Part shown: positions 1 through 64,000 of the stretch, in pieces | How positions within the stretch are numbered: position 1 is the stretch's first letter | How the letters are laid out: every line of letters begins with the position of its first letter | Assembly: GCF_038446525.1 (NCBI RefSeq) | Contig: NZ_CP151792.1 | Location: forward strand, 868,001-932,000 | From: Methanolobus sp. ZRKC5 | Lineage (GTDB): Archaea; Halobacteriota; Methanosarcinia; Methanosarcinales; Methanosarcinaceae | Length of the DNA stretch: 64,000 bases | Reading direction: 5' to 3' | Made by a program: the position numbers and the translations under genes | The notes under the pieces: generated by a model | Database searches by the model: none | What the model was told of the DNA's origin: nothing | What the model saw: only the letters and a program-made list of their open reading frames with translations

Positions 1-505
1 CGTCTTCCGGGTTGAAATCCTCAACCGGAACAATGAAAGGACCCACCGGCGCAAAGGTATCAAAACTTTTTGCCCTCGTCCACTGCCCATCCTTTTGCTG
101 CAAGTCACGGGCAGTCACATCATTAAAACACGTAAAACCAGCAACAACATCATAAGCTCTGTCATAGGTGATATTCTTACATTTTTTCCCAATTATGATA
201 GCCAACTCTGCTTCAAAGTCAACTCTTTCACTAACCTTGGGATAAATAATCTTCCCATGATGCCCAATAACAGCAGATTGTGGTTTGATAAAAAGTATTG
301 GCTCGTCGGGGACGCTAAGACCAAGCTCAGCTGCATGGTCATGATAATTAAGACCCACACAAACGATCTTAGAAGGATTTGACGGTGGCAGCACCTCTAA
401 CTCTGATAGTTTATACTCCACAACTGCACCTTCCTGTGAAGTTACTGTATTGCCACTCACCTCACCGTAGAACACATTATCATTACACCTGAATCGTCCG
501 AACAT
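1..505 (-). CDS. Fumarylacetoacetate hydrolase (FAH) family protein, C-terminus cut by window edge
   Basis: Read on the minus strand from the ATG at 505, the protein begins MFGRFRCNDNVFYGEVSGN and continues with the FAH core: a VGLNYHDHAAELG stretch, then EPILFIKPQSAVIG, then VDFEAELAIIIGK, where the acidic residues bind the catalytic divalent metal, and a later YDVVAGFTCFNDVTARDLQ stretch. This arrangement is typical of the small 2-hydroxyhepta-2,4-diene-1,7-dioate isomerase / acylpyruvase-like branch. The family cleaves or isomerises 2-oxo acids; the archaeal substrate is not known. Only about 168 residues are inside the window, so the reading frame runs off the left end. It is monocistronic as far as can be seen; the next gene upstream is also on the minus strand but about 200 bases away. 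Confidence 0.85.
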   Translation of the reverse strand, partial: MFGRFRCNDNVFYGEVSGNTVTSQEGAVVEYKLSELEVLPPSNPSKIVCVGLNYHDHAAELGLSVPDEPILFIKPQSAVIGHHGKIIYPKVSERVDFEAELAIIIGKKCKNITYDRAYDVVAGFTCFNDVTARDLQQKDGQWTRAKSFDTFAPVGPFIVPVEDFNPED

Positions 506-711
506 CAGTGGGACTGTTTTGTTTTCATTATAGATAAGGATGAGTATTAGAATGATTCCTAAATGGAAGAAGACTCCCGCTAAAGTAGGAATTTGTTACG
601 TGGAAACATTCAATCGACTACACTTTTTAAAAAAGAAGAAATGATGTCGGAACCCTCTACATCATTCGATAACTGCATCCAAGTACATTTCCTGAAACTT
701 CCAGATCATCT

Positions 712-1731
712 TCAAATTATTGAGGAGATTATCAGAACAATAAGCATTGCAATAATACCTATTGCCCAGAATTTTATTGTTTCATTCAATGGTATCCTGA
801 TATCTACTATCTCGGAGCTGGAGATTGCAACTGGCCTTGAACTACTGATGGGTTTTGAAGAAGGAAGTGATGCAGCTTTCATTTTATCCATTTGAGGTTT
901 CCTGGAGATAGCTGCCGAGGGAGAACTGATACTAGCTGATTTTGAGACTACAGTTTCCTTATTGCTAATAACATTTTCTTCAGCTTTGAAAGATGAAGGA
1001 GTTTCCGGGGTAGTTGATGCCTGATCGGATGAGAACGTATCCTCTCTTTCATTCACCACTACTTCTTCAACTTCAGGGGAGATAGATGATGCAAATGAAG
1101 AAGCCTCGTCAGCAGCCATGTGGCCATTTTCCGAAATTATGTCGGGTTCAGATATTACAGATGATCCTTCCTGACTGCTGCCAAAAACATCATCATCCTC
1201 TTCTTCCCTAATCATTGCAGGAGAGCCATTGTCTTCATCTGAACTTGATATTGCATTGCTGAATATCGATTCTTCCCCAACAGGCGGGGTGAAAGAATAT
1301 TCATCCTCCTTAAGCACTTCTTCTTCTTCTTCTTCTGTAATGATAGTGTCCGGTGTTTCAGCTATCCATTCCCCGGTGTCCTGTTCATCTTCAATAACTG
1401 GTTCAGAAGGGGATGAAACAAAACTTGCACCATCATCTACAAGAGGAGCTGGAGAAGCATTTGATTCATATTTTTGACTAATAAGCCCCTGATAGTCCGG
1501 ATCAATTTCGACTGCAAGGTCAAGGCATCTTTTAGCTTCCTCAAACTGTCCAAGTCTTTCCAGGCCTTTGCCCTTCTTGAACCATGCCTCTGCATTATAG
1601 GGATCTATGTCCAGTGATTTGGTATAGTATTCTATTTGCTTTTCAAGTGTTTTGGCCGATTCAGCCATTTTCATCCAATTTTCAGCAGCTTTCTGTTTTT
1701 TCTTTGATTTGACGTCATCTAGCATTCCCAT
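712..1731 (-). CDS. TPR-repeat protein with acidic linker and C-terminal membrane anchor
   Basis: I place the start at the ATG at 1731 (MGMLDDVKSKKKQKAAENW) because GGTG lies just upstream; an in-frame ATG at 1758 would add nine residues. Residues about 15-95 carry two to three tetratricopeptide units (EQIEYYTKSLDIDPYNAEAW, then GQFEEAKRCLDLAVEIDPDY). A long low-complexity linker rich in Glu, Asp and Ser follows. The last roughly 22 residues (FWAIGIIAMLIVLIISSII) form one hydrophobic helix with no charged tail, so the protein looks tail-anchored with its TPR domain in the cytoplasm. TPR units bind partner proteins; which partner cannot be told from the context. No gene is clearly co-transcribed with it. 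Confidence 0.75.
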   Translation of the reverse strand: MGMLDDVKSKKKQKAAENWMKMAESAKTLEKQIEYYTKSLDIDPYNAEAWFKKGKGLERLGQFEEAKRCLDLAVEIDPDYQGLISQKYESNASPAPLVDDGASFVSSPSEPVIEDEQDTGEWIAETPDTIITEEEEEEVLKEDEYSFTPPVGEESIFSNAISSSDEDNGSPAMIREEEDDDVFGSSQEGSSVISEPDIISENGHMAADEASSFASSISPEVEEVVVNEREDTFSSDQASTTPETPSSFKAEENVISNKETVVSKSASISSPSAAISRKPQMDKMKAASLPSSKPISSSRPVAISSSEIVDIRIPLNETIKFWAIGIIAMLIVLIISSII

Positions 1732-1927
1732 ATTAGCACCTTTTTTATTCAATATCACATATTCAACGTGTTAATTTCCGCACCCTTATAGGTTCCAGCA
1801 CGGTTTGATATAATTAGTACCTGTAGTTAGTAACACTTTATTGAATAACTGTTTTTGCTTATTTTTAAGCATGTATAACGCATATAAAGATGTTTGTAGA
1901 GATTAATACATATTTACAGATGCACCA

Positions 1928-2461
1928 TCAACCTTTCAATTCTTCATACTCAAAAGCCCACATTGGAAGTCCATCTATTCCGATATGTTCTAAGTGTTCC
2001 ATCTCATGGGCAGCGTAAAAAGCAGACGGACCAGTGAATGAAACTGTGTTTTGATCAAGCTCTTTGATAAATATCTTCTTCTTTTCTGTACTCACAGATG
2101 CAACAATTATCCTTTTTGCTTTCAATGTCACTGAATATGGCCTTGTCACCAGAGCCCTTTCATCCCTGCCACCACATTTTTCCAGCCGGTGAACAGTTCC
2201 TTCCTTCGACACATATTCCGGATCCAAAAGGAGATATATTTCCTCTACAGTATGACCTGTGTTAGTTTCTTCATCGTAGGTAGTGAATACCTTCATAACT
2301 GAGATGCCTTTAAGGTCATCTGTGGAATAACTCCAGGCACCACCAATCTTCAAAGAAAGGATCATTGGATAGAAGGCATCTTTAGGAAGATCAAACCTGC
2401 CAAAAAATGCCTCTTCCTTTGCACTGAATTTTAGAATAGCCTTAAGATCGTTGACCTTCAT
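1928..2461 (-). CDS. Peptide-deformylase-like protein (altered active site)
   Basis: This 177-residue protein has the layout of peptide deformylase: a LLLDPEYVSKEGTV stretch like the LINPEI region, then a Cys at 96 in EKCGG where deformylase has EGCLS, then a RPYSVTLKA strand, and a C-terminal HEMEH at 152-156 where deformylase has HExDH. Canonical deformylase binds Fe/Zn through that Cys and the two His, with the Glu as catalytic base; all four are present, but the GxGLAAPQ motif is not recognisable and the EGCLS context is changed. Archaea start translation with unformylated Met, so N-formyl-Met is an unlikely substrate. I infer a metal hydrolase of the deformylase fold with unknown substrate. 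It stands alone between two short intergenic gaps. Confidence 0.6.
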   Translation of the reverse strand: MKVNDLKAILKFSAKEEAFFGRFDLPKDAFYPMILSLKIGGAWSYSTDDLKGISVMKVFTTYDEETNTGHTVEEIYLLLDPEYVSKEGTVHRLEKCGGRDERALVTRPYSVTLKAKRIIVASVSTEKKKIFIKELDQNTVSFTGPSAFYAAHEMEHLEHIGIDGLPMWAFEYEELKG

Positions 2462-2680
2462 ATTTACTCAAAATAACTATGACACTACTCATTAAATAAT
2501 TTGGCAGAACTAAATTCATCATTTTGTTTCTGCTCATCGTTAGTAATCATGTATGCTACGAAAAAGTCCTGCTATGTTCAATAACCATTTTTATAATTGA
2601 ACTTATAAATTACTATTACTATCCTCATGCCATTGTATTAATATAGATTGAACTTCCAATAATTCTATCGTGGACTGAGG

Positions 2681-2794
2681 ATGCAAGGGTATAGCATCCT
2701 TACAGCAACGTTTGATCTTCGAGTTGCCAACTTTGACCGGAAGGATTTGAACGTTGTCAAAAACATAAAACGATACGAATCAGTGGGAGTTTAA
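2681..2794 (+). CDS. Possible 37-residue small ORF just upstream of the 113-aa gene
   Basis: An uninterrupted reading frame of 37 codons (MQGYSILTATFDLRV...) ends two bases before the ATG of the next gene. The spacing would allow translational coupling. A GAGG lies directly against the ATG, which is too close to be a normal ribosome binding site, and the frame has no recognised relatives. It may be a leader peptide or chance. Confidence 0.25.
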   Translation: MQGYSILTATFDLRVANFDRKDLNVVKNIKRYESVGV

Positions 2795-2796
2795 AT

Positions 2797-3138
2797 ATGG
2801 ATAAAATGAAGAAAGCAGGTCTTTTGGGAGGAGCAGCGGTTCTCGGTGCCACCCTTGCCGCATTGTCACAAGAAAAAGTCAGAGATTTCCTGAAGAACAA
2901 GGCTCATAGTCATGGGATCAACAAAGAAGAAGGCAAGATCCTTGTTGGTGACGTTATCAGTGAGACAAAAAGAAAGAAGCTGTGCCTGGAGAAAAATGTC
3001 GTTGATAAGCTGCATAGTTCAACAAAGATGGCAAGTCAGGAGCTTTCTGACATGTCGGACAGGCTAGATGAGAGAAAAATACAGGAACTTGAAACTGAAC
3101 TTGAAAGAATGAAGGGTTTGAGGAAAGATCATCAGTAG
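2797..3138 (+). CDS. Conserved-looking hypothetical protein with N-terminal hydrophobic segment
   Basis: The 113-residue product starts at an ATG with a good ribosome binding site (GGGAG seven bases upstream). After a short basic start (MDKMKK) comes a glycine/alanine-rich hydrophobic stretch (residues about 8-24, AGLLGGAAVLGATLAAL) that could insert in the membrane. The rest is charged and helical, and the last 45 residues (SDMSDRLDERKIQELETELERMKGL) look like a coiled coil. I do not recognise a family. The NYN-LOTUS gene follows after about 50 bases on the same strand, so the two may share a transcript; no functional link is evident. Confidence 0.6.
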   Translation: MDKMKKAGLLGGAAVLGATLAALSQEKVRDFLKNKAHSHGINKEEGKILVGDVISETKRKKLCLEKNVVDKLHSSTKMASQELSDMSDRLDERKIQELETELERMKGLRKDHQ

Positions 3139-3191
3139 ATTTCGCAGTGAAATTCTTCGATGTCGTTTAAGCGTAGAAGATGGTGCTAAGA

Positions 3192-3965
3192 ATGGAAAAT
3201 AATGGAACCCAGGATAAACTGGCTGTGTTAATAGATGCCGACAACGCCCAACCATCAATAATAGAAGGATTGCTGGATGAAATTGCAATTTATGGTGTTG
3301 CCAGTGTCAAAAGGATCTATGGGGACTGGACATCACCAAACCTGGGCTCATGGAAAAATTCCCTGCTCGATCATTCCATTCAGCCCATACAGCAATTCGC
3401 TTACACCACTGGCAAGAATGCAACGGACAGCTCACTTATTATTGATGCCATGGACTTGCTTTATACAGAGAAACTGGATGGGTTCTGCATTGTTTCAAGT
3501 GACAGTGATTTCACACGTCTGTCGCAGAGAATAAGGGAGGCAGGTCTGAAAGTCTATGGTTTCGGTGAAAAGAAAACTCCAATGGCTTTTATTTCAGCAT
3601 GCGATAAGTTCATTTATACTGAAATTCTGAGAAAACAAAAAACAGATACTGAAGATATCCCTGCATCACCAGAAACTGAAAAAAGGAAAACTAATGAACT
3701 CAAAGGAAACACAAGACTTGTGAATCACCTGAGAAATGCAGTGGAAGATTCAGCAGATGAAGATGGATGGGCTTTCCTAGCAGAAGTTGGCGGAAACCTC
3801 ATCAAACGCAGCCCCGATTTTGACCCCAGAAACTACGGCTACAAGAAGCTAGGGGAATTAGTTGAAGCAACAAATCTGTTTGATATCGATAAAAGAGCAC
3901 AGAATGGCGCAGGGAAGAGTGTTGTTGTTTATATAAGGGATAAGAGAAGCAGAGGGAAGAAGTGA
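3192..3965 (+). CDS. NYN-domain (LabA-like/limkain-b1 type) protein with C-terminal LOTUS/OST-HTH domain
   Basis: Residues about 10-145 form a NYN/PIN-like nuclease domain: LAVLIDADNAQ gives the first Asp cluster, DSSLIIDAMDLLY the second, and IVSSDSDFTRLSQRIREAG the third, the Asp residues that bind the metal in this RNase fold. A linker rich in Lys and Glu is followed by a LOTUS (OST-HTH) domain at about 180-250 (GWAFLAEVGGNLIKRSPDFDPRNYGYKKLGELVE), a winged helix that binds RNA, often structured RNA. NYN-LOTUS proteins are thought to act in RNA processing or turnover; the target here is unknown. I chose the ATG at 3192, which has GGTG six bases upstream, over the ATG at 3180. A decayed copy of the LOTUS tail lies downstream at 4123-4179. 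Confidence 0.85.
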   Translation: MENNGTQDKLAVLIDADNAQPSIIEGLLDEIAIYGVASVKRIYGDWTSPNLGSWKNSLLDHSIQPIQQFAYTTGKNATDSSLIIDAMDLLYTEKLDGFCIVSSDSDFTRLSQRIREAGLKVYGFGEKKTPMAFISACDKFIYTEILRKQKTDTEDIPASPETEKRKTNELKGNTRLVNHLRNAVEDSADEDGWAFLAEVGGNLIKRSPDFDPRNYGYKKLGELVEATNLFDIDKRAQNGAGKSVVVYIRDKRSRGKK

Positions 3966-4076
3966 TGAGGCATGCGAGACTCTTCCTGGTATCCACAAAT
4001 ATGAATTAGAGTTTTCTACTTAGATAGCTATCGAGTATAGTCGATAGAATACACTCTTTTTGTCGACTAGACAAAA
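3966..4076 (-). pseudogene. Relic of an ATPase gene start plus its paired operators
   Basis: On the minus strand the frame opening at 3996 reads MDTRKSLACLIT, which resembles the MDTRDKLKSTII start of the DUF4143-type ATPase at 7260-8585. The bases beyond it carry the same two palindromes found upstream of that ATPase: CTATCG/CGATAG around AGTATAGT (4028-4047) and TTTTGTC/GACAAAA around GACTA (4058-4076). Their spacing (10 bases) nearly matches the intact copy (11 bases). I read this as the start and promoter of a lost ATPase paralogue; the rest of the gene is absent because the frame runs straight into the NYN gene on the other strand. Confidence 0.55.
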
Positions 4077-4122
4077 CAATTTACAGAAACTGAATCGTAC
4101 ATAGAAGACAAAGCACCTGAAC

Positions 4123-4179
4123 GAACACAATCCGCACTTTGACCCAATAAACTACGATTACAAAAAAAGAAAGATGTAA
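4123..4179 (+). pseudogene. Fragment of a duplicated LOTUS (OST-HTH) domain
   Basis: Read in frame from 4123 the sequence gives EHNPHFDPINYDYKKRKM and a stop. This matches the RSPDFDPRNYGYKKLGEL stretch of the intact LOTUS domain of the NYN gene just upstream. No start codon or upstream domain survives. It is most simply the remains of a tandem duplicate of the NYN-LOTUS gene. Confidence 0.5.
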
Positions 4180-4182
4180 AGA

Positions 4183-4647
4183 TCATTTGACGACGAGAAC
4201 ACGTGTATTTGCGTGCCTGACGACATCCGTTGCCACGCTTCCAAGAATCACTCTGTCCAGACCGGTCCTTCCCAATGTGCCCATAACGATAAGATCTATA
4301 TCGTTATTCTCAGCAAAATCTATGATCTCAGATCCGGGATGACCATCAACTAATACTGTTTCTACCTCTATACCTGCCCTTGTACCCATCTCCTTCACGG
4401 CATCCAGTGCTTTTTTCCCATCTTTTTCAAAATGTTCATGCAAACTTTTCTCATCCTTAGATACCTTTTTAGGCGGTTCTATAGGCACCCCAAAATAAGA
4501 GGCATGTGGTATCATCGGCATTACATTCAAAGCATAAAGTTTCGCTCCGGCAAGCTTTGCAATTTCGATTCCGGAAAGTGCTGCTTTACTTGCATTTTCA
4601 GAACCATCGGTTGCAACCATTATTTTCTTGTATATTTCACTTTGCAA
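4183..4647 (-). CDS. Universal stress protein, UspA family
   Basis: A 154-residue single Usp domain. It opens with KKIMVATDGSENASKAAL, where the Asp follows the first beta strand, and ends with GTLGRTGLDRVILGSVATDVVRHANTRVLVVK, the G-2x-G-9x-G(S) signature of the ATP-binding Usp subgroup. DLIVMGTLG precedes it as usual. Such proteins form cytoplasmic dimers and bind ATP; they are induced in stress, with no reaction assigned. The start is a TTG at 4647 preceded by GGAGTGG; no ATG fits the domain boundary. The gene is monocistronic. Confidence 0.92.
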   Translation of the reverse strand: MQSEIYKKIMVATDGSENASKAALSGIEIAKLAGAKLYALNVMPMIPHASYFGVPIEPPKKVSKDEKSLHEHFEKDGKKALDAVKEMGTRAGIEVETVLVDGHPGSEIIDFAENNDIDLIVMGTLGRTGLDRVILGSVATDVVRHANTRVLVVK

Positions 4648-5054
4648 AAATACCCACTCCTTAACAATATATTTATGTAATAACTAGGATAAAGCATTTT
4701 TCACATTTAAAAAAGATGAAATGGCCGGTCCATAATAATCCTTGATTGTGATGAACATTTGTCGAACAGAATCTTCCCTTACATTAACAACATAAATATA
4801 GTATTAATTAATATAGCCTGTCACCGATAATAGGGGTTTAGTAGAAGTTGTTGACTCAAATACAAGCACCCCCCACATGTAAAGCTTAGGACTGAACCGG
4901 GACAACAGAAATCCAACATAGATTGCACTAATTTGAGCTTCCGGGAAATCCTGATTACTCCAACTTAGAACTGTTGGACACAATCCGGATGAACTGTATC
5001 AAATGGAAATTAACATTTTTAGTATTTTACTTTTAATTTGACAGGTGTTACAAT
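4648..5054. other. Intergenic stretch without recognisable gene
   Basis: About 400 bases between the divergent uspA-like and lipoprotein genes. It contains AT-rich stretches suitable for archaeal TATA boxes near 4795-4820 (TATAGTATTAATTAATATAG). I see no reading frame, tRNA or repeat in it. Confidence 0.5.
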
Positions 5055-5963
5055 ATGAACCGTTTTAAAAATATATTTAGTGTTCTGTTCATTACTGTTC
5101 TCTTGCTGGCAGTTGCCGGTTGCGTGCAGTCAGAAGAGACAGTTATTATTGAACAGGAAGAACAAATAATTGAAGAAGAACAGAACGAACTGTTAGCCCA
5201 GAAAGACTATACAATATCGCAGGTCAATGCTGCTATTGAACTCATCGATGAAAAAGGAGAGCTGGCATTTCCTGAATTCAGAGGGAATGATAGCAAGTGG
5301 TTCCACAATGAGTCCTACATATTTGTCTGGAAGGCTGACGGGCTACGTGTCGTCTACCCACCCGAAGTGAACAGGGAAGGCGAGGATATGAGCGAACTTC
5401 AAGACTTCAACGCCAAACCCATAGGCAGAATCTTCATCGAGACGGCTTTAAGTGAAGAAGGCGAGGGATGGATCAATTATGAATGGCCAAAACCAGGTGA
5501 AACAGAACCTTCTACAAAATCCACATTTATCAAGAAAGTTTCTATCGATAATCAGACATATCTTGTAGGTTCCGGTTTCTACGTAGATGACTTCGTCTAT
5601 GATAAAAATCTTGAAGACATCGATGATATCAATCACTTTGGAGATGCAACCGTTAGAAACCTGATCAACCCGAATAGAGTTGAAATGGGTATGGACATGG
5701 ATTACAGCATTGCACATTTTACAGTTAAAACAGGTGCTACCCTTGATACCCTCATTATGAAGAACCCGGAAACATATTACGTTCTTGAGGGTGAAGGCAT
5801 GCTCTACATAGAGGACGTACCATTTGAACTGAATAAAGGACAACTTGTCCTCGTGCCTGCAAACGCAAAGCAATACATCGAGAATACCGGAGATGTTGAC
5901 CTTGAGTTCCTTTCCATAAACCAGCCTGCATGGGAACCGCAGAACGAGATTATTCTGGAGTGA
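5055..5963 (+). CDS. Lipoprotein with Cache-like sensor domain fused to a cupin domain
   Basis: The 302-residue protein starts with a lipoprotein signal peptide (MNRFKNIFSVLFITVLLLAVAGC), the lipobox Cys at residue 23. Residues about 50-175 look like an extracellular Cache sensor: an initial helix with IELIDEKGELAFPEF, then ESYIFVWKADGLRVVYPPEV, a linker, and TFIKKVSIDNQTYLVGSGFYVDD, the order seen in single Cache domains of methanogen sensors. The C-terminal 90 residues are a cupin (YYVLEGEGMLYIEDVPFELNKGQLVLVPANAKQYIENTG) but lack a clear GX5HXH metal triad. I infer a surface protein binding a small ligand. The fusion of Cache and cupin in a secreted lipoprotein is unusual. A hairpin terminator overlaps the stop codon. 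Confidence 0.75.
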   Translation: MNRFKNIFSVLFITVLLLAVAGCVQSEETVIIEQEEQIIEEEQNELLAQKDYTISQVNAAIELIDEKGELAFPEFRGNDSKWFHNESYIFVWKADGLRVVYPPEVNREGEDMSELQDFNAKPIGRIFIETALSEEGEGWINYEWPKPGETEPSTKSTFIKKVSIDNQTYLVGSGFYVDDFVYDKNLEDIDDINHFGDATVRNLINPNRVEMGMDMDYSIAHFTVKTGATLDTLIMKNPETYYVLEGEGMLYIEDVPFELNKGQLVLVPANAKQYIENTGDVDLEFLSINQPAWEPQNEIILE

Positions 5964-5981
5964 TCTTTCACTCCACTTTTT
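5957..5981 (+). terminator. Hairpin-T-tract terminator of the Cache-cupin lipoprotein gene
   Basis: GGAGTG and CACTCC form a six-base-pair stem with loop ATCTTT, and a run of seven T follows. The stem overlaps the TGA stop codon. Confidence 0.65.
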
Positions 5982-6097
5982 TTACATCAGTTTATTTTGA
6001 TTATTAATTGAGCAGACCTAACTAGATTGAACATAGGCCAGGTTCATCCTTTTCCTCAGTAAAAATATATATAATTTTAATGCTAAGAGGACGCCTG

Positions 6098-6817
6098 ATG
6101 GCCGAAGACAATAACGATCTTAGAACAACGACTTATTCCTTGCAGAATGAAACGATCGGACTATTGTACAATGCTCAGAAAGAAACAAAAGAGAATATCA
6201 GAGAGATCAATACTCATCTTGGAAGTATTATCCCCTCCTCCAGTCGGCAGTCTTTGTTCCTGTTTCCTTTTACTGACTCCGTTAACCTCAATCAGGCCAT
6301 AAACAACATCAGGGAAATCTTCTTAAATCAAATAATCCAGATCGAAAGTAAAAATTACCCAATGATCTCTGTAGACTATGACAGCATTCTAAGATTTATC
6401 GACAACATGGAAACCTATGATGCCTTCAGGATAGCTGAACATTTAAAAACCGAGTATTTCCAGAACGACAATCATATTCTAAAAAGGATTAAGAGTGATT
6501 GCAGGCGTCTCATACCTGTCAGTTACGCTTCTTCCTCAGAAACACTGGAAACAAGGAATAAAACGGTAATAAAATTAAAAGCACTAAAAAATCCCGAACA
6601 GTCCATCAATTTCCTTGAAAGCCTTGGAAAGCTTGTTGACATAACCCTGAACACCACCCCACCCTCCAAAGCAAAAGGAATAGAGATACATCCCGGCCAA
6701 TCCCACATTGATGAAAGAATGAGACTCTACTATTTCAAAAATGGAAATATCCGTCTTATATTCAATAATCCCGAGAACACTGAAAAAATAATCCATGCAC
6801 TTGAGATCCCATATTGA
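6098..6817 (+). CDS. Hypothetical protein, 239 residues
   Basis: I place the start at ATG 6098 (MAEDNNDLRTTTYSLQNETIG), preceded by GAGGA at a suitable distance; ATG 6080 lies in the promoter-like TATATATAATTTTAATG stretch and would add six residues. The product is soluble and helical, with no signal peptide or membrane segment. Residues about 90-150 (YDSILRFIDNMETYDAFRIAEHLKTEYFQ...IKSDCRRLIPVSYAS) and the C-terminus (RMRLYYFKNGNIRLIFNNPENTEKIIHALEI) give no family I recognise. It is directly followed by two copies of a MITE, so its downstream region has been disturbed by insertion. Confidence 0.55.
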   Translation: MAEDNNDLRTTTYSLQNETIGLLYNAQKETKENIREINTHLGSIIPSSSRQSLFLFPFTDSVNLNQAINNIREIFLNQIIQIESKNYPMISVDYDSILRFIDNMETYDAFRIAEHLKTEYFQNDNHILKRIKSDCRRLIPVSYASSSETLETRNKTVIKLKALKNPEQSINFLESLGKLVDITLNTTPPSKAKGIEIHPGQSHIDERMRLYYFKNGNIRLIFNNPENTEKIIHALEIPY

Positions 6818-6827
6818 ATGTTTCTTT

Positions 6828-7021
6828 GTAACTATTCAGCCTGGCACGATTTGCCTATTGGTACTGATTTCATCGAAATAGAGATGTCTGCTCACTAACA
6901 ATCTAACAATCAAAAAAGCAATCAATAGCAACAATCAAAATAAATGATTCTAATGAAATTTACGTTTCAACTTTTTGTCAAGATTGTTATTGATAGCGTT
7001 TTTATCAGGCTGAATAGTTAC
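6828..7021. mobile_element. 194-bp MITE, copy 1
   Basis: The element is bounded by perfect 16-bp terminal inverted repeats (GTAACTATTCAGCCTG and its complement) and has no reading frame. Three further copies occur in the window: 7030-7223, 10638-10831 and 37064-37257. Copy 1 differs from copy 2 at the one base I could find (GATTCTA against GATCCTA). It lies directly after the stop of the preceding gene. No transposase with these ends is in the window, so it is non-autonomous. Confidence 0.9.
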
Positions 7022-7029
7022 AAAAAAAG

Positions 7030-7223
7030 GTAACTATTCAGCCTGGCACGATTTGCCTATTGGTACTGATTTCATCGAAATAGAGATGTCTGCTCACTAA
7101 CAATCTAACAATCAAAAAAGCAATCAATAGCAACAATCAAAATAAATGATCCTAATGAAATTTACGTTTCAACTTTTTGTCAAGATTGTTATTGATAGCG
7201 TTTTTATCAGGCTGAATAGTTAC
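7030..7223. mobile_element. 194-bp MITE, copy 2 (tandem to copy 1)
   Basis: Same orientation as copy 1 and separated from it by eight bases (AAAAAAAG). Read base by base it appears identical to the copy at 37064-37257. The flanks extend the symmetry (AAAAAAAG before, CTTTTTTT after). It lies just beyond the 3' end of the minus-strand ATPase gene. Confidence 0.9.
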
Positions 7224-7259
7224 CTTTTTTTTAGAGTGGTGATTATGTAATATACCGTA

Positions 7260-8585
7260 TTATACCCCCAAAACACCATCCTCTTCCAACAACCAATACC
7301 ACAATGGCACATACCTCACCTTCTTCCCATCAACAATCTCCTCGCCAAAATCATCTGAAGTGATGATAATACCCTCTTTCATCTTAAAATTCTTCATCCC
7401 GGCCAGAAGACCATTTATCTCACGTTCTTTGGTTTTGGGGTCAGACAGATCAAAGCATACCTGTATCAATTGGGTTGGTTCAAGTCCTTTCTTCATTACA
7501 AAATCAACTTCGTGTCCTTTCTGATTTTGCCAGTAATATATTTCATCACCAGAGCGTAAAAGCTGGATGAAAACCAGATTTTCGTATAATCTTCCGGTGT
7601 CGGAGGAGAGTTTAAAGGAGACTGCATTGATCATACCTGTATCTATGCAATACAACTTCCGGGGTTTGTTCATCTGCTGCTTCAATGATTCATCATAATG
7701 CCGGATACTGAAAAGCAAAAAGGTATCTTCAAGATATGAAAGGTAATTAATTATGGCATCTGTACTGAGAGATGAATAATTGGCAAACAGCCGTTTGAGA
7801 GAATTGAAAGTATGTGGTTTTGCGATGTTTGATATGCAGAACAATGCAAGGTCCTTGAAGGTAAGAGGATTGCGTATCCCGTATCTTGAGATAATATCAC
7901 GATATATGATGTCGTCGAAATACGACTGTAATATTTCCCGATGCTGGATAGATGGATAGACGATAGTCTCAGGAAATCCTCCATTTTTAAGATATTCTGT
8001 GAACTTACGCTTGATAATTGCTCTGTCTTCGGAATAGGGAAGTTCTTTCACATCGTAGGTTATCGAATGATAATTTAGAAATTCCACAAAGCTGAAAGGG
8101 AACATTCTTGTGCTTAGATGTCTGCCAGTAAGCAGTGTGGATATATCCTGTGAAAGCAGGGATGCATTTGAACCACTTATTACAATCTTCACATTTTGTT
8201 TTCTGTCATATATGCCTTTGACCCATCTCTCCCATGAAGGAAAGTTCTGGATTTCATCCAGGAAAATGTACAAACGATCTTCTTCGGATATCTCCTGCAT
8301 TTCCCTGAATGTCTCGATTAGGAGTTGAAGTTCATCTCCATTAAGTGGCTGCAGCCTGTCATCGTCAAGATTCAAATACAATATATTGTTCTTTGCTACA
8401 CCCTGTTCAAGCAATTCAGACATCAACTGATACATGTAATAGGTTTTACCACATCTCCTGACACCCACAATATCATTTACATAAGGCGTATCAATGTTTA
8501 GCTCATATTTACGTCTTTGAAGCGGTGGTAACTCCCTCCCCTGCCAGTCAATAATAGTACTTTTCAGTTTATCCCTGGTGTCCAT
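7260..8585 (-). CDS. AAA_14/DUF4143-type archaeal ATPase
   Basis: From the ATG at 8585 (MDTRDKLKSTIIDWQGRELPP) the protein is 441 residues. It carries a Walker A at about 41-48 (GVRRCGKT), a Walker B near 110 (RLYIFLDEIQNFPSWERWVKGIYD), a sensor-like VKIVISGSNASLLS and the LTGRHLSTRMFPFSFVEFL signature, followed by the DUF4143 domain whose tail (YYWQNQKGHEVDFVMKK...QVCFDLSDPKTKEREI) has the E-VD-V pattern of a PD-(D/E)XK nuclease-like fold. Function of this abundant archaeal/bacterial family is unknown; many are mobile or linked to selfish loci. A longer frame to 8696 would read through the operator sites and is unlikely. Its promoter has two palindromes (8618-8670). Confidence 0.85.
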   Translation of the reverse strand: MDTRDKLKSTIIDWQGRELPPLQRRKYELNIDTPYVNDIVGVRRCGKTYYMYQLMSELLEQGVAKNNILYLNLDDDRLQPLNGDELQLLIETFREMQEISEEDRLYIFLDEIQNFPSWERWVKGIYDRKQNVKIVISGSNASLLSQDISTLLTGRHLSTRMFPFSFVEFLNYHSITYDVKELPYSEDRAIIKRKFTEYLKNGGFPETIVYPSIQHREILQSYFDDIIYRDIISRYGIRNPLTFKDLALFCISNIAKPHTFNSLKRLFANYSSLSTDAIINYLSYLEDTFLLFSIRHYDESLKQQMNKPRKLYCIDTGMINAVSFKLSSDTGRLYENLVFIQLLRSGDEIYYWQNQKGHEVDFVMKKGLEPTQLIQVCFDLSDPKTKEREINGLLAGMKNFKMKEGIIITSDDFGEEIVDGKKVRYVPLWYWLLEEDGVLGV

Positions 8586-8617
8586 GAATAACAATTGGGC
8601 CTTTCTGCTTATATACT

Positions 8618-8670
8618 CATCGAGTATAAACGATGAAATAACTGTTTTTTGTCGAGTATAAACGACAAAA
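8618..8670 (-). promoter_or_regulatory. Paired palindromic operators upstream of the ATPase gene
   Basis: Two dyads share the core AGTATAAA. The first has arms CATCG/CGATG (8618-8635), the second has eight-base arms TTTTGTCG/CGACAAAA (8647-8670). They are 11 bases apart and sit 33-85 bases upstream of the ATG at 8585. On the coding strand the cores read TTTATACT, which could also serve as the TATA element, so a bound regulator would block transcription. A degraded pair lies at 4028-4076. Confidence 0.6.
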
Positions 8671-8808
8671 TACCCCAATATGAAATAAAATCTCAAAATT
8701 TAAATTAGACCATACAACAAATAAATTCAGACTAGAGACATAACTGAAAACTAAAAAGTTATCGATATTGATAATATGAAAAAGAGTCTCTTGTTAATTT
8801 CTGTTCAG

Positions 8809-9059
8809 TCTTTAATGTTGGTTTCAAAAGGATATTTGGTCATATCTTTATAGTTTCTGATATTATTCGTCCTTTTAAGGAACGCAATAAGAACCTGAAA
8901 CCTATCAAACCTAAACGTTATCCTGATCTTGAACCTTTAGTTGTTGATACGTATCAGCAGTCTAAACGACTGTCCAAGGAATTTAAAGAACTTGGCATTA
9001 CTCGTAAGATTGCTGTAAGGTCTAATCATAATACAATGAGGTATAGCCGTGTTGTCTGA
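8809..9059 (+). pseudogene. Gene fragment of unknown origin
   Basis: A frame open from about 8809 to the TGA at 9057-9059 reads FCSVFNVGFKRIFGHIF, then IIRPFKERNKNLKPIKPKR and later QQSKRLSKEFKELGITRKI, with protein-like composition but no start codon. I do not recognise the family; a decayed transposase or other mobile-element gene would fit its surroundings (two MITE families nearby). It could also be chance. Confidence 0.35.
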
Positions 9060-9141
9060 AGAGCATAAGCTATACAAAAAAGAAGAATGCAAAAATACCA
9101 ATATTAAATTTATTGGTTTTCTGTAGTATTTACATTTTTAC

Positions 9142-9273
9142 GGCTCTGTAGAAAACCTATCAAAATCAGTATTTGTGGACTTAATTTAACAAATTATATC
9201 AATATCATCGAGTGCATTTTGAATAATTGCATACGGTTATTTGTCCCATAATTTAGAGGATTTCTACAGAGCC
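9142..9273. mobile_element. 132-bp MITE-like element with 13-bp inverted termini
   Basis: The ends GGCTCTGTAGAAA and TTTCTACAGAGCC are perfect inverted repeats. The interior has no coding frame. The ends differ from those of the 194-bp family. No transposase is adjacent and no target duplication is clear. Confidence 0.6.
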
Positions 9274-9513
9274 AAAAAAATAGACAATATTATAAAGACA
9301 GTTCGTGCATTAAATTCCATTTGACTTAAAATGTTTTTTTTAAGGTTATATACTTTTCTAAAAAAATCAAATTCTATTTACCCATAGTTTCCGGTGCAAT
9401 TCATCCTATCTTTGGTACTGTTATTTCCCTTTACAAATTCCACATTATAAGCTCTTTGATATCGTTTTTTACAAAACGGAACTTCAATTAAAAAATCCCA
9501 CATACCCAGCATT

Positions 9514-9540
9514 TGCGCTGCTTCGCAGCGCACGTGGCTT
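9514..9540 (+). terminator. Perfect 8-bp GC-rich hairpin, possible terminator
   Basis: TGCGCTGC and GCAGCGCA pair around loop TTC, followed a few bases later by CTTTTTTCC. It is the strongest hairpin in the AT-rich gap of 8.7-9.8 kb. It could end transcription coming from the left, insulating the toxin-antitoxin genes; no gene for it to terminate is intact. Confidence 0.4.
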
Positions 9541-9811
9541 TTTTCCTATATTCCCTTAGGTACACGATTAATACCTGTATTCCAGCATCGCCCTGCAACA
9601 CCATTTCCAACTGGATTTTTATTTGAAAAACTCCACCTGAAACAGAGATTATCAGCCTGTAAAAATCAAATAATATTTCCAACCTGTGATCAAAATAATC
9701 TTTGAACATCAACTTTATATGTTGAGTTAACCTTGTATTACTTATCTTACATGTAATCCATGTAAGGCAAAAACCGAAAGAAAAAGAAAAAGAATTAAGG
9801 AGTGACATGTT

Positions 9812-10057
9812 TTGTCAATTCAAGAAATAAGGACTGCAACTATAACAAGCAAGGGTCAGATCGTAATTCCTGCTTCCATGCGTACAGGTAATTTTGATAT
9901 TGGACATCGCGTTGCAGTAATAGCCACAGATTCTCATATAGAAATTCGGCCACTTGATGATGTTGAAAAGAGAATGGGCACTGCTATAGCATCAGAAAAG
10001 GCTCTTGCAAAACTTTGGGATACACCTGAAGAAGATGAAGCATGGGACTATCTATGA
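9812..10057 (+). CDS. AbrB/SpoVT-type antitoxin
   Basis: The 81-residue product has the swapped-hairpin AbrB domain at its N-terminus (TATITSKGQIVIPASMRTGNFDIGHRVAVIATDSHIEIRPL) and an acidic tail ending in PEEDEAWDYL that would neutralise the partner. Its start is TTG at 9812, nine bases after GGAG; the nearby ATG at 9807 hits a stop after seven codons, so the TTG is the only start that fits. The stop codon overlaps the ATG of the MazF-like toxin (ATGA). As in other modules, the protein should bind its own promoter and repress the pair. Confidence 0.85.
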   Translation: MSIQEIRTATITSKGQIVIPASMRTGNFDIGHRVAVIATDSHIEIRPLDDVEKRMGTAIASEKALAKLWDTPEEDEAWDYL

Positions 10058-10410
10058 ACGAACATAGTAACAGCTTGAGAACAAGCAAAGGAACAGTTGT
10101 AATTTTGCCATTTCCGTTTTCGGATCTGACAGCATCGAAGAAAAGACCTGCACTGGTTATTGTGGATCTAGCAGGAGAAGACGTTATACTCTGTCAGATA
10201 ACATCGAACCATCGTCTGGACGGCTATGAAGTGCCTTTAAGAAAAGACGATTTTGCTGATGGCCACCTCAAAGTAGATAGTCTAATTCGAACAAATAAAC
10301 TATTCACCGCAACAAAAGACATAATTATTGCTGAAGTAGGGAAAGTTACTGATGCAAAAATAAAGGATGTCGATGAAAAATTGATAGCCATGATAAAAGC
10401 AGGTCAATAA
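10054..10410 (+). CDS. MazF/PemK-family toxin (endoribonuclease)
   Basis: From the ATG at 10054, which overlaps the antitoxin stop by four bases, the product is 118 residues. KGTVVILPFPFSDLTASKKRPALVIVD is the PemK/MazF N-terminal strand-loop with the conserved RPALV; ILCQITSN and the later LKVDSLIRTNKLFTATKDII complete the fold. MazF proteins cut mRNA at short motifs; the specificity here cannot be read. An earlier ATG at 10042 is in frame but lies inside the antitoxin. Two hairpins follow at 10469-10530. Confidence 0.85.
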   Translation: MNEHSNSLRTSKGTVVILPFPFSDLTASKKRPALVIVDLAGEDVILCQITSNHRLDGYEVPLRKDDFADGHLKVDSLIRTNKLFTATKDIIIAEVGKVTDAKIKDVDEKLIAMIKAGQ

Positions 10411-10468
10411 AACACACCTGCTGCACATAGCACACTAAATGAATATCTCTTTTTTTGATCTCTTCACT

Positions 10469-10530
10469 TGTGTGAATACGACGAAAGGCGTATTGACACA
10501 CCAACCCTTACTAAAAGGTTGATTTACGCA
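10469..10530. terminator. Two consecutive hairpins downstream of the toxin gene
   Basis: An imperfect stem pairs TGTGTGAATACG with CGTATTGACACA around ACGAAAGG, and immediately after it AACCCTT pairs with AAAGGTT. They may end the toxin-antitoxin transcript. No T-run follows, so the role is uncertain. Confidence 0.35.
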
Positions 10531-10637
10531 GTAATTCAGCCTGTCACTTTTTCAAAAAAGAGCTTTGCTCAAAAATAAGGATGACTCAAATATTCAAAAA
10601 ATCATTTACAGGTTTAGAGTTAATTACTAAATAAAAC

Positions 10638-10831
10638 GTAACTATTCAGCCTGATAAAAACACTATCAATAGCAATCTTGACAAAAAGTTGAGACCTACA
10701 TTTTATTAGGATCATTAATTTTGATTGTTGCCATTGATTGCTTTTTTGATTCTTAGGTTGTTAGTGAGCAAACATCTCCGTTTTGATTAAATCAGTATCA
10801 ATAGGCTAATTGTGGTAGGCTGAATAGTTAC
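10638..10831. mobile_element. 194-bp MITE, inverted and diverged copy
   Basis: Same 16-bp termini family and the same 194-bp length as the other copies but in opposite orientation, with many internal substitutions (for example GAGACCTACATTTTATTAGG where the complement of the others differs). It ends 55 bases before the left attachment site of the integrative element. It is older than the other three copies, which are almost identical. Confidence 0.85.
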
Positions 10832-10886
10832 AATAAAACAACAGAATGTAATCTAAGATTGTGATATTGAAACTTAGAATAGTAAA

Positions 10887-10956
10887 GAGCCTCGGGTGGG
10901 ATTAAGCCACGATGCCGTCATTCCAAGGAGACGCTATTTCCCTATACCACCGAATC
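10887..10956 (-). pseudogene. Degenerate tRNA-Thr copy at the left end of the element (att site)
   Basis: The first 17 bases match the intact tRNA-Thr at 17425-17441 exactly; the following bases still align along the whole tRNA (CCAAGGA..CGCTA....CCCTA..CCACCGA) but with many changes and small gaps that destroy the stems. It therefore looks like a decayed whole tRNA gene, not just a short attachment core. It would not be functional. Confidence 0.65.
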
Positions 10957-11025
10957 ACAGTGTTTTTGTCTGAAAAATGCGCGATTTGGAGGACCAGAGC
11001 CCATATTTCAAGAAGGATTGAAAAT

Positions 11026-12096
11026 ATGAGTAATGGAATCTATAAAATAAACATAAATGCAAGGCTAGAATCTTTAGAGAAATCCAATGTATCGGCCGTA
11101 AATAAAGAATTAATAGCATTCTTTGCTGATTACTGCTTTACTGAAGGACTAGGTGAACACCGAGTTTTGAAATACATCTCATCATTAAAAAACATTGCTT
11201 TGTCACTGAATCTTGATTTTGATAAAGCTGACGAAAAGGAAATCCGAAAATACATTTCAAGCTTAGAAAGGTCAGATAAAAGTGAGTGGACAAAACATGA
11301 TTATAAAGTTGCATTGAAGAAATTCTATAAATGGATGTTTAAAGAAGACAATCCAGCCCCAACAAAATGGATATCCACAACTATAAAAAAGAAAAATCAG
11401 AAATCGCCAGAGGATATCCTAACAGAGTCAGAAATACTGAGATTGATTGATCATTCAACAAACAAAAGAGATGAGGCCCTAATTGCTTTGCTATGGGATA
11501 TCGGAGCAAGAGTGGGTGAAGTTGGAAATTTGCTGATTAAACATCTTACTTTTGATGAGCGCGGTGCAATCATTAAACTAAACGGCAAAACAGGTTTCAG
11601 AAGGGTCAGAGCTGTATGGAGTGTTGAGTACCTCAAAGAATGGTTGAAGGTTCACCCTGAGAGGGAAAATCCAAATGCTCCACTCTGGTTTAAATTTGAC
11701 AAGAAAAGTGATTCCTTAGAGATGCTAAGATATGATGCAATCCGCATGAGACTTAAGAAAATAGCGACGAAAGCCAGAATTAACAAAAAGGTTCATCCCC
11801 ATCTTTTCCGTCATTCCAGATGTACATATATGGCTAACTATTTGACTGAAGCTCAAATGAACCTATATTTTGGATGGGTACAAGGCTCAGATATGCCTGC
11901 TGTCTATGTTCACCTCTCGGGAAGAGATGTTGATGATGCTATTCTAAAGGCTAACGGAGTCACAACTGGAAAAGATACATCTACAAATCAAAGCCAACAT
12001 GAAAGCACGATAAATAACATTGATTTTTCATCAATAATGGAATCAAAAATCAACAAATTAATAGAGGAAAAAATGAAGCAGATTCTTGAATCGTAA
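11026..12096 (+). CDS. Tyrosine recombinase / integrase
   Basis: From the ATG at 11026 (MSNGIYKININARLESL, preceded by AGAAGGATT) the protein has 356 residues. An N-terminal core-binding domain (DYKVALKKFYKWMFKE) is followed by the catalytic domain with Arg in LLWDIGARVGEVGNL, a beta-strand Lys near LNGKTGFRRVRAV, the HxxR box HPHLFRHSRCTYMA and the Tyr nucleophile in GSDMPAVYVHLS. These are the R-K-HxxR-Y residues of the family. It should integrate and excise the element at tRNA-Thr. An upstream ATG at 10912 extends the frame into the tRNA relic and is rejected. The C-terminal 50 residues are polar and helical. Confidence 0.92.
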   Translation: MSNGIYKININARLESLEKSNVSAVNKELIAFFADYCFTEGLGEHRVLKYISSLKNIALSLNLDFDKADEKEIRKYISSLERSDKSEWTKHDYKVALKKFYKWMFKEDNPAPTKWISTTIKKKNQKSPEDILTESEILRLIDHSTNKRDEALIALLWDIGARVGEVGNLLIKHLTFDERGAIIKLNGKTGFRRVRAVWSVEYLKEWLKVHPERENPNAPLWFKFDKKSDSLEMLRYDAIRMRLKKIATKARINKKVHPHLFRHSRCTYMANYLTEAQMNLYFGWVQGSDMPAVYVHLSGRDVDDAILKANGVTTGKDTSTNQSQHESTINNIDFSSIMESKINKLIEEKMKQILES

Positions 12097-12132
12097 TCTG
12101 TTCGAGTGACTACTATAAAAATTAGACACACA

Positions 12133-12296
12133 TGGAACAGTTAGAACACTTCATATCTATACAGTGCAATGTATGATGTGAGTCGTACACTATAGTATTA
12201 TTATAAAAATATGATATTAATAAAAGGGTAGAAGCGTACCATGCATTCTATCTTACTGTACACCTAGCAAGTGTTCCATGTGTTCTATCTGTTCCA
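12133..12296. repeat. Inverted-repeat unit A (164 bp)
   Basis: The unit opens with TGGAACAGTTAGAACACTTC and closes with the approximate complement (AAGTGTTCCATGTGTTC, then CTGTTCCA). Inner parts also pair (TACAGTGCAATG against CATGCATTC..ACTGTA), so the whole unit is one long imperfect inverted repeat. A second full unit is at 14852-15021, and two half units frame 12339-12939. It could be a MITE, a replication iteron or a recombination site of the element. Confidence 0.7.
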
Positions 12297-12383
12297 CTTT
12301 GATTGGTGCCTAAGCTTCTCGCAATTACTTTATGAGTTGGAGCAGTTAGAACACTTCATATCTGTACAGTGCAATGCGCGGGC

Positions 12384-12518
12384 CTAATCAAGTGGTTCCA
12401 TAAGTAAAATCTTTACTTTTTTGCCCACCCATTCTTTAGGAACATAAACTCTTCCTGAATTACCACTCGATTTTACAGTTTTTTCAATTACTTGATACGC
12501 ATCTGTTTTGATTTCCAT
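12384..12518 (-). CDS. DUF2080-type small DNA-binding protein
   Basis: From the ATG at 12518 the product is 44 residues: MEIKTDAYQVIEKTVKSSGN, then SGRVYVPKEWVGKKVKILL. The GNSGRVYVPKxWxGKKVK pattern is that of the DUF2080 'transposon-encoded' family, an AbrB-like swapped-hairpin fold common in methanogen plasmids and transposons. ATGs further upstream (12560, 12584) would extend the frame into the promoter repeats. It is divergent from the zinc-ribbon gene and likely binds the shared control region. Confidence 0.7.
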   Translation of the reverse strand: MEIKTDAYQVIEKTVKSSGNSGRVYVPKEWVGKKVKILLMEPLD

Positions 12519-12561
12519 TGTGGTTACAATGTATTCACATATTAAATGATTTGCGGCCATT

Positions 12562-12616
12562 TTGTAGCTATAATGTAGCGACAATTATATATACATGTAG
12601 CTACATTGTAGCTATT
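12562..12616. promoter_or_regulatory. Divergent control region with repeated GTAGCTA motifs
   Basis: TGTAGCTA occurs at 12563-12570, ATGTAGCG at 12574-12580, and the palindrome ATGTAGCTACAT plus TTGTAGCTA at 12595-12614. An archaeal TATA-like stretch (ATTATATATACAT) sits between them. The pattern fits operators of a small dimeric regulator, plausibly the DUF2080-type protein encoded on the left. Confidence 0.55.
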
Positions 12617-12632
12617 TAGGAGGAAACAAATC

Positions 12633-12791
12633 ATGTCAACAAGATCAAGATGGATATGCTTTAGCTGTGGAAAGTTCGTGTACTTTCCTTCAGTAGACAA
12701 AGAAACCAGAAAAATAATCTGCACACATTGCAGGAAGCCGGAACTTGTTGAAGTGCCAGTTGAAGAGGTTGCTGCAATGGGGATGGCATAG
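12633..12791 (+). CDS. Small zinc-ribbon protein, 52 residues
   Basis: The frame starts at ATG 12633 behind an excellent ribosome binding site (AGGAGG, 11 bases upstream). The product begins MSTRSRWICFSCGKFVYF and carries two Cys pairs, C9-x2-C12 and C30-x2-C33, which should bind one zinc ion, followed by an acidic Val-rich tail (ELVEVPVEEVAAMGMA). Such mini ribbons are frequent in archaeal plasmids and viruses and act as nucleic-acid or protein binders. It is divergent from the DUF2080-type gene. Confidence 0.7.
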   Translation: MSTRSRWICFSCGKFVYFPSVDKETRKIICTHCRKPELVEVPVEEVAAMGMA

Positions 12792-13151
12792 TTATGTTTT
12801 TTACTCATTAGATAAAGTATCTTATACACTTAGACATTTACCTGTGGAAATGTAGTATACTTCAGAGCGCACGGGCTTGGATTAAATACGGCCGCAACTA
12901 CCTTTTTGTACATTTAGCAAGTGTTCCATATGTTCTATTTCAATCAATTATCTGGTAATAATAGTTTAGTTCATTTCATCAATTCTGTGTGCTTATAATC
13001 TTGAAAAATTTGTATTTTACATGTCATAAGGTAACCAATCTCAGACTGCGAGAACATTTAGAAATCTTTTTATTACTACACATCATTTAAAGTTGTATAT
13101 TGTCCTATTAATTATTTATTTCAAATCCTTATAATTTAGGAAGTATTTACG

Positions 13152-14225
13152 ATGTCCAAAATTAGTTTAAGTCCATATATAATTAAAATTAGGCAAAAAT
13201 ACTCAGCCGAAGATGAAGATATATCTGATTTATTTGGGACGGGTACATCATTAATTGATATTATAAAAGATTCATTGATAAAATATAGTAAAAAGCCATT
13301 TTTGGAAGATACATCTAAAAAAGCACTCAAATTTGAAAGCCTTCCAAAATTAAAGCAAGAAGATACTGAAGAGTTAGATGCAGAAAACGAAGAAGATGCC
13401 ATCAAGAGTAAAGTGTTTTTAGAAAAAATAATTGCCGAAGAACTGGGTGGGGAAATTGGTGAATTGACTATAATTCAATCACTTGTTTATTATGGAGAGT
13501 ATGGGATAATAAGAAGTATAATGGATACAAAGACTGGCGCTATTGATGCAGAGTCTATTGATAGTGAAAAAACTCCCGTTTTTGATATGACGTTCACTTA
13601 CTTTCAAGATCAATTGATACGGAATAAAGGATATTTAATTGCTCAAACTTATTCTGGGAAGGGCTACAAAACAATATTAACTCATTTGATTAAATCTGAA
13701 TTAAATGAACTATCTGATGAAGATATTATTGTTGAAATAAAGCCTTTGATGTGTCATCAACTAGCAGATATCGTACAAAGAGAGGATAGAATTACAGATA
13801 TAATATTTGTTTCACAGGATGTCTCACGAGATGAAGCAGAAAAAGCCTTACCAGATGGAAATTATGAGATTGATATCGATAATCTGAAAAATTTTAATTT
13901 ATCACTTTCTGCATCTAAGAATAAAAGCTTAGTACCATATGATAAACTAGAAAAAGTCACATCTTCTTTAAAGAAAGCATTTTCAAACACTAGGGATACC
14001 CCTTTTTATGAAATTACTAATTCTGAGTTAAAACAAATTAAAGTAAAAATTAGCACTCATAAAAAAGAATTCACAGTTGGTATTACTTATGAGAATTTAG
14101 ATTTTAGAGAATCTTATGCATTTGAAGATGATGATGTCATAAACAGTAATGGACGAATTGCCCATAGATATATTGCAAATAAAGCCAAAGAGTATTCGGT
14201 TAGTATTGCTAGTAGATATAGATAA
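13152..14225 (+). CDS. Soluble protein of the cargo pair, possible RexA-like sensor
   Basis: The 357-residue product is acidic, without signal peptide or membrane helix. A charged N-terminal half precedes a segment (about 118-190) with YGEYGIIRSIMDTKTGAID, a TFTYFQDQLIRNKGYLIAQTYSGKGYKTILTHLI core, then IKPLMCHQLADIVQREDRITDIIFVSQDV. I do not recognise a named family with confidence. The glycine-rich GYLIAQTYSGKGYKT is not a proper Walker A. The gene is clearly more AT-rich than its neighbours, and a four-helix membrane protein begins two bases after its stop. A soluble sensor with a small membrane effector is the RexA/RexB plan; this is an inference from architecture, not from sequence similarity. 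Confidence 0.5.
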   Translation: MSKISLSPYIIKIRQKYSAEDEDISDLFGTGTSLIDIIKDSLIKYSKKPFLEDTSKKALKFESLPKLKQEDTEELDAENEEDAIKSKVFLEKIIAEELGGEIGELTIIQSLVYYGEYGIIRSIMDTKTGAIDAESIDSEKTPVFDMTFTYFQDQLIRNKGYLIAQTYSGKGYKTILTHLIKSELNELSDEDIIVEIKPLMCHQLADIVQREDRITDIIFVSQDVSRDEAEKALPDGNYEIDIDNLKNFNLSLSASKNKSLVPYDKLEKVTSSLKKAFSNTRDTPFYEITNSELKQIKVKISTHKKEFTVGITYENLDFRESYAFEDDDVINSNGRIAHRYIANKAKEYSVSIASRYR

Positions 14226-14227
14226 TT

Positions 14228-14743
14228 ATGGCAAACAATTCAATGATTTTTGATGTATCTAGTATAATAAAAGATAACTACTCTAAATTAGAAAGTAGCG
14301 GAGCACACAGCTCCCATATTTTTTTGTGGATACTACTGATACCATATCTTTTTTCGATACTAGTGTCCATAACCCCTTTCTTTATTGATTTTTGCAATAT
14401 TGCACAATCTAATTACATTGTTTCATTTGCATCAATTATTATTGGTTTTTTAATAAACGTGTCTGTTATATTGAAAGCTACTGAAACAAAATACTCAATA
14501 GCAGTATCCTTAAAGTCAAGAGTTTTTGCAAATATATTCTACACCATATTAATTGGAGTATTGCTTGTAGTTATGATTATTATTGGAACGTGGTTAAATC
14601 CAATGATTATATATTCACAACAGGTTATTTTTTGGAAGGCAACTATTTTTATGTCATATTTAATACTACAATATTTTTTGTTTTTCCATTTTATTGTGAT
14701 GCTTTTGGTTGTTATGAAGGGTTTTTATGCAGTTTGCAAATGA
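14228..14743 (+). CDS. Four-helix membrane protein of the cargo pair, possible RexB-like effector
   Basis: The 171-residue product has four predicted transmembrane helices at about 31-54 (IFLWILLIPYLFSILVSITP), 63-82, 101-122 (FYTILIGVLLVVMIIIGTWL) and 136-166. Short loops and no soluble domain remain except the N-terminal 30 residues. It starts two bases after the stop of the preceding gene, so the two should be one transcript and act together. RexB of phage lambda is likewise small with four helices and depolarises the membrane when RexA senses infection. No sequence relationship can be shown by eye. Confidence 0.55.
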   Translation: MANNSMIFDVSSIIKDNYSKLESSGAHSSHIFLWILLIPYLFSILVSITPFFIDFCNIAQSNYIVSFASIIIGFLINVSVILKATETKYSIAVSLKSRVFANIFYTILIGVLLVVMIIIGTWLNPMIIYSQQVIFWKATIFMSYLILQYFLFFHFIVMLLVVMKGFYAVCK

Positions 14744-14851
14744 ACTAGAAGCTTTAAAGGATATCGAGTTAATATCTTGCGTATGATTGTGAATTTTGAA
14801 TAATTACTAAGTATGAGTTTAGTGGTTTTATAGTTCTATTAATTAGCTCAA

Positions 14852-15021
14852 GGAACACATAGAACAGTTAGAACACTTCATATCTATACAGTGTGATGCA
14901 TGATATTGAGTAGTACAATGTATTATTATTAAAACATGATATTAATATAAGGGTAGATGTGTACCATGCATTCTACCCCACTGTACTCCTAGCAAGTGTT
15001 CCATGTGTACCATCTGTTCCA
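14852..15021. repeat. Inverted-repeat unit B (about 170 bp)
   Basis: It is closely similar to unit A along its full length (GTTAGAACACTTCATATC, then ATGATATTAATA, then AGCAAGTGTTCCATGTG), in the same orientation. It opens with an extra GGAACACATAGAACAG. It ends exactly at the stop codon of the minus-strand replication ATPase. Together with unit C it frames the AT-rich cargo pair. Confidence 0.7.
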
Positions 15022-16581
15022 TCAATTCATACTTACTCCATACCTCCTAGCTTTTAACACCTCGGGGCAGTCTGGATATTTATCATCCGACTCTTCATCC
15101 GTGTAATAGTACCGTTGGACAATTTCTCTCCAGACACTTTCATCAGGCACGACATACAGCCGGGTTTTCTTAGATTTTCCTTGTATTTTCACGTTCTTTT
15201 GCTCAATTACCATTCCCATACTTGTTAGAGCTCGGGTTGCAGTATTAGCAGTAGTCCCATAACCCTTTGCAACCATTGTAGGCGTGACAGCCAAAATTCC
15301 ATCATCCTCAACGAATTGAGCTAAGTCAGGATGCGGTTCTTCTTCACCTGTTGCAAGATTAAACAGGCAATTAAACATCCCGCCTTCCCATGAGCGAGCA
15401 CGTATTTCCTTGAGCTCGCCCTGGCGCCTGTCCATATAGTTCCTGAATCGTTCTTCCCCTTCAGGCAGCAGTTGCAGCGTTAATGATAAAGGAGTAGTTA
15501 GCTGTTTTAAGCGTCTTTCTATTTCCATATCGCGGCAATCTATGAGGTTGTTGGGGTCAACACGATTCCAGTTCCGTAATACAAAGCGAGTGATTGTGCC
15601 GCGAATCTGTTCAACATATTCGTTGTATTCGGGCGGTAGATTTGGTGGGATGTCCTTTCTTGTAGTTTCTCTCGGTTCAAAAGATAACAAACGCCCCTCA
15701 GTGGCATTATCTTTGAAAGGTTCTCGCATCGCAATGACCTTGGGGCCGAAAGGATCAAAGAAATCCTGTTCTTGATGGTTGGCTTTGTTTGTTTTCATAA
15801 ACCGATGCCCATCCTCAAAACCAAGATTGAGGTATTTTATTATCTCACTCTCAGCGCCGCCATTGAAATCTGCTTCATCTATTTTCAGAGTACCATGCCA
15901 CTGCTCATTAAATCTCATGATTCCGCTTGAAGTACTTGCTCCTTCTGCAGTTATTGGGTAGAAGCAAAGGTCGGAGACAACTTTCAAAAAGCGGGACTTT
16001 CCTTTTCCTGTGTCACCAATGAAGCGTAAGTACGGAGTCGTGTTAAGCTTCTTGTAGAACCATGTGAACAAGACATAATGGATGAACATCTCCATATCAA
16101 TATCAGGGGCATCGATGTACCTCTTCATATGACTGTGGATTAAGTCAAACAATTCATTAGGTTCTACATCCGGCGCCTCATTAATGAACTCCGATATCGG
16201 CACCCCGACAATTGGCACATAAGAACCATTGTGGAACGGAAGGGCCTGAGGATTGATAACTTGTCCATCTATCTGAATGCTAGGGGCATAGGATATTTGG
16301 CCATTTTCCAGATATGCGAACTCGGGCCAGCCGACTTTATCTCTGACACTCAGATATATTCTATCTTCAGTGATTACAAAGGACCTGTTAATTGTCTCTA
16401 CATTGACTTGAACAGGTTCTTCTTCTTCAAGTTCAGATTCTATTGAATCTTCTTTCTCCTTAGCTTCTCTGCGCCTCTCACGTGCTATTCTTACCATTTC
16501 AGCTAGTTCCTCTTGTGGAATCACCTCACTTTCATCAATATGGAAACCATCCTTTCTTATTTCATCTATAACTTTATTCAT
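15022..16581 (-). CDS. Replication ATPase/helicase-like protein with C-terminal winged helix
   Basis: The 519-residue protein has a charged N-terminal 60 residues, then a Walker A at 189-196 (GDTGKGKS) and a Walker B at 232-238 (LKIDEAD), followed by DPFGPKVIAMREPFKDNATEGRLLSFEP, where an Arg could act as finger. This order is that of primase-associated or superfamily-3-like helicases of archaeal plasmids and viruses. The C-terminal 110 residues (ILAVTPTMVAKGYGTTANTATRALTSMGM) look like a winged helix for origin recognition. I infer that it initiates replication of the element. No primase domain is recognised. ATG 16581 has AAGAAC rather than a strong ribosome binding site. Confidence 0.65.
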   Translation of the reverse strand: MNKVIDEIRKDGFHIDESEVIPQEELAEMVRIARERRREAKEKEDSIESELEEEEPVQVNVETINRSFVITEDRIYLSVRDKVGWPEFAYLENGQISYAPSIQIDGQVINPQALPFHNGSYVPIVGVPISEFINEAPDVEPNELFDLIHSHMKRYIDAPDIDMEMFIHYVLFTWFYKKLNTTPYLRFIGDTGKGKSRFLKVVSDLCFYPITAEGASTSSGIMRFNEQWHGTLKIDEADFNGGAESEIIKYLNLGFEDGHRFMKTNKANHQEQDFFDPFGPKVIAMREPFKDNATEGRLLSFEPRETTRKDIPPNLPPEYNEYVEQIRGTITRFVLRNWNRVDPNNLIDCRDMEIERRLKQLTTPLSLTLQLLPEGEERFRNYMDRRQGELKEIRARSWEGGMFNCLFNLATGEEEPHPDLAQFVEDDGILAVTPTMVAKGYGTTANTATRALTSMGMVIEQKNVKIQGKSKKTRLYVVPDESVWREIVQRYYYTDEESDDKYPDCPEVLKARRYGVSMN

Positions 16582-17054
16582 GTTCTTTTCCTAGACATTG
16601 TTTCCAATGTCTTATTTTGCCAAAAGCAAAGCTCATGCATATTGAGTGCATTATCCACGATCACCCCTGTAAAAAAGATTAAGCATATCTAAACGGAGGG
16701 GGCTGAACAAAAATTCAATCCGCAGAGATGCTTTTGACTATTGCCCCAAATTGTTTGAGGACTTTTTATTCATAAACGATTCTAAATCGCTGCATTTTAG
16801 TTGTGCAGGATTTTTAAAAGATGTGTGGCGGCCGAATATTAGGCCACCAGAAGGCCCGCGCAAAAAAAAACACGAACACAAAACACATCAACCCTATGCG
16901 TGAGATTCGCCTTTTATATATAGATTGTTGTACAATCGCGGCTTATAGTCACGATTTTTATACCGACGAAGTTGCTACGAAAAGTATATATTGTAACACT
17001 GCACAATTATAGTTGTACAACTATTGTACATTACAAATATAGAGGCGTTAGATA
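16582..17054. promoter_or_regulatory. Control region with TTGTACAA motifs
   Basis: Between the divergent ATPase and small-protein genes no credible gene is seen. TTGTACAA occurs at 16928-16935, GTTGTACAAC at 17012-17021 and TTGTACA at 17024-17030; AAAGTATATATT at 16981-16992 is a TATA-like element for the gene at 17055. The repeated dyad suggests operators, and this could also be the replication origin of the element. Confidence 0.45.
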
Positions 17055-17333
17055 ATGAAATCAATAGGTAAATTTAAAGTTACACAGCACAAACCGAAGG
17101 CAAATATTTCATATCCAATGGTGAGGTTGCCGCAGTCATACTCAGAAATTATAGGAGAGACTGCATACGTTTATGAGATTGATTCTAGTGGAAAACCAGT
17201 GTTTGTAATCTCTTTTGATGAAGATGTTGATGAGAATTCAGTTGCACAACATTTTGTCCAATCCAATCTTGAAACGAGGCTTGGATCTATCGAAAAGAAG
17301 CTGTCAGCACTAATAGAATTACAAAATAGATAA
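17055..17333 (+). CDS. Small element-encoded protein, AbrB-like fold possible
   Basis: The 92-residue product has a basic start (MKSIGKFKVTQHKPKANISYPMVRLPQSY), a central IIGETAYVYEIDSSGKPVFVISFDED of strands resembling a swapped-hairpin DNA-binding domain, and a C-terminal coiled-coil helix (NLETRLGSIEKKLSALIELQ) for oligomerisation. It is the last gene before the attachment site. A role as repressor binding the TTGTACAA motifs in front of it is plausible, but I do not recognise the family firmly. Confidence 0.55.
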   Translation: MKSIGKFKVTQHKPKANISYPMVRLPQSYSEIIGETAYVYEIDSSGKPVFVISFDEDVDENSVAQHFVQSNLETRLGSIEKKLSALIELQNR

Positions 17334-17425
17334 TTTTTAATTGTCCCAAAGCTAAAGTTATTTATTCAAAAACTCTGATAACTACGCAACAACCAAAATA
17401 TGGGCTTTGAACCAAAACTAGATAG

Positions 17426-17497
17426 AGCCTCGGGTGGGATTTGAACCCACGACCTCGTCCTTACCAAGGACGCGCTACACCCCTAAGCCACCGAGGC
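17426..17497 (-). tRNA. tRNA-Thr (anticodon GGT)
   Basis: On the minus strand the gene runs from GCCTCGG (acceptor 5') to CCGAGGC plus discriminator T. The anticodon stem CGTCC/GGACG encloses TTGGTAA, giving anticodon GGT, and the T arm is GTGGG-TTCAAAT-CCCAC. No intron and no encoded CCA. Its 3' end is the integration site of the element to its left; the integration restored an intact gene. Confidence 0.95.
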
Positions 17498-17572
17498 ACA
17501 CAATAAGTATGAGGATGCTTTCCCTTAATACACAGACTCAATTAATAAGTTTTCGGTTGAAATACCAGTGAT

Positions 17573-18079
17573 TTATAAGCACCAGCGGTCATCTACCGGA
17601 AACTTCTCGTTGATCCACATGAGAACACCGTTGTGGTGGACAATGCGATAGGAACGGGAAAGTACTTTTTTTGCTCCAAAGAGTGGAGCTTCCTCGACTA
17701 TCTCGATACCTTCAAAATCTCTTCTGGTCTCGATATCGTGGTCACGCAGTATCTTACCAATTGGGATGTCGGCTTTCATCATGTCACTGCGAACGCCTTC
17801 GGGCATCTTCTCGATAGCTGACAGGGAGCGGGCAAACACATAGGGGACATCCCCGGCTGTGAGAGTGACCACGCGCTCGTTGATATCAGCGCCAATATCT
17901 ACTCCGAATATTTCTGCGCTCTGCTCATCTGCCGGGATGATATGCTGGCACTCCGTCACAACAGCTGTGGGGTGTTTGGTCATAATCTCCAGCAGGAAAG
18001 TGACCGAACCATCAGTTCCTGCACACACCCTCAGGCATGTAGGAATCTCAAAGCCCTTCAGTTTTTCAAGAAAATTCAT
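17573..18079 (-). CDS. Chorismate lyase-like protein (DUF98 family)
   Basis: The 168-residue protein matches the archaeal DUF98 family, related in fold to chorismate pyruvate-lyase UbiC: VTFLLEIMTKHPTAVVTECQHI, then PYVFARSLSAIEKMPEGVRSDMMKADIPIGKIL, the Arg of FARS and the IGKIL stretch lying where the lyase binds chorismate and product, then RDFEGIEIVEE and a tail of RSYRIVHHNGVLMWINEKFP. In methanogens a chorismate lyase could supply 4-hydroxybenzoate-type precursors, for example for methanophenazine or methanopterin, but the substrate has not been shown. It is the gene nearest the tRNA on the core-genome side. Confidence 0.75.
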   Translation of the reverse strand: MNFLEKLKGFEIPTCLRVCAGTDGSVTFLLEIMTKHPTAVVTECQHIIPADEQSAEIFGVDIGADINERVVTLTAGDVPYVFARSLSAIEKMPEGVRSDMMKADIPIGKILRDHDIETRRDFEGIEIVEEAPLFGAKKVLSRSYRIVHHNGVLMWINEKFPVDDRWCL

Positions 18080-18122
18080 ACCATACCAACTTGTAAAAAT
18101 AAAGAAAAAATAAAGTGAGTGT

Positions 18123-18434
18123 TTACTTAGAAACAGCTTTTTTAGCCTGCTTCAAACGCTCCTTCGCAGTATAGCCAGTAGCACTTAGAAGAAAATCTCT
18201 AAAACGCTTGTTGGAATCAAGAATAACAGTATCATCTGTATTAGAGGTATCAGACACCGTATCAACAACGAGCTTTTTATTATCTATCCATACTGTCAGG
18301 CTGGAAAGAATACCGTAAGAAGTAATTAATTTTTCATCTTCCTTCTTGATATCGCTTGAAAAAGCCTCTGTCAGGCATTCGTATATCCTATCCAGATCAG
18401 GTGTAGAACCACGCTTGAACTTATATTCTTTCAT
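18123..18434 (-). CDS. Conserved methanogen protein of unknown function (DUF5611-like)
   Basis: I place the start at ATG 18434 (MKEYKFKRGSTPDLDRIYECLTEAF); GGGATGAT lies at a suitable distance, while the earlier ATG at 18443 is too close to it. The 103-residue product has an alpha-beta look: an N-terminal helix, LTVWIDNKKLVVDTVSDT strands, and a Lys-rich C-terminal helix (DFLLSATGYTAKERLKQAKKA). It resembles small proteins found across methanogens, but no function is known. It is upstream of the chorismate-lyase-like gene in the same direction and may share its transcript. Confidence 0.6.
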   Translation of the reverse strand: MKEYKFKRGSTPDLDRIYECLTEAFSSDIKKEDEKLITSYGILSSLTVWIDNKKLVVDTVSDTSNTDDTVILDSNKRFRDFLLSATGYTAKERLKQAKKAVSK

Positions 18435-18584
18435 TTGTATCATCCCTTATTATAAGCTTAAATTGAATAAAATTCTAGTATATATCATGCATCACACTAT
18501 TTTTAATCCTATTGGTTATCAGTCAAGTCATTCAAAGATAGAAGCTTCACAAACATCTTCAAACAAATTGTAACATCCTTAGCA

Positions 18585-19283
18585 TTATTCTTCCTGCAAC
18601 ACCATCTGACCTCTTTCACCAACAACCCTGACCAAAGGAACTGTTTTTAACACACTTTCCCCCAGATTCTTAATTTGTCCCCAGGAAGGAGCCGGCTTAT
18701 CATGACCCATAAATGGAAGATCGAATTCCGGATTACTCATGAACTGGTAAAGCATAACCTCAGAAGCGCCTTCAAGATCAGGTAGTATACGTGGCATCGT
18801 ATCAGCATTCACATATTCAGGTATTACCCTTATCCAGACCCTCAGCCATTTTTTCTTTGCGATGATCAGAGACTCCTTAAGAAGCCCCACATACTTTGTG
18901 CTACGTTCATCTGACATACCCGTAAGCTCCATTATGCCTTTTATATCATCACTGGGAGCTTTTATCTCAATCACAAAGCCATGAACAAAAGGAAGCGCAA
19001 CTTCAAGAATATCAGGTTTCATACCATTTGATTTCAGTATAACACGCTTACCAACACCGTGAAGCTCCTCAATCAGTGGCAAAAGATCTTTTTGCAGAGT
19101 TGGCTCTGCACCCCCAAGATAGACATTCTCAGTAGTAGACTTGCTCGCATAATCCACCACCTCACCAACAGTCCACTCCTTCACAGACTGATGTATGTGA
19201 ACACAATACGGACATTTCATGTTACATCCACCAAACTCGACCCTGATCTGCCCTTTCTCATCTGATAAATCGATTAATCTCAT
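18585..19283 (-). CDS. Radical SAM protein, activase-like
   Basis: The 232-residue protein has the CxxxCxxC cluster motif (GGCNMKCPYC, residues about 19-28), YLGGAEPTL corresponding to the GGEP motif that holds the SAM amino group, and KRVILKSNG. The short length and the GQIRVEFGGCN start resemble pyruvate formate-lyase activating enzymes and related glycyl-radical activases. Substrate is unknown; no glycyl-radical enzyme is adjacent. A ribosome binding site GGAGGG precedes the ATG. Note the change of the usual GGEPT to GGAEPT, a one-residue variation that I read directly. Confidence 0.8.
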   Translation of the reverse strand: MRLIDLSDEKGQIRVEFGGCNMKCPYCVHIHQSVKEWTVGEVVDYASKSTTENVYLGGAEPTLQKDLLPLIEELHGVGKRVILKSNGMKPDILEVALPFVHGFVIEIKAPSDDIKGIMELTGMSDERSTKYVGLLKESLIIAKKKWLRVWIRVIPEYVNADTMPRILPDLEGASEVMLYQFMSNPEFDLPFMGHDKPAPSWGQIKNLGESVLKTVPLVRVVGERGQMVLQEE

Positions 19284-19432
19284 TCATTCCCTCCGGATGT
19301 CACAAGTACTTTCAAGCACACTCAAACCAGATACATTTTTGCAACTAACACTATTAATAGTTAAACCCTGTTAAACACAGCGATTACTATTTATGTATAT
19401 TACACCATCAACCAGAATAGACGGTGATTACA

Positions 19433-19732
19433 TTGGTAAAAAAACTGCAACTTGAGGATCTTGAAAGAACAAAAAGCAAAATAGAAGCAGATCCTGCTGT
19501 ACAGGACTTGGAAAATCTCTATGATCTTATAATGCCACCTGGAACTCCTTCATACATAATCTACGACCTTGTGGAAGAATTCGAGCTTGAAGCACATGGA
19601 AGAAAAATAGGAGTTCACATTGTAGAAACAGATGATAGAGAAGTTATCGTCCTCAGGGGTGTCCTGGAACAAGTACAAGCTGCTGAAAAGTATCTGCACG
19701 AAGAACTGAAAGCCTGGATAGAAAGCGATTAA
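19433..19732 (+). CDS. Hypothetical protein, 99 residues
   Basis: TTG at 19433 follows a perfect archaeal ribosome binding site (GGTGATT six bases upstream) and gives MVKKLQLEDLERTKSK; the GTG at 19424 lies within that site and is rejected. The product has an N-terminal helix, MPPGTPSYIIYDLVEEFELEAHG, then a beta-rich GVHIVETDDREVIVLRG and a helix (EQVQAAEKYLHEELKAWI). I do not recognise the family. It is the only plus-strand gene in a minus-strand run and diverges from the radical SAM gene. Confidence 0.6.
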   Translation: MVKKLQLEDLERTKSKIEADPAVQDLENLYDLIMPPGTPSYIIYDLVEEFELEAHGRKIGVHIVETDDREVIVLRGVLEQVQAAEKYLHEELKAWIESD

Positions 19733-19770
19733 ATTTTAATAAAAACGGACAGGCTTAGTAGCCAGTCCTT

Positions 19771-20742
19771 TCAAATACCTGTAATTGTATCATTTTTGAG
19801 ATCAAAGACAATAGCTTTCCCGCTGTTATCATAAATATCAATGACCTGGCTATCATTAATTTCACCCATAACAGCAGCCTTAAGACCAGCATTCTCAAAC
19901 ATCTTAACACACTGAGAAGCATTCTCCTCTTTTGCAGTGACAACATAACCAGTTGCAGGATATATCTTCAACCACTGCTCAAAGTCAACATCATCAGGTC
20001 GTGGTATCTTTCGAATATCCACAGACGCACCCATCCTGCTCACTTCACAAAGCATACCAAGAGTACCGATAGTACCCGGGTTACTGATGTCCTTACCTGC
20101 GGTTACCAGTTTCTTTTCCCCAATCTCCTGCATGACCATGAAACGCTCACGTACAACATCAGCTTCTTTGAATGAAGTTGTATCCCAGCTGTAAGGGGAA
20201 TTCTGTCCAACCCTGCCATCCATGTCATAGGCAACTATCACAACATCTCCTGGCTTCGCACTGTCACTTCGGATCACACAATCCTTCTTAGCAATACCTA
20301 TAATGGATACTGCAAGTGAGTTATAAGGAGTGTCAGGATGCATGTGTCCGCCTACCATTGGTACGCCGAATTTCTTGATACCATCCCGGATACCTCTCAT
20401 TATCTCTTCAGTGGATTCCTGGTCACTGGAAGCCATGACGTTGACCATTGCAAGTGGACGACCACCCATTGCAGAAATGTCGTTCACATTCACAACAACG
20501 GAAGTGTAACCTGTCCACCAGGGACTCTTATTGACTATCTTTCCCCAGATTGCATCAGCAGCAAAGAGGATGACATCATCAGTACCAATATCAATAACTG
20601 CAGCATCGTCTCCGAAGTCATCAATGACCTCTCCATACTCTGAGCGGACTGTCTCGAATATGCGCACAATTTCTGCAATTGGTTTTTTCCGGGTAACCCC
20701 TTCAAAATTCCTTAAGTTCACCGCAAGCTCTTCTATATACAA
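19771..20742 (-). CDS. mmp2: Methanogenesis marker protein 2 (AIR synthase-like)
   Basis: The product has the AIR-synthase/thiamine-monophosphate-kinase fold: IDDFGDDAAVIDI for the Mg-ATP aspartates, SVVVNVNDISAMGGRPLAMVNVMA, then GVPMVGGHMHPDTPYNSLAVSIIG. The combination with GVTRKKPI and GDVVIVAYDMDGRVG is that of the methanogen-specific marker protein 2. It occurs in methanogens and is thought to take part in assembly or modification of a methanogenesis enzyme, with the step unknown. I place the start at TTG 20742 because AGGTG lies eight bases upstream; the longer frame to 20757 begins at a GTG without a site. It is just downstream of nifB. Confidence 0.85.
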   Translation of the reverse strand: MYIEELAVNLRNFEGVTRKKPIAEIVRIFETVRSEYGEVIDDFGDDAAVIDIGTDDVILFAADAIWGKIVNKSPWWTGYTSVVVNVNDISAMGGRPLAMVNVMASSDQESTEEIMRGIRDGIKKFGVPMVGGHMHPDTPYNSLAVSIIGIAKKDCVIRSDSAKPGDVVIVAYDMDGRVGQNSPYSWDTTSFKEADVVRERFMVMQEIGEKKLVTAGKDISNPGTIGTLGMLCEVSRMGASVDIRKIPRPDDVDFEQWLKIYPATGYVVTAKEENASQCVKMFENAGLKAAVMGEINDSQVIDIYDNSGKAIVFDLKNDTITGI

Positions 20743-20810
20743 AAAAAACACCTGCACAATTAATTAAATTAATAAAAAGAATAATCCTATAAAATACCAG
20801 ATGGAGAGGC

Positions 20811-21749
20811 TTAAGCCTTCTCATCTGAATGCGTCTTTTTATCCATATCGAATTTAACGACTTTTCTGCGTTCTTCACTCATCTGTGACATGTCGGTTCC
20901 AATAAGACCATACGCATCAGCCCTGCACTGGCGACAGTGTCTCATCTGCTGGACATAAGGCTCACACTGTTTCTGAATGGCCTTGCGCTCTTCAGGTGTT
21001 GGTGGTTCCATGTGCGCAAACTTTGCCTGGCATATAAGCGGCATCACATTCATGATAAAGACACCGAGCTCATTTATCTTCTTGGCAACTTCAATAATGT
21101 GTGTATCGTTGATACCTGGAACAAGCACAGTATTGATCTTGAGCACAAGACCAGCCTCAACTGCAAGCCTGATACCTTCCAATTGGTTCTTAACCATGAT
21201 CTCAGCTGCTTCGATACCCCTGTAGATCTTGCCATTATAAGAAATATGACCTATTAACTGAGCCTCAATTTCAGGATCAATTGCATTCAGTGTTACCGTT
21301 AATGTAGTAACCCCTACTCTTACCAGATCAGGCAGCTTCTCAATCAATGCGAGTCCGTTGGTACTCAGACAGAGTGTTATATCCGGGAACTCTTTCTTGA
21401 TAAGTTCCAGTGTCTCAAAGGTTTCATCATTGGCCAGTGGGTCACCAGGACCTGCAATACCAACTACCTTTATGAAAGGATATTCCTTAAGGACCTGCCT
21501 GGTCTTTTCAAGAGCGTCCTGTGGAGTCAGGACTTCACTGGTAACACCAGGTCTGCTCTCATTAACACAGTCAAATTTACGGTCACAATAATTACATTGA
21601 ATATTGCATTTCGGAGCTACTGCAAGATGGATTCTTCCAAACTTGTGTTGGGCCTCTTTGGAATAACAAGGATGCTGTGATATTATTCTCTTGATATCGT
21701 CACCCTTGGAAATTTCAATTTCACAAATGTCTTTTTCTTCATTTTCCAT
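20811..21749 (-). CDS. nifB: NifB-type radical SAM protein (FeMo-cofactor core synthase)
   Basis: The 312-residue protein has HPCYSKEAQHKFGRIHLAVAPKCNIQCNYCDRKFDC, the NifB signature in which the radical SAM Cys triad (CNIQCNYC) is joined by neighbouring cluster ligands, then VVGIAGPGDPLAN and the C-terminal RHCRQCRADAYG cluster site. There is no C-terminal NifX domain, as in archaeal NifB. NifB makes the 8Fe-9S-C core of the nitrogenase cofactor. No nifHDKEN genes are in the window; methanogens often carry nifB away from them. It could serve nitrogenase elsewhere in the genome or another cofactor. It is adjacent to mmp2. Confidence 0.9.
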   Translation of the reverse strand: MENEEKDICEIEISKGDDIKRIISQHPCYSKEAQHKFGRIHLAVAPKCNIQCNYCDRKFDCVNESRPGVTSEVLTPQDALEKTRQVLKEYPFIKVVGIAGPGDPLANDETFETLELIKKEFPDITLCLSTNGLALIEKLPDLVRVGVTTLTVTLNAIDPEIEAQLIGHISYNGKIYRGIEAAEIMVKNQLEGIRLAVEAGLVLKINTVLVPGINDTHIIEVAKKINELGVFIMNVMPLICQAKFAHMEPPTPEERKAIQKQCEPYVQQMRHCRQCRADAYGLIGTDMSQMSEERRKVVKFDMDKKTHSDEKA

Positions 21750-21831
21750 AAATATAGCTCCTAGGCAGCTCCAATAAACACGGCTAATTGTAAGGTAAAC
21801 TCATAGATATAGTTTTGTATAAACTTCTAAT

Positions 21832-22176
21832 TTAACATGTACTTACTTCACACCACTTGCCTTCGCCTTCCCACATTTTTACGGATAGCGGGTAGTCAAG
21901 TCGGGATGAAAGCTTAGTGTGGACATGCTCGCACAGATTCTCCACACTTGGAAACTCCAGCATGTTATTCAACAACACATGGTCATATTCTTTAAGAACT
22001 TCTTTGATAACTTTCTTTATCTCATAAAAGTCCATAACCATCCCAGTGTCCTTTTTCTCACCTTCGATCACGACTTCGGTCTTATAAGTATGTCCGTGAA
22101 CGATCCCGCATGTCTCATGCCCGGGAAGATAATGGGCACTATCAATATAATCAGTTATTCCAAGTTTCATTTTCAT
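21832..22176 (-). CDS. queD: 6-carboxy-5,6,7,8-tetrahydropterin synthase (QueD)
   Basis: The start ATG at 22176 shares one base with the queE stop (TAATG) and is preceded by GGGGGTG; an ATG at 22191 is in frame but inside queE. The 114-residue enzyme has the zinc histidines in SAHYLPGHETCG and VHGHTYKTEVV, the catalytic Cys in between and the EGEGKWCEV tail. It converts dihydroneopterin triphosphate to 6-carboxytetrahydropterin, the second step to preQ0, the precursor of archaeosine at position 15 of archaeal tRNA. Confidence 0.92.
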   Translation of the reverse strand: MKMKLGITDYIDSAHYLPGHETCGIVHGHTYKTEVVIEGEKKDTGMVMDFYEIKKVIKEVLKEYDHVLLNNMLEFPSVENLCEHVHTKLSSRLDYPLSVKMWEGEGKWCEVSTC

Positions 22177-22892
22177 TATAAGCACCCCCACATTTTGTGG
22201 GTCTGTGGTATTATTCTAGTATCAATATCATTAAGGAAAGATTCCTGCAAACCAAGCAGATAGCCAGGTTCAGGCTGCATGTCCTTCTGTGTCACCGGTT
22301 GCAGTATGAGGCTGGATATATAGCCGGATATGGCACCGACAATACCTTCGATATCATCAACTGGTGTGTCTTTTGTTACAACTATCTTACAGAAACAATC
22401 CCTGTCCTGCGTAGTCCTCAAATTTCTGAAGCACTCGATAGTCCTGTCAAGATGAAGCTCCGGATCATCAAGCGATGAATGAGGTAAAAGTTTCACATCA
22501 CCGGAAACATATGACAGACTGTTTTTTATTTTTTTAGCCATATGAGGCAGGGTCATGTTAGATTCCAGATAGAGAGGTACATCCACATCTATGGAGGATA
22601 TGAATTCCGCATAAAGCAACGGCTCACCGCCTGTTAGTGAGACTGAGTGCAAGCCAGAGAATGACTTTACGATATCGCTAACCTCATCCGACGAAAGAGG
22701 ATTTTCAATGTCCTGGAAAACATTGGATCCCACATTTTTCTCAACCCTGCAGAACTTCGTTGCTTCCACAGGAGTATCACAATAATGACAATTAAGATTA
22801 CACCCGGTAAATCGAACGAAGGCCTGCCTGCACCCTACATACGGGCCTTCACCCTGCACTGAGCAAAATATCTCATTGATGGGTGCGAACAC
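22176..22892 (-). CDS. queE: 7-carboxy-7-deazaguanine synthase (QueE, radical SAM)
   Basis: The start is a GTG at 22892 that overlaps the TAG stop of the preceding gene by one base. The enzyme opens with APINEIFCSVQGEGPYVGCRQAFVRFTGCNLNCHYCDT, the QueE N-terminus with its CxxxCxxC cluster, followed by VSLTGGEPLL. It performs the SAM-dependent, Mg-dependent ring contraction of 6-carboxytetrahydropterin to CDG in preQ0 synthesis. 238 residues is typical. It is coupled on both sides by one-base overlaps, so it is translated in step with its neighbours. Confidence 0.93.
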   Translation of the reverse strand: MFAPINEIFCSVQGEGPYVGCRQAFVRFTGCNLNCHYCDTPVEATKFCRVEKNVGSNVFQDIENPLSSDEVSDIVKSFSGLHSVSLTGGEPLLYAEFISSIDVDVPLYLESNMTLPHMAKKIKNSLSYVSGDVKLLPHSSLDDPELHLDRTIECFRNLRTTQDRDCFCKIVVTKDTPVDDIEGIVGAISGYISSLILQPVTQKDMQPEPGYLLGLQESFLNDIDTRIIPQTHKMWGCL

Positions 22893-23452
22893 TAGATCAC
22901 ATCCAATGGCCTTGATTTGCGAAGGTCCATCTCAATATCAATAAATTCATTATAGTAACAATTAGCGATCTTTTCCATCAGTTCAGCCACATCAGCACTG
23001 CTAATTCCAATATCCTCAAGACTACCATAATAATCGTGCACGACATTTATTCCGAAGTGAATTTTTTGTGAAACGGCTGATGTGCTTGCAATAGATACTG
23101 TAAGTTTTTTGTCATCCACAAAAAGGTCATCACCTTTTCTAACAAGGTCATTGCGGTATTCTGAAAGTACTTCTGCAACTATTGCCGTAAACAATCTCTG
23201 CCTTGCATACACCAGTTTCAGGTCAGTGGAATCAAAATGTTCTATGATGAAGTGGACCATGTCAGTGGAAAATATCATATCGCCCTGCTTCTTGTCCTCG
23301 AGATCGATCATATGTTCGATCTTAACATCACAGCCTCCCCTGAAAGCAATGATGGAGTCAGCCTGGACGTCTGCAAGATTATAGGCCCAGAGTGATGATA
23401 TCTGGCTGCCGTCATAATCTGTCGTTTTATCAAGAATTATACATTTCATTTT
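22892..23452 (-). CDS. DUF366 family protein in the preQ0 operon
   Basis: From the ATG at 23452 (MKCIILDKTTDYDGSQISSLWAYN, with GGTG upstream) the product is 186 residues; the longer frame to 23485 enters queC. KLVYARQRLFTAIVAEVL and the paired ISIAS/KIHFGINV strands are typical of the archaeal DUF366 family, whose function is unknown. It sits between queC and queE and overlaps queE by one base. This position suggests a role in making, using or salvaging preQ0 or a linked deazapurine; that is inference from context. Confidence 0.75.
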   Translation of the reverse strand, partial: KMKCIILDKTTDYDGSQISSLWAYNLADVQADSIIAFRGGCDVKIEHMIDLEDKKQGDMIFSTDMVHFIIEHFDSTDLKLVYARQRLFTAIVAEVLSEYRNDLVRKGDDLFVDDKKLTVSIASTSAVSQKIHFGINVVHDYYGSLEDIGISSADVAELMEKIANCYYNEFIDIEMDLRKSRPLDVI

Positions 23453-23481
23453 ATCGCACCAAAAAGTATCAAATGTCCGGG

Positions 23482-24231
23482 TCATATCCCGAGCCTTACA
23501 AGCAATGGGTCTTGAATACTTGCAGCTTCAAAAGCCCTTCTTCTTCGAGTACAACTCTCACATTCACCACAAGGAATATCCTCGCCATGATAACAACTCC
23601 AGCTAAACTCAAGTGGTGCTCTTAGCTCCACAGCTTTTGCAACGATCTCTTTTTTGTCCAACCCTATAAGAGGTGCAAGTACTTTCACACCATTTGCTGT
23701 TGAGTATGAAAGGGAATCGTCAATTGCAGTGATGAATTCAGCAGAATTATCCGGGAATGTCACAGCTTCTTCCTTGTTGAAACCTACAATCACATACTCA
23801 CAACCCATACTTTCAGCAAAAGCTGCTGCGATGTTTATAAGAATGCCATTTCGGTTTGGAACCCAGACGGCTTTAGCAGACTGAATTGTTATCGAAGGAT
23901 CAGCATTGTCTGATATTTCCTCCATGCTAAGCGAGGGAACTTCCATGTCCGTATTGACAAGGGATGTATTGGTTATCTCTCGCATCCATCGTATGTCAAG
24001 AATACGATATTCAATCCCAAAGTGTTCACAGACCTTCACCGAATTTTGGATCTCACGCTCTACTGAACGTTGCCCGTAGTTGAATATAAGAGCCATCTTA
24101 ACTCCAATCTGTTCCTGAACTGCAGCAATGGCAGTGACAGAATCAAGACCACTGCTTAACAAAGCAATTGCACTGATAGATAATCCTCCGTGTGTCAAAT
24201 AATACTGAAGTAATATTGAAGGAATACTCAA
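23482..24231 (-). CDS. queC: 7-cyano-7-deazaguanine (preQ0) synthase QueC
   Basis: The enzyme has the PP-loop [11 protein letters not shown] for ATP, then [16 protein letters not shown], then [17 protein letters not shown], and the zinc site near the C-terminus ([23 protein letters not shown]). It converts CDG with ammonia and ATP to preQ0. The start is uncertain: the frame begins with TTG at 24231, but the only strong ribosome binding site (GGAGG, plus-strand 24185-24189) lies inside, 8-17 bases ahead of codons ATC and ATT just before AIALLSSG, with no ATG, GTG or TTG in position. A rare start codon there would give the family's normal N-terminus. Confidence 0.9.
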
Positions 24232-24316
24232 TATAGTTCTGAGTATAAATACTCATCGTTAAATCTTCAAAAGAAATAAATATAAAAATGCCATATATAA
24301 AATAAGAGGAATCATT

Positions 24317-24802
24317 TTGCCAGTGATCAACAATAAAACAACCCTTGAGAAATTACTCCAGAGAATGTATTGGATAGAAGCAGAAATGGAGCAATTAGGT
24401 ACATGGGAAGCACGTATCGAGATGATGGATGACAGCGTAGCTGCACTTGAAATATTGTCCCATGACTCCGACAGGCATGGAGACACCATTAAGAAATGGT
24501 TAATTAAAGGAAATGTAACTATACCGGAAACATGCCCACCGGGACTTCCAAAACATATCTTTGATTTTGAAGGTATGGCAAGTAACGAAATGTTCGAGAG
24601 AATAATGAAATACGAAATACTTGCAAGAAATGCGTACAATGATATTAAAAATACCAATTCAGATGTGATCAAAGAGCTATTTCTTAATGAAGTAGATCAA
24701 ATCGAATTCTTGCAGGATATAGAACAACTAATAAAAGATGAAGAAAAACATGCAAATATCTGCAAGGACAAAATCGGTGGATTTGCAAAAATAATGTATT
24801 AA
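24317..24802 (+). CDS. Ferritin-like four-helix protein, unassigned
   Basis: TTG at 24317 follows GAGGA six bases upstream and gives MPVINNKTTLEKLLQRMYWIEAEMEQLG. The 161-residue product is all-helical. Glu residues in YWIEAEMEQ, Glu in RIMKYEILARNAYNDI, Glu in LNEVDQIEFLQDIEQLI and an EEKH box near the end have the spacing of a rubrerythrin/ferritin-like di-metal bundle, although not every ligand is certain. I infer a metal-binding or oxidative-stress role. A strong terminator follows directly. Confidence 0.5.
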   Translation: MPVINNKTTLEKLLQRMYWIEAEMEQLGTWEARIEMMDDSVAALEILSHDSDRHGDTIKKWLIKGNVTIPETCPPGLPKHIFDFEGMASNEMFERIMKYEILARNAYNDIKNTNSDVIKELFLNEVDQIEFLQDIEQLIKDEEKHANICKDKIGGFAKIMY

Positions 24803-24833
24803 AAACCGCTTTTCAGCGGTTTTCGTATTTTTC
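24802..24833 (+). terminator. Terminator after the ferritin-like gene
   Basis: AAACCGCT and AGCGGTTT form an eight-base-pair stem over a short loop, followed by TCGTATTTTTC. It lies between two convergent genes and could serve both. Confidence 0.7.
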
Positions 24834-24849
24834 AGATTCAATTCTGATT

Positions 24850-25560
24850 TTATTGTTTTCTACCAAAGAAGAATGCCATTCCAATAATTGCTAGCATCGG
24901 AATCGCAACTGTAGGGAACTCAGGAACTGCCTGTGTAACAGGATACTCTTTTTCTTCTTCCTTCTCTTTTTCTTCTTCCTTCTTTTCTTCTTCTACTGGT
25001 TCGGAAGAGCTACAATCTTCGACCTCTACGAGTTGTTCTGTAGAAGCATTGAACCCATCTGAAGCGGAACCAACCAAGCTAACTGTGTAAGAACCATTTA
25101 CTGCATAAGTATGGTCTGGATTCTGCAGAGTTGAGTTAGTACCATCTCCAAAGTCCCATTCCCAGGAAGTTACATTCTCTGACATGTCAGTGAAATTGGC
25201 AGTCAGGCAATTTATTTCTACGGAGAAATCAGCTTTAATGATTAAATCATTATTGTCATCTGACCCAGATGTAACCGTTAATTTAGGAGCTGGTTCAGCA
25301 CTCATTGAACCACCTGAATACATCATGGTAGGAGCTGATACAGGGGCCGCACTGCTAGAATTATTGTAGAGTACTTCTGTTTTTGTTGACGGAGTAGAAG
25401 ATGCTTTCTGAGCCATAGTTACAGAGTCCTCTATTGCAGGACCTGAACTATCAGCATCCGGGGTGTCCTGTGCTGAACCTGCCTGGAAATTAATCATGCC
25501 ACTAACCAGCAGAACTGATGCAAGCATAATAACAACCGACCAAATTAACCGTTTATCCAT
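24850..25560 (-). CDS. Secreted PKD-domain protein with PEF-CTERM sorting tail
   Basis: The 236-residue protein has a signal peptide (MDKRLIWSVVIMLASVLLVSG), a Ser/Thr-rich stretch, and one PKD domain at about 115-165 (SWEWDFGDGTNSTLQNPDHTY, then GSYTVSLVG). After an acidic Glu/Lys linker comes VPEFPTVAIPMLAIIGMAFFFGRK, that is PEF, a hydrophobic helix and basic end: the PEF-CTERM signal processed by an archaeosortase. The protein should therefore be cut at PEF and attached to the cell surface, where PKD domains mediate contacts between proteins or cells. It is alone in its transcription unit. Confidence 0.85.
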   Translation of the reverse strand: MDKRLIWSVVIMLASVLLVSGMINFQAGSAQDTPDADSSGPAIEDSVTMAQKASSTPSTKTEVLYNNSSSAAPVSAPTMMYSGGSMSAEPAPKLTVTSGSDDNNDLIIKADFSVEINCLTANFTDMSENVTSWEWDFGDGTNSTLQNPDHTYAVNGSYTVSLVGSASDGFNASTEQLVEVEDCSSSEPVEEEKKEEEKEKEEEKEYPVTQAVPEFPTVAIPMLAIIGMAFFFGRKQ

Positions 25561-25815
25561 AATTGTACCACCATTCTTTTTTAATCCTTATTCGAAACAT
25601 TGTTACGAAATAATACTACTTAAGTTAGGTAAAGTGAGAGTACTATATAAATATTCGTACATTTTAAAAATATCACCATCATTATGATACACGCAATTTG
25701 CAACGTTTGTGGAAAACACAAACATATCCATCAAATGAATAATCACAGGAAGGGTATTTCAAACTAAAGAGAACATATATTGTTAATAAAGTAATTTTAA
25801 GCGGGGAGTGACAGA

Positions 25816-27933
25816 TTGATTAAAGAAAATAACAATACTTCAGAAAAAAATAACAGGTTGATAGAGGAAAAAAGCCCTTACTTGCTGCAACATGCCCACA
25901 ACCCTGTAGACTGGTTCCCATGGAGAGAAGAAGCTTTTAAAAAAGCAAGAGAAGAGAATAAACCGATATTCCTCTCAATTGGCTACTCTACATGCCATTG
26001 GTGTCATGTTATGGAAAAAGAGTCATTTGAAAACAATGACGTTGCAGAGGTCTTGAATGATTCGTTCGTTTCTATTAAGGTGGATCGTGAAGAAAGACCT
26101 GATATTGATAACATATATATGTCAGTTTGTCAGGCACTCACTGGCAGCGGAGGCTGGCCACTGACAATCCTCATGACTCCGGAAAAAAAGCCATTCTATG
26201 CCGCCACCTACATCCCCAGAGAAAGCCGATATGGAAATCCGGGAATGCTTGAACTAATTCCGGCCATAAAAGACCTGTGGATCAACAAAAAAGAAGAACT
26301 TCTCAATAGCGCTGAAGCCATAACATCTGCGGTATCAGCTTCCGGGAAAAAAGAACAGGAAATTACTATCAATGAAGAGGTAATGAAAAAAGCATTCGAA
26401 CAGCTATCAAATACTTTTGATAATGTCCATGCGGGCTTTGGAAGAGCACCTAAATTTCCAACACCCCATCATCTTACATTCCTCCTGAGATACTGGAAAA
26501 GCTCAGGCAATGCAAATGCACTGGAAATGGTGGAAAGAACATTAACTGAAATGCGTATGGGAGGAATCTTCGATCAGATAGGTTTTGGATTCCACCGATA
26601 TTCAACAGACAGACAATGGCTTGTCCCCCATTTTGAAAAAATGCTCTACGACCAGGCATTGATGGTAATCGCTTTGGCAGAAACATATCAGGCAACAGCA
26701 GATCCACAATACAAGACTACTGCAAAAGAGATATTGACCTACCTTAAAAGAGATATGCTTTCACCGGAAGGAGGATTCTACTCAGCAGAAGATGCAGATA
26801 GTGAAGGAGAAGAAGGCAAGTTTTACATCTGGACGAAAGAACAGGTTGAGGAAATTCTTGGAAAAGAAGATGCCACTCTTTTCACGAGTATTTTCAATAT
26901 TCAAAAAGAAGGCAACTTCGCTGAAGAACACAAAAAAGAACTTACTGGAAACAATATACCCCACATGACAAAGAGCATGCAGGACATTATTTCCAAAAAG
27001 GCAGACCACGTGGAAGATATTATAGAGTCTGTTGAACATTCAAGACAAAAGCTATTCACTGACCGCGAAAAGCGTATCCATCCTTCCAAGGATGATAAAA
27101 TACTTACTGACTGGAACGGACTGATAATTGTTGCACTCTGTAAAGCTGCACAGGCTTTCAATGATACAGAGTATGTAAAAATAGCTGAAGATACAGCCGA
27201 TTTCTTCCTTAAGGAAATGGCAGAAAGTGATGGAAAGATGCAGCACCGCTATCGAGAAGGAGAAGCTGCCATAGATGCTTTCCTTGAAGATTACGCATTT
27301 TTCATATGGGGACTTATAGAACTCTACCAGACAAACTTTGATACCAGTTACCTGGAACATGCACTGAAACTAAACAACTACCTTATAGCGCATTTCAGTG
27401 ACAGTGAAAATGGAGGATTCTTCCATACATCCGACGAAGCAGAAGAACTCATATTCAGAAGTAAGGAAGTATATGACGGTGCCATTCCCTCAGGAAACTC
27501 TGTATGCGCTTTAAACATCCTGAAGCTTTCAAAGATAACAGCAGACCATGAACTTGAAAGTGTGGGCCACAGAACCATACAGGCATTCTCAGAAAGAGTA
27601 AGCACTACTCCAATTGGATATACCCAATTTATGTCTGCTCTGGACTTTGCCATGAAAGATTCTCTGGAGATAGTCATTGTCGGTAATCTTGAAAATACTG
27701 ACACCAAAAATATGATCTTATCCATAAATGAAAGGTTCATACCCGAAAAGGTTCTGCTTTTAAAACCGGAAAAAAACAGGGAAAGAATAACAGATATTGC
27801 AGTCTACACAAAGGACATGGGAATGATAGATGGTAAGACTACATTACATATATGCCAGAATCAAAGCTGCAAACTGCCTTCCAATGATATAAACAAGATA
27901 AAAGAGCAGATAGAAAAACTTTCACACATTTAA
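25816..27933 (+). CDS. YyaL/DUF255 thioredoxin-domain protein (spermatogenesis-associated 20 family)
   Basis: The 705-residue protein starts at TTG 25816 behind GGGGAG. The first 170 residues are a thioredoxin-like domain with [17 protein letters not shown] (Cys60 and Cys63) and [14 protein letters not shown], the DUF255 hallmark. The remaining 500 residues form an alpha/alpha toroid of the six-hairpin glycosidase type ([64 protein letters not shown]). It is a cytoplasmic protein of widespread but unknown function, possibly a redox-linked sugar or protein-modifying enzyme. The ligase gene follows after three bases, so they are co-transcribed. Confidence 0.9.
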
Positions 27934-27936
27934 ACA

Positions 27937-29307
27937 ATGAGACTGATGAATATGTCAAAAAGGACATTCTACAACCCGGATATTGAAACCATGGACAGAA
28001 GTGAACTTGATGCCCTGGTGGATGAAAGGATCAGGTACACTGTGAAATATGCATCAGAGAATTCATTGTTCTACAAGAAATGGTTCAGGGAACACAGTGT
28101 TAAACCTTCTGATATCAGGTCACATGAAGATCTCCTTGAACTTCCGAACATATCCGGGAAGACCATTCGTGAAAATCAGCCACCCGTAGAAGATGATTTC
28201 GGATTCAGGATGGTGGACTGGAAAGATGTGTTCACAGTACACGAAACCAGTGGCACCAGCGGAACACCCAAATCATTTTTCCTTACATGGGAAGACTGGG
28301 AAAGATATGCAGAAAAATATGCCAGAAGCTTCCGGTCACAGGGATTTGGAACGAACGACCGGGTTATTGTTTGTGCTTCCTATGGAATGAACGTAGGTGC
28401 AAACACAATGACACTTGCAGCCAGAAACATCGGAATGACCATCATCCCTGAAGGTAAATGTACTTTCCCCATCAGAATCATGGAAACATACAAACCAACT
28501 TCCATTGTCGGAAGCATCTTCAAGCTAATACATCTTGCAAAAAGAATGAAAGAGCAGGGAATGGATCCTGCAAGATCCAGCATTGAACGTCTTATTATAG
28601 GCGGAGAAAGCTTTGCAGAAGAATCAAGAAAATACGTTGCCGAAATATGGGATTGTGATGTCTACAACACATACGGAAGTACCGAGGGAACCATGTGCGG
28701 AGAGTGCACGGACATAAGTGGCTTGCATGTTCCTGAAGACCTTGTTCACCTGGATGTATATGACCCGCATATGAATAAATTTGTAAAGGATGGAGAATGC
28801 GGCAGAGTTGTACTTACAACGTTGTTACCTGTTGGAGCGAAGAGCGGAAATGTACTCCTTAACTATGATACTGAAGATACGACCGTAGTACTTAGCCGTG
28901 AAGAATGCGCTTGTGGCAGGACCCATATGAAGATAATGAATCCTGAAAGGGAAGCTGAAACATTCTGGGTTTCAGGCACCCCTTTTAATCGTGTTGATAT
29001 CGAAAAAGGCGTATTCCAGAGAGAGAACATGGAGTATCTGACTGGCGAATATGAGGCTTTCCTTTATGGAGGGGACGATGAAGGAGAAACAACCCTGAGG
29101 GTCAGCATGGAATGCAATGATCTTCAGGACTGCGATGAAGAACTTATCAAGGAAAACTTCCTCAGGTCATTCTTTGCCTATAAGAAAAACCTGGAGAATT
29201 CATATATTGACGGAAGTCTGAACATTCTCTTTAACTACACAAATCCTGGGGAGCTGGATTTCTACCGTGTCAAAGGAAGACCAAAGCGTATCGTAGACAG
29301 ACGTTAG
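27937..29307 (+). CDS. Phenylacetate-CoA ligase-like AMP-forming enzyme (coenzyme F390 synthetase family)
   Basis: The 456-residue protein carries the adenylate-forming motifs HETSGTSGTPKSFFLTWEDW (phosphate-binding loop), YNTYGSTEGT and the C-terminal RVKGRPKRIVD. The N-terminus (FYNPDIETMDRSELDALVDERIRYTVKYA) is that of the PaaK branch, to which methanogen coenzyme F390 synthetases belong. A zinc-like CxExxCxC cluster (RGEECACGRTHMK) is seen as in PaaK. It could adenylylate F420 or activate an aryl acid with CoA. Three in-frame ATGs (27937, 27946, 27952) are possible; 27952 (MSKRTFYN) is a good alternative. It is downstream of the YyaL gene. Confidence 0.8.
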   Translation: MRLMNMSKRTFYNPDIETMDRSELDALVDERIRYTVKYASENSLFYKKWFREHSVKPSDIRSHEDLLELPNISGKTIRENQPPVEDDFGFRMVDWKDVFTVHETSGTSGTPKSFFLTWEDWERYAEKYARSFRSQGFGTNDRVIVCASYGMNVGANTMTLAARNIGMTIIPEGKCTFPIRIMETYKPTSIVGSIFKLIHLAKRMKEQGMDPARSSIERLIIGGESFAEESRKYVAEIWDCDVYNTYGSTEGTMCGECTDISGLHVPEDLVHLDVYDPHMNKFVKDGECGRVVLTTLLPVGAKSGNVLLNYDTEDTTVVLSREECACGRTHMKIMNPEREAETFWVSGTPFNRVDIEKGVFQRENMEYLTGEYEAFLYGGDDEGETTLRVSMECNDLQDCDEELIKENFLRSFFAYKKNLENSYIDGSLNILFNYTNPGELDFYRVKGRPKRIVDRR

Positions 29308-29735
29308 TCAAAAAACGATATGCCTTCCCAAAGTGACAGGTAGAGACTGATACCACCGATGAAAACAAGCACCCATATTGCGAGGGTTATTTTCATGAGA
29401 TTGAACGGATTAACGATGGATCTTATCCTGCCATCAACTGCAAGTTTGATGTATACCGAGAAAACAATAACAAGCAAGCCAGCGAGATGATGAAGGTACA
29501 TCTGAGTCTTCAGGAAAGAGCCTACTCCTATCCCGGTAAGTGTCGACATCGAAGGGAACATGAACGCAATTATAGAGAGCAATTGCAACAATACTGCAAC
29601 ACTTACAAGTTTGCAGTGCTTTCCAGAAGGATCTTTTGATACCTGGGACAGGGCAATGACCAGAACAAGAACAGACAGAAATTGTAACAATAGATTGATA
29701 AAAGCATTATTGAATTCAGAAAACATATCCTTCAC
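29304..29735 (-). CDS. Four-helix membrane protein of unknown function
   Basis: The 143-residue protein has four transmembrane helices: about 12-30 (LLLQFLSVLVLVIALS), 42-62 (LVSVAVLLQLLSIIAFMF), 78-100 (MYLHHLAGLLVIVFSVYIK) and 112-135. Helix 3 begins with a His-His pair, which might bind a haem or metal, but no partner pair is clear. I do not recognise the family. Its 3' end overlaps the convergent ligase gene by four bases, so the stop codons share sequence. Confidence 0.6.
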   Translation of the reverse strand: MKDMFSEFNNAFINLLLQFLSVLVLVIALSQVSKDPSGKHCKLVSVAVLLQLLSIIAFMFPSMSTLTGIGVGSFLKTQMYLHHLAGLLVIVFSVYIKLAVDGRIRSIVNPFNLMKITLAIWVLVFIGGISLYLSLWEGISFFD

Positions 29736-29796
29736 ACCCCTATTAATAACAACAATACGCTTAGTATGGAATATATAAAAATATTCGTATTAGGTT

Positions 29797-30495
29797 TTAG
29801 AAATTACCCTTGTAGACCTTAAGGCCATTTTCTGATACTGCCAAAATCCAGGGTTCCATACTATGAGAAGCAGAACGCATTTTTCGTACTCTCAGATACC
29901 TGTTTGCAACATTACCTTTAAGGTGTAGTCCCAACTCAATTATACCATCTGCAAGGTAACCTTCCATACCAGTTGATGGATCAAATATACCGGATAGCTT
30001 CTCTTCTTCAAGGATGAGAAATGTTGTGAGTTCCTCGCGTCTCAGGGTTTCAAGCAGTCTATACATCTTTTTTCTTAGGTCCTGAGGTTCCACATTCAAA
30101 AGAGAGTATAACGCACCAAGGGAATCTATAGCTACACATGTGCATTTATCTCCAATTTCCTTTTTGAACTGAAGTATATTCTCTTCCAGAATAGTCAAAA
30201 GATCATCTGAAAAATCATCATAAACGACCCTGTAGTCACTAAAATCTGAAATATGTAGCTTTTTAGATAGGGAAATTCCCATACTATCCATATTCTGAAG
30301 ATGATTCTCTTTGCTTTGCTCAAATGTTATATATAAGCCATATTCATCCTGCTGTTCCAGATAATTAGAAAGAACCTGAAAAGTAAAACCTGACTTTAAA
30401 GTACCTGCCGCACCGGTTACAAGCACAACACTGTTTTTGGGTATATCAGTCTCAAAAACCTCATTCAAACCATCTATAGTGTCCACAAATCGCAT
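29797..30495 (-). CDS. Single-domain KaiC/RecA-like ATPase with altered Walker A
   Basis: From the ATG at 30495 (MRFVDTIDGLNEVFETDIPKNSVVLVTG, behind GAGGGG) the product has 232 residues. It is one KaiC domain: Walker A region GAAGTLKSGFTFQ, EYGLYITFEQS, Walker B CTCVAIDSLGALYSLL and a tail with ANRYLRVRKMRSASHSMEPW. In the Walker A the glycine before Lys is replaced by Leu (GxxGTGKS to GAAGTLKS), so nucleotide binding may be altered. Archaeal KaiC-like proteins act in signalling, often near histidine-kinase or DUF835 genes, as here. Confidence 0.8.
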   Translation of the reverse strand: MRFVDTIDGLNEVFETDIPKNSVVLVTGAAGTLKSGFTFQVLSNYLEQQDEYGLYITFEQSKENHLQNMDSMGISLSKKLHISDFSDYRVVYDDFSDDLLTILEENILQFKKEIGDKCTCVAIDSLGALYSLLNVEPQDLRKKMYRLLETLRREELTTFLILEEEKLSGIFDPSTGMEGYLADGIIELGLHLKGNVANRYLRVRKMRSASHSMEPWILAVSENGLKVYKGNF

Positions 30496-30607
30496 AATAC
30501 CCCTCTTTCCTCCATACATTCAAAGAAGAAGTAATAATAATAGAGTTAAAATAATATAAATGTTTAATGGAGAAAACTATAAAATTATCGAAATATGGTT
30601 CAATTCT

Positions 30608-32254
30608 TCATAAGCCGATAGAATCCCCGGATGCAGACCTCATCCATCTTTTAAGCAAGTGGAACTCTTTCTTTTCCAGTACATTTGGATCGAGCTGTAA
30701 AACCATTCTAGAACTGGAAGCCATAATAGCATCGTTGGTCTGCTCTATCAGTTTTACCACAGATAGAAAGTCATTATCAAGTATCAAGTACTCCAGACCA
30801 TCCATTAGAACGACACCATCATCTATCTTACTCACAAAATCAGCTATTGTAGGATATATCTTGAAAAGTTCAGTTGAATCGATAGATTGTTGACCATTCA
30901 TCTTGTTTTTTGTCAGCCAGACAATTGGTGTCTTTGCGATACCATACGTGTTGCGAATCTTATCCGGGTTATGTCTTGTAATACAAAGACCTGGTTTTCC
31001 ACTCCTGACAAGATCAGAGAACAACTGGTAACTTTTTACAGGATCCTCACAGTCTGAAAGATACATATAACCGCTTTCCATCTCGACTTCATTACTCTTC
31101 GTGTTCCCTTCAACATCTTCAGTAAGAGGAGTGATGAATATGCCCCTTAGCCGGGAACGGTCCTGCAATGTAACAATGAGTCCTTGGTTTCCATCATCAT
31201 CTGTAAGAAGAGAAGTTGAAACATTCATTCTGACTTTTTCACCATGTTTTGTGAAAAATATCATCTCAAAATGTTTTTTGTCAGCAAAATCCAGCAGATC
31301 AACATTTTCTGCAAAATCCCTTATAGGTCTCGCAATTAGCTCACTGACTGCATAACCAAGAAGGTCTGCAGCATTTTTATTTGCAGTAATGATATCTTTT
31401 TTGTAATCAAGAGATAATATTGCAATTGGTGATGCTTTTAAAAGATTATCCAAATATTCATTTGCTCTTCTTATTTTAGATTCGGCTTCAAGTCTTTCTG
31501 TAATATCCTCACCTGAAATAAGCAAGCCATTCACATTACACCCTGGGCCATTTATCGCAATATTGTTCCAGCTCATTATCCTTTTTTGTTTTTTGCTGTT
31601 GAGAAATGGTACTTCAAAATCTCCGTTTGCGGTGCTTTCACCAGATACTAACTTTTTAAATACGTCTCTGACATTTTCTCTGAAAATATCAGGCACGTAG
31701 CTATCAAACCAGTCATTTCCAGTAATTTCATCTTCAGTGTATCCAAGTATCTCACAGCCTTTTCTGTTGATTAAACGGACAATACCGTTTTCGTCAAGAA
31801 CGAGAAGCATAACTCCTGCAAGATCGAGATAATTCTGTGCCTGATCCCTTTCAGCTACAAGCTCATCATGAAGTTTCTTTATTCTAAGAAGAGAGCCTAC
31901 CCTTGTCTTAATCTCGATCCTGTCAAGTGGCTTTGTTAAAAAGTCATCTGCACCGGCATTGATACCTTTTATGCGATCTTCCAGACTTGAGAGGGCTGTG
32001 ACCATTATAATAGGAATAAAGCGGGTTTTTTCAGAATCTTTCAATGTTTGACATACTTCATAGCCAGTGATATCAGGCATCATCAAGTCAAGAAGAATAA
32101 GGTCCGGACTATGTGACTCCACTTTTCCCAGTGCTTCAATTCCACCAGATGCGGAAATTATATCATATTCATGCATGAGATAAGCTTCAAGCAACTTGAC
32201 GTTCAGTGATTCGTCATCGACTATCAGCACTTTTCCCTTTTTTTGTCCATTCAT
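30608..32254 (-). CDS. Response regulator: REC-PAS-PAS-DUF835
   Basis: The start ATG at 32254 lies after GAGTGA; GTG 32263 is an alternative. Residues 8-125 are a receiver (VLIVDDES, LILLDLMMPD with the phospho-acceptor Asp, IIMVTA, FLTKPLD). Two PAS domains follow (LVLDENGIVRLINRKGCEILGY; AILSLDYKKDIITANKNAADLLGY). The last 150 residues (SGYMYLSDCEDPVKSYQLFSDLV...VLMDGLEYLILDNDF) are DUF835, a RecA-like degenerate domain common in archaeal signalling. No kinase domain is present, so it must be phosphorylated by another protein and signal through PAS/DUF835, probably together with the adjacent KaiC-like protein. Confidence 0.88.
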   Translation of the reverse strand: MNGQKKGKVLIVDDESLNVKLLEAYLMHEYDIISASGGIEALGKVESHSPDLILLDLMMPDITGYEVCQTLKDSEKTRFIPIIMVTALSSLEDRIKGINAGADDFLTKPLDRIEIKTRVGSLLRIKKLHDELVAERDQAQNYLDLAGVMLLVLDENGIVRLINRKGCEILGYTEDEITGNDWFDSYVPDIFRENVRDVFKKLVSGESTANGDFEVPFLNSKKQKRIMSWNNIAINGPGCNVNGLLISGEDITERLEAESKIRRANEYLDNLLKASPIAILSLDYKKDIITANKNAADLLGYAVSELIARPIRDFAENVDLLDFADKKHFEMIFFTKHGEKVRMNVSTSLLTDDDGNQGLIVTLQDRSRLRGIFITPLTEDVEGNTKSNEVEMESGYMYLSDCEDPVKSYQLFSDLVRSGKPGLCITRHNPDKIRNTYGIAKTPIVWLTKNKMNGQQSIDSTELFKIYPTIADFVSKIDDGVVLMDGLEYLILDNDFLSVVKLIEQTNDAIMASSSRMVLQLDPNVLEKKEFHLLKRWMRSASGDSIGL

Positions 32255-32489
32255 CCCTGTCACTCGTAAGAAGTTCTGTTAACATCTGTTGTCCAGACAA
32301 ACATACATCAATATCCACAGACAGTATATTTTTAAGCTATATAAATAGAACCCGAATATAATAAACAAGAATAAACACTGATCATCAGGAACTATACCCA
32401 CTCACTCATATCCACATACTAAAGTTAAAATCTCCTGTATCCCGACACATATAATTCTTCTGAAATACAGAATAAAAGATTGAAACCTG

Positions 32490-33161
32490 ATGATTGAAAA
32501 TGATTACATGATCAAAACCAGGCTGCATGATGATATGGCAGAAGCTGCAACGGATATTCGCTATCTTCTTGAGAGAGGATACAAAAAAGATAGTTCGATC
32601 AGGTTTGCCGGTGATCATTACAGACTTGATAAAAATGATAGATATATACTTGCACGCACGGTGTTTTCACCAGAAACCTCAAAGGCTCGTAAAAAAAAGA
32701 AAATACACCGCGAGGAACTGAAAGGAAAAACACTCCTTGTAGACGGGTACAATGTGCTTATTACACTGGAAAGTATGCTCGGTGGAGAAAGAATGTGGAT
32801 TGCAGATGATTCATTCCTGCGGGATATACAGGGAGTTTTTAATAACCACACTAATGACAACCTTACATTCCAGGCTGTTGAAAAGATGCTGTCTTTCCTT
32901 TTAAGTACTGAAATAAAGAAGACGGATGTACTTCTGGATACCCAGATGAAGCGCAGTGGAGAGCTGGCAGCATTCATCAGAAAAAGAATGAAAGAACTGT
33001 CAATAAAAGGAGAGGCAAGAACATCAAGGCATGTTGACTATGACCTGAAGAACTGCCACCCTTCATATGTCGTTGCTACAGCTGACGGAATTATTATCGA
33101 TTCTGTGAAGAATGTTATTGATATTCCTGCCTGCATCTACAGAAAATGGAACAAAGAATGA
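32490..33161 (+). CDS. DUF434/DUF5616 archaeal protein, possible nuclease fold
   Basis: The 223-residue protein has an N-terminal DUF434 domain (DDMAEAATDIRYLLERGYKKDSSIRFAGDHYRLDKNDRYILAR) and a C-terminal domain with KTLLVDGYNVLITLESMLGG, VLLDTQMKRSGELAAFI, DYDLKNCHPSYVVATADGIII. DGYNVL, LLDT and TADG are Asp-bearing strand ends like those of NYN/PIN RNases, so an RNA-cleaving role is possible, but the family is formally uncharacterised. It precedes mptN by about 50 bases in the same direction. Confidence 0.7.
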   Translation: MIENDYMIKTRLHDDMAEAATDIRYLLERGYKKDSSIRFAGDHYRLDKNDRYILARTVFSPETSKARKKKKIHREELKGKTLLVDGYNVLITLESMLGGERMWIADDSFLRDIQGVFNNHTNDNLTFQAVEKMLSFLLSTEIKKTDVLLDTQMKRSGELAAFIRKRMKELSIKGEARTSRHVDYDLKNCHPSYVVATADGIIIDSVKNVIDIPACIYRKWNKE

Positions 33162-33215
33162 AACATAGATATTAATTTAACAGCAGTAATAATATGTCGC
33201 AATTAAGGAATTAAT

Positions 33216-34124
33216 ATGAAAAAAATAGGAATCGTGGTTACAGACCAAAAAGACTGGACTGCAGATGCACTTATGCAGGAAGCCAGGAAAAGAGGATTTG
33301 AAACTTTTTCCCCGAATTTTGGAAAAATGGAAACTTCCATTGGGAAAAATATTGAGCATCGTGCAGACAGGATTAACCTGTCTGAGCTGGATGCAATTAT
33401 CATAAGGGACATGGGACCAGGAACAAACGATGCTCATGTGTTCCGCTTCGATGTCCTCTGTGAACTTGAGGAAAGCGGAGTCATCATGATCAATCCGCCT
33501 GCTGCCATACAGAATGCGGCAAATAAATTCCATGCAAGTTGCCTGATCTCAAAAGCCGGGATCAATACACCTGAAACTTTTGTCACACAGAATGTAGAAC
33601 CGGCCCTTAAGAGATTAGAAACATGGAAAGATGCTGTAATTAAACCAGTATTCGGATACAAGGGAATAGATATCAAACGCATAAAAGATAATGAAGTGAT
33701 AAGACCAAATGGAACTCCTGAAAAAACAACAGTATATGACCTAATTTCCGGCTCAATAAATGAAAAAGGAATGGTTTACATACAGGAGTTCATAGAAAAC
33801 CCCGGCCAGGATATTCGTGCATTTGTTGTTGACGGGAAAGTCATAGGTGCCATCTACAGGAAAGCAGCGGATGGCTGGTGGCTGAACAATCTGAGTCAGG
33901 GCGGCACCCCCCAGAAATGTAAACTCACAAAGAAACAGGAAAAAATGTGCATTGATGCTGCCAAAGCCATAGGAGCAGTATTTGCCGGTGTGGACATTAT
34001 TGAAGGAGACAAGGAATGTTTTGTCCTAGAAGTAAATGCAACTCCGTCAGGAGCAGGCATATATAAATCCCTGAATATCAATGTAGCAGAGCATATAATA
34101 GATACCATTGAAAACAGGCTATGA
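33216..34124 (+). CDS. mptN: Tetrahydromethanopterin:alpha-L-glutamate ligase (MptN), RimK/ATP-grasp family
   Basis: The 302-residue enzyme starts [28 protein letters not shown] and has the ATP-grasp core: [40 protein letters not shown] with the ATP Lys, [28 protein letters not shown] and [21 protein letters not shown] with Glu and Asn Mg ligands. MptN adds glutamate to tetrahydromethanopterin to make tetrahydrosarcinapterin, the one-carbon carrier of Methanosarcinaceae. CofF, the F420 alpha-glutamate ligase, is a close paralogue and cannot be excluded by eye. The next gene starts 22 bases after its stop. Confidence 0.75.
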
Positions 34125-34146
34125 ATGTCCGGGATCAGGAAGAACA

Positions 34147-34494
34147 ATGACCGAATATAAACAATGTATTGTTATCAGGGATGACCTCAAATTATCAAAA
34201 GGAAAACTTGCTGTGCAGGTTGCGCACGCAGCAGTATCTGCTTCTGAATGGGCAGACCGTACAACCCTTGAGAAGTGGAAAGAAGGTGGCCAAAAAAAAG
34301 TGGTTCTAAGAGTGACAGCATTAAAAGACATGTTCCAGCTGAAAGAAGTAGCAAGAAGGCAGGGACTTCCTACTGCACTTATACAGGACGCAGGACTTAC
34401 TGAAATCTCACCGGGAACTGTTACAGTACTTGGCATAGGACCTGCAAAAGCAAATGAACTCGACAAAGTCACAGGAAATTTGAAACTACTTTGA
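34147..34494 (+). CDS. pth2: Peptidyl-tRNA hydrolase 2 (Pth2)
   Basis: From the ATG at 34147 ([32 protein letters not shown], behind GGAAG) the enzyme is 115 residues, the family's usual size; ATG 34108 would overlap mpt[13 protein letters not shown] and [20 protein letters not shown] are the catalytic Pth2 motifs. It frees tRNA from peptidyl-tRNA that has dropped from the ribosome. In a row with mptN, the lipoprotein and truD on the plus strand. Confidence 0.95.
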
Positions 34495-34525
34495 TTTTGT
34501 ACCTTATGTTCTATTGGTATTTAGC

Positions 34526-35704
34526 ATGAAAAAAATGGAAAATACGAATTTGATACTGCATGCGATACTATTTGTGGCATTGATCGGGGTTATCCTTTCA
34601 TCAGGATGCCTTTTTGAACCACTTAACGAAGTGGGGAATATTTTCAACCCATCCTCTGTAAAATTATTTCAGGGAGAGGACTATTATCAAATAAATGCCG
34701 ATGAACTGACAATACCCATTGTCCCAGCTACGCCAATATCATTCTATGAAGATACACCAGATGAGTTGTCAAGTCATTTGCCTGGTTTTGAGGTTTCAAG
34801 CTACTACTACTATACTGAATTTTACGAAGGAAGCGAGAGTGTTATCAGCATATATGTGAAGAACAGTGGCATTGCACCTATTTATATATACCAGTTCGGT
34901 TTTTACTTAATAGCAGAAAAAGAGCTTGCATCGCATGAAGCTGGTATAACCATACTTCCCGGGGAAGAAAAGAATATCGGAACCATATCAATAGATGTTC
35001 CCGAAAATATTGAAGAGCTTGAACTCCAGCCACAGATGTCCTTGTTTGCGCAGACGAAATCAGGCACCTGGCATGATTACAAGAAACAATACTTTGAAGA
35101 GATTGTAATTGAAGTTTCGGATAAAGCTATAATTCAGGAACCAGACTATGCATTAAACCCCGAGAGCATATTCACTCAGATAAATGATAAAATAGAACCA
35201 TTTGATGTGGAAGTACGGACAAATGCTGCAGCATCTGCAAAAAAATACCCCGGGCAATACAATATATACCAGATATGCTCATTGTTCGATGATACAAAAA
35301 AGAACATACAATACATAAGTGATCCCAGAGGAAAGGATCTGTGGTCCACTCCGGGTGACACTTTGAAAATCGGTGCAGGGGATTGTGATGACTATGCGAT
35401 CCTTCTGGCATCATTGGTAGAATCCATCGGAGGAACCTCAAGGATCTACCTGACCGACACTCATGCCTTTGCAGCAGTATATATAGGTAATAATACAGAA
35501 GATATCGGAACTGCGATCGGAGAATACTATGGACCTGTACCAATATATTATACTACAGATCAGTATGGTTCATGGTTGATGCTGGACCCTACATCCAGCA
35601 TATATGCAGGAGGACTAGCAGGAGGAACAGCCCCAACAGACGATGGATGGACTTTCCTGAACACCAGCAAAATCACAGTAATCGATATAGCACCCCAAAA
35701 TTAG
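34526..35704 (+). CDS. Transglutaminase-like lipoprotein
   Basis: Start ATG 34526 gives MKKMENTNLILHAILFVALIGVILSSGC, a lipoprotein signal with the lipobox Cys at 28; ATG 34514 would add four residues. A beta-rich middle (SESVISIYVKNSGIAPIYIYQFGFYL) resembles an immunoglobulin-like surface module. The C-terminal transglutaminase-like core has Cys in GAGDCDDYAILLASLVESIGG, His in YLTDTHAFAAVYIG and Asp in WLMLDPTSS, the Cys-His-Asp triad of papain-like enzymes. It should work outside the cell membrane as a protease or cross-linking enzyme of the envelope. The substrate is unknown. Confidence 0.85.
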   Translation: MKKMENTNLILHAILFVALIGVILSSGCLFEPLNEVGNIFNPSSVKLFQGEDYYQINADELTIPIVPATPISFYEDTPDELSSHLPGFEVSSYYYYTEFYEGSESVISIYVKNSGIAPIYIYQFGFYLIAEKELASHEAGITILPGEEKNIGTISIDVPENIEELELQPQMSLFAQTKSGTWHDYKKQYFEEIVIEVSDKAIIQEPDYALNPESIFTQINDKIEPFDVEVRTNAAASAKKYPGQYNIYQICSLFDDTKKNIQYISDPRGKDLWSTPGDTLKIGAGDCDDYAILLASLVESIGGTSRIYLTDTHAFAAVYIGNNTEDIGTAIGEYYGPVPIYYTTDQYGSWLMLDPTSSIYAGGLAGGTAPTDDGWTFLNTSKITVIDIAPQN

Positions 35705-35715
35705 GATGATTTAAA

Positions 35716-37029
35716 ATGATACCAGCAGTTGAAAAAAAAATGGGAATAGACCTGTACTGTACAGATACCAATGGAATTGGAGGCGTACTGAGACAGGAAA
35801 CAGATGATTTTATTGTCAGAGAGATTACAAACCGTGAAGAAGGTGACAGCGGAAAATACCTTATCCTGGAAGTTACCAAAACCAACTGGGATATGCACCA
35901 TCTTATCAGGGATATGTCACGCAAACTTGGCATCAGCCAGAAGAGAATCGGATTTGCCGGTACGAAGGATAAAAGGGCAACGACTACCCAGAAGATCAGC
36001 ATATACGATATGTCGGAAGAAGATGTTGAAAACTTCTACCTTAAAGACGTGGAAATAAAGGCCATAGGAAGGTCACACAGATCTCTTGGACTTGGTGATC
36101 TGTACGGTAATGAATTCCGCATTACCATAAGAGATATTGATCTTAAACCTGATGAACTGGAAGAAAATCTCAAGAGAACAACAGATGAGATTATTGCTTT
36201 TGGAGGAGTTCCTAACTTTTTTGGCATTCAGAGGTTCGGAGCTATCAGACCTATTACCCACATGGTTGGAGAACAACTCCTTAAAGGTGATTTTGAAAAA
36301 GCTTCACTCATATATATTGCACAGTCATTCCCTGATGAACAGGATGATGTGAAAGAAGCCAGAGATAATGCATGTGAAACAAGGGATTTTGTGGAAGGAC
36401 TAAAAACATATCCACTGCGTCTCAGATATGAGAGAGCAATGATGCACTACCTTGTGGAAAATCCAGGAGATTTTGCAGGTTCATTTGGTGTGCTTTCTGA
36501 AAACATCAGCAGGATGTTCATACATGCTTACCAGTCATACATATTCAACCGTATCATCTGCAAAAGAATAGAACTCGGACTTCCCCTTGATGAAGCACGC
36601 CCGGGAGATATTATCTGTTTCAAGAATAAGGAAGGTCTGCCTGATGTCACTAAGATGCAGAAGTCCAGCGAGGAAAATGTAGACGGCATGAACAATCTCC
36701 TTAGAAGAAGGAGAGCATTTGTGACTGCACCTCTGGTGGGATACAATACTGAATTCGCATCCAATGTTCCTGGTGATATTGAAAGAGAAATATATAACGA
36801 GACTGGAATGGCACAGGAAGCATTTAGGATGAAACAAATGTCAGCTCTTGCATCAAAAGGACTGCGCAGGGAAATGTTACTCTACTGCGAACCTGTATTT
36901 GAAACCGGAGAAGACGAACTAAATCCGGGGAAAAGCAAGGCAACACTCACTTTTTCTTTGCCAAAGGGAAGCTATGCAACAACTGTCCTCAGGGAATATA
37001 TGAAAGTAGAACCATTGAAAATGAGCTAA
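35716..37029 (+). CDS. truD: tRNA pseudouridine synthase TruD
   Basis: The 437-residue enzyme has GFAGTKDKRATTTQ, with the catalytic Asp of motif II, NFFGIQRFGAIRP, and the large insertion domain seen in archaeal TruD/Pus7. It isomerises U13 of tRNA (and related sites) to pseudouridine. It lies 11 bases after the lipoprotein stop and ends at a perfect 10-bp terminator hairpin. Confidence 0.95.
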   Translation: MIPAVEKKMGIDLYCTDTNGIGGVLRQETDDFIVREITNREEGDSGKYLILEVTKTNWDMHHLIRDMSRKLGISQKRIGFAGTKDKRATTTQKISIYDMSEEDVENFYLKDVEIKAIGRSHRSLGLGDLYGNEFRITIRDIDLKPDELEENLKRTTDEIIAFGGVPNFFGIQRFGAIRPITHMVGEQLLKGDFEKASLIYIAQSFPDEQDDVKEARDNACETRDFVEGLKTYPLRLRYERAMMHYLVENPGDFAGSFGVLSENISRMFIHAYQSYIFNRIICKRIELGLPLDEARPGDIICFKNKEGLPDVTKMQKSSEENVDGMNNLLRRRRAFVTAPLVGYNTEFASNVPGDIEREIYNETGMAQEAFRMKQMSALASKGLRREMLLYCEPVFETGEDELNPGKSKATLTFSLPKGSYATTVLREYMKVEPLKMS

Positions 37030-37056
37030 GCCCACTTTAAGTGGGCTTTATCTTTC
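37028..37056 (+). terminator. truD terminator
   Basis: AAGCCCACTT and AAGTGGGCTT form a perfect 10-base dyad around one T, and TATCTTTCTTATTTT follows. It overlaps the end of the truD stop codon. Confidence 0.75.
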
Positions 37057-37063
37057 TTATTTT

Positions 37064-37257
37064 GTAACTATTCAGCCTGGCACGATTTGCCTATTGGTAC
37101 TGATTTCATCGAAATAGAGATGTCTGCTCACTAACAATCTAACAATCAAAAAAGCAATCAATAGCAACAATCAAAATAAATGATCCTAATGAAATTTACG
37201 TTTCAACTTTTTGTCAAGATTGTTATTGATAGCGTTTTTATCAGGCTGAATAGTTAC
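37064..37257. mobile_element. 194-bp MITE, copy 4
   Basis: Same orientation and termini as the copies at 6828 and 7030; it reads identical to the 7030-7223 copy. It is inserted in the short gap between the convergent truD and pyrG genes, directly behind the truD terminator, so it interrupts no gene. Confidence 0.9.
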
Positions 37258-37282
37258 CTTATTTTTAAATTAAATTCTAATC

Positions 37283-38875
37283 TTATTTCCCTACCATTGC
37301 CTGAATGAAAGCTTTGAAAGGTGGTGATGGTCTTCCAGGACGGGATTTAAATTCCGGATGAAATTGTGATCCAAAGAAGAACTTCTTACCGGGAATCTCA
37401 GCGATTTCCATCCTGTTTCTGTTCTTACCGGAAAAGACCATTCCGTGGTTTTCTATCTTCTCAACATAATTAGGATTCACTTCATACCTATGTCTGTGAC
37501 GCTCTACTATCTGGGACTGACCGTAAATACTCTCAGCAAGTGAACCTGCCTTTAAGTCTGCATAGTAATCGCCAAGTCTCATAGTTGCACCCATATCAAC
37601 TACATTTTCCTGTTCAGGAAGTATATCAATTACAGGATATGGTGTGTTTTCGTCAAATTCTGTGCTGTTAGCATTCTCAAGACCTGCCACATTTCTGGCA
37701 AACTCTATGACAGCCAACTGCATTCCAAGACAAAGACCAAGATAGGGGATATCATTTTCTCTTGCGTACTGTATGGCTTTTATCTTACCTTCAGTACCTC
37801 TTTCCCCAAAACCACCGGGAACAAGTATACCATCATATTCTGAGAGACATGATATTGTATCAGGCTCTTCTTCAAAGGATTCTGCATTTATCCAGCATAC
37901 TTCGTAATTAACACCGCACTCGATGGCAGCATGTTTAATGGAAGCACTTATACTCAGGTATGAATCTTCAAGGTGTGTGTATTTTCCCACAATCCCAATC
38001 CTGACATTACCATTAAGATTGTGCATTCTGTCAACCATCTTAGCCCAGGCATCATCTGATCCTGAGGAACTCAGATCCAGATGTTTTACCAAAAAATCAG
38101 TGAGTCCTTCTTCCTCCATCATAAGAGGTACTTCATAGATATCCTTTGCATCATGAGCACTTATGACCGCTTCCTCGGATACATCACAGAAATGTGATAT
38201 TTTTGAAATTGTGCCTTCAAGCAAGGGTTCTTTACATCTGGTAACTATGATGTTAGGTTTGAGACCTAACTGCCTTAACTCTTTCACAGAATGCTGTGTA
38301 GGCTTTGTTTTCTGGTCACCTTGCGCGTCCATGGGAACAAGGGTCACGTGCACAAATGCCAGATTCTCCTTTGGCTCCTCCCTGTGCATCTGTCTTACAG
38401 CTTCCAGGAAAGGCATACTTTCAATGTCACCAACAGTACCACCGACCTCTATCATACAAATATCAGCGCCACTCTTTGCAGCAACTCTGCGAATCCTGTC
38501 CTTGATCTCATTAGTTATGTGAGGAATTATCTGTACGGTCTTTCCCAGATACTCCCCTCTGCGTTCCTTGGAGATCACAGATTCGTATATCTTTCCGGTG
38601 GTCAGATTGTGCTCCCTTGTAAGTTCCGTATCAAGGAAACGTTCATAATTTCCAAGGTCAAGGTCTACTTCACCCCCGTCTTTAAGAACATAAACCTCAC
38701 CATGCTGGAAAGGACTCATAGTACCTGCATCAATATTGATGTAAGGATCGATCTTGATGGCCGTAACTTTATGCCCCTTGTTCTTTAGGTTACGCCCAAT
38801 AGAAGCAGTGGTAATTCCTTTTCCAAGCCCACTCATTACTCCGCCGGTCACTATGATATATTTCATATTATTCAC
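37283..38875 (-). CDS. pyrG: CTP synthase
   Basis: The 530-residue enzyme has an N-terminal synthetase domain ([53 protein letters not shown]) and a C-terminal glutamine amidotransferase with the nucleophile Cys in [14 protein letters not shown] and the catalytic His-x-Glu in [13 protein letters not shown]. It aminates UTP to CTP using ATP and glutamine. A DUF7524-type gene lies just upstream, five bases apart, in the same direction. Confidence 0.98.
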
Positions 38876-38880
38876 CTTGA

Positions 38881-39567
38881 TTATCTTTTAGATTTAGGAA
38901 GTCTTAGTAATAGATAAGCCATAAAAAATGTAAGCAGAATTGCATAGAATACAGATTGATAAAAACCAAAGAACTGGCTAAAGTCAATGGACAGAACTAT
39001 AAAAGCAAGAACAGAAACCAATAACAGCAATACAACTACCCTGAAAATATTAACTGAATGCGGAGCAGCCAGACCTAAAGCTGATCTTATCATTTCAAAT
39101 GATATGGAAGGAAGTTGAGCACTCCAATGCTCCCCATTATATAGTCCGGAAGAAGGAGATTTTGAGGGTTTGGATATTTTAGAATTATATAAGGATTCGT
39201 CAACATCAACAGAGAAACTTTTATCATTTGGGCTTAGATGACCCAGGTTCAGATCAAATCCCTGTCTTTTGGAACCATAGCCCACAGTAATATAGAGTTG
39301 CCCTTTGCTATAGAGTCTGCCATCATATGGGATCCTTGCAATAAAAGGTATGTATTCCTCATGCTTAACATAAGGATTGTCTTCAAGAACAGTGATGTTC
39401 TCCCTTATAGAATCACTTACTGATAAATTGACATGTGTTGGTGAACCATAGTTGATCAAAACGATTTCAAAACTGCGTTCTTCACCGGGGGATAAAGGTA
39501 ATTCAACAGTATCCGTTTCGAATTCCAGTGAATTTACACCAAGCCTGTTGATATGAACCTGTTGCAA
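38881..39567 (-). CDS. DUF7524-like protein with C-terminal membrane helices
   Basis: The 228-residue protein starts [41 protein letters not shown], a beta-sandwich-like N-terminal part (about 1-130) that carries no signal peptide, and ends with two transmembrane helices at about 176-198 ([19 protein letters not shown]) and 203-222. This matches the layout of a methanogen/haloarchaeal DUF7524 family of unknown function. The beta part may face the cytoplasm or outside depending on insertion. It is upstream of pyrG in one apparent operon. Confidence 0.65.
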
Positions 39568-39586
39568 TTGAATTTCCTCACCAGTT

Positions 39587-39769
39587 TTATTCTCTTAGAT
39601 CAGGAGGAAGCATATTTGGTATACCCCCCTCTATAGGATAGTATTCATTGCATGCAGAACAGTACAGAGTGCCCGATATAACCTCGTTGGTATCTTCCTT
39701 TTCGATGTTAAGGACAAGATCTCCTTTACATACAGGACACGCAAGAATATCCATAAGGTTCTTTTTCAA
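39587..39769 (-). CDS. Trm112-like small zinc protein
   Basis: TTG at 39769 is placed after a perfect GGTGAT site and gives LKKNLMDILACPVCKGDLVL, a 60-residue protein. Two Cys pairs (CPVC and CSAC) bind zinc, and the tail YYPIEGGIPNMLP is diagnostic of the Trm112/YcaR family. Archaeal Trm112 activates several methyltransferases that act on tRNA, rRNA and translation factors. The gene precedes the DUF7524-like gene and pyrG on the same strand. The longer frame to 39802 starts before the ribosome binding site. Confidence 0.88.
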   Translation of the reverse strand: MKKNLMDILACPVCKGDLVLNIEKEDTNEVISGTLYCSACNEYYPIEGGIPNMLPPDLRE

Positions 39770-39917
39770 CTCGATCACCACCTTTGAATACGTTACAATC
39801 AATATAAGGTTTTTCTATCATATAACTCAAAACTACATTGCCAATAATGATAATTCCATCTATGGGTTTTTAAGATAAGAGATAGATTAATTTACTTCCT
39901 TATCCGTACAATAATCC

Positions 39918-40853
39918 ATGTTTTCCATTTTCCTTAAGGTACTAGACTTTGCAATTCCCATTTTGATAATGATATTCGTAGGACTTTTTGGGACAGGTAT
40001 CCTTATAGAACTTGGGTTCATGCAGAAATTTTCAGGAATTGTGAAACCTCTTTTCAAGTATACAAACCTTCCCGACACATGCGCATCATCTTTTATGGTG
40101 GCACTGGGCTCTACTGTTGCTGCAAATAGTATGGTTGTGAATTTTAAAGAAGGTGGATGTATCAATGAGAGAGAAACTATGCTCTGTGCATTGCTCAACA
40201 GCACACCTGCATATGTAAGGGAAATTATAACCTACCAAATCCCCATAGTCCTCCCGGCACTTGGACCGGTAGTCGGAGGTTTCTATGTAATGGTATTCAT
40301 ATTAACTGCAATTATAAAGGTCAGTGCAGTTATAATACTTAGTAGGATATTCCTCAAAAAGAACAGGTGCCAGTATGAAGAAAACATTTCATCAAAGAAA
40401 GTCACCCTGAAAGATGCGATTAAAAAATCTCTGAAGCGCAATCGTAAACTGTTCACCAAGATAGCGGTCATTTATCTATCGATGACCACACTTGTTTTCA
40501 TACTCAGGGAAAGAGGAGCTTTTGAATTATTCAATGTATTGCCGCTTGCTGATCTTTTCGGCATCCCGTCTGAAAGTATTGTACCGCTCACAAGCTACGT
40601 TGCAAGCCCCATTCTTGGAATATCACTATTAGGTCCTATGATAAGTAATAACGGAATATCATATATCCAGGCAATGATAGTACTTATGTTGGGAAGTATG
40701 TTCATGCTCCCTGTATTCAGTATCAGGTCCCTTTTACCACGCTATGTGTCTATATTTGGCCCACGCATAGGAATCAGAATTGTAGCTTTCTCTACGGGAA
40801 TCAGTATATTAGTCCGATTTTGTATCCTGCTAATACTCCTATCAATAGCATAA
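39918..40853 (+). CDS. Nucleoside recognition (Gate) domain membrane protein
   Basis: The 311-residue protein has eight or so hydrophobic helices and two Gate domains: FAIPILIMIFVGLFGTGILIELGFM, then MVALGSTVAANSMVVNFKEGGCINERETMLCALLNSTPAYV, and SYVASPILGISLLGPMI in the second half. Proteins with these domains include nucleoside transporters and SpmA/SpmB; many archaeal ones are of unknown substrate. It diverges from the Trm112-like gene and stands alone before the chemotaxis operon. Confidence 0.8.
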   Translation: MFSIFLKVLDFAIPILIMIFVGLFGTGILIELGFMQKFSGIVKPLFKYTNLPDTCASSFMVALGSTVAANSMVVNFKEGGCINERETMLCALLNSTPAYVREIITYQIPIVLPALGPVVGGFYVMVFILTAIIKVSAVIILSRIFLKKNRCQYEENISSKKVTLKDAIKKSLKRNRKLFTKIAVIYLSMTTLVFILRERGAFELFNVLPLADLFGIPSESIVPLTSYVASPILGISLLGPMISNNGISYIQAMIVLMLGSMFMLPVFSIRSLLPRYVSIFGPRIGIRIVAFSTGISILVRFCILLILLSIA

Positions 40854-41197
40854 AAAAATAGATTTTCCTGATGCTTGGTTAATATAATTCGCTTTTTTTT
40901 ATTGACCATTGTTAAAAAATATTATCCCAGGCAATTATATATAAAATGCATATATATGTACAATGGACATATAACTGGAAATGTATAATATTAATTATAC
41001 AGCCCTAAGTTTTGTATATTACACAGAGAGTAAAATAATATATTCTTGAAATTTTGACACATATCAGAATAAACAATAATTTAATATATTATATTATCCT
41101 CTATATAATAACGTGGAGATACAATCCGCGTTATACTAATGTGTAGTGCAAATTTTGCACATGAAATACAATACCAAATATGGGAGATATGAAGAAA
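40854..41197 (+). promoter_or_regulatory. Promoter and leader of the chemotaxis operon
   Basis: This AT-rich gap has TATA-like stretches (TATATATAAAATGCATATATATG near 40938-40958 and TATATTATATTATCC near 41085-41099). Three dyads occur: TATATGT/ACATATA around 40951-40972, AACGTGGA/TCCGCGTT (41110-41131) and GTGCAAA/TTTGCAC (41146-41160). The last two would be in the transcript leader just before cheY and could control translation. No gene is seen. Confidence 0.45.
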
Positions 41198-41554
41198 ATG
41201 GTAAAAGTAATGATTGTAGATGATGCTGCATTTATGCGTATGGTCATCAAGGATATACTAACAAAAAATGGTCATGAAGTGGTAGGCGAATGCGTCGATG
41301 GACTTGATGCCGTACAAAAATACCCACAATTAAAACCAGAACTGGTTTTTATGGATATAGTCATGCCAAACATGGAAGGAATCGATGCTCTGAAAAAGAT
41401 AATGGAAATGGATCCAGCTGCAAAAGTGGTCATGTGTTCATCTATTGGACAGCAATCTGTTGTAACTGATGCACTCAAGACCGGCGCTCTTGACTTTATA
41501 GTTAAACCATTTGATGCAGCAAAAGTCCTGGAAGTAATTGGAAAAGTAATCTAA
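41198..41554 (+). CDS. cheY: Chemotaxis response regulator CheY
   Basis: A stand-alone receiver domain: VKVMIVDDAAFMRM with the acidic pair, LVFMDIVMPNMEG with the phospho-acceptor Asp, VMCSSIGQ with the conserved Ser, and IVKPFD with the conserved Lys. It is phosphorylated by CheA and carries the signal to the archaellum motor through adaptor proteins such as CheF. Three ATGs (41180, 41189, 41198) are possible; I take 41198 because GGGAG precedes it and the domain starts there. It is the first gene of the operon; cheB begins one base after its stop. Confidence 0.93.
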   Translation: MVKVMIVDDAAFMRMVIKDILTKNGHEVVGECVDGLDAVQKYPQLKPELVFMDIVMPNMEGIDALKKIMEMDPAAKVVMCSSIGQQSVVTDALKTGALDFIVKPFDAAKVLEVIGKVI

Positions 41555-41555
41555 T

Positions 41556-42662
41556 ATGACTATCAATGCACTTGTAGTCGACGACTCCGCACTCATGCGC
41601 AAGGTTGTCTCTGATATCCTAAAAGAAGACCCTGAAATTAACGTAATAGCTACTGCCAGAAATGGCCTTGAAGCTGTAGAGAAGGTTGAAAAATTCAGGC
41701 CGGACGTAGTTACCCTGGATGTTGAGATGCCGAAACTGGATGGATTACACGCTCTGGGATATATTATGAGCGAATGTCCTACACCAGTTGTCATGTTGAC
41801 AGCGATCGACTCCAGGTCAGCAGAGAGTACACTGAATGCATTTGAATATGGAGCAGTTGATTTCATACAAAAACCATCGGGAAATATTAGTTTAAATATT
41901 GCGGATATTGCTATAGAAATCCGCAAAAAAGTAAAAATGGCATCTAAAGTGGACCTGAAAAAACTCGGGTTCATGGAAGAACACGTGAAAAAGGCACGTG
42001 AAAATGAAGGAAAAACTTTGCGCACTACACAAAAGAAGCAGGTTATTCAGAAGAGCAAACACCATGCCAAAGGTAAGATCATTGCAATTGCGTCGTCAAC
42101 AGGCGGACCGCGTGCACTTGAACAGGTTATACCCAAATTACCGGGTGACCTGAAAGTCCCTGTTGTAATAGTCCAGCATATGCCTGCAGGATTTACAGCA
42201 TCACTTGCACAACGACTTGATGGCCAATCCCAATTGACAGTTACTGAGGCAAAAGATGGGGATGTACTCCATGCAGGGCATGCATACCTTGCACCAGGAA
42301 ACTACCATATGGAGATTGTCTCGAAAGAAAAAGGTGGCTTTTATCATGAAGTCGTTTCACTCAACCAGAAACCTCGTGAACAGGGAGTCAGACCCTGCGC
42401 AAACATACTTTTCAACTCATTAGTCCCAATCTATGGAGCAAACATCATTACTGCTGTTTTAACCGGGATGGGAGCCGATGGGGCTGATGGAATTGAAGCT
42501 ATAAAAAATGCCGGAGGAAAGGCGATTGCAGAGGATGAAAAATCCTGTGTTGTTTATGGCATGCCAAAAGCAGTAGTCCAACGAGGCCTTGCTGATAGCA
42601 TCGTTCCTTTGGACAAAGTGTCGAGTGAAATATTACGGATGTTAAATTCATCTGGTGATTGA
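41556..42662 (+). CDS. cheB: Protein-glutamate methylesterase CheB
   Basis: The 368-residue protein has an N-terminal receiver (ALVVDDSALMRK, VVTLDVEMPKLDGL, MLTA, FIQKPSG) and a C-terminal methylesterase domain with the catalytic Ser in IAIASSTGGPRAL, the His in IVQHMPAGFT and the Asp in TGMGADGADG. It removes methyl esters from receptor glutamates when phosphorylated by CheA, opposing CheR. It is separated from cheA by a perfect palindrome. Confidence 0.96.
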   Translation: MTINALVVDDSALMRKVVSDILKEDPEINVIATARNGLEAVEKVEKFRPDVVTLDVEMPKLDGLHALGYIMSECPTPVVMLTAIDSRSAESTLNAFEYGAVDFIQKPSGNISLNIADIAIEIRKKVKMASKVDLKKLGFMEEHVKKARENEGKTLRTTQKKQVIQKSKHHAKGKIIAIASSTGGPRALEQVIPKLPGDLKVPVVIVQHMPAGFTASLAQRLDGQSQLTVTEAKDGDVLHAGHAYLAPGNYHMEIVSKEKGGFYHEVVSLNQKPREQGVRPCANILFNSLVPIYGANIITAVLTGMGADGADGIEAIKNAGGKAIAEDEKSCVVYGMPKAVVQRGLADSIVPLDKVSSEILRMLNSSGD

Positions 42663-42680
42663 AATGTTTTTGCAAAAAGA

Positions 42681-42699
42681 TAAGATCATTATGATCTTA
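42681..42699 (+). promoter_or_regulatory. Perfect 9-bp palindrome between cheB and cheA
   Basis: TAAGATCAT and ATGATCTTA pair around a single T, 15 bases before the cheA start. In mRNA it forms a short stem just ahead of the cheA ribosome binding site (GGTTGGTG). It may set the ratio of CheB to CheA, be a processing site, or serve as operator. Confidence 0.4.
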
Positions 42700-42713
42700 G
42701 GGTTGGTGTGACC

Positions 42714-44753
42714 ATGGATATGTCAGAATATAAAGAAATCTTTAAAACAGAGTCAGAAGAGCATCTACAACAACTTAATGATTCATTACTTGGGCTTGAA
42801 AAAAATCCTACTGATCTGGAATATATCAATACAATGTTCCGTTCAGCCCATACATTGAAAGGGATGTCAGCAACAATGGGATTCAACACCATTGCAGAGC
42901 TGACACATGAAATGGAAAATTTAATGGACATGGTGAGAAAATCACAAGTAGCAGTTAGTAACGGACTCATAGATATTCTCTTTGAGTGCCTGGATACTCT
43001 CGAAGCACTTGTAGAGACCGTAGATAATGGAGGAGAAGTAGATATCACATCCCTGCAAGCTGCACTTGTAAAAACCATGGAAACTACACTGCCTATGGAT
43101 GAGATCACAGGTTCAATAGCTACAAGTACCAGCGTTATTGAAAATGAGATCAGTAATGAACTGCAAGCTGCTACTGAAACTGTGTCTGAAAATGACCTTG
43201 GATTGTCTGAAAATGAAAAACAGTCAATAGAATGTTCTACATTAGATGGTAACAGAGTTGTATCCTTAAACGTGACCCTTGATGAATCATGTGTGCTTAA
43301 ATCAGCAAGGTCTACACTTGTACTTATCAATGTCACAAAGATGGGAGAAATTATTAAGTGCCAACCAAGTGAGGAAGAACTCGAAGATGAAAAATTTGAT
43401 TTTGAGTTCACAGTAATATTTGCCACAAAAACAACAGATGAAGAGATTATCGGCAATATCTCCAAAATATCAGAAGTTAAAACTGTAATTCCTACTACAA
43501 TCTCCCAAAGCGCATCTGATGACCAAAACGACCAGGAGATAAAAGAGAATAAGGAAGATGTCCAGCAAAGCAGCTCCGGTGTCAAAAGATCAGATGCGGT
43601 CAAAAGCATACAAAGTGTTAGGGTAAATATTGAACGACTAGATAACCTGATGAATCTGGTTGGAGAACTTATCATAAATAAAATCAGATTAAACCAGCTT
43701 GCTTCTGATCTCAATGCAAAGGACCTGGATGAGTCACTTGCAAACCTTGACCGCCTCACAAACGAGATACAGACAGAAGTTATGGAATCAAGAATGGTTC
43801 CTATTGACCAGATATTCAGCAGATTCCCAAGAATGATAAGGGACCTGGCAAAGTCTGAAGGTAAACAAATTAATCTCATCGTCGAAGGAAAAGAGATCGA
43901 ACTTGACAGGACTGTTCTAGATGAGATCGGTGATCCACTTGTACACCTCTTACGTAATGCAGTTGACCACGGAATAGAAGCCGAAGAAGAGCGCACAAAA
44001 CTAGGGAAACCTGTTGCGGGTCTTGTCAGGCTGGCAGCTTCACGTCAGAGAAATAGTGTCCTGATAGAAGTGGAAGATGATGGAAAAGGAATGGATCCCG
44101 CCACTCTAAGAGATATCGCTGTCAAGAAAGGAGTAATGACACGAGAAGAGGTCGACAAACTTTCTGACACAGACGCTTTGAATATCATTTTCATGCCTGG
44201 TTTTAGCGGAGCCAAAACCGTCACCGATATCTCAGGAAGAGGAGTCGGTATGGATGCTGTCAAAACAAAGATAGAAGCCCTTGGCGGAAGCGTAAAGATT
44301 AGTTCCGTACCTGGACAAGGCAGCATCATGAAACTCCAGTTACCACTTACAGTAGCTATTATTCAGTCACTTATGGTAACAGTAGCCGATGAAACATACG
44401 CTATACCACTTGGAAACGTTATCCGTGATGTGGGAATAAAGGCCAGTGATATAAAGACAATAGAAGGAAAAGAAGTTGTTCTTCTAAGAGGCGAAGTACT
44501 CCCATTGTTGAGACTACATGATGTACTCGACTGTACTACAGAACAGGAAGAGAAACAGAATCTCATCGTTGTTGTTGTTGAAAAGATGGGGAACAACATC
44601 GGACTTGTAGTTGACGGGCTTCTTGGTCAGCAGGAAGTAATAATTAAAACACTTGATAACAAAATTTTGAAAAATATGAAAGGATTTGCAGGTGCAACTA
44701 TTCTTGGAGATGGAAGTGTCGCACTTATCCTGGATATTGCTACATTAATCTAA
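42714..44753 (+). CDS. cheA: Chemotaxis histidine kinase CheA
   Basis: The start ATG 42714 (MDMSEYKEIFKTESEEHL) follows GGTTGGTG; the GTG at 42708 is within that site. Domains: P1 phosphotransfer with the His in FRSAHTLKGMSATMGF (His46), a divergent P2-like linker of about 200 residues, P3 dimerisation (VRVNIERLDNLMNLVGELIINKIRL), P4 kinase (HLLRNAVDHGIE, DDGKGMD, GVGMDAVKTKIEALGGSV), and P5 CheW-like domain (AVIIQSLMVTVADETYAIPL). It autophosphorylates in response to receptors and passes phosphate to CheY and CheB. No cheW is present in this cluster. Confidence 0.97.
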   Translation: MDMSEYKEIFKTESEEHLQQLNDSLLGLEKNPTDLEYINTMFRSAHTLKGMSATMGFNTIAELTHEMENLMDMVRKSQVAVSNGLIDILFECLDTLEALVETVDNGGEVDITSLQAALVKTMETTLPMDEITGSIATSTSVIENEISNELQAATETVSENDLGLSENEKQSIECSTLDGNRVVSLNVTLDESCVLKSARSTLVLINVTKMGEIIKCQPSEEELEDEKFDFEFTVIFATKTTDEEIIGNISKISEVKTVIPTTISQSASDDQNDQEIKENKEDVQQSSSGVKRSDAVKSIQSVRVNIERLDNLMNLVGELIINKIRLNQLASDLNAKDLDESLANLDRLTNEIQTEVMESRMVPIDQIFSRFPRMIRDLAKSEGKQINLIVEGKEIELDRTVLDEIGDPLVHLLRNAVDHGIEAEEERTKLGKPVAGLVRLAASRQRNSVLIEVEDDGKGMDPATLRDIAVKKGVMTREEVDKLSDTDALNIIFMPGFSGAKTVTDISGRGVGMDAVKTKIEALGGSVKISSVPGQGSIMKLQLPLTVAIIQSLMVTVADETYAIPLGNVIRDVGIKASDIKTIEGKEVVLLRGEVLPLLRLHDVLDCTTEQEEKQNLIVVVVEKMGNNIGLVVDGLLGQQEVIIKTLDNKILKNMKGFAGATILGDGSVALILDIATLI

Positions 44754-44768
44754 ATATGAGGGAATAAC

Positions 44769-45386
44769 ATGACAGAATTGGATGAAATGGCAAAAGGAGC
44801 ATTTCAAGAAGCAGGAAATATTGGAATGGGCCATCTGGCAACTTCACTTTCAAAGATGGTAAACAGGGATGTAAAAATCGATATCCCTGTTGTTGAGATG
44901 CTCACTCTGGATGAGATCATTGCACGGAGCAATGAAGAGGGAAAAAACAAAAGTGTCGTTGGAATACACCTGCACATGTCTGGTGATGTTGACGGTGGAA
45001 CCCTTATACTGTTCCCTAAATTCTCTGCATTATCATTTTCCGACCTGCTTATGAAAAAGTCCATAGGCACAACCACAAAAATAGAGGAACAGCAAATAAG
45101 AAAACTTCGTGAAATGGGAGTGAACCTCTGTAGTTCCTACATGCGTGTTGTTAATGAGTTCCTTGGTATCAATCTCAAGATAGGAGATCCAAGTATTGAA
45201 GTTAACATGGAAGGAGTCGGCGATTTCATATCAGCTGAGATTGGAAACCTTGCTGACCAGTTCGTGGTTGTTAAAGGTGAATGTCGGTTACCTTCCACAA
45301 ATTCAAAGAATGAATTTAACATGCTTTTCGAGCCTGGAGCTACGGACATAATAATGGCAGCTATCATGAAAAAGATGATGGGATAA
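44769..45386 (+). CDS. cheC: CheC-like phosphatase 1
   Basis: The 205-residue protein has one typical active-site helix (GAFQEAGNIGMGHLATSLSKMVNRDVKIDIP, with Glu, Asn and the trailing Pro of the CheC ExxN...P pattern). In the second repeat (LREMGVNLCSSYMRVVNEFLGINLKIGDP) the Asn is displaced by Val, so that site appears inactive. CheC removes phosphate from CheY-P and works with CheD. Co-transcribed between cheA and the FtsA-like gene, two bases apart from the latter. Confidence 0.88.
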   Translation: MTELDEMAKGAFQEAGNIGMGHLATSLSKMVNRDVKIDIPVVEMLTLDEIIARSNEEGKNKSVVGIHLHMSGDVDGGTLILFPKFSALSFSDLLMKKSIGTTTKIEEQQIRKLREMGVNLCSSYMRVVNEFLGINLKIGDPSIEVNMEGVGDFISAEIGNLADQFVVVKGECRLPSTNSKNEFNMLFEPGATDIIMAAIMKKMMG

Positions 45387-45387
45387 G

Positions 45388-47508
45388 ATGAATAGTGCCC
45401 ATTTTGCTCTGGATATCGGCACAAGGACTGTTGTCGGGCTTATTGCAGGTGATAAACACCTCAATATCAAAGCTGCATGCATACACGAACATAATGAACG
45501 AAGTATGCAGGATGGACAGATACATGATATTGAAAAAGTCGCACAAGTTGTAGATGCAGTCAAAAAAGATCTAGAGAGTCAAATCGGGCACGAATTGTCA
45601 AAAGTTTCAGTTGCAGTTGCCGGAAGAGCCCTGAAAACATCAAAAGCACTGGTTTCGGTAGAAATACCCTACAGAGAGATCACAAGCAGGGATATTTCCG
45701 AGCTGGAATTTGAAGCTGTTACTAGAGCAAGTAAGGAACTTGGAATAGATGAAGGGTTTAATTGTGTTGGATATTCAGTTGTGAGCTATGAACTGGACAA
45801 GCAGAGAATATCCAATATGGCAGGCCAGAAAGGAAGTCATATTTCAGTTGAAGTACTTGCAACTTTCCTTCCGGAAGCTGTGATAAACAGTATGTTTGCA
45901 GTTCTTAAAAGCTGTTCACTTGAATCATACAGTGTTACACTTGAACCAATAGCTGCATTGAGTGTTGCCTTGCCTATCGATATGCGCAAGCTCAACATTG
46001 CACTTGTAGACATCGGAGCAGGTACGTCTGATATAGCTATTACTGACAATGGGACTGTCATTGGATATGGAATGGTACCGGAAGCAGGAGATGAAATTAC
46101 TGATTTTATTTGTGACTATTATCTAGTTGACTTCAAAAAAGGTGAAACGATAAAACAATCCCTTACAAGCCAAGAGACTATAGAACTGGAAGATATTTTC
46201 GGTGTCAAATCAGACGTTCCCGTAAATCAGATTATTTTGGACATAGAAAATGAAGTGGCCAACCTGGCCCTACATATTGCAGAAGAGATCAAATCACTTA
46301 ATAAAAAAACACCAAGAGCTGTTGTCCTTGTTGGTGGAGGGTCACAAACTGCAGGGCTTAAAGAACACCTGTCAAAGCATCTTGAACTTCCAATACAAAG
46401 AATTGGCTCCCGTCTCCCTAAACAGATAGAGGGCTTTGCAGACGGAACTGGGAAAATAAATGGTGCTGAGATGATAACACCCCTTGGCATTGCCATGATG
46501 GGAATTCTGGACCAGAGCATTGAGTTTATAGATGTTTCAGTTAACGGTTCAAACATACACCTGATGGACGTTAACGGTCTTTCCATAATGGATGCACTTG
46601 TCGGAGCAAAGGTAAAAAAACTTTATCCACGCCCGGGAATGGCCCTTAGTTTAAATGTTAACTCTGAATTCCTTGCTATTGAAGGAGAAATGGGAAAACA
46701 TGCAGGAATATTGCTCGATGGAAAAAAAGCGACTCTTGGAGATCCCGTTCACAAAGGTTCAGTTATTGAATTCACAGCTCCCGTGGATGGAAAACATGCA
46801 CAAATAAAGGTAAAGGACCTAGTAGACAAATTGGAAATTCCTTCCAGCGTGAAAATAAATGTCAATGGTAAAAATATAGAACAGAAGCCTTTGGCCAGCA
46901 TAAATAAAAAAATGGTATCTCTTGATGATGATATACCAGACAGATCACAGATAAGCGTCAGGCCTGCCAGTCTTCAGGATTTCCTGGAACAGGAATACAA
47001 TACAAAAGATGCTGAGATGATCAGTGTTACTGTAAATAATCGGATAATGTATTTTGAAAATACAAAATATGTTGTCAAACTAAACGATATTATTGTCGAT
47101 TTATCCAAATTATCCACCCATACCCTTGCAGATGGTGACACTATAAGCATAGAAAGAACTGTGCTTGATAACAAGCTGGAAAATATTCTGGAAAAGCCAG
47201 AAAAAGGCAAAAACATCAGTGTGAACCTCAATGGTGAAGAAATAACATTCAAGGGATCACAGGCGCAAATTATCCTGAATGGGAAAAAAGCGAGTCTTTC
47301 CGATAAAATTAATGATGGAGACACTGTTAAGTTTAAAAAAGGAGAAGAGGCGGACCCTATTCTTTCAGACCTATTTGAATTTATGGATATTCGGAAGGAG
47401 GAACTTGTAGGCAAGAGCATGAGGCTCCTTGTAAACAATATTCCTGCCAGGTTCACTACCCCACTGAAAGATGGAAACAATGTGACTATAGAATTTGTAG
47501 AGGGATAA
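45388..47508 (+). CDS. FtsA-like actin-fold ATPase with beta-rich C-terminal tail, in the che operon
   Basis: The 706-residue protein has the FtsA/MreB/Hsp70-type ATPase fold: ALDIGTRTV at 7-15 (phosphate 1), a SHS2-type insertion at about 90-175, LVDIGAGTSDIAI near 206 (phosphate 2), and VVLVGGGSQTAGL near 312 (adenosine). From about 385 on, several short repeats such as VNGSNIHLMDVNG, LLDGKKATLGD..KGSVIEF and LNGKKASLSDKINDGDTVKF resemble beta-grasp units. No C-terminal membrane-targeting helix, as real FtsA has, is seen. A similar ~700-residue FtsA-like family is found in Clostridia-type bacteria. In archaea FtsA is normally absent. Embedded between cheC and cheR with gaps of one or two bases, it is firmly part of the operon. 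I infer a scaffold or ATP-dependent organiser of the chemosensory or motor complex. Confidence 0.75.
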   Translation: MNSAHFALDIGTRTVVGLIAGDKHLNIKAACIHEHNERSMQDGQIHDIEKVAQVVDAVKKDLESQIGHELSKVSVAVAGRALKTSKALVSVEIPYREITSRDISELEFEAVTRASKELGIDEGFNCVGYSVVSYELDKQRISNMAGQKGSHISVEVLATFLPEAVINSMFAVLKSCSLESYSVTLEPIAALSVALPIDMRKLNIALVDIGAGTSDIAITDNGTVIGYGMVPEAGDEITDFICDYYLVDFKKGETIKQSLTSQETIELEDIFGVKSDVPVNQIILDIENEVANLALHIAEEIKSLNKKTPRAVVLVGGGSQTAGLKEHLSKHLELPIQRIGSRLPKQIEGFADGTGKINGAEMITPLGIAMMGILDQSIEFIDVSVNGSNIHLMDVNGLSIMDALVGAKVKKLYPRPGMALSLNVNSEFLAIEGEMGKHAGILLDGKKATLGDPVHKGSVIEFTAPVDGKHAQIKVKDLVDKLEIPSSVKINVNGKNIEQKPLASINKKMVSLDDDIPDRSQISVRPASLQDFLEQEYNTKDAEMISVTVNNRIMYFENTKYVVKLNDIIVDLSKLSTHTLADGDTISIERTVLDNKLENILEKPEKGKNISVNLNGEEITFKGSQAQIILNGKKASLSDKINDGDTVKFKKGEEADPILSDLFEFMDIRKEELVGKSMRLLVNNIPARFTTPLKDGNNVTIEFVEG

Positions 47509-47510
47509 AA

Positions 47511-48332
47511 ATGCTTAAACCCATTCAAAAAAATGACGATGACTACGTAATCCTAAAAACACTGATACAGAGGAAACTTGGATTTAATTGTGAACAATAT
47601 AAGGACACACACTTTAAACGAAGGCTAGATGTCAGATTGCGTGCAACCAATTCCAAAACATACAAAGACTACGTGAAACTGCTTCAAAGCAGCAACACTG
47701 AGTATCCTGAACTTATGGAAACACTGACTGTAAATGTTACTAATTTCTTCAGGAATGCAGAAGTCTATGATATCGTCGAAAAAGAAGTGTTACCTGCTAT
47801 AATCAAAGCAAAGAACAATGGACTCCGGTCCATACGCATATGGAGTGCAGGCTGCTCTATTGGCGTTGAAGCATACTCGATCGCAATGCTGCTGCACCAC
47901 ATACTGGGTGATGATTTCAAAAATTATAATATCAAAATAACAGGCACTGATATTGATAAAGAAAGTCTGTTAAAAGCCCAGAAAGGTGTTTACTCTGATA
48001 TTGAAATGAAAGATGTAAGACCTGCTTTCCTGAACAAATACTTCACCAGAGAAGAGAACAACTACATAATTTCTGATGAACTTAAAAAAATTGCACAATT
48101 TAAAAAGCAAGACCTTATTTCAGGCCCTAAAATGAATGGTTTTGATGCCGTGTTCTGTAGGAATGTCACCATCTATTTCCAGAAAGAACTTCAGGAACAA
48201 CTCTACATGGATTTCTATAGTGCATTGGGTAAAGATGGATTTTTTGTCATGGGTAAAACTGAGACCTTGATAGGACCTTCTAAAGACCAGTTCAAAGCTT
48301 TCAATTCAAAGGAGCGAATATACCAGAAATGA
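47511..48332 (+). CDS. cheR: Chemotaxis methyltransferase CheR
   Basis: The 273-residue enzyme has an N-terminal helical domain (LIQRKLGFNCEQYKDTHFKRRLDVRLRAT) and the SAM-binding domain with NVTNFFRNAEVY, RIWSAGCSIGVEAYSIAMLL, GTDIDKESLLKAQKGVY and VFCRNVTIYF. It methylates glutamates in receptor signalling domains. It follows the FtsA-like gene after two bases. Confidence 0.96.
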   Translation: MLKPIQKNDDDYVILKTLIQRKLGFNCEQYKDTHFKRRLDVRLRATNSKTYKDYVKLLQSSNTEYPELMETLTVNVTNFFRNAEVYDIVEKEVLPAIIKAKNNGLRSIRIWSAGCSIGVEAYSIAMLLHHILGDDFKNYNIKITGTDIDKESLLKAQKGVYSDIEMKDVRPAFLNKYFTREENNYIISDELKKIAQFKKQDLISGPKMNGFDAVFCRNVTIYFQKELQEQLYMDFYSALGKDGFFVMGKTETLIGPSKDQFKAFNSKERIYQK

Positions 48333-48389
48333 CATCGATGCTTTGTTAGAAGTGACAACACATCTAAAATATGATTCAGGAGAGAACGC

Positions 48390-49004
48390 ATGAAAGATAA
48401 AATATCAAATCTGACTGAGTTACAGATCAGTGCATTAAGAGAAGTAGTCAATATAGGCGTTGGTAATGCTGTCACTTCTCTTTCAAAAATGATCTCAAAA
48501 GAGATTAAGATAGAAGTACCGGGACTCAAAGTAGAATTGATAGAGAAAGTACCGAATGTTGCAGGCGGAGCTGATACTATTGTATCAGGAGTAATTATGC
48601 ATGTAGCAGGGGATGTAGAAGGATACATAATGATGATGCTTCCCCAAGAAGCCACTGAAACAATATGCAAGACAATTACCACTGAGGTAGATGTCGATAT
48701 TATGAGCCCTCTTAACCAGTCCCTGATAGAAGAGGTTGGCAATATCCTTGCAGGTTCCTATGTCAGCTCCCTTTCAAATTTTCTTGGACTGAATATAAAG
48801 TTGTCACCTCCTATGCAGACTTTTGACATGCTGGGTGCAATAATAGACCATATACTCATAGAAATGAGCGAAAAGGCAGAGCATGCACTACTTTTTGATA
48901 CATTGTTCATGATCGAAGGTAACAGAATGAATGGTATATTCCTGACCTTGTTCGATCCTGATTCGATGGACATTATACTTGAACGGATCGATAAAATGAT
49001 TTGA
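48390..49004 (+). CDS. cheC: CheC-like phosphatase 2 (both active sites intact)
   Basis: The 204-residue protein has ALREVVNIGVGNAVTSLSKMISKEIKIEVP and LIEEVGNILAGSYVSSLSNFLGLNIKLSPP. Both keep the Glu, Asn and Pro of the CheC pattern, so this is the member most likely to be a full phosphatase. It overlaps the next cheC paralogue's ribosome binding region by a few bases (the stop lies 14 bases ahead of its ATG). Confidence 0.9.
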   Translation: MKDKISNLTELQISALREVVNIGVGNAVTSLSKMISKEIKIEVPGLKVELIEKVPNVAGGADTIVSGVIMHVAGDVEGYIMMMLPQEATETICKTITTEVDVDIMSPLNQSLIEEVGNILAGSYVSSLSNFLGLNIKLSPPMQTFDMLGAIIDHILIEMSEKAEHALLFDTLFMIEGNRMNGIFLTLFDPDSMDIILERIDKMI

Positions 49005-49018
49005 CAGGAGTGAGAAAA

Positions 49019-49630
49019 ATGAATATTGTACTTGATAAATTTTATTATGATGCACTGAACGAGGTGGGAAATATAGGAATGGGAAATGCAACCACCGCTC
49101 TTTCACAGCTTGTCGATAAATCAATAAATGTAAGCAGTTCAGCCCTTACATTGCTCAGTGTACAAGACATAAATAATGACACAAACAAAGACAGGATTGG
49201 AGCTATTGTGAGGGTAATGGGTGATATGAACGGAGGGTTCATACTCATAATCAGAAAACAACATTCTGAGGCATTATCTGAAATGCTTCTCAAAGAAAAT
49301 TCCGAGGAGGATAATTATATGAAAACTTCAGCTTTTATTGAAGTTACCAATATACTTGCAGGAAGTTACTACAATGCTCTTTCGAAGTTCCTCAATCTTT
49401 CGATCATACCTTCTATTCCAATAGTATCTGAAGGAAACTCTAATGAGATATTCAAAAAAGCAAAGCTGCATATGAATGGGAAAATCGACCATATTTTCGG
49501 CTTAACTACCCTTTTTGAAGTTGTGGGTGAAGATAAATACCATAGTATGAGCGGTGACATGTACATGTTACTTGATTCAGCTTCATTACAATCTGTACTT
49601 GAAAAGATAGAAGAAATGCGTACGAGATAA
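49019..49630 (+). CDS. CheC-like phosphatase 3
   Basis: ATG at 49019 follows GGAGTGA; the frame could extend to 49001 within the preceding gene. The first helix is ALNEVGNIGMGNATTALSQLVDKSINVSSS: Glu and Asn are kept, the Pro is lost. The second (AFIEVTNILAGSYYNALSKFLNLSIIPSIP) is complete. It is followed directly by cheD, the natural partner of CheC. Confidence 0.88.
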   Translation: MNIVLDKFYYDALNEVGNIGMGNATTALSQLVDKSINVSSSALTLLSVQDINNDTNKDRIGAIVRVMGDMNGGFILIIRKQHSEALSEMLLKENSEEDNYMKTSAFIEVTNILAGSYYNALSKFLNLSIIPSIPIVSEGNSNEIFKKAKLHMNGKIDHIFGLTTLFEVVGEDKYHSMSGDMYMLLDSASLQSVLEKIEEMRTR

Positions 49631-49632
49631 GC

Positions 49633-50106
49633 ATGATTATAGTGGGAATGGCCGATAGCGCAGTAGCGAAAAAACCTGAAAAAATAACGACTCTTGGACT
49701 TGGGTCATGTGTAGGCATTTCGCTGTACGATAAAAGCACTGGCGTTGGCGGGATGGTACACATTATGCTCCCCAGTATTGAGCAGGCAAGGTCAAAAGAG
49801 AACATTGCTAAATTTGCAGACACAGGCATACCTGCACTAATTGACGGTATGGTTGACCTGGGAGCCTATAAACACAGGACAATTGCCAAGATCGCAGGTG
49901 GTGCAAGTATGTTTTCTTTCAATTCCAACGCTCAGCTCAATATAGGAGAACGAAATGTGACTGCTACAAAAGAAACGCTAAAAGAACTTAAAATTCCCAT
50001 TATTGCACAGGATACAGGACTTAATTATGGACGTACTATAATACTTGACACTGAAAACGGAGAACTTACTGTCAAGAGTGCAATCAAAGGCATAAAAACA
50101 TATTGA
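49633..50106 (+). CDS. cheD: Chemoreceptor glutamine deamidase CheD
   Basis: The 157-residue protein has the catalytic Cys in TLGLGSCVGISLYD, the His in GMVHIMLP and the Thr in the usual position later. It deamidates receptor glutamines to glutamates and stimulates CheC. It starts two bases after the cheC paralogue. Confidence 0.95.
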   Translation: MIIVGMADSAVAKKPEKITTLGLGSCVGISLYDKSTGVGGMVHIMLPSIEQARSKENIAKFADTGIPALIDGMVDLGAYKHRTIAKIAGGASMFSFNSNAQLNIGERNVTATKETLKELKIPIIAQDTGLNYGRTIILDTENGELTVKSAIKGIKTY

Positions 50107-50160
50107 TATATATAATTAGTTTAATATATGTGCTGAGTACAAAATATAGGTGGCAACAGG

Positions 50161-51174
50161 ATGTTAACTCCAGATATAACGATAATACACATTATTTTCA
50201 TTTCCATATCAATGGCATGTGGATTTGCGGCTATATATTACTGGGTGAAAGTATACTTAGAAACAAAAAGAGGATCCATTGCCTGGTTGCTTCTTGCACT
50301 CACATCTATATTCCTTATCACATCAGCAATCTTCCCTTCTATTGCAATAAGTTCACAGGATACAGATATTACTGAAACGATATTCCTGTTCTTAGGATTT
50401 TGGAGTTCTGTTTACATTGCTATCTTTGCAGCTGCTGGTTTTTTGATGTTTCAGGCTTTCAGGACAGTGCCAAGGGAAAAGCTTGGAGATTATCTCATAG
50501 AAGGAATGGTATTCACAAAACCACTACACTCGGAAGAAGATATCGAGAATATCCCGGAAGTAGATCAAATATCCACTTTGCTCAAGAGATCCACATTAGT
50601 AGAATATACACCAAAGACCAGATACGAAGATTCTGTTATCGAGATTAGCCTACGTCTTTATGGAGAAATGGTAAATACAGTTCTTGTATCCACCCAACCA
50701 CGTACAGCCATGTATAAGGAAAAGATCGGAGACCTTATGGATATAGGCGCAATGAAGTTCATAGAAATCTCATCTACAAGTGATCAGCTAAGTAATGAAG
50801 ATGGAATTATCAAATTACCAACAGATGAACTTGACAACTTCTTTGAACTTACGAGCAAGCTCCCAAAAGGATGTGCAGTGATCTTTGAACCTATTAGTCA
50901 GCTGCTTCTCACAAAAGGAGAAAAAGAGACCTACGAATTTATGTCAGAAATGGTCGAAAGATTTGCAGCAAATGAACTACTCCTTATTGGAATGATCAAC
51001 AAGGCCGCACATGAAGAGCAAATTGTAGCCAGGTTTGAAGGTTTGTTCTTAAATCTTGCAGAAGAAGAAGGTACAAGAATCCGCCTCATAAAAGGTGGAA
51101 ACGAAGAATACATTCGATTCTACGTTGGAGAGAAATTCTTCATGGACCAAAATGTACACGTTGAACTAGAATAA
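50161..51174 (+). CDS. Membrane protein with three or four helices and DUF835-like cytoplasmic domain
   Basis: The 337-residue protein has hydrophobic helices at about 6-28 (IIHIIFISISMACGFAAIYYW), 38-60 (IAWLLLALTSIFLITSAIF) and 75-98 (IFLFLGFWSSVYIAIFAAAGFLMF). The remaining 220 residues have the feel of the RecA-like DUF835/DUF7504 family: TVLVSTQPRTAMYKEKI, CAVIFEPISQLLLTKGEKETYEFMSEMV, LLLIGMINKAAHEEQIVARFEGLF. No Walker A is present. Such proteins occur in archaeal chemotaxis and signalling clusters. It may couple membrane state to the chemotaxis proteins; role unknown. Confidence 0.6.
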   Translation: MLTPDITIIHIIFISISMACGFAAIYYWVKVYLETKRGSIAWLLLALTSIFLITSAIFPSIAISSQDTDITETIFLFLGFWSSVYIAIFAAAGFLMFQAFRTVPREKLGDYLIEGMVFTKPLHSEEDIENIPEVDQISTLLKRSTLVEYTPKTRYEDSVIEISLRLYGEMVNTVLVSTQPRTAMYKEKIGDLMDIGAMKFIEISSTSDQLSNEDGIIKLPTDELDNFFELTSKLPKGCAVIFEPISQLLLTKGEKETYEFMSEMVERFAANELLLIGMINKAAHEEQIVARFEGLFLNLAEEEGTRIRLIKGGNEEYIRFYVGEKFFMDQNVHVELE

Positions 51175-51191
51175 TTTCAGGAAGGACTTAA

Positions 51192-51818
51192 ATGGGTAAA
51201 GAACTGGATAATTTCACGATAGATGCTTTCAAGGAAATAGGAAGCATAGGCATGGGAAATGCAACTACTTCCCTTTCCAAAATGATAGAGAAACGTGTCC
51301 AGCTTAATCTATCCGATGCCAGGCTGTTCGAACCATCCGCCATCATTGATATGATACCGGACTCAATAACCATGACAGGTATAATGATCCCTATTTACGG
51401 GGACATTAATGGTCTCGCAATGTTATTGTTCGAATTTGGAAATGCTGTTTATCTTAGCAATTTGTTACTGCAAAGCATCGAGCATGATGATGATCCAAGT
51501 ATACATGAATCTGCACTTCTTGAAACTGGAAATATAATTGCAGGATCATATCTTAATTCACTATCATCTTTTCTTGACCTCAAAATAATGCATTCAGTAC
51601 CCGATATAAGCATAGGGCCTATTATGGATATACTTGAAAAGGGGACATCCATAATGGAAAAAGAACCTGCGAATATATTGAATATTGAAACAATGTTTAT
51701 GGTATACTCCTCGGAGAAAGACGTTGGAGCAGGAACCATCTATGGTGATATGTTCCTTTTACTGGACCCACAATCACTCGATAAAATGCAAGGTTCTATC
51801 AGAAATATGTTGGGATGA
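51192..51818 (+). CDS. CheC-like phosphatase 4
   Basis: The 208-residue protein has AFKEIGSIGMGNATTSLSKMIEKRVQLNLS, where the active-site Asn is replaced by Ser and the Pro is lost, so the first site should be inactive; ALLETGNIIAGSYLNSLSSFLDLKIMHSVP is complete. It follows the membrane protein by 17 bases, in the same operon. Fourth CheC paralogue of the cluster. Confidence 0.85.
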   Translation: MGKELDNFTIDAFKEIGSIGMGNATTSLSKMIEKRVQLNLSDARLFEPSAIIDMIPDSITMTGIMIPIYGDINGLAMLLFEFGNAVYLSNLLLQSIEHDDDPSIHESALLETGNIIAGSYLNSLSSFLDLKIMHSVPDISIGPIMDILEKGTSIMEKEPANILNIETMFMVYSSEKDVGAGTIYGDMFLLLDPQSLDKMQGSIRNMLG

Positions 51819-51861
51819 GCTTGGTTTTTAATAATAATTGATTTTTTAACGGTTGACTTTT

Positions 51862-52392
51862 ATGAAAAATATCTGGACACAGCATCTGGAACGATCAAAT
51901 ACTGAAGATAGTGACAAGGGAACTAGATTCACTAAGATGCTGCATTCACTTGTAAGAACAGGTGTAAACACAGATGATTCTGTAGCAACCAAATTATTCT
52001 TTTCCGGAAACATCACTTCAAACGATCTATCTTATTCTATTGTAGATGACATGGATATTACTCCAGTCAAAGAAGACAAGATAAACGGACTTAATAATGG
52101 ACTTATTAAAGCTTCATATGTAGCAGAGACTGAGCTTAATGTATGGGCAGCAAAAAGCCAAAAAGGGCATGAAATTGGACTTGAATCTTTAAGTCATGAC
52201 CATGTCAGATTACTGATGGCAGAAGACGGACGGCTTTTTCTCAGATACGATGTTGCAGGTGAGACTCCTTTTGAGATGACGGTTAAGTCAGAAAACGAAG
52301 CTATGCAGATAATAGAAGAAGATAATGCAACTACTGAACAATTGTATCCCAAAAATCCAGAATTAAAATGGATTAAAATATCAGCACTTTAA
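51862..52392 (+). CDS. Hypothetical protein of the chemotaxis cluster
   Basis: From the ATG at 51862 (behind GGTTGA) the product is 176 residues: MKNIWTQHLERSNTEDSDKGTRFTKMLHSLVRTG, then TELNVWAAKSQKGHEIGLESLSHDHVRLLMAEDGRLFLRYDVAGETPFEMTV. It is a soluble alpha-beta protein without a signal peptide. I do not recognise a family. A role with the CheC proteins is possible from position only. Its own possible promoter lies before it, as a TTTTTTAACGG tract. Confidence 0.5.
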   Translation: MKNIWTQHLERSNTEDSDKGTRFTKMLHSLVRTGVNTDDSVATKLFFSGNITSNDLSYSIVDDMDITPVKEDKINGLNNGLIKASYVAETELNVWAAKSQKGHEIGLESLSHDHVRLLMAEDGRLFLRYDVAGETPFEMTVKSENEAMQIIEEDNATTEQLYPKNPELKWIKISAL

Positions 52393-52501
52393 TATAATAC
52401 AATGAATTCAATGGTAAAGATTAAAAACTATAACAGACATTAATATATAAATATAGTATATTTACTGATTAAATGCAAATCGATAAAGGAGACCTATAAT
52501 C

Positions 52502-53128
52502 ATGATGGACATTGCAATATATTCACTTGTTGATGATATGGTCAGCAAAGCAGGGACCGAAGGTGTTGTAGAATACTGGCTTCGCGTAGGTGAAAGCTAT
52601 GCTGAGAGAATGGGAAAAGAAGCATACGTGGGATGGCCCGCTTTTAATGTGGCAATGAAAGACGGAAGAACCTCATTAACGGTTGAAGGAGCTGTCAATG
52701 TTCAAACCGATCTTGCCATCACTGACAAAGACGGAGATGTCATTGGATATGTCTATGCTTTAAAAACATGCCCTATGGCACCTACCATGGGAAGATACAT
52801 TTCAAGAATTGGACCAATTCCGGATTCTGACACAGATGTTGCAGATAGTTACAACAACCGTATAAGAGATTCCGCTGTTTCAAATTATTGTATTACCCAC
52901 CAGAAATTCAGAGAAGTTGCAGGAAACAACATTACTGTTGCAAAACAGGCACTTGAGTGTCTGCAACTGGCAAATAAAGGAATGACCGGTGAAGTAAAAA
53001 TGGTAACTGACAATCTTTCCAGAATCAATGTAGATGAAAGACACATTAAAAGCATACTGCGTAATGCGTCCTGTGTCTTTGCCCTTATTGTAAAAGGCAA
53101 GAGTGCAGGCGAAGAGATAATTGATTAA
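52502..53128 (+). CDS. C-x39-C-x2-H protein, first of a paralogous pair
   Basis: The 208-residue product starts with MMDIAIYSLVDDMVSKAG and is preceded by AAAGGAGACC and a good TATA element (TATATAAATATAGTATATTT). Residue Cys90 in LKTCPMAPTMGRYI and Cys130-Ile-Thr-His133 in NYCITHQKFREV correspond to Cys87 and Cys127-Met-Met-His130 of the next gene, with the same 40-residue spacing. The layout of conserved C-P...C...H faintly recalls L-2-amino-thiazoline-4-carboxylate hydrolases, but similarity is weak. A metal, haem or ligand-sensing role is possible. Confidence 0.55.
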   Translation: MMDIAIYSLVDDMVSKAGTEGVVEYWLRVGESYAERMGKEAYVGWPAFNVAMKDGRTSLTVEGAVNVQTDLAITDKDGDVIGYVYALKTCPMAPTMGRYISRIGPIPDSDTDVADSYNNRIRDSAVSNYCITHQKFREVAGNNITVAKQALECLQLANKGMTGEVKMVTDNLSRINVDERHIKSILRNASCVFALIVKGKSAGEEIID

Positions 53129-53138
53129 TGGTGATCAT

Positions 53139-53744
53139 ATGGCTGAAAATATAGGCTCAAATCCTTTTGTTGACGTGTCAGTATATCTCTTTTTTGAAGA
53201 TATTTCTGATAAGCAGGGCGTAGAAGGCTTTACCAATTACATGGTAGGACAGGCTGAATCTCTTGCAAAATCCGTACCGGAAGAAGAATATAAGACATGG
53301 GACGATTTCACAAATGCTGTTGTGAACGGAGAATCAGTTCTTTCATCATTTGAAAGCATTGGACAGATCAGCAAGTATGGTTTTGTCACCAATGTCTGTC
53401 CATTCTCCAAGGCTATAAGAGAATACATAAAACGTATCGGTAATTTCAATCCGGTGCATATGGAAGCGACTGACCACTACAATCACACCATACAGCCATC
53501 TGCTGCGCACAGCGCATGTATGATGCACCAGACCTACCGCAAGGAAGTGGCAAAGAGAATAAAGATCGATGGAAAACCACTTCAATATGCACAGATAGCT
53601 GCAAAGGCATATACCGGAAAGATAGCACTTCCTCCTGAATCATGGAAAAAAGTATTACTGGAAAAAGCAGGAATTTCCGAAACTCAGGGATTCATGGAAA
53701 TGAGAGAGAACAGTTGTCTTTATCTGTTATACGTTGAAGAATAA
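53139..53744 (+). CDS. C-x39-C-x2-H protein, second of a paralogous pair
   Basis: From ATG 53139 (behind GGTGATCAT; an ATG at 53121 would overlap the preceding gene) the product is 201 residues: MAENIGSNPFVDVSVYLFFEDISDKQG. It shares with its neighbour the pattern VCPFSKAIREYIKRIG, YNHTI and ACMMHQTYRKEV, at equal spacing. It has more His residues in the middle (VHMEATDHYNHT, AAHS), which could ligate a metal. No signal peptide. The two genes are 10 bases apart and should be co-transcribed from the promoter at about 52445. Confidence 0.55.
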   Translation: MAENIGSNPFVDVSVYLFFEDISDKQGVEGFTNYMVGQAESLAKSVPEEEYKTWDDFTNAVVNGESVLSSFESIGQISKYGFVTNVCPFSKAIREYIKRIGNFNPVHMEATDHYNHTIQPSAAHSACMMHQTYRKEVAKRIKIDGKPLQYAQIAAKAYTGKIALPPESWKKVLLEKAGISETQGFMEMRENSCLYLLYVEE

Positions 53745-53805
53745 AAATAGAGTTGGTTTGGAGTTGGTAGGAAGATTTATACCACTCTAAAACCGATTTC
53801 TATTG

Positions 53806-55095
53806 ATGCATCCCATAATAGTTTTCCTTTTTTCCCTGATACTTATACTGTTTCTTACCGCAAGGTTGAGAATACATCCTTTTTTGGGTCTTATTTTAAC
53901 ATCAGTTATTACAGGCATTCTTGCAGGTGAAGCATCAACGACCATCGGTGTAATTACAAGCGGAATGGGAAAAGTCTTTTCCAATTTTGCAATTATTATC
54001 ACTGCCGGAAGTATAATCGGCCTTATACTACACAGGACAGGCGGTGCTAAAATAATCGCCGCTGATGTAATCAGAATATCAAGAAAACCACTTTTTGGTC
54101 TCAACATCCTTGGGTTTGTCTTTGCTGTACCGCTTATGTGCTGCATCCTTGCTTATGTTATATTCATCCCTGTTGCAAAAGAAATCAGATTAAAAGAAGG
54201 TTTCCCAAAAGTACTAACCGCATCAATTCTTGTTTTTGGGACACTGGCATCATACAACCTTGTATATCCATCGCCTGTTATCTATTCAGCAGCTTTTGAA
54301 CTTGGAGTTCATAAGAGTGATATATTATTACCGGGCATAGTTCTCGCATTTATAGTTTCCATGGTGGGCTACTTTTATGCTACAAAGTTCTGCATTTTTG
54401 GAAAAGAGGATGAACCTACATTAGAGAATGATATTTATGAACAGGTTTCCAGCGAGCTGGTCAATTTCGGAAGGTTTGCTGCCTACACACCAATAGGACT
54501 TCCTGTTGCACTTATTCTTGCCGATGTATTTACAAATATAACATTGTTCAATGTTCTGGGAGAGCCAGATATGGCTCTGCTCATTGGAGTGATTATGGCT
54601 ATTTTGTTTGCATACAGACAATATAGTCCTGATAATGTAAGGGAATGGATTGAAAAAGCAGTTAAAAGAAGTGGCGTTGTCATTCTGGATATGTGTGGAG
54701 GAGGCGCTCTTGGTGCCATTCTCGCAACTACAGGAGTAGGCGAAGAGATGGGAAGACTACTTACAGGGTTGAATATACCTGCACTTCTTATTCCTTTCCT
54801 CATTGCTGTTGCAATACAGAGTGTCCAGGGTTCAAGGGTTGTCACAATGCTGGTGGCACCTTCAATAGTGATACCTCTTATGCCGGTTCTTGGATTACCT
54901 ACAGAGATCGTGCTCTTTTCAATGGCATCGGGAACATTTCTTATTTCACATTTCAATGACCCGTTCTTCTGGATCTATAAAGATCTGGCAGAACTGGAAA
55001 CCGCTGAGGTTCTGAAAAGTTATACACTGGGTGGTGCTGTGATGGGAATCATCAGCCTTACGCTTACGGGTGTAGCATATCTACTCTTTTACTGA
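53806..55095 (+). CDS. GntP-family permease
   Basis: The 429-residue protein is a polytopic membrane protein with about 12 helices. IHPFLGLILTSVITGILAG near the N-terminus, IITAGSIIGLILHRTGGAKIIA, then AVAIQSVQGSRVVTMLVAPS and SGTFLISHFNDPFFWIYKDL are typical of the GntP/gluconate:H+ symporter family, which takes up gluconate or other small organic acids. For a methanogen the substrate is unclear. The start ATG 53806 follows the TTG at 53803 by three bases; no strong ribosome binding site, perhaps leaderless. Confidence 0.88.
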   Translation: MHPIIVFLFSLILILFLTARLRIHPFLGLILTSVITGILAGEASTTIGVITSGMGKVFSNFAIIITAGSIIGLILHRTGGAKIIAADVIRISRKPLFGLNILGFVFAVPLMCCILAYVIFIPVAKEIRLKEGFPKVLTASILVFGTLASYNLVYPSPVIYSAAFELGVHKSDILLPGIVLAFIVSMVGYFYATKFCIFGKEDEPTLENDIYEQVSSELVNFGRFAAYTPIGLPVALILADVFTNITLFNVLGEPDMALLIGVIMAILFAYRQYSPDNVREWIEKAVKRSGVVILDMCGGGALGAILATTGVGEEMGRLLTGLNIPALLIPFLIAVAIQSVQGSRVVTMLVAPSIVIPLMPVLGLPTEIVLFSMASGTFLISHFNDPFFWIYKDLAELETAEVLKSYTLGGAVMGIISLTLTGVAYLLFY

Positions 55096-55154
55096 ATGAA
55101 AGCGCAAAGAAAAAATAGAAAACAGACTGCTAACTTAGAATAAATGAAAAAAAG

Positions 55155-55180
55155 GACCGGTAAAGACCGGTCTTCTGTTT
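55155..55180. terminator. Bidirectional terminator between the permease and fpoO
   Basis: GACCGGT and ACCGGTC form a seven-base-pair stem with loop AAAG. On the minus strand CTTTTTTTCATTTA follows, giving a strong end for the fpo operon; on the plus strand TTCTGTTTT follows. Confidence 0.75.
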
Positions 55181-55186
55181 TAATGC

Positions 55187-55549
55187 TTAATGATGTTCGT
55201 GTTCTTCTTCAGCTTTTTCTGTTTCCCATGCATCATGTGCCTGGTCAATGGAACCAAGGCACTTCTTGCAGAGCTGAACAGTGTCTTCCTCAGCACCCTT
55301 TGAGAATGAAGGTCTGCTGATTGTTACATCATGCAACTGTGCTATAGCACCGCAGAATTCGCATTTGCCTGCTGAGCCACAGCTTGGGGATTCAGATTGC
55401 TTGTCGAAGCTTTTCTTTCCTGCATCAAGGCAGCCTTCGCAAAGACCCTGCCACATACCATGCGGATAGGAATGTGCGTACTTTGGCTTGAATATCCTCA
55501 CAGGAACTACTGTTGGGATAGCAACTCCACAAAGATCACAATCTGCCAT
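55187..55549 (-). CDS. fpoO: F420H2 dehydrogenase subunit FpoO
   Basis: The 120-residue soluble subunit has four CxxC pairs (Cys4/7, 37/40, 63/66, 94/97), the pattern of the Fpo-specific O subunit, with an acidic His-rich tail. It is found only in the fpo operon of Methanosarcinales; an iron-sulphur or zinc role has been proposed, and its exact part in the complex is unknown. It is the last gene of the operon and begins next to the fpoN stop. Confidence 0.9.
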   Translation of the reverse strand: MADCDLCGVAIPTVVPVRIFKPKYAHSYPHGMWQGLCEGCLDAGKKSFDKQSESPSCGSAGKCEFCGAIAQLHDVTISRPSFSKGAEEDTVQLCKKCLGSIDQAHDAWETEKAEEEHEHH

Positions 55550-55550
55550 T

Positions 55551-57002
55551 TTAGAAACCTCCAGGAATCAATACTTTTGCAGCTTCCATTGCCCAGTAGA
55601 CGAATGGTTCAGGCCAGAAACCAAGCACAAGTACACCAAGCACAGCAATTACCATTGCAATGGTGTATGGAAGTGGTTCTGATATCTTTTCACTCTCGGT
55701 TGGGAGGAAGTACATGTATTTGACGATCTTTGCATAGTAGTACAGTGATATTGCACTGTTAAGTATTGCAATTACTGCGAGCCACACAAACCCTGACTGG
55801 ATGGTTGATGAGAACAGAATGAACTTGCTCATGTAACCTGCTGTGAGCGGGATACCTGCCAGTGCAAATACGAACACTGTCATTGAAAGAGCAGTTATTG
55901 GCATTCTTCTGCCAAGTCCTCTGAAGTTGTCAATATGGTCAGGGTCAGTTGAATCCTTGTTCTCTGAAAGTATCATGTATGTCACAGCTGCAGTTGCAAT
56001 GAAAGCTCCTGCCTTCATGAAACCGTGTGACAGTGCATAGAAGATACCTCCACCAAGTGCCATGGGAGTGAGTACCACAAATGCCATTGTGATGTAGCCT
56101 GCCTGTGCAAGTGAAGAGTATGCAAGCATTCTCTTGACACTTGTCTGGTTAAGAGCTACAACGTTACCATATGTCATTGTGACAACTGCAAGTATTGCAA
56201 ATGCGATCTGCCATTCAGTCTGAAGGGCTATGAGTGCAACTACGAATATCTTAAGAGCTGCTACAATACCCATCTTCTTTGAACCGGCTGCAAGCAATGC
56301 AGACACTACTGAAGGTGCACCCTGATATGTATCAGGTGCCCACATGTGGAATGGTACAAGAGCGATCTTGAAACCAAATCCTGCTATCAGGAGAACCACT
56401 GCCACAAGTCCCATTGGACTTGATACAAGTACATCTGCGTTGGCTGCAATTCCCGGAATGCTGGTTGTGCCTGTTGCTCCGTACAGATAAGATATACCAA
56501 GAAGCATAAGAGCTGCTGAAAGTGAACCTATGATAAAGTATTTCAGCGCAGCCTCCAGTGACTTGGGGTTCTTCTTCTCAAAGCCTGCAAGCGCATAGGT
56601 TGCAAGACTTGCAAGTTCGAATGCAATGAACAATACCATGAGATCGTTTGCAGATGCAACGAACATCATGCCTATGGTTGCAAATAATCCGAGTGTGAAG
56701 AACTCTTCAGTGCTACTGTTGCCTTCAGTGTACTTTATACCTGAGATCGTAAAGAGTAATGCGACCACAAGGAACACTATCTTGAAGAACTGGGACAGAG
56801 CATCTATAGACACAGTGTCATTAAATGCCGTCGCCTGGGTTCCAAGACTTGAAACCGTGAAGAACAGGGCAACAATGACACCCAGTGTTGCGATGTAACC
56901 CAGTATCTTCTTTGACTCTGTCGGGATGAAAAGCCCGATAAGCAATACTGCCAGCCCTGTTAACACAAGGGATAGTTCAGGTGCAAATAACATTAGATCC
57001 AT
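55551..57002 (-). CDS. fpoN: F420H2 dehydrogenase subunit FpoN (NuoN-like)
   Basis: The 483-residue antiporter-like membrane subunit belongs to the NuoN family: MDLMLFAPELSLVLTGLAVLLIG start, LASLATYALAGFEKKNPKSLEAALKYFIIGSLSAALM, then VPFHMWAPDTYQGAPSVVSALLAAGSKKMG and RMLAYSSLAQAGYITMAFVVL, with the charged Lys and Glu of its proton channel. It pumps protons in the F420H2:methanophenazine oxidoreductase. Start ATG 57002 follows GGTGTGA. Confidence 0.97.
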   Translation of the reverse strand: MDLMLFAPELSLVLTGLAVLLIGLFIPTESKKILGYIATLGVIVALFFTVSSLGTQATAFNDTVSIDALSQFFKIVFLVVALLFTISGIKYTEGNSSTEEFFTLGLFATIGMMFVASANDLMVLFIAFELASLATYALAGFEKKNPKSLEAALKYFIIGSLSAALMLLGISYLYGATGTTSIPGIAANADVLVSSPMGLVAVVLLIAGFGFKIALVPFHMWAPDTYQGAPSVVSALLAAGSKKMGIVAALKIFVVALIALQTEWQIAFAILAVVTMTYGNVVALNQTSVKRMLAYSSLAQAGYITMAFVVLTPMALGGGIFYALSHGFMKAGAFIATAAVTYMILSENKDSTDPDHIDNFRGLGRRMPITALSMTVFVFALAGIPLTAGYMSKFILFSSTIQSGFVWLAVIAILNSAISLYYYAKIVKYMYFLPTESEKISEPLPYTIAMVIAVLGVLVLGFWPEPFVYWAMEAAKVLIPGGF

Positions 57003-57005
57003 TAT

Positions 57006-58493
57006 TCACACCCCCATGACAGCCATTAGGCTGATTATCTGTTCTGAATTAGTCAACATCATATCAAGCACCGGGCTTGGGTTAAGTCCGAAGTACAGTA
57101 TGAGAATCGCAATGATACCCATTGAAAGTGTTTGATAACTATTGATATCAAAAACTGTACCGAGCTTCTCATTGTAAACACCAAACATTGCCCTCTGGAG
57201 AGCCCACAGGTGATAAGCTGCCGTTATTACGATAGCAAGCAGTGCAATAATTACGTAGACAGGGAGATTTACGAAACTTCCTGCAAGCACTGATACTTCC
57301 GCAATGAAACCAGTAAGTCCTGGGAGTCCAAGGGATGCCATAAAGGTAAATACCATGATAGTTGCCAGTTTTGGCATCTTCTGTGCAAGGCCTCCAAGAT
57401 CATTAATAATCCTTGTGCCTGTTGCATTGTTGATTACGCCACATGACATGAACATAATACTCATGATAAGTCCGTGTGAGAACTGCTGGAACATTGCTCC
57501 TGATACGGAGAGTGATACCAGACCAGCTGCACCAAGTGTTACGTAACCCATGTGACTTACACTGGAGTATGCAACCATTTTCTTGAGGTCCTTCTGTGAG
57601 AGTGCAAGGAATGCACCGTAGAGTATACTTACAGAACCAAGAACTGCCATTATGGTTATCATCAGGTTTGGTGATGCTGTGAATGGCAACATTGGAAGCA
57701 TGATCTTAAAGAGACCATATCCACCGATCTTGAGCATGACAAAGAGCACACTGCCGGCAGTTGGTGCCTCAGTATATGCATCAGGAAGCCATGAATGGAA
57801 CGGGAAACTTGGTATCTTGACAATGAAACCAAAGAGCAGTGCAAGGAATATCATATCCTTTACAATTCCGGATTCAATGAACTGGAATTGGGCAATAAGT
57901 GTTGGTATGTCCAGAGTTGGTACTCCTGTCATATCCCATGCTGCGAAGTAAAGTCCGAATATACCGAGCAGCATCACAAGAGAAGCCACGTGAGTGTATA
58001 TGAAGAACTTTATTGCTGCATGATGTTTGTTGGGTCCTCCCCATATGCTCACCATGAAGAAGAGCGGTATGAGTGTAAGTTCCCAGAACACGTAAAACAG
58101 GAAGAAGTCCAGTGAAGTGAATACACCAATGACTGCACCCTCTGTTGCAAGTATACATGCATAGAACTTGTTCGGTGATTTCCTTTCATCGTTCCATGTA
58201 AACAGAACGAGAAGTGGAAGGACAATTGCATTGAGAAGTATCAATGGCATTGAAATTCCGTCAACACCGAGGTGGTAGGTAATTCCAAGGGAAGGTACCC
58301 ACTGTGCAAGTTCCTCGAATTGATTAGCAGCTATACTGCTGTCGAAGTTAAAGTACATGTATACTGTAAGTAACAGTACAGAAACAGTAGCTACCAAGGC
58401 AAGTGACCTTGCCTGTTCTTTTGTTTTTGTTAATAATGTTAGTGCTGCAAATATCAGAGGTATCAGCACGATCAAAGATAGTATCGGCAACAT
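57006..58493 (-). CDS. fpoM: F420H2 dehydrogenase subunit FpoM (NuoM-like)
   Basis: The 495-residue antiporter-like subunit shows FPFHSWLPDAYTEAPTAGSVLFVMLKIGGYG, KKMVAYSSVSHMGYVTLG and the WELTLIPLFFMVSIWGG glutamate. The start ATG 58493 overlaps the fpoL stop by one base (TGATG) and follows GGAGGT; the TTG at 58496 is rejected. Second proton-pumping subunit of the membrane arm. Confidence 0.97.
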   Translation of the reverse strand: MLPILSLIVLIPLIFAALTLLTKTKEQARSLALVATVSVLLLTVYMYFNFDSSIAANQFEELAQWVPSLGITYHLGVDGISMPLILLNAIVLPLLVLFTWNDERKSPNKFYACILATEGAVIGVFTSLDFFLFYVFWELTLIPLFFMVSIWGGPNKHHAAIKFFIYTHVASLVMLLGIFGLYFAAWDMTGVPTLDIPTLIAQFQFIESGIVKDMIFLALLFGFIVKIPSFPFHSWLPDAYTEAPTAGSVLFVMLKIGGYGLFKIMLPMLPFTASPNLMITIMAVLGSVSILYGAFLALSQKDLKKMVAYSSVSHMGYVTLGAAGLVSLSVSGAMFQQFSHGLIMSIMFMSCGVINNATGTRIINDLGGLAQKMPKLATIMVFTFMASLGLPGLTGFIAEVSVLAGSFVNLPVYVIIALLAIVITAAYHLWALQRAMFGVYNEKLGTVFDINSYQTLSMGIIAILILYFGLNPSPVLDMMLTNSEQIISLMAVMGV

Positions 58494-60505
58494 CAAAGTA
58501 CCTCCATTACCACTGTAATAAGTATGACCAGAAGACTTACTCCGGTTATCACTGCAGTGGCGTAATTCTGTACAGCTCCTGTCTGGAATTGACGTAGTGA
58601 TTCACCAGTCTCCAGTGTAAGGTCACCAAACCAGTTAACTATCCAGTCAAATCCTCTGTCAGCGGCACGTCCTGCAAAGGCAAATCCTTCGTAGATGACC
58701 TTGACTGAGAAGAAGTTCGTGAAGATAGAGTTCTGGTAGTACCTGTTGTACAGAAGTTTGTAAATAGGGTTGTTTCTTGAAACAAGGCTGTCCATATTGA
58801 CGATCTTCAGTCCGTAGACAAGGAAAGCAATCAGGAAACCTGCAACTGCGACGATCAGTGGCATCCAGAGTATGAGCATTGGCTCATGTCCTGCATGTTC
58901 TGCAAGGTGGTAGCCACCAAGTGATGCAAGTTCGGAAATGTCCACATGCACGAAATTGTTCATGAAGGTATCACTTACAAAAGTGTTGAATGTCTTTGAG
59001 GCCAGGCCACCGAAGAACAGTGCAAACACTGCAAGTATTGAAAGAGGGACCGTCATTGATGCAGGTGACTCGTGTCCACCGTAATCTGTACGTGGCTTTC
59101 CGTAGAATGTCATAAATAGAAGCCTGAAGATATACAGGGATGTCAGCAGAGCTGCAGCGATAGAAAGTGCGTATGGGATCCATGATCCGGTTGTTTCTCC
59201 AAAGAGATATGCGCTTTCGATAATCGCATCCTTACTGAAGAAACCACTTGTACCGATGGATGTTCCCGGAATACCAATACCTGAAAGTGCCAGGGCTGCA
59301 GCGATCATTGTTGCTGCGGTTATTGGCATTACTTTAGCAACGCCACCAAGCTGTCTCATGTCGTGTGTACCTACAGCGTGAATAACACTACCTGCACACA
59401 GGAAGAGAAGAGCCTTGAAGAATGCGTGGTTGACCAGGTGGAAGAGTGATATACCTACTGCTTCAGCACCGATAGTTGCACCAACACCAAGACCAAGCAT
59501 CATGTAACCGAGCTGACTGATGGTGGAGTATGCAAGTACACGCTTAAGGTCGTTCATAACAATTCCCATTGTTGCTGCAAATATTGCAGTGAAAGCACCG
59601 AGGTATGCCACAATCATTAGTGAACTTGGAGCTGCGATGAACATTGGGAATGTTCTTGCTACCAGGTATACACCGGCTGTAACCATCGTTGCTGCGTGTA
59701 TGAGAGCTGAAACGGTTGTTGGACCTTCCATTGCATCAGGAAGCCACACATGAAGCGGGAACTGACCTGACTTACCAACAGCACCACCGAAGAATAAGAG
59801 TGTTATCAGTGTGATGTGACTTACTTCCATTCCGAAAATGTTTGCATTTATTGCTGCAATTTCAGGAATGTGAGCAAATATTACATCGAACCTGAGTATG
59901 TACACACCATCAGGAATGACGCCGTTGAATATCTTAAAGAGGTCTGAGAACAGGACAACTATTCCTGTAAGGAACATCACGTCACCAATTCTGGTTGTCA
60001 GGAAAGCTTTCTTTGCTGCTGTTGCAGCGGATGGCTTATGGAACCAGAATCCGATGAGTAAGTATGAACAAACACCCACAAGTTCCCAGCAAATGAAGAG
60101 CTGCAGGATGTTGTCTGAAAGAACCAGACCAAGCATTGAAGCTGTGAACAATGCTGTTTCGGCAAAGTACCTGGACTGTGCCTTGTCATGTGACATGTAG
60201 CCTAATGAATAGATGTGAATAAGCAGACTGACAAATGTCACCATTGTAAGCATAACAGCTGCCAGCGGATCAACAAGGATACCTATGTTGAGCATGGCGA
60301 ACCAGCTGTATGACTGGGTCACAACTTCTTCAGGGTTTGCGAGTAATCTCAATGTTATCAATAATGATAGCACAAATGATGTTGCAATAGCTGCTATTGG
60401 AATTATTGCACCGCCGGTTGGCAGTTTTTTTCCGAAGAAAAAAGTCAGCACAAAGGCCAATGCAGGCAGGAGTGGTATTAAGAATGCGAGATCTTCTACT
60501 GCCAT
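58493..60505 (-). CDS. fpoL: F420H2 dehydrogenase subunit FpoL (NuoL-like)
   Basis: The 670-residue subunit has the NuoL hallmarks: CWELVGVCSYLLIGFWFHKPSAATAAKKAFLTTRIGD, FPLHVWLPDAMEGPTTVSALIHAATMVTAG, KRVLAYSTISQLGYMMLGLG, HLVNHAFFKALLFLCAGS, and the long lateral C-terminal helix region. ATG 60505 after GAGGTGG is chosen over GTG 60514, which lies in fpoK. Largest proton-pumping subunit. Confidence 0.97.
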   Translation of the reverse strand: MAVEDLAFLIPLLPALAFVLTFFFGKKLPTGGAIIPIAAIATSFVLSLLITLRLLANPEEVVTQSYSWFAMLNIGILVDPLAAVMLTMVTFVSLLIHIYSLGYMSHDKAQSRYFAETALFTASMLGLVLSDNILQLFICWELVGVCSYLLIGFWFHKPSAATAAKKAFLTTRIGDVMFLTGIVVLFSDLFKIFNGVIPDGVYILRFDVIFAHIPEIAAINANIFGMEVSHITLITLLFFGGAVGKSGQFPLHVWLPDAMEGPTTVSALIHAATMVTAGVYLVARTFPMFIAAPSSLMIVAYLGAFTAIFAATMGIVMNDLKRVLAYSTISQLGYMMLGLGVGATIGAEAVGISLFHLVNHAFFKALLFLCAGSVIHAVGTHDMRQLGGVAKVMPITAATMIAAALALSGIGIPGTSIGTSGFFSKDAIIESAYLFGETTGSWIPYALSIAAALLTSLYIFRLLFMTFYGKPRTDYGGHESPASMTVPLSILAVFALFFGGLASKTFNTFVSDTFMNNFVHVDISELASLGGYHLAEHAGHEPMLILWMPLIVAVAGFLIAFLVYGLKIVNMDSLVSRNNPIYKLLYNRYYQNSIFTNFFSVKVIYEGFAFAGRAADRGFDWIVNWFGDLTLETGESLRQFQTGAVQNYATAVITGVSLLVILITVVMEVL

Positions 60506-60507
60506 TT

Positions 60508-60813
60508 TTACCACCTCAGTATGTTAATGGTGTCAAGACTAATTGTGTCCTTCATTCTGTAAATGGACATCAATATAGCAAATCCAATTGCTGCTTCACA
60601 TGCTGCCAGTGCGATGGAGAACAAAGCAAATACCTGTCCTGTAAGATCACCATTGTAGCTTGAAAATGCCACAAGGTTAAGGTTTGCTGAGTTAAGCATC
60701 AATTCTATGCACATCAGAATACGGATACCACTGCGCTGTGTCATCAGTCCATAAAGACCTATGGAAAAGATAACTGCAGAAAGAGCTAGGTAAGCGACGA
60801 TTGGTATCATCAA
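60508..60813 (-). CDS. fpoK: F420H2 dehydrogenase subunit FpoK (NuoK-like)
   Basis: The 101-residue subunit has three helices and the conserved Glu in [20 protein letters not shown] and in [19 protein letters not shown], as in NuoK. The start overlaps the end of the fpoJ2 gene (ATG 60813 against its stop at 60810-60812). Part of the membrane arm with FpoJ. Confidence 0.96.
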
Positions 60814-61115
60814 TTATCATCTCCTTTTGCCATGTAGATAGCACCCATCAATGCGGACAACAATACGATGGATAATATTTCGAACGGAACCACGAAATCT
60901 GTAAAGATCAGCACTCCGATGCCCTCAATGTTACTCTGGTCATCCAGGTTTTGAGGGATCTGATCAAGTGATGGCCAGCCAGTTGAAGCAACTGCCACAA
61001 GTATGACTGACAGGAACAGAAGCGCAACTACCATACCCAATATACGTGGTTTCAGATAGTTATACGCAGACGTGATTATCTGCATCAAGGAGAATGAGAT
61101 TGTTTTATTCAGCAT
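60810..61115 (-). CDS. fpoJ: F420H2 dehydrogenase subunit FpoJ, C-terminal half (FpoJ2)
   Basis: From the ATG at 61115 the product is 101 residues ([10 protein letters not shown]...). Two helices ([18 protein letters not shown] and [19 protein letters not shown]) match the C-terminal two helices of NuoJ, with an acidic stretch between. The TTG at 61124 could be a start instead. It overlaps fpoJ1 by about 11 bases. NuoJ is thus split over two genes here. Confidence 0.85.
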
Positions 61116-61383
61116 CTGTACCAAACTCCTTCTTTGTAAGCATTACAGCGAACAGGATCAATACTCCTATTGCACCGATGTATACGAGTACCTGTACTAC
61201 GCCAAGGAACTGTGCATTGAGCAATATGTAAAGAGCTGCAACAATGAACATTGTAACTACAAGCGCAATGGCTGCTCTTACTACATCTTTAGCAGTCACC
61301 ACAAACAGTGAGAATACTATTGCTGCAAATGCCAGTATCGCAAAGACGATCATTTCAATAATTGAGCCTATTGTGGTGTCCAT
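61105..61383 (-). CDS. fpoJ: F420H2 dehydrogenase subunit FpoJ, N-terminal half (FpoJ1)
   Basis: The 92-residue product has three helices and VVRAAIALVVTMFIVAALYILLNAQFLGVVQVLVYIGAIGVLILFAVML, the signature of the NuoJ N-terminal half with its functional pi-bulge region. It ends in EFGTDAE. It overlaps the fpoI end by 16 bases. Together with FpoJ2 it replaces the single NuoJ. Confidence 0.9.
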   Translation of the reverse strand: MDTTIGSIIEMIVFAILAFAAIVFSLFVVTAKDVVRAAIALVVTMFIVAALYILLNAQFLGVVQVLVYIGAIGVLILFAVMLTKKEFGTDAE

Positions 61384-61811
61384 CTGCTCACCTCTTCACC
61401 AGCTTCATCTTCAGCATTAATGTCAACTTCCCTTGCCAGCATGTCTGGTGTAAAGAGAAGATCCTCATGATTCCAGCGGATAATACCTGTCAAATACACT
61501 TTTGAGTTTGACAACGCTTCCTTTGGACACTGATCGATACAAAGACCACAGAACAGACAGTGACCGACATCTATTGCAGGGAACCATCTCTGTTTATCAC
61601 TCTCTGGATTGATACGTGCCCTTATGATCTTAATAGCATTGTTGGGACATGTATTGGCACATATTCCACAACCTATACATTTATCTTTATCCAGTTTTTG
61701 CAAGCCCCTGAACCTGTCCGAAAGTTTTGTAGCTACTTCCGGGCACATTCTTGTTACTGTGGGACCGAAATAAATATTTTTAACTGCTGTTATGATATTT
61801 TTAATAACCAT
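61368..61811 (-). CDS. fpoI: F420H2 dehydrogenase subunit FpoI, 2[4Fe-4S] ferredoxin-like
   Basis: The 147-residue subunit has two CxxCxxCxxxCP motifs (CIGCGICANTCPNNAI and CLFCGLCIDQCPKEAL) holding two [4Fe-4S] clusters, as in NuoI. It carries electrons from the FpoF-fed cytoplasmic part to FpoB. The N-terminal 35 residues are a basic amphipathic part that binds the membrane arm. Confidence 0.96.
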   Translation of the reverse strand: MVIKNIITAVKNIYFGPTVTRMCPEVATKLSDRFRGLQKLDKDKCIGCGICANTCPNNAIKIIRARINPESDKQRWFPAIDVGHCLFCGLCIDQCPKEALSNSKVYLTGIIRWNHEDLLFTPDMLAREVDINAEDEAGEEVSRWTPQ

Positions 61812-61815
61812 TCAT

Positions 61816-62841
61816 TCACACCCCCAGCAGGCCAAGTGCAATTACCCACCCAAGGTTAAGTAGGGCTAATGGCAGAAGCCTTTTCCAGCTCAGGTCTACT
61901 ACCTGATCGATCCTGTATCTTGGAACTGCCCATCTGATCATGATAATTGTAAGAATTACCAATGCTACCTTTCCTAAGTAGAAAGCAGTTGGAAGGATAA
62001 TACCAAGAATAACGTTGGAAGTCAGTGCTGCAGGCAGGTTCCATCCTCCGAGGAACAACAGAACAATAAGCATTGAACCAAGGATAAGGTGGATATATTC
62101 TGCGAAGAAACCAAGACCAAATCTCATACCTGTATATTCAGTGATCCATCCGGCAATGAGTTCTTCCTCAGATTCGTTCTGGTCAAAAGGAAGACGACCC
62201 ATGTCTGCCATAAGAGCAATGAAAAATACAATGAATCCTATTGGCTGCTTGATTATGAACCAGAGAGGATTCTGTGCCTGAGCTATCTCTATAATATTCA
62301 GTGAACCAGCCATGATGGCTACACTCACTATACAAATTCCAAGAGGAACCTCGTATCCGATCATACGTGCAAAGTTCCTGAAAGCACCAAGAAGAGAGTA
62401 CTTGTTGTTTGCACTGTATGCGATCATGAAAATACCGATAACAGAAATAGCTGATACAGCTTCAATGTAAAGAACACTGATATCCATATCTGTTGCCGCA
62501 ATCGGGTACGTCACACCATTGATGATTATCGCACCGAACGGAATTGCCACAAGCATAAGGAAAACAGAACCCATTAGAAGAATAGGTGCTGAAACGAACA
62601 ATAGTCTGTCAGCATTCTTTGGAATGATATCCTCTTTGGTGAACAGCTTGATAGCATCTGCGACAAGCTGGAGTAATCCATGAAAACCTGTCCTCATCGG
62701 ACCGTATCTCTGCTGGATATCTGCAGAAAGTTTACGCTCAAACCACACAACAGCCATCGCACCGAGGAATACGCCACCCATTAGGCACAGGCCAAGGATA
62801 CCTCTTAGAAGTGGATTATAAATTATATCTTCTAATTGCAT
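61816..62841 (-). CDS. fpoH: F420H2 dehydrogenase subunit FpoH (NuoH-like)
   Basis: The membrane subunit has VWFERKLSADIQQRYGPMRTGFHGLLQLVADAIKLFTKEDI, the conserved NuoH loop lining the quinone or phenazine cavity, FDQNESEEELIAGWITEYTGMRFGLGFFAEY, and the eight helices. Three ATGs follow a GGTGATC site; ATG 62841 has the best spacing (341 residues), though 62844 or 62847 would add one or two Met. It overlaps nothing but begins in the stop of fpoD. Confidence 0.96.
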   Translation of the reverse strand: MQLEDIIYNPLLRGILGLCLMGGVFLGAMAVVWFERKLSADIQQRYGPMRTGFHGLLQLVADAIKLFTKEDIIPKNADRLLFVSAPILLMGSVFLMLVAIPFGAIIINGVTYPIAATDMDISVLYIEAVSAISVIGIFMIAYSANNKYSLLGAFRNFARMIGYEVPLGICIVSVAIMAGSLNIIEIAQAQNPLWFIIKQPIGFIVFFIALMADMGRLPFDQNESEEELIAGWITEYTGMRFGLGFFAEYIHLILGSMLIVLLFLGGWNLPAALTSNVILGIILPTAFYLGKVALVILTIIMIRWAVPRYRIDQVVDLSWKRLLPLALLNLGWVIALGLLGV

Positions 62842-62849
62842 CATCATGA

Positions 62850-63974
62850 TCACCTGTCGACCTCACTGGTACATGTGTCCATACTTCCGGCAATGGTCAC
62901 GATGTCAGCTACAGTCACGCCTTTAAGAAGTGGTGGTAGTGTCTGTAAAGTTGGATACACAGGTCCTCTTATCTTTACACGATATGGTTTGTCTGATCCA
63001 TCAGAAACCATATAGAATCCCATTTCTCCTCTTGGAGCCTCTACGCGGTGGAAAACCTCTCCGGCAGGAATTCTCATAACGGGTGACCTCTTACCATACG
63101 CCGTACCTTCGGGGAAGAGAGGTCCGGATGGAATCTGGTCAAGGCACTGCTCTACAATGTACATGCTCTCGCGCATTTCATCAAGACGCACCTGAATCCT
63201 GGCATAGACATCACCGGCTTTCTGGACACATACCTTGAAATCAAGGTCCTTATAGACAAGGTAAGGTTCATCCCTGCGTATATCAAAAGCAACACCAGTT
63301 GCCCTGAGTGGAGGACCGGAAACACCAAGATCCTTTGCAACATCTGCTGTAAGTGTGCCCACACCCACTGTTCTGGCCTTATAGATAGAGTCAGTACTGA
63401 ATAATTCCTCATACTGATCAATTGCCTTTTTCAGGTTTCCAAAGACATATTTCACGTCATCCTTGAATCCATCAGGCAGATCATCCTTCACACCACCAAA
63501 ACGCAGGAAACTGTGCGTGATACGAGCTCCTGTAACGGAGTCCATAACAGACATAAGATCTTCCCTGTCCCTAATGGTATACATAAACATACTCACAAAC
63601 CCGACAAAACCTGCATATTCACCCATACCAAGTATGTGGCTCTGTATTCTGGAAAGCTCTTCCATGATCACACGGATATACTGAGCTCTTTCAGGTACTT
63701 CGATACCTGCAAGTTTTTCAACACAACCGACATATGCCTCTTCATTGGTAAGTGCTTCAAGATAGCAGATCCTATCCACTATGGTAATACCCTGAAGATA
63801 TGTCTTGTTTTCAAGGATCTTTTCAATACCCTTGTGGATATAACCCATTTCGACCTCAGAGTCCACAATAGTCTCGCCCCTTAATTTTGCATTAAGCCTG
63901 AACGGACCTGGCAGCATAGGATGTTGCGGACCAAGGTGTATTATCATTTCAGAAGGCCCAACTGTTTCTTCCAT
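62850..63974 (-). CDS. fpoD: F420H2 dehydrogenase subunit FpoD (NuoD-like)
   Basis: The 374-residue subunit has IIHLGPQHPMLPGPFRLNAKLRGETIVDSEVEMGYIHKGIEKI, RICYLEALTNEEAYVGCVE, IRVIMEELSRIQSHILGMGEYAG and the C-terminal ITIAGSMDTCTSEVDR, all typical of the 49-kDa/NuoD family that binds the methanophenazine headgroup near the iron-sulphur chain. The ATG 63974 is only 26 bases from the window end; on the minus strand all three frames upstream of it are closed there, so fpoC must end just before. The upstream genes fpoP-A-B-C are outside the window. Confidence 0.97.
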   Translation of the reverse strand: MEETVGPSEMIIHLGPQHPMLPGPFRLNAKLRGETIVDSEVEMGYIHKGIEKILENKTYLQGITIVDRICYLEALTNEEAYVGCVEKLAGIEVPERAQYIRVIMEELSRIQSHILGMGEYAGFVGFVSMFMYTIRDREDLMSVMDSVTGARITHSFLRFGGVKDDLPDGFKDDVKYVFGNLKKAIDQYEELFSTDSIYKARTVGVGTLTADVAKDLGVSGPPLRATGVAFDIRRDEPYLVYKDLDFKVCVQKAGDVYARIQVRLDEMRESMYIVEQCLDQIPSGPLFPEGTAYGKRSPVMRIPAGEVFHRVEAPRGEMGFYMVSDGSDKPYRVKIRGPVYPTLQTLPPLLKGVTVADIVTIAGSMDTCTSEVDR

Positions 63975-64000
63975 ACTTTAACCCTCACACTAAATTTTTA

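Follow-up and report, generated by a model that had tools for sequence, protein, structure and literature searches.

The stretch of Methanolobus sp. ZRKC5 DNA analysed here (64,000 nucleotides, positions 868,001 to 932,000 of contig NZ_CP151792.1; hereafter the window) contains a chemotaxis operon whose genes are all found on the forward strand, in the order cheY-cheB-cheA-cheC-X-cheR-cheC-cheC-cheD-membrane protein gene-cheC, where X encodes an FtsA-like actin-fold protein with a beta-grasp tail. X occupies positions 45388..47508 as a stop-free open reading frame of 706 codons starting with ATG, and is single-copy in the 3.05-Mb genome. Directly upstream, cheC1 (44769..45386; Pfam CheC, 2.2e-7) ends one base before X, and directly downstream cheR (47511..48332; Pfam CheR, 1.5e-53) begins after a gap of two bases. 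The remaining members are cheY, cheB and cheA (41180..44753), assigned by Pfam, and cheC2, cheC3, cheD, an unnamed membrane protein gene (50161-51174) and cheC4 (48390..51818), assigned by Pfam, NCBIfam and synteny. CheY, CheB, CheA, CheR and the four CheC proteins are recognized by Pfam and CheD by NCBIfam, and with these neighbors and gaps the membership of X in the operon between cheC and cheR, proposed in the initial annotation, is upheld.

Some further features of the locus deserve mention. The four CheC paralogs (44769-45386 and within 48390-51818) are unusual in number and belong to several deep CheC lineages, and cheC1 lacks the second-site Asn. The position of the 337-residue membrane protein is conserved across much of the Methanosarcinaceae, and neither Pfam nor NCBIfam returned a confident match for it. 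Just past the operon, at 52502-53744 of the window, two proteins of about 207 residues are encoded, which are 81-97% identical across the Methanosarcinaceae and matched by no Pfam model; the pair follows the operon in all the loci of the family that were read and reach that far, with the exception of Methanosarcina and locus L133.

Actin-fold head and beta-grasp tail

Residues 1-375 (45388..46512) correspond to an actin-fold region of the FtsA type, with its 1C/SHS2-like subdomain, as judged by Foldseek and by the FtsA model TIGR01174, which is the best NCBIfam match (3.6e-35, residues 7-353). The whole-chain AlphaFold2 model, obtained from an alignment of 34 sequences, is confident (pLDDT 85.6), and its best match in the PDB is FtsA 7q6f (E 1.9e-29, target-normalized TM 0.83, 392 columns), a superposition in which the 1A/1C/2A/2B layout of FtsA is found; PilM, EutJ and MreB follow in that order, and the Pfam models of FtsA, PilM and MreB each exceed their own cut-off on the protein. 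The nucleotide site comprises a phosphate-1 motif ALDIGTRTV (residues 7-15; 45406..45432) with invariant D9, G11 and T12, a phosphate-2 motif LVDIGAGTSDIAI (residues 206-218; 46003..46041) with invariant D208, G210, G212, T213 and D215, and an adenosine motif VLVGGGSQTAGL (residues 313-324; 46324..46359) with invariant G316-G318. These key residues are unchanged in all 34 aligned sequences, drawn from archaea, Omnitrophota and Bacillota, and the FtsA-type fold with three nucleotide motifs originally read from the DNA is thereby confirmed. The protein most likely binds ATP and may also hydrolyze it.

The remaining 331 residues (376-706; 46513..47505) form, according to AlphaFold, Pfam and Foldseek, a chain of beta-grasp repeats of the ThiS/TGS/ubiquitin-like kind, which modeled alone reaches a pLDDT of 88. 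Five units were delimited, at residues 396-463 (46573..46776), 470-525 (46795..46962), 526-592 (46963..47163), 595-650 (47170..47337) and 656-705 (47353..47502), the last being the best conserved part of the tail. In profile-profile comparisons the units are homologous, all 10 unit pairs being linked at 86-98% probability (94-98% between unit 1 and units 2-5) and the shuffled control at no more than 3.3%. A ThiS Pfam match, which here falls in unit 3, is present in the tail of 26 of 28 family members, and the best Foldseek match of the tail is the multi-ubiquitin protein 9cd2, with TGS 3hvz (TMt 0.71) and ThiS/SAMP1 domains also matching. In the AlphaFold model the last element of the chain is a strand (residues 698-705) and not a helix, and the predicted structure contains neither a membrane helix nor a C-terminal amphipathic helix, in line with the initial annotation, which described beta-grasp-like repeats in place of a membrane-targeting helix. 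Hairpin, helix and 'NG..DGD' elements alternate along the tail, which may be an interlocked chain in which the hairpin of the next unit splits the two halves of each unit, an arrangement suggested by the order of these elements and fitted by the ThiS match, in which profile positions 21-69 align to residues 526-588 around an insertion.

Distribution and evolutionary history

In archaea, a survey covering the family (112 genomes) and the order (186 genomes) found the gene at full length in 24 of the 27 Methanolobus genomes, and a single genome of a further Methanosarcinaceae genus has it too. In a sample of 247 genomes from 96 genera of the phylum only Methanolobus carries it, in agreement with the initial remark that archaea usually lack FtsA. 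All complete archaeal copies are located between cheC1 and cheR, the order cheA-cheC-X-cheR being shared by the 24 Methanolobus genomes and the second genus; the gene, whose possible absence from the che loci of relatives had been considered in the initial annotation, is present in those of almost all related genomes. X is also missing from G055, the single Methanolobus genome in which CheA had no match. The genera g9, g11 and g12 hold the orthologous che operon without X, and since they keep the same operon, X is a movable or losable insert at the cheC1|cheR junction. Where present it is under purifying selection, with a dN/dS against six congeners of 0.08-0.17 overall and of 0.05-0.25 across both halves.

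Two Methanolobus genomes may be of use as natural variants. One (G049; L126, G049:C96) has an intact che operon with no gene between cheC1 and cheR, and represents a natural null. The other, the MAG G052 (L026:1501-2151; G052:C155:6771-7412), harbors an in-frame internal deletion that removes approximately residues 105-595 and leaves 216 amino acids; the deletion coincides with a 10-bp microhomology, the rest of the che operon is intact, and the case is possibly a natural mutant or an assembly artefact.

Outside archaea, a collection scan revealed homologs that span the whole protein, including the tail, in Omnitrophota (37-39% identity) and in Bacillota. In Omnitrophota the gene is present in 15 of 285 sampled genomes, and che genes adjoin it in all 15 loci read, including L048, which is labelled Planctomycetales and falls within the Omnitrophota clade. 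One subclade shows the order cheY-cheC-cheA-cheC-X-comFB-cheR-cheY-cheD-cheB-cheC, and the other cheY-cheC-cheD-cheB-cheA-cheC-X, with no cheR in the locus. CheA, found in 59 of the 285 genomes overall, occurs in 15/15 carriers against 44/270 non-carriers (p = 1e-11, kinship ignored), and 14 of the 15 carriers encode it on the contig that holds X, no more than a few kb away.

In Bacillota the gene was detected in 85 of 149 genomes, and CheA is present in 84 of these carriers compared with 43 of the 64 non-carriers (p = 3e-8, kinship ignored). The association persists within Spo0A-positive and within Spo0A-negative genomes, and sporulation was rejected as the underlying correlate, because Spo0A shows no association when CheA is taken into account. 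Among the 63 loci read, 12 have an isolated cheR upstream of X in the same orientation, in six of them at a distance of 34-203 bp, when well under one such case would be expected by chance; the annotated neighbors at these loci are haem genes or tatC and not the main che operon. The other 51 copies are not beside che genes, and in many Bacillota X is surrounded by housekeeping genes (polA-coaE, aroA, hem). Copies linked to cheR occupy three separate positions on the protein tree, whose backbone is weakly supported. The family, paralogous to FtsA, is mainly bacterial, with linkage to CheA and CheR recurring in Omnitrophota and Bacillota, and the gene can no longer be regarded as a peculiarity of one archaeal operon.

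A ComFB-family gene (PF10719, 1e-26), from a family that has c-di-GMP-binding members, lies between X and cheR in Omnitrophota (L037:10147-10410, L043:10179-10442, L044:7973-8236, L048:10143-10406), and HD-GYP or GGDEF genes follow X in some Bacillota (L206:4277-5440, L204:8745-9863, L056:10187-11851), which together hint at a cyclic-di-GMP thread.

In the tree, most of which consists of Bacillota sequences, the archaeal proteins group with those of Omnitrophota (99-100% SH-aLRT), their sister clade (99% SH-aLRT), and the FtsA-length paralogs that these Bacillota genomes also encode are placed as a very distant outgroup. Given this shape and the narrow spread in archaea, transfer probably proceeded from bacteria to archaea, and the simplest account is a horizontal gain into a resident che operon by an ancestor that Methanolobus shares with its sister genus, followed by losses. 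Three related ideas were discarded. Recent arrival of the whole che operon from Omnitrophota is unsupported by CheA, which in the Methanosarcinaceae forms a clade of its own with carriers and non-carriers mixed, although an ancient connection with Omnitrophota CheA (84% support) may exist. Arrival of X and CheC as a pair is likewise unsupported, because the archaeal CheC1 also occurs in relatives lacking X and groups with them, as expected of vertical descent. Finally, no weight is given to a special inactive CheC as constant partner, since the second-site Asn is missing from the CheC proteins adjoining X and from some others as well. The adjoining CheC proteins belong to at least two different lineages, so that the CheC neighborhood is a recurrent one.

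A putative role in chemotactic adaptation

CheR and CheC, which act on the adaptation side of chemotaxis, are the constant neighbors of X in the three phyla: cheR is 2 bp away in Methanolobus, follows via comFB in one Omnitrophota clade and is located upstream in Bacillota, and cheC lies directly upstream in archaea and most Omnitrophota. On the basis of these neighbors and their function, we hypothesize that the protein is most likely a nucleotide-switched scaffold or regulator of adaptation enzymes or arrays. Taken as a whole, the reading of X as a horizontally acquired accessory component of chemotaxis, in which an actin-fold domain and five beta-grasp repeats constitute an ATP-binding scaffold for adaptation enzymes, is one we hold with moderate confidence. 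The protein would be cytoplasmic or peripheral, because no membrane helix is predicted. Its head would self-associate or dock on an envelope or array partner under nucleotide control, and the tail would hold chemotaxis proteins, the likeliest clients being the methylation/adaptation enzymes, CheR first and CheC second. Self-assembly of the head is plausible by analogy, since FtsA polymerizes and the best fold match, 7q6f, is an FtsA double filament; the scaffolding role is likewise suggested by analogy, and we infer the partners from gene order. Array organization and a link to the archaellum or the cell pole, both raised in the initial annotation, are conjectural, as is the label ATPase, and the findings single out no role at the archaellum. 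A stronger version, in which an actin-type cytoskeletal element would, by ATP-dependent assembly, construct or place the adaptation module (CheR/CheC/CheD) or entire receptor arrays in bacteria and archaea alike, with the ubiquitin-like tail as adaptor, is more speculative and seems to us doubtful.

Some observations count against a chemotaxis role. The gene is dispensable for upkeep of the che operon, as seen in g9, g11, g12 and G049 and in the internally deleted Methanolobus copy, most Bacillota copies are away from che genes, and cheR is missing from the loci of one Omnitrophota subclade. The co-occurrence with CheA is also partly confounded by phylogeny and not separable from flagellar motility.

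Alternative readings and relation to known systems

The alternative that survives best, although we consider it rather unlikely, is a motor adaptor that, working as PilM does with PilN, would connect CheC/CheY output to a type IV-filament machine, namely the archaellum in Methanolobus and type IV pili in Omnitrophota. PilM belongs to the same superfamily and is the next fold after FtsA, the protein exceeds the cut-off of Pfam PilM_2 (PF11104; 37.8 bits, cut-off 27), and in Omnitrophota L043 (163-4198) the che operon comes directly after genes for PilC, a PilM/PilN fusion, PilO and a pilin. L043, however, has a separate true PilM, so that the FtsA-like protein is not it; the score against NCBIfam pilM (TIGR01175) is 47.2 bits for a cut-off of 133, the Methanolobus che operon contains no pil genes and no PilN/O/P or PilN-like partners, and the annotated neighbors in Bacillota showed no linkage to pil genes.

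A division or shape protein, that is, an FtsA paralog placing division or envelope machinery and residing with che genes for regulatory convenience, is less probable still. FtsA is the best match in both profile and fold, sharing the extra subdomain and intact nucleotide motifs, and the housekeeping surroundings of many Bacillota copies are compatible with such a role. Nevertheless, the TIGR01174 score of 121.7 bits is below the FtsA equivalog cut-off of 175.85, five beta-grasp repeats stand where FtsA has a linker and an amphipathic helix, and the context is che and not ftsZ. In addition, D276 and E289 are found opposite E. coli FtsA R286 and R300, the arginines that contact FtsZ, so that these are apparently not kept, the pairwise alignment being of low similarity and the column variable in relatives. 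The Bacillota genomes checked (L080-L082) also hold separate FtsA-length paralogs of 431-455 amino acids, carriers in this phylum almost invariably possess CheA, and almost all sampled archaea divide without the gene. A canonical FtsA in an archaeon is ruled out by the sub-cut-off score, the tail and the paralogy, and MreB/Mbl (TIGR00904) scores 25.3, far below its cut-off of 365.75. By the tests made the protein is neither FtsA nor PilM, and represents a separate family without a name of its own, within the FtsA/PilM branch of actin-fold proteins.

It is very unlikely that X is a passenger, a horizontally acquired FtsA paralog that landed in che operons by chance and has no part in chemotaxis. 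Its patchy occurrence in Methanosarcinaceae and the natural deletions would suit this view, but purifying selection, retention at one and the same position in 24 of the 27 Methanolobus genomes and recurrence of che/cheR linkage in two other phyla speak against it; conservation at cheC|cheR, low dN/dS and the che linkage in Omnitrophota amount to more than chance. Hardly credible either is a EutJ/reactivase-like or Hsp70-like chaperone for a chemotaxis enzyme or a corrinoid/methyl-transfer enzyme, whose ATPase cycle would remodel a client with the ubiquitin-like tail as binding or decoy arm: EutJ family profiles (3e-13 to 2e-14), a EutJ fold match and the nearby CheR, a SAM methyltransferase, are in its favor, but FtsA is far better in sequence and fold, extra subdomain included, and the EutJ cut-offs are missed by far.

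The preferred reading, an accessory scaffold of chemotaxis, combines a new architecture, an actin-like ATPase relative with a beta-grasp tail, with a recurrent chemotaxis association. To our knowledge, standard chemotaxis systems do not include an actin-fold protein, and our literature search, which covered few subscription papers, found no paper joining the protein described here to chemotaxis, although earlier notice elsewhere may exist. Recurrence in CheA-bearing Bacillota, in Omnitrophota che operons and in an archaeal locus of the same kind suggests a missed accessory, indicated in archaea and bacteria even though chemotaxis is among the best-dissected signaling systems. It also provides a concrete function to seek for many Bacillota proteins recognized by nothing more specific than the generic FtsA/PilM/MreB models, and the archaeon probably uses a relative of FtsA for a purpose other than division.

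Among known systems, the tail repeats share the beta-grasp fold with bacterial multi-ubiquitin-like proteins and ThiS/MoaD/TGS domains, but they are fused to an actin-fold head and no conjugation genes are found in the che operon. Regarding array placement, archaeal MinD4 is an accessory protein that places chemotaxis arrays and would be a functional analogue of the accessory proposed here. Likewise, in Vibrio, ParP is described as tethering arrays to the polar anchor ParC (PMC5706961), and as an array-placing accessory this pair is at most a functional analogue, positioning by the FtsA-like protein being conjectural. The ATPases of both systems are of the ParA/MinD (Walker) type, unrelated in sequence to the actin-fold protein encoded between cheC and cheR.
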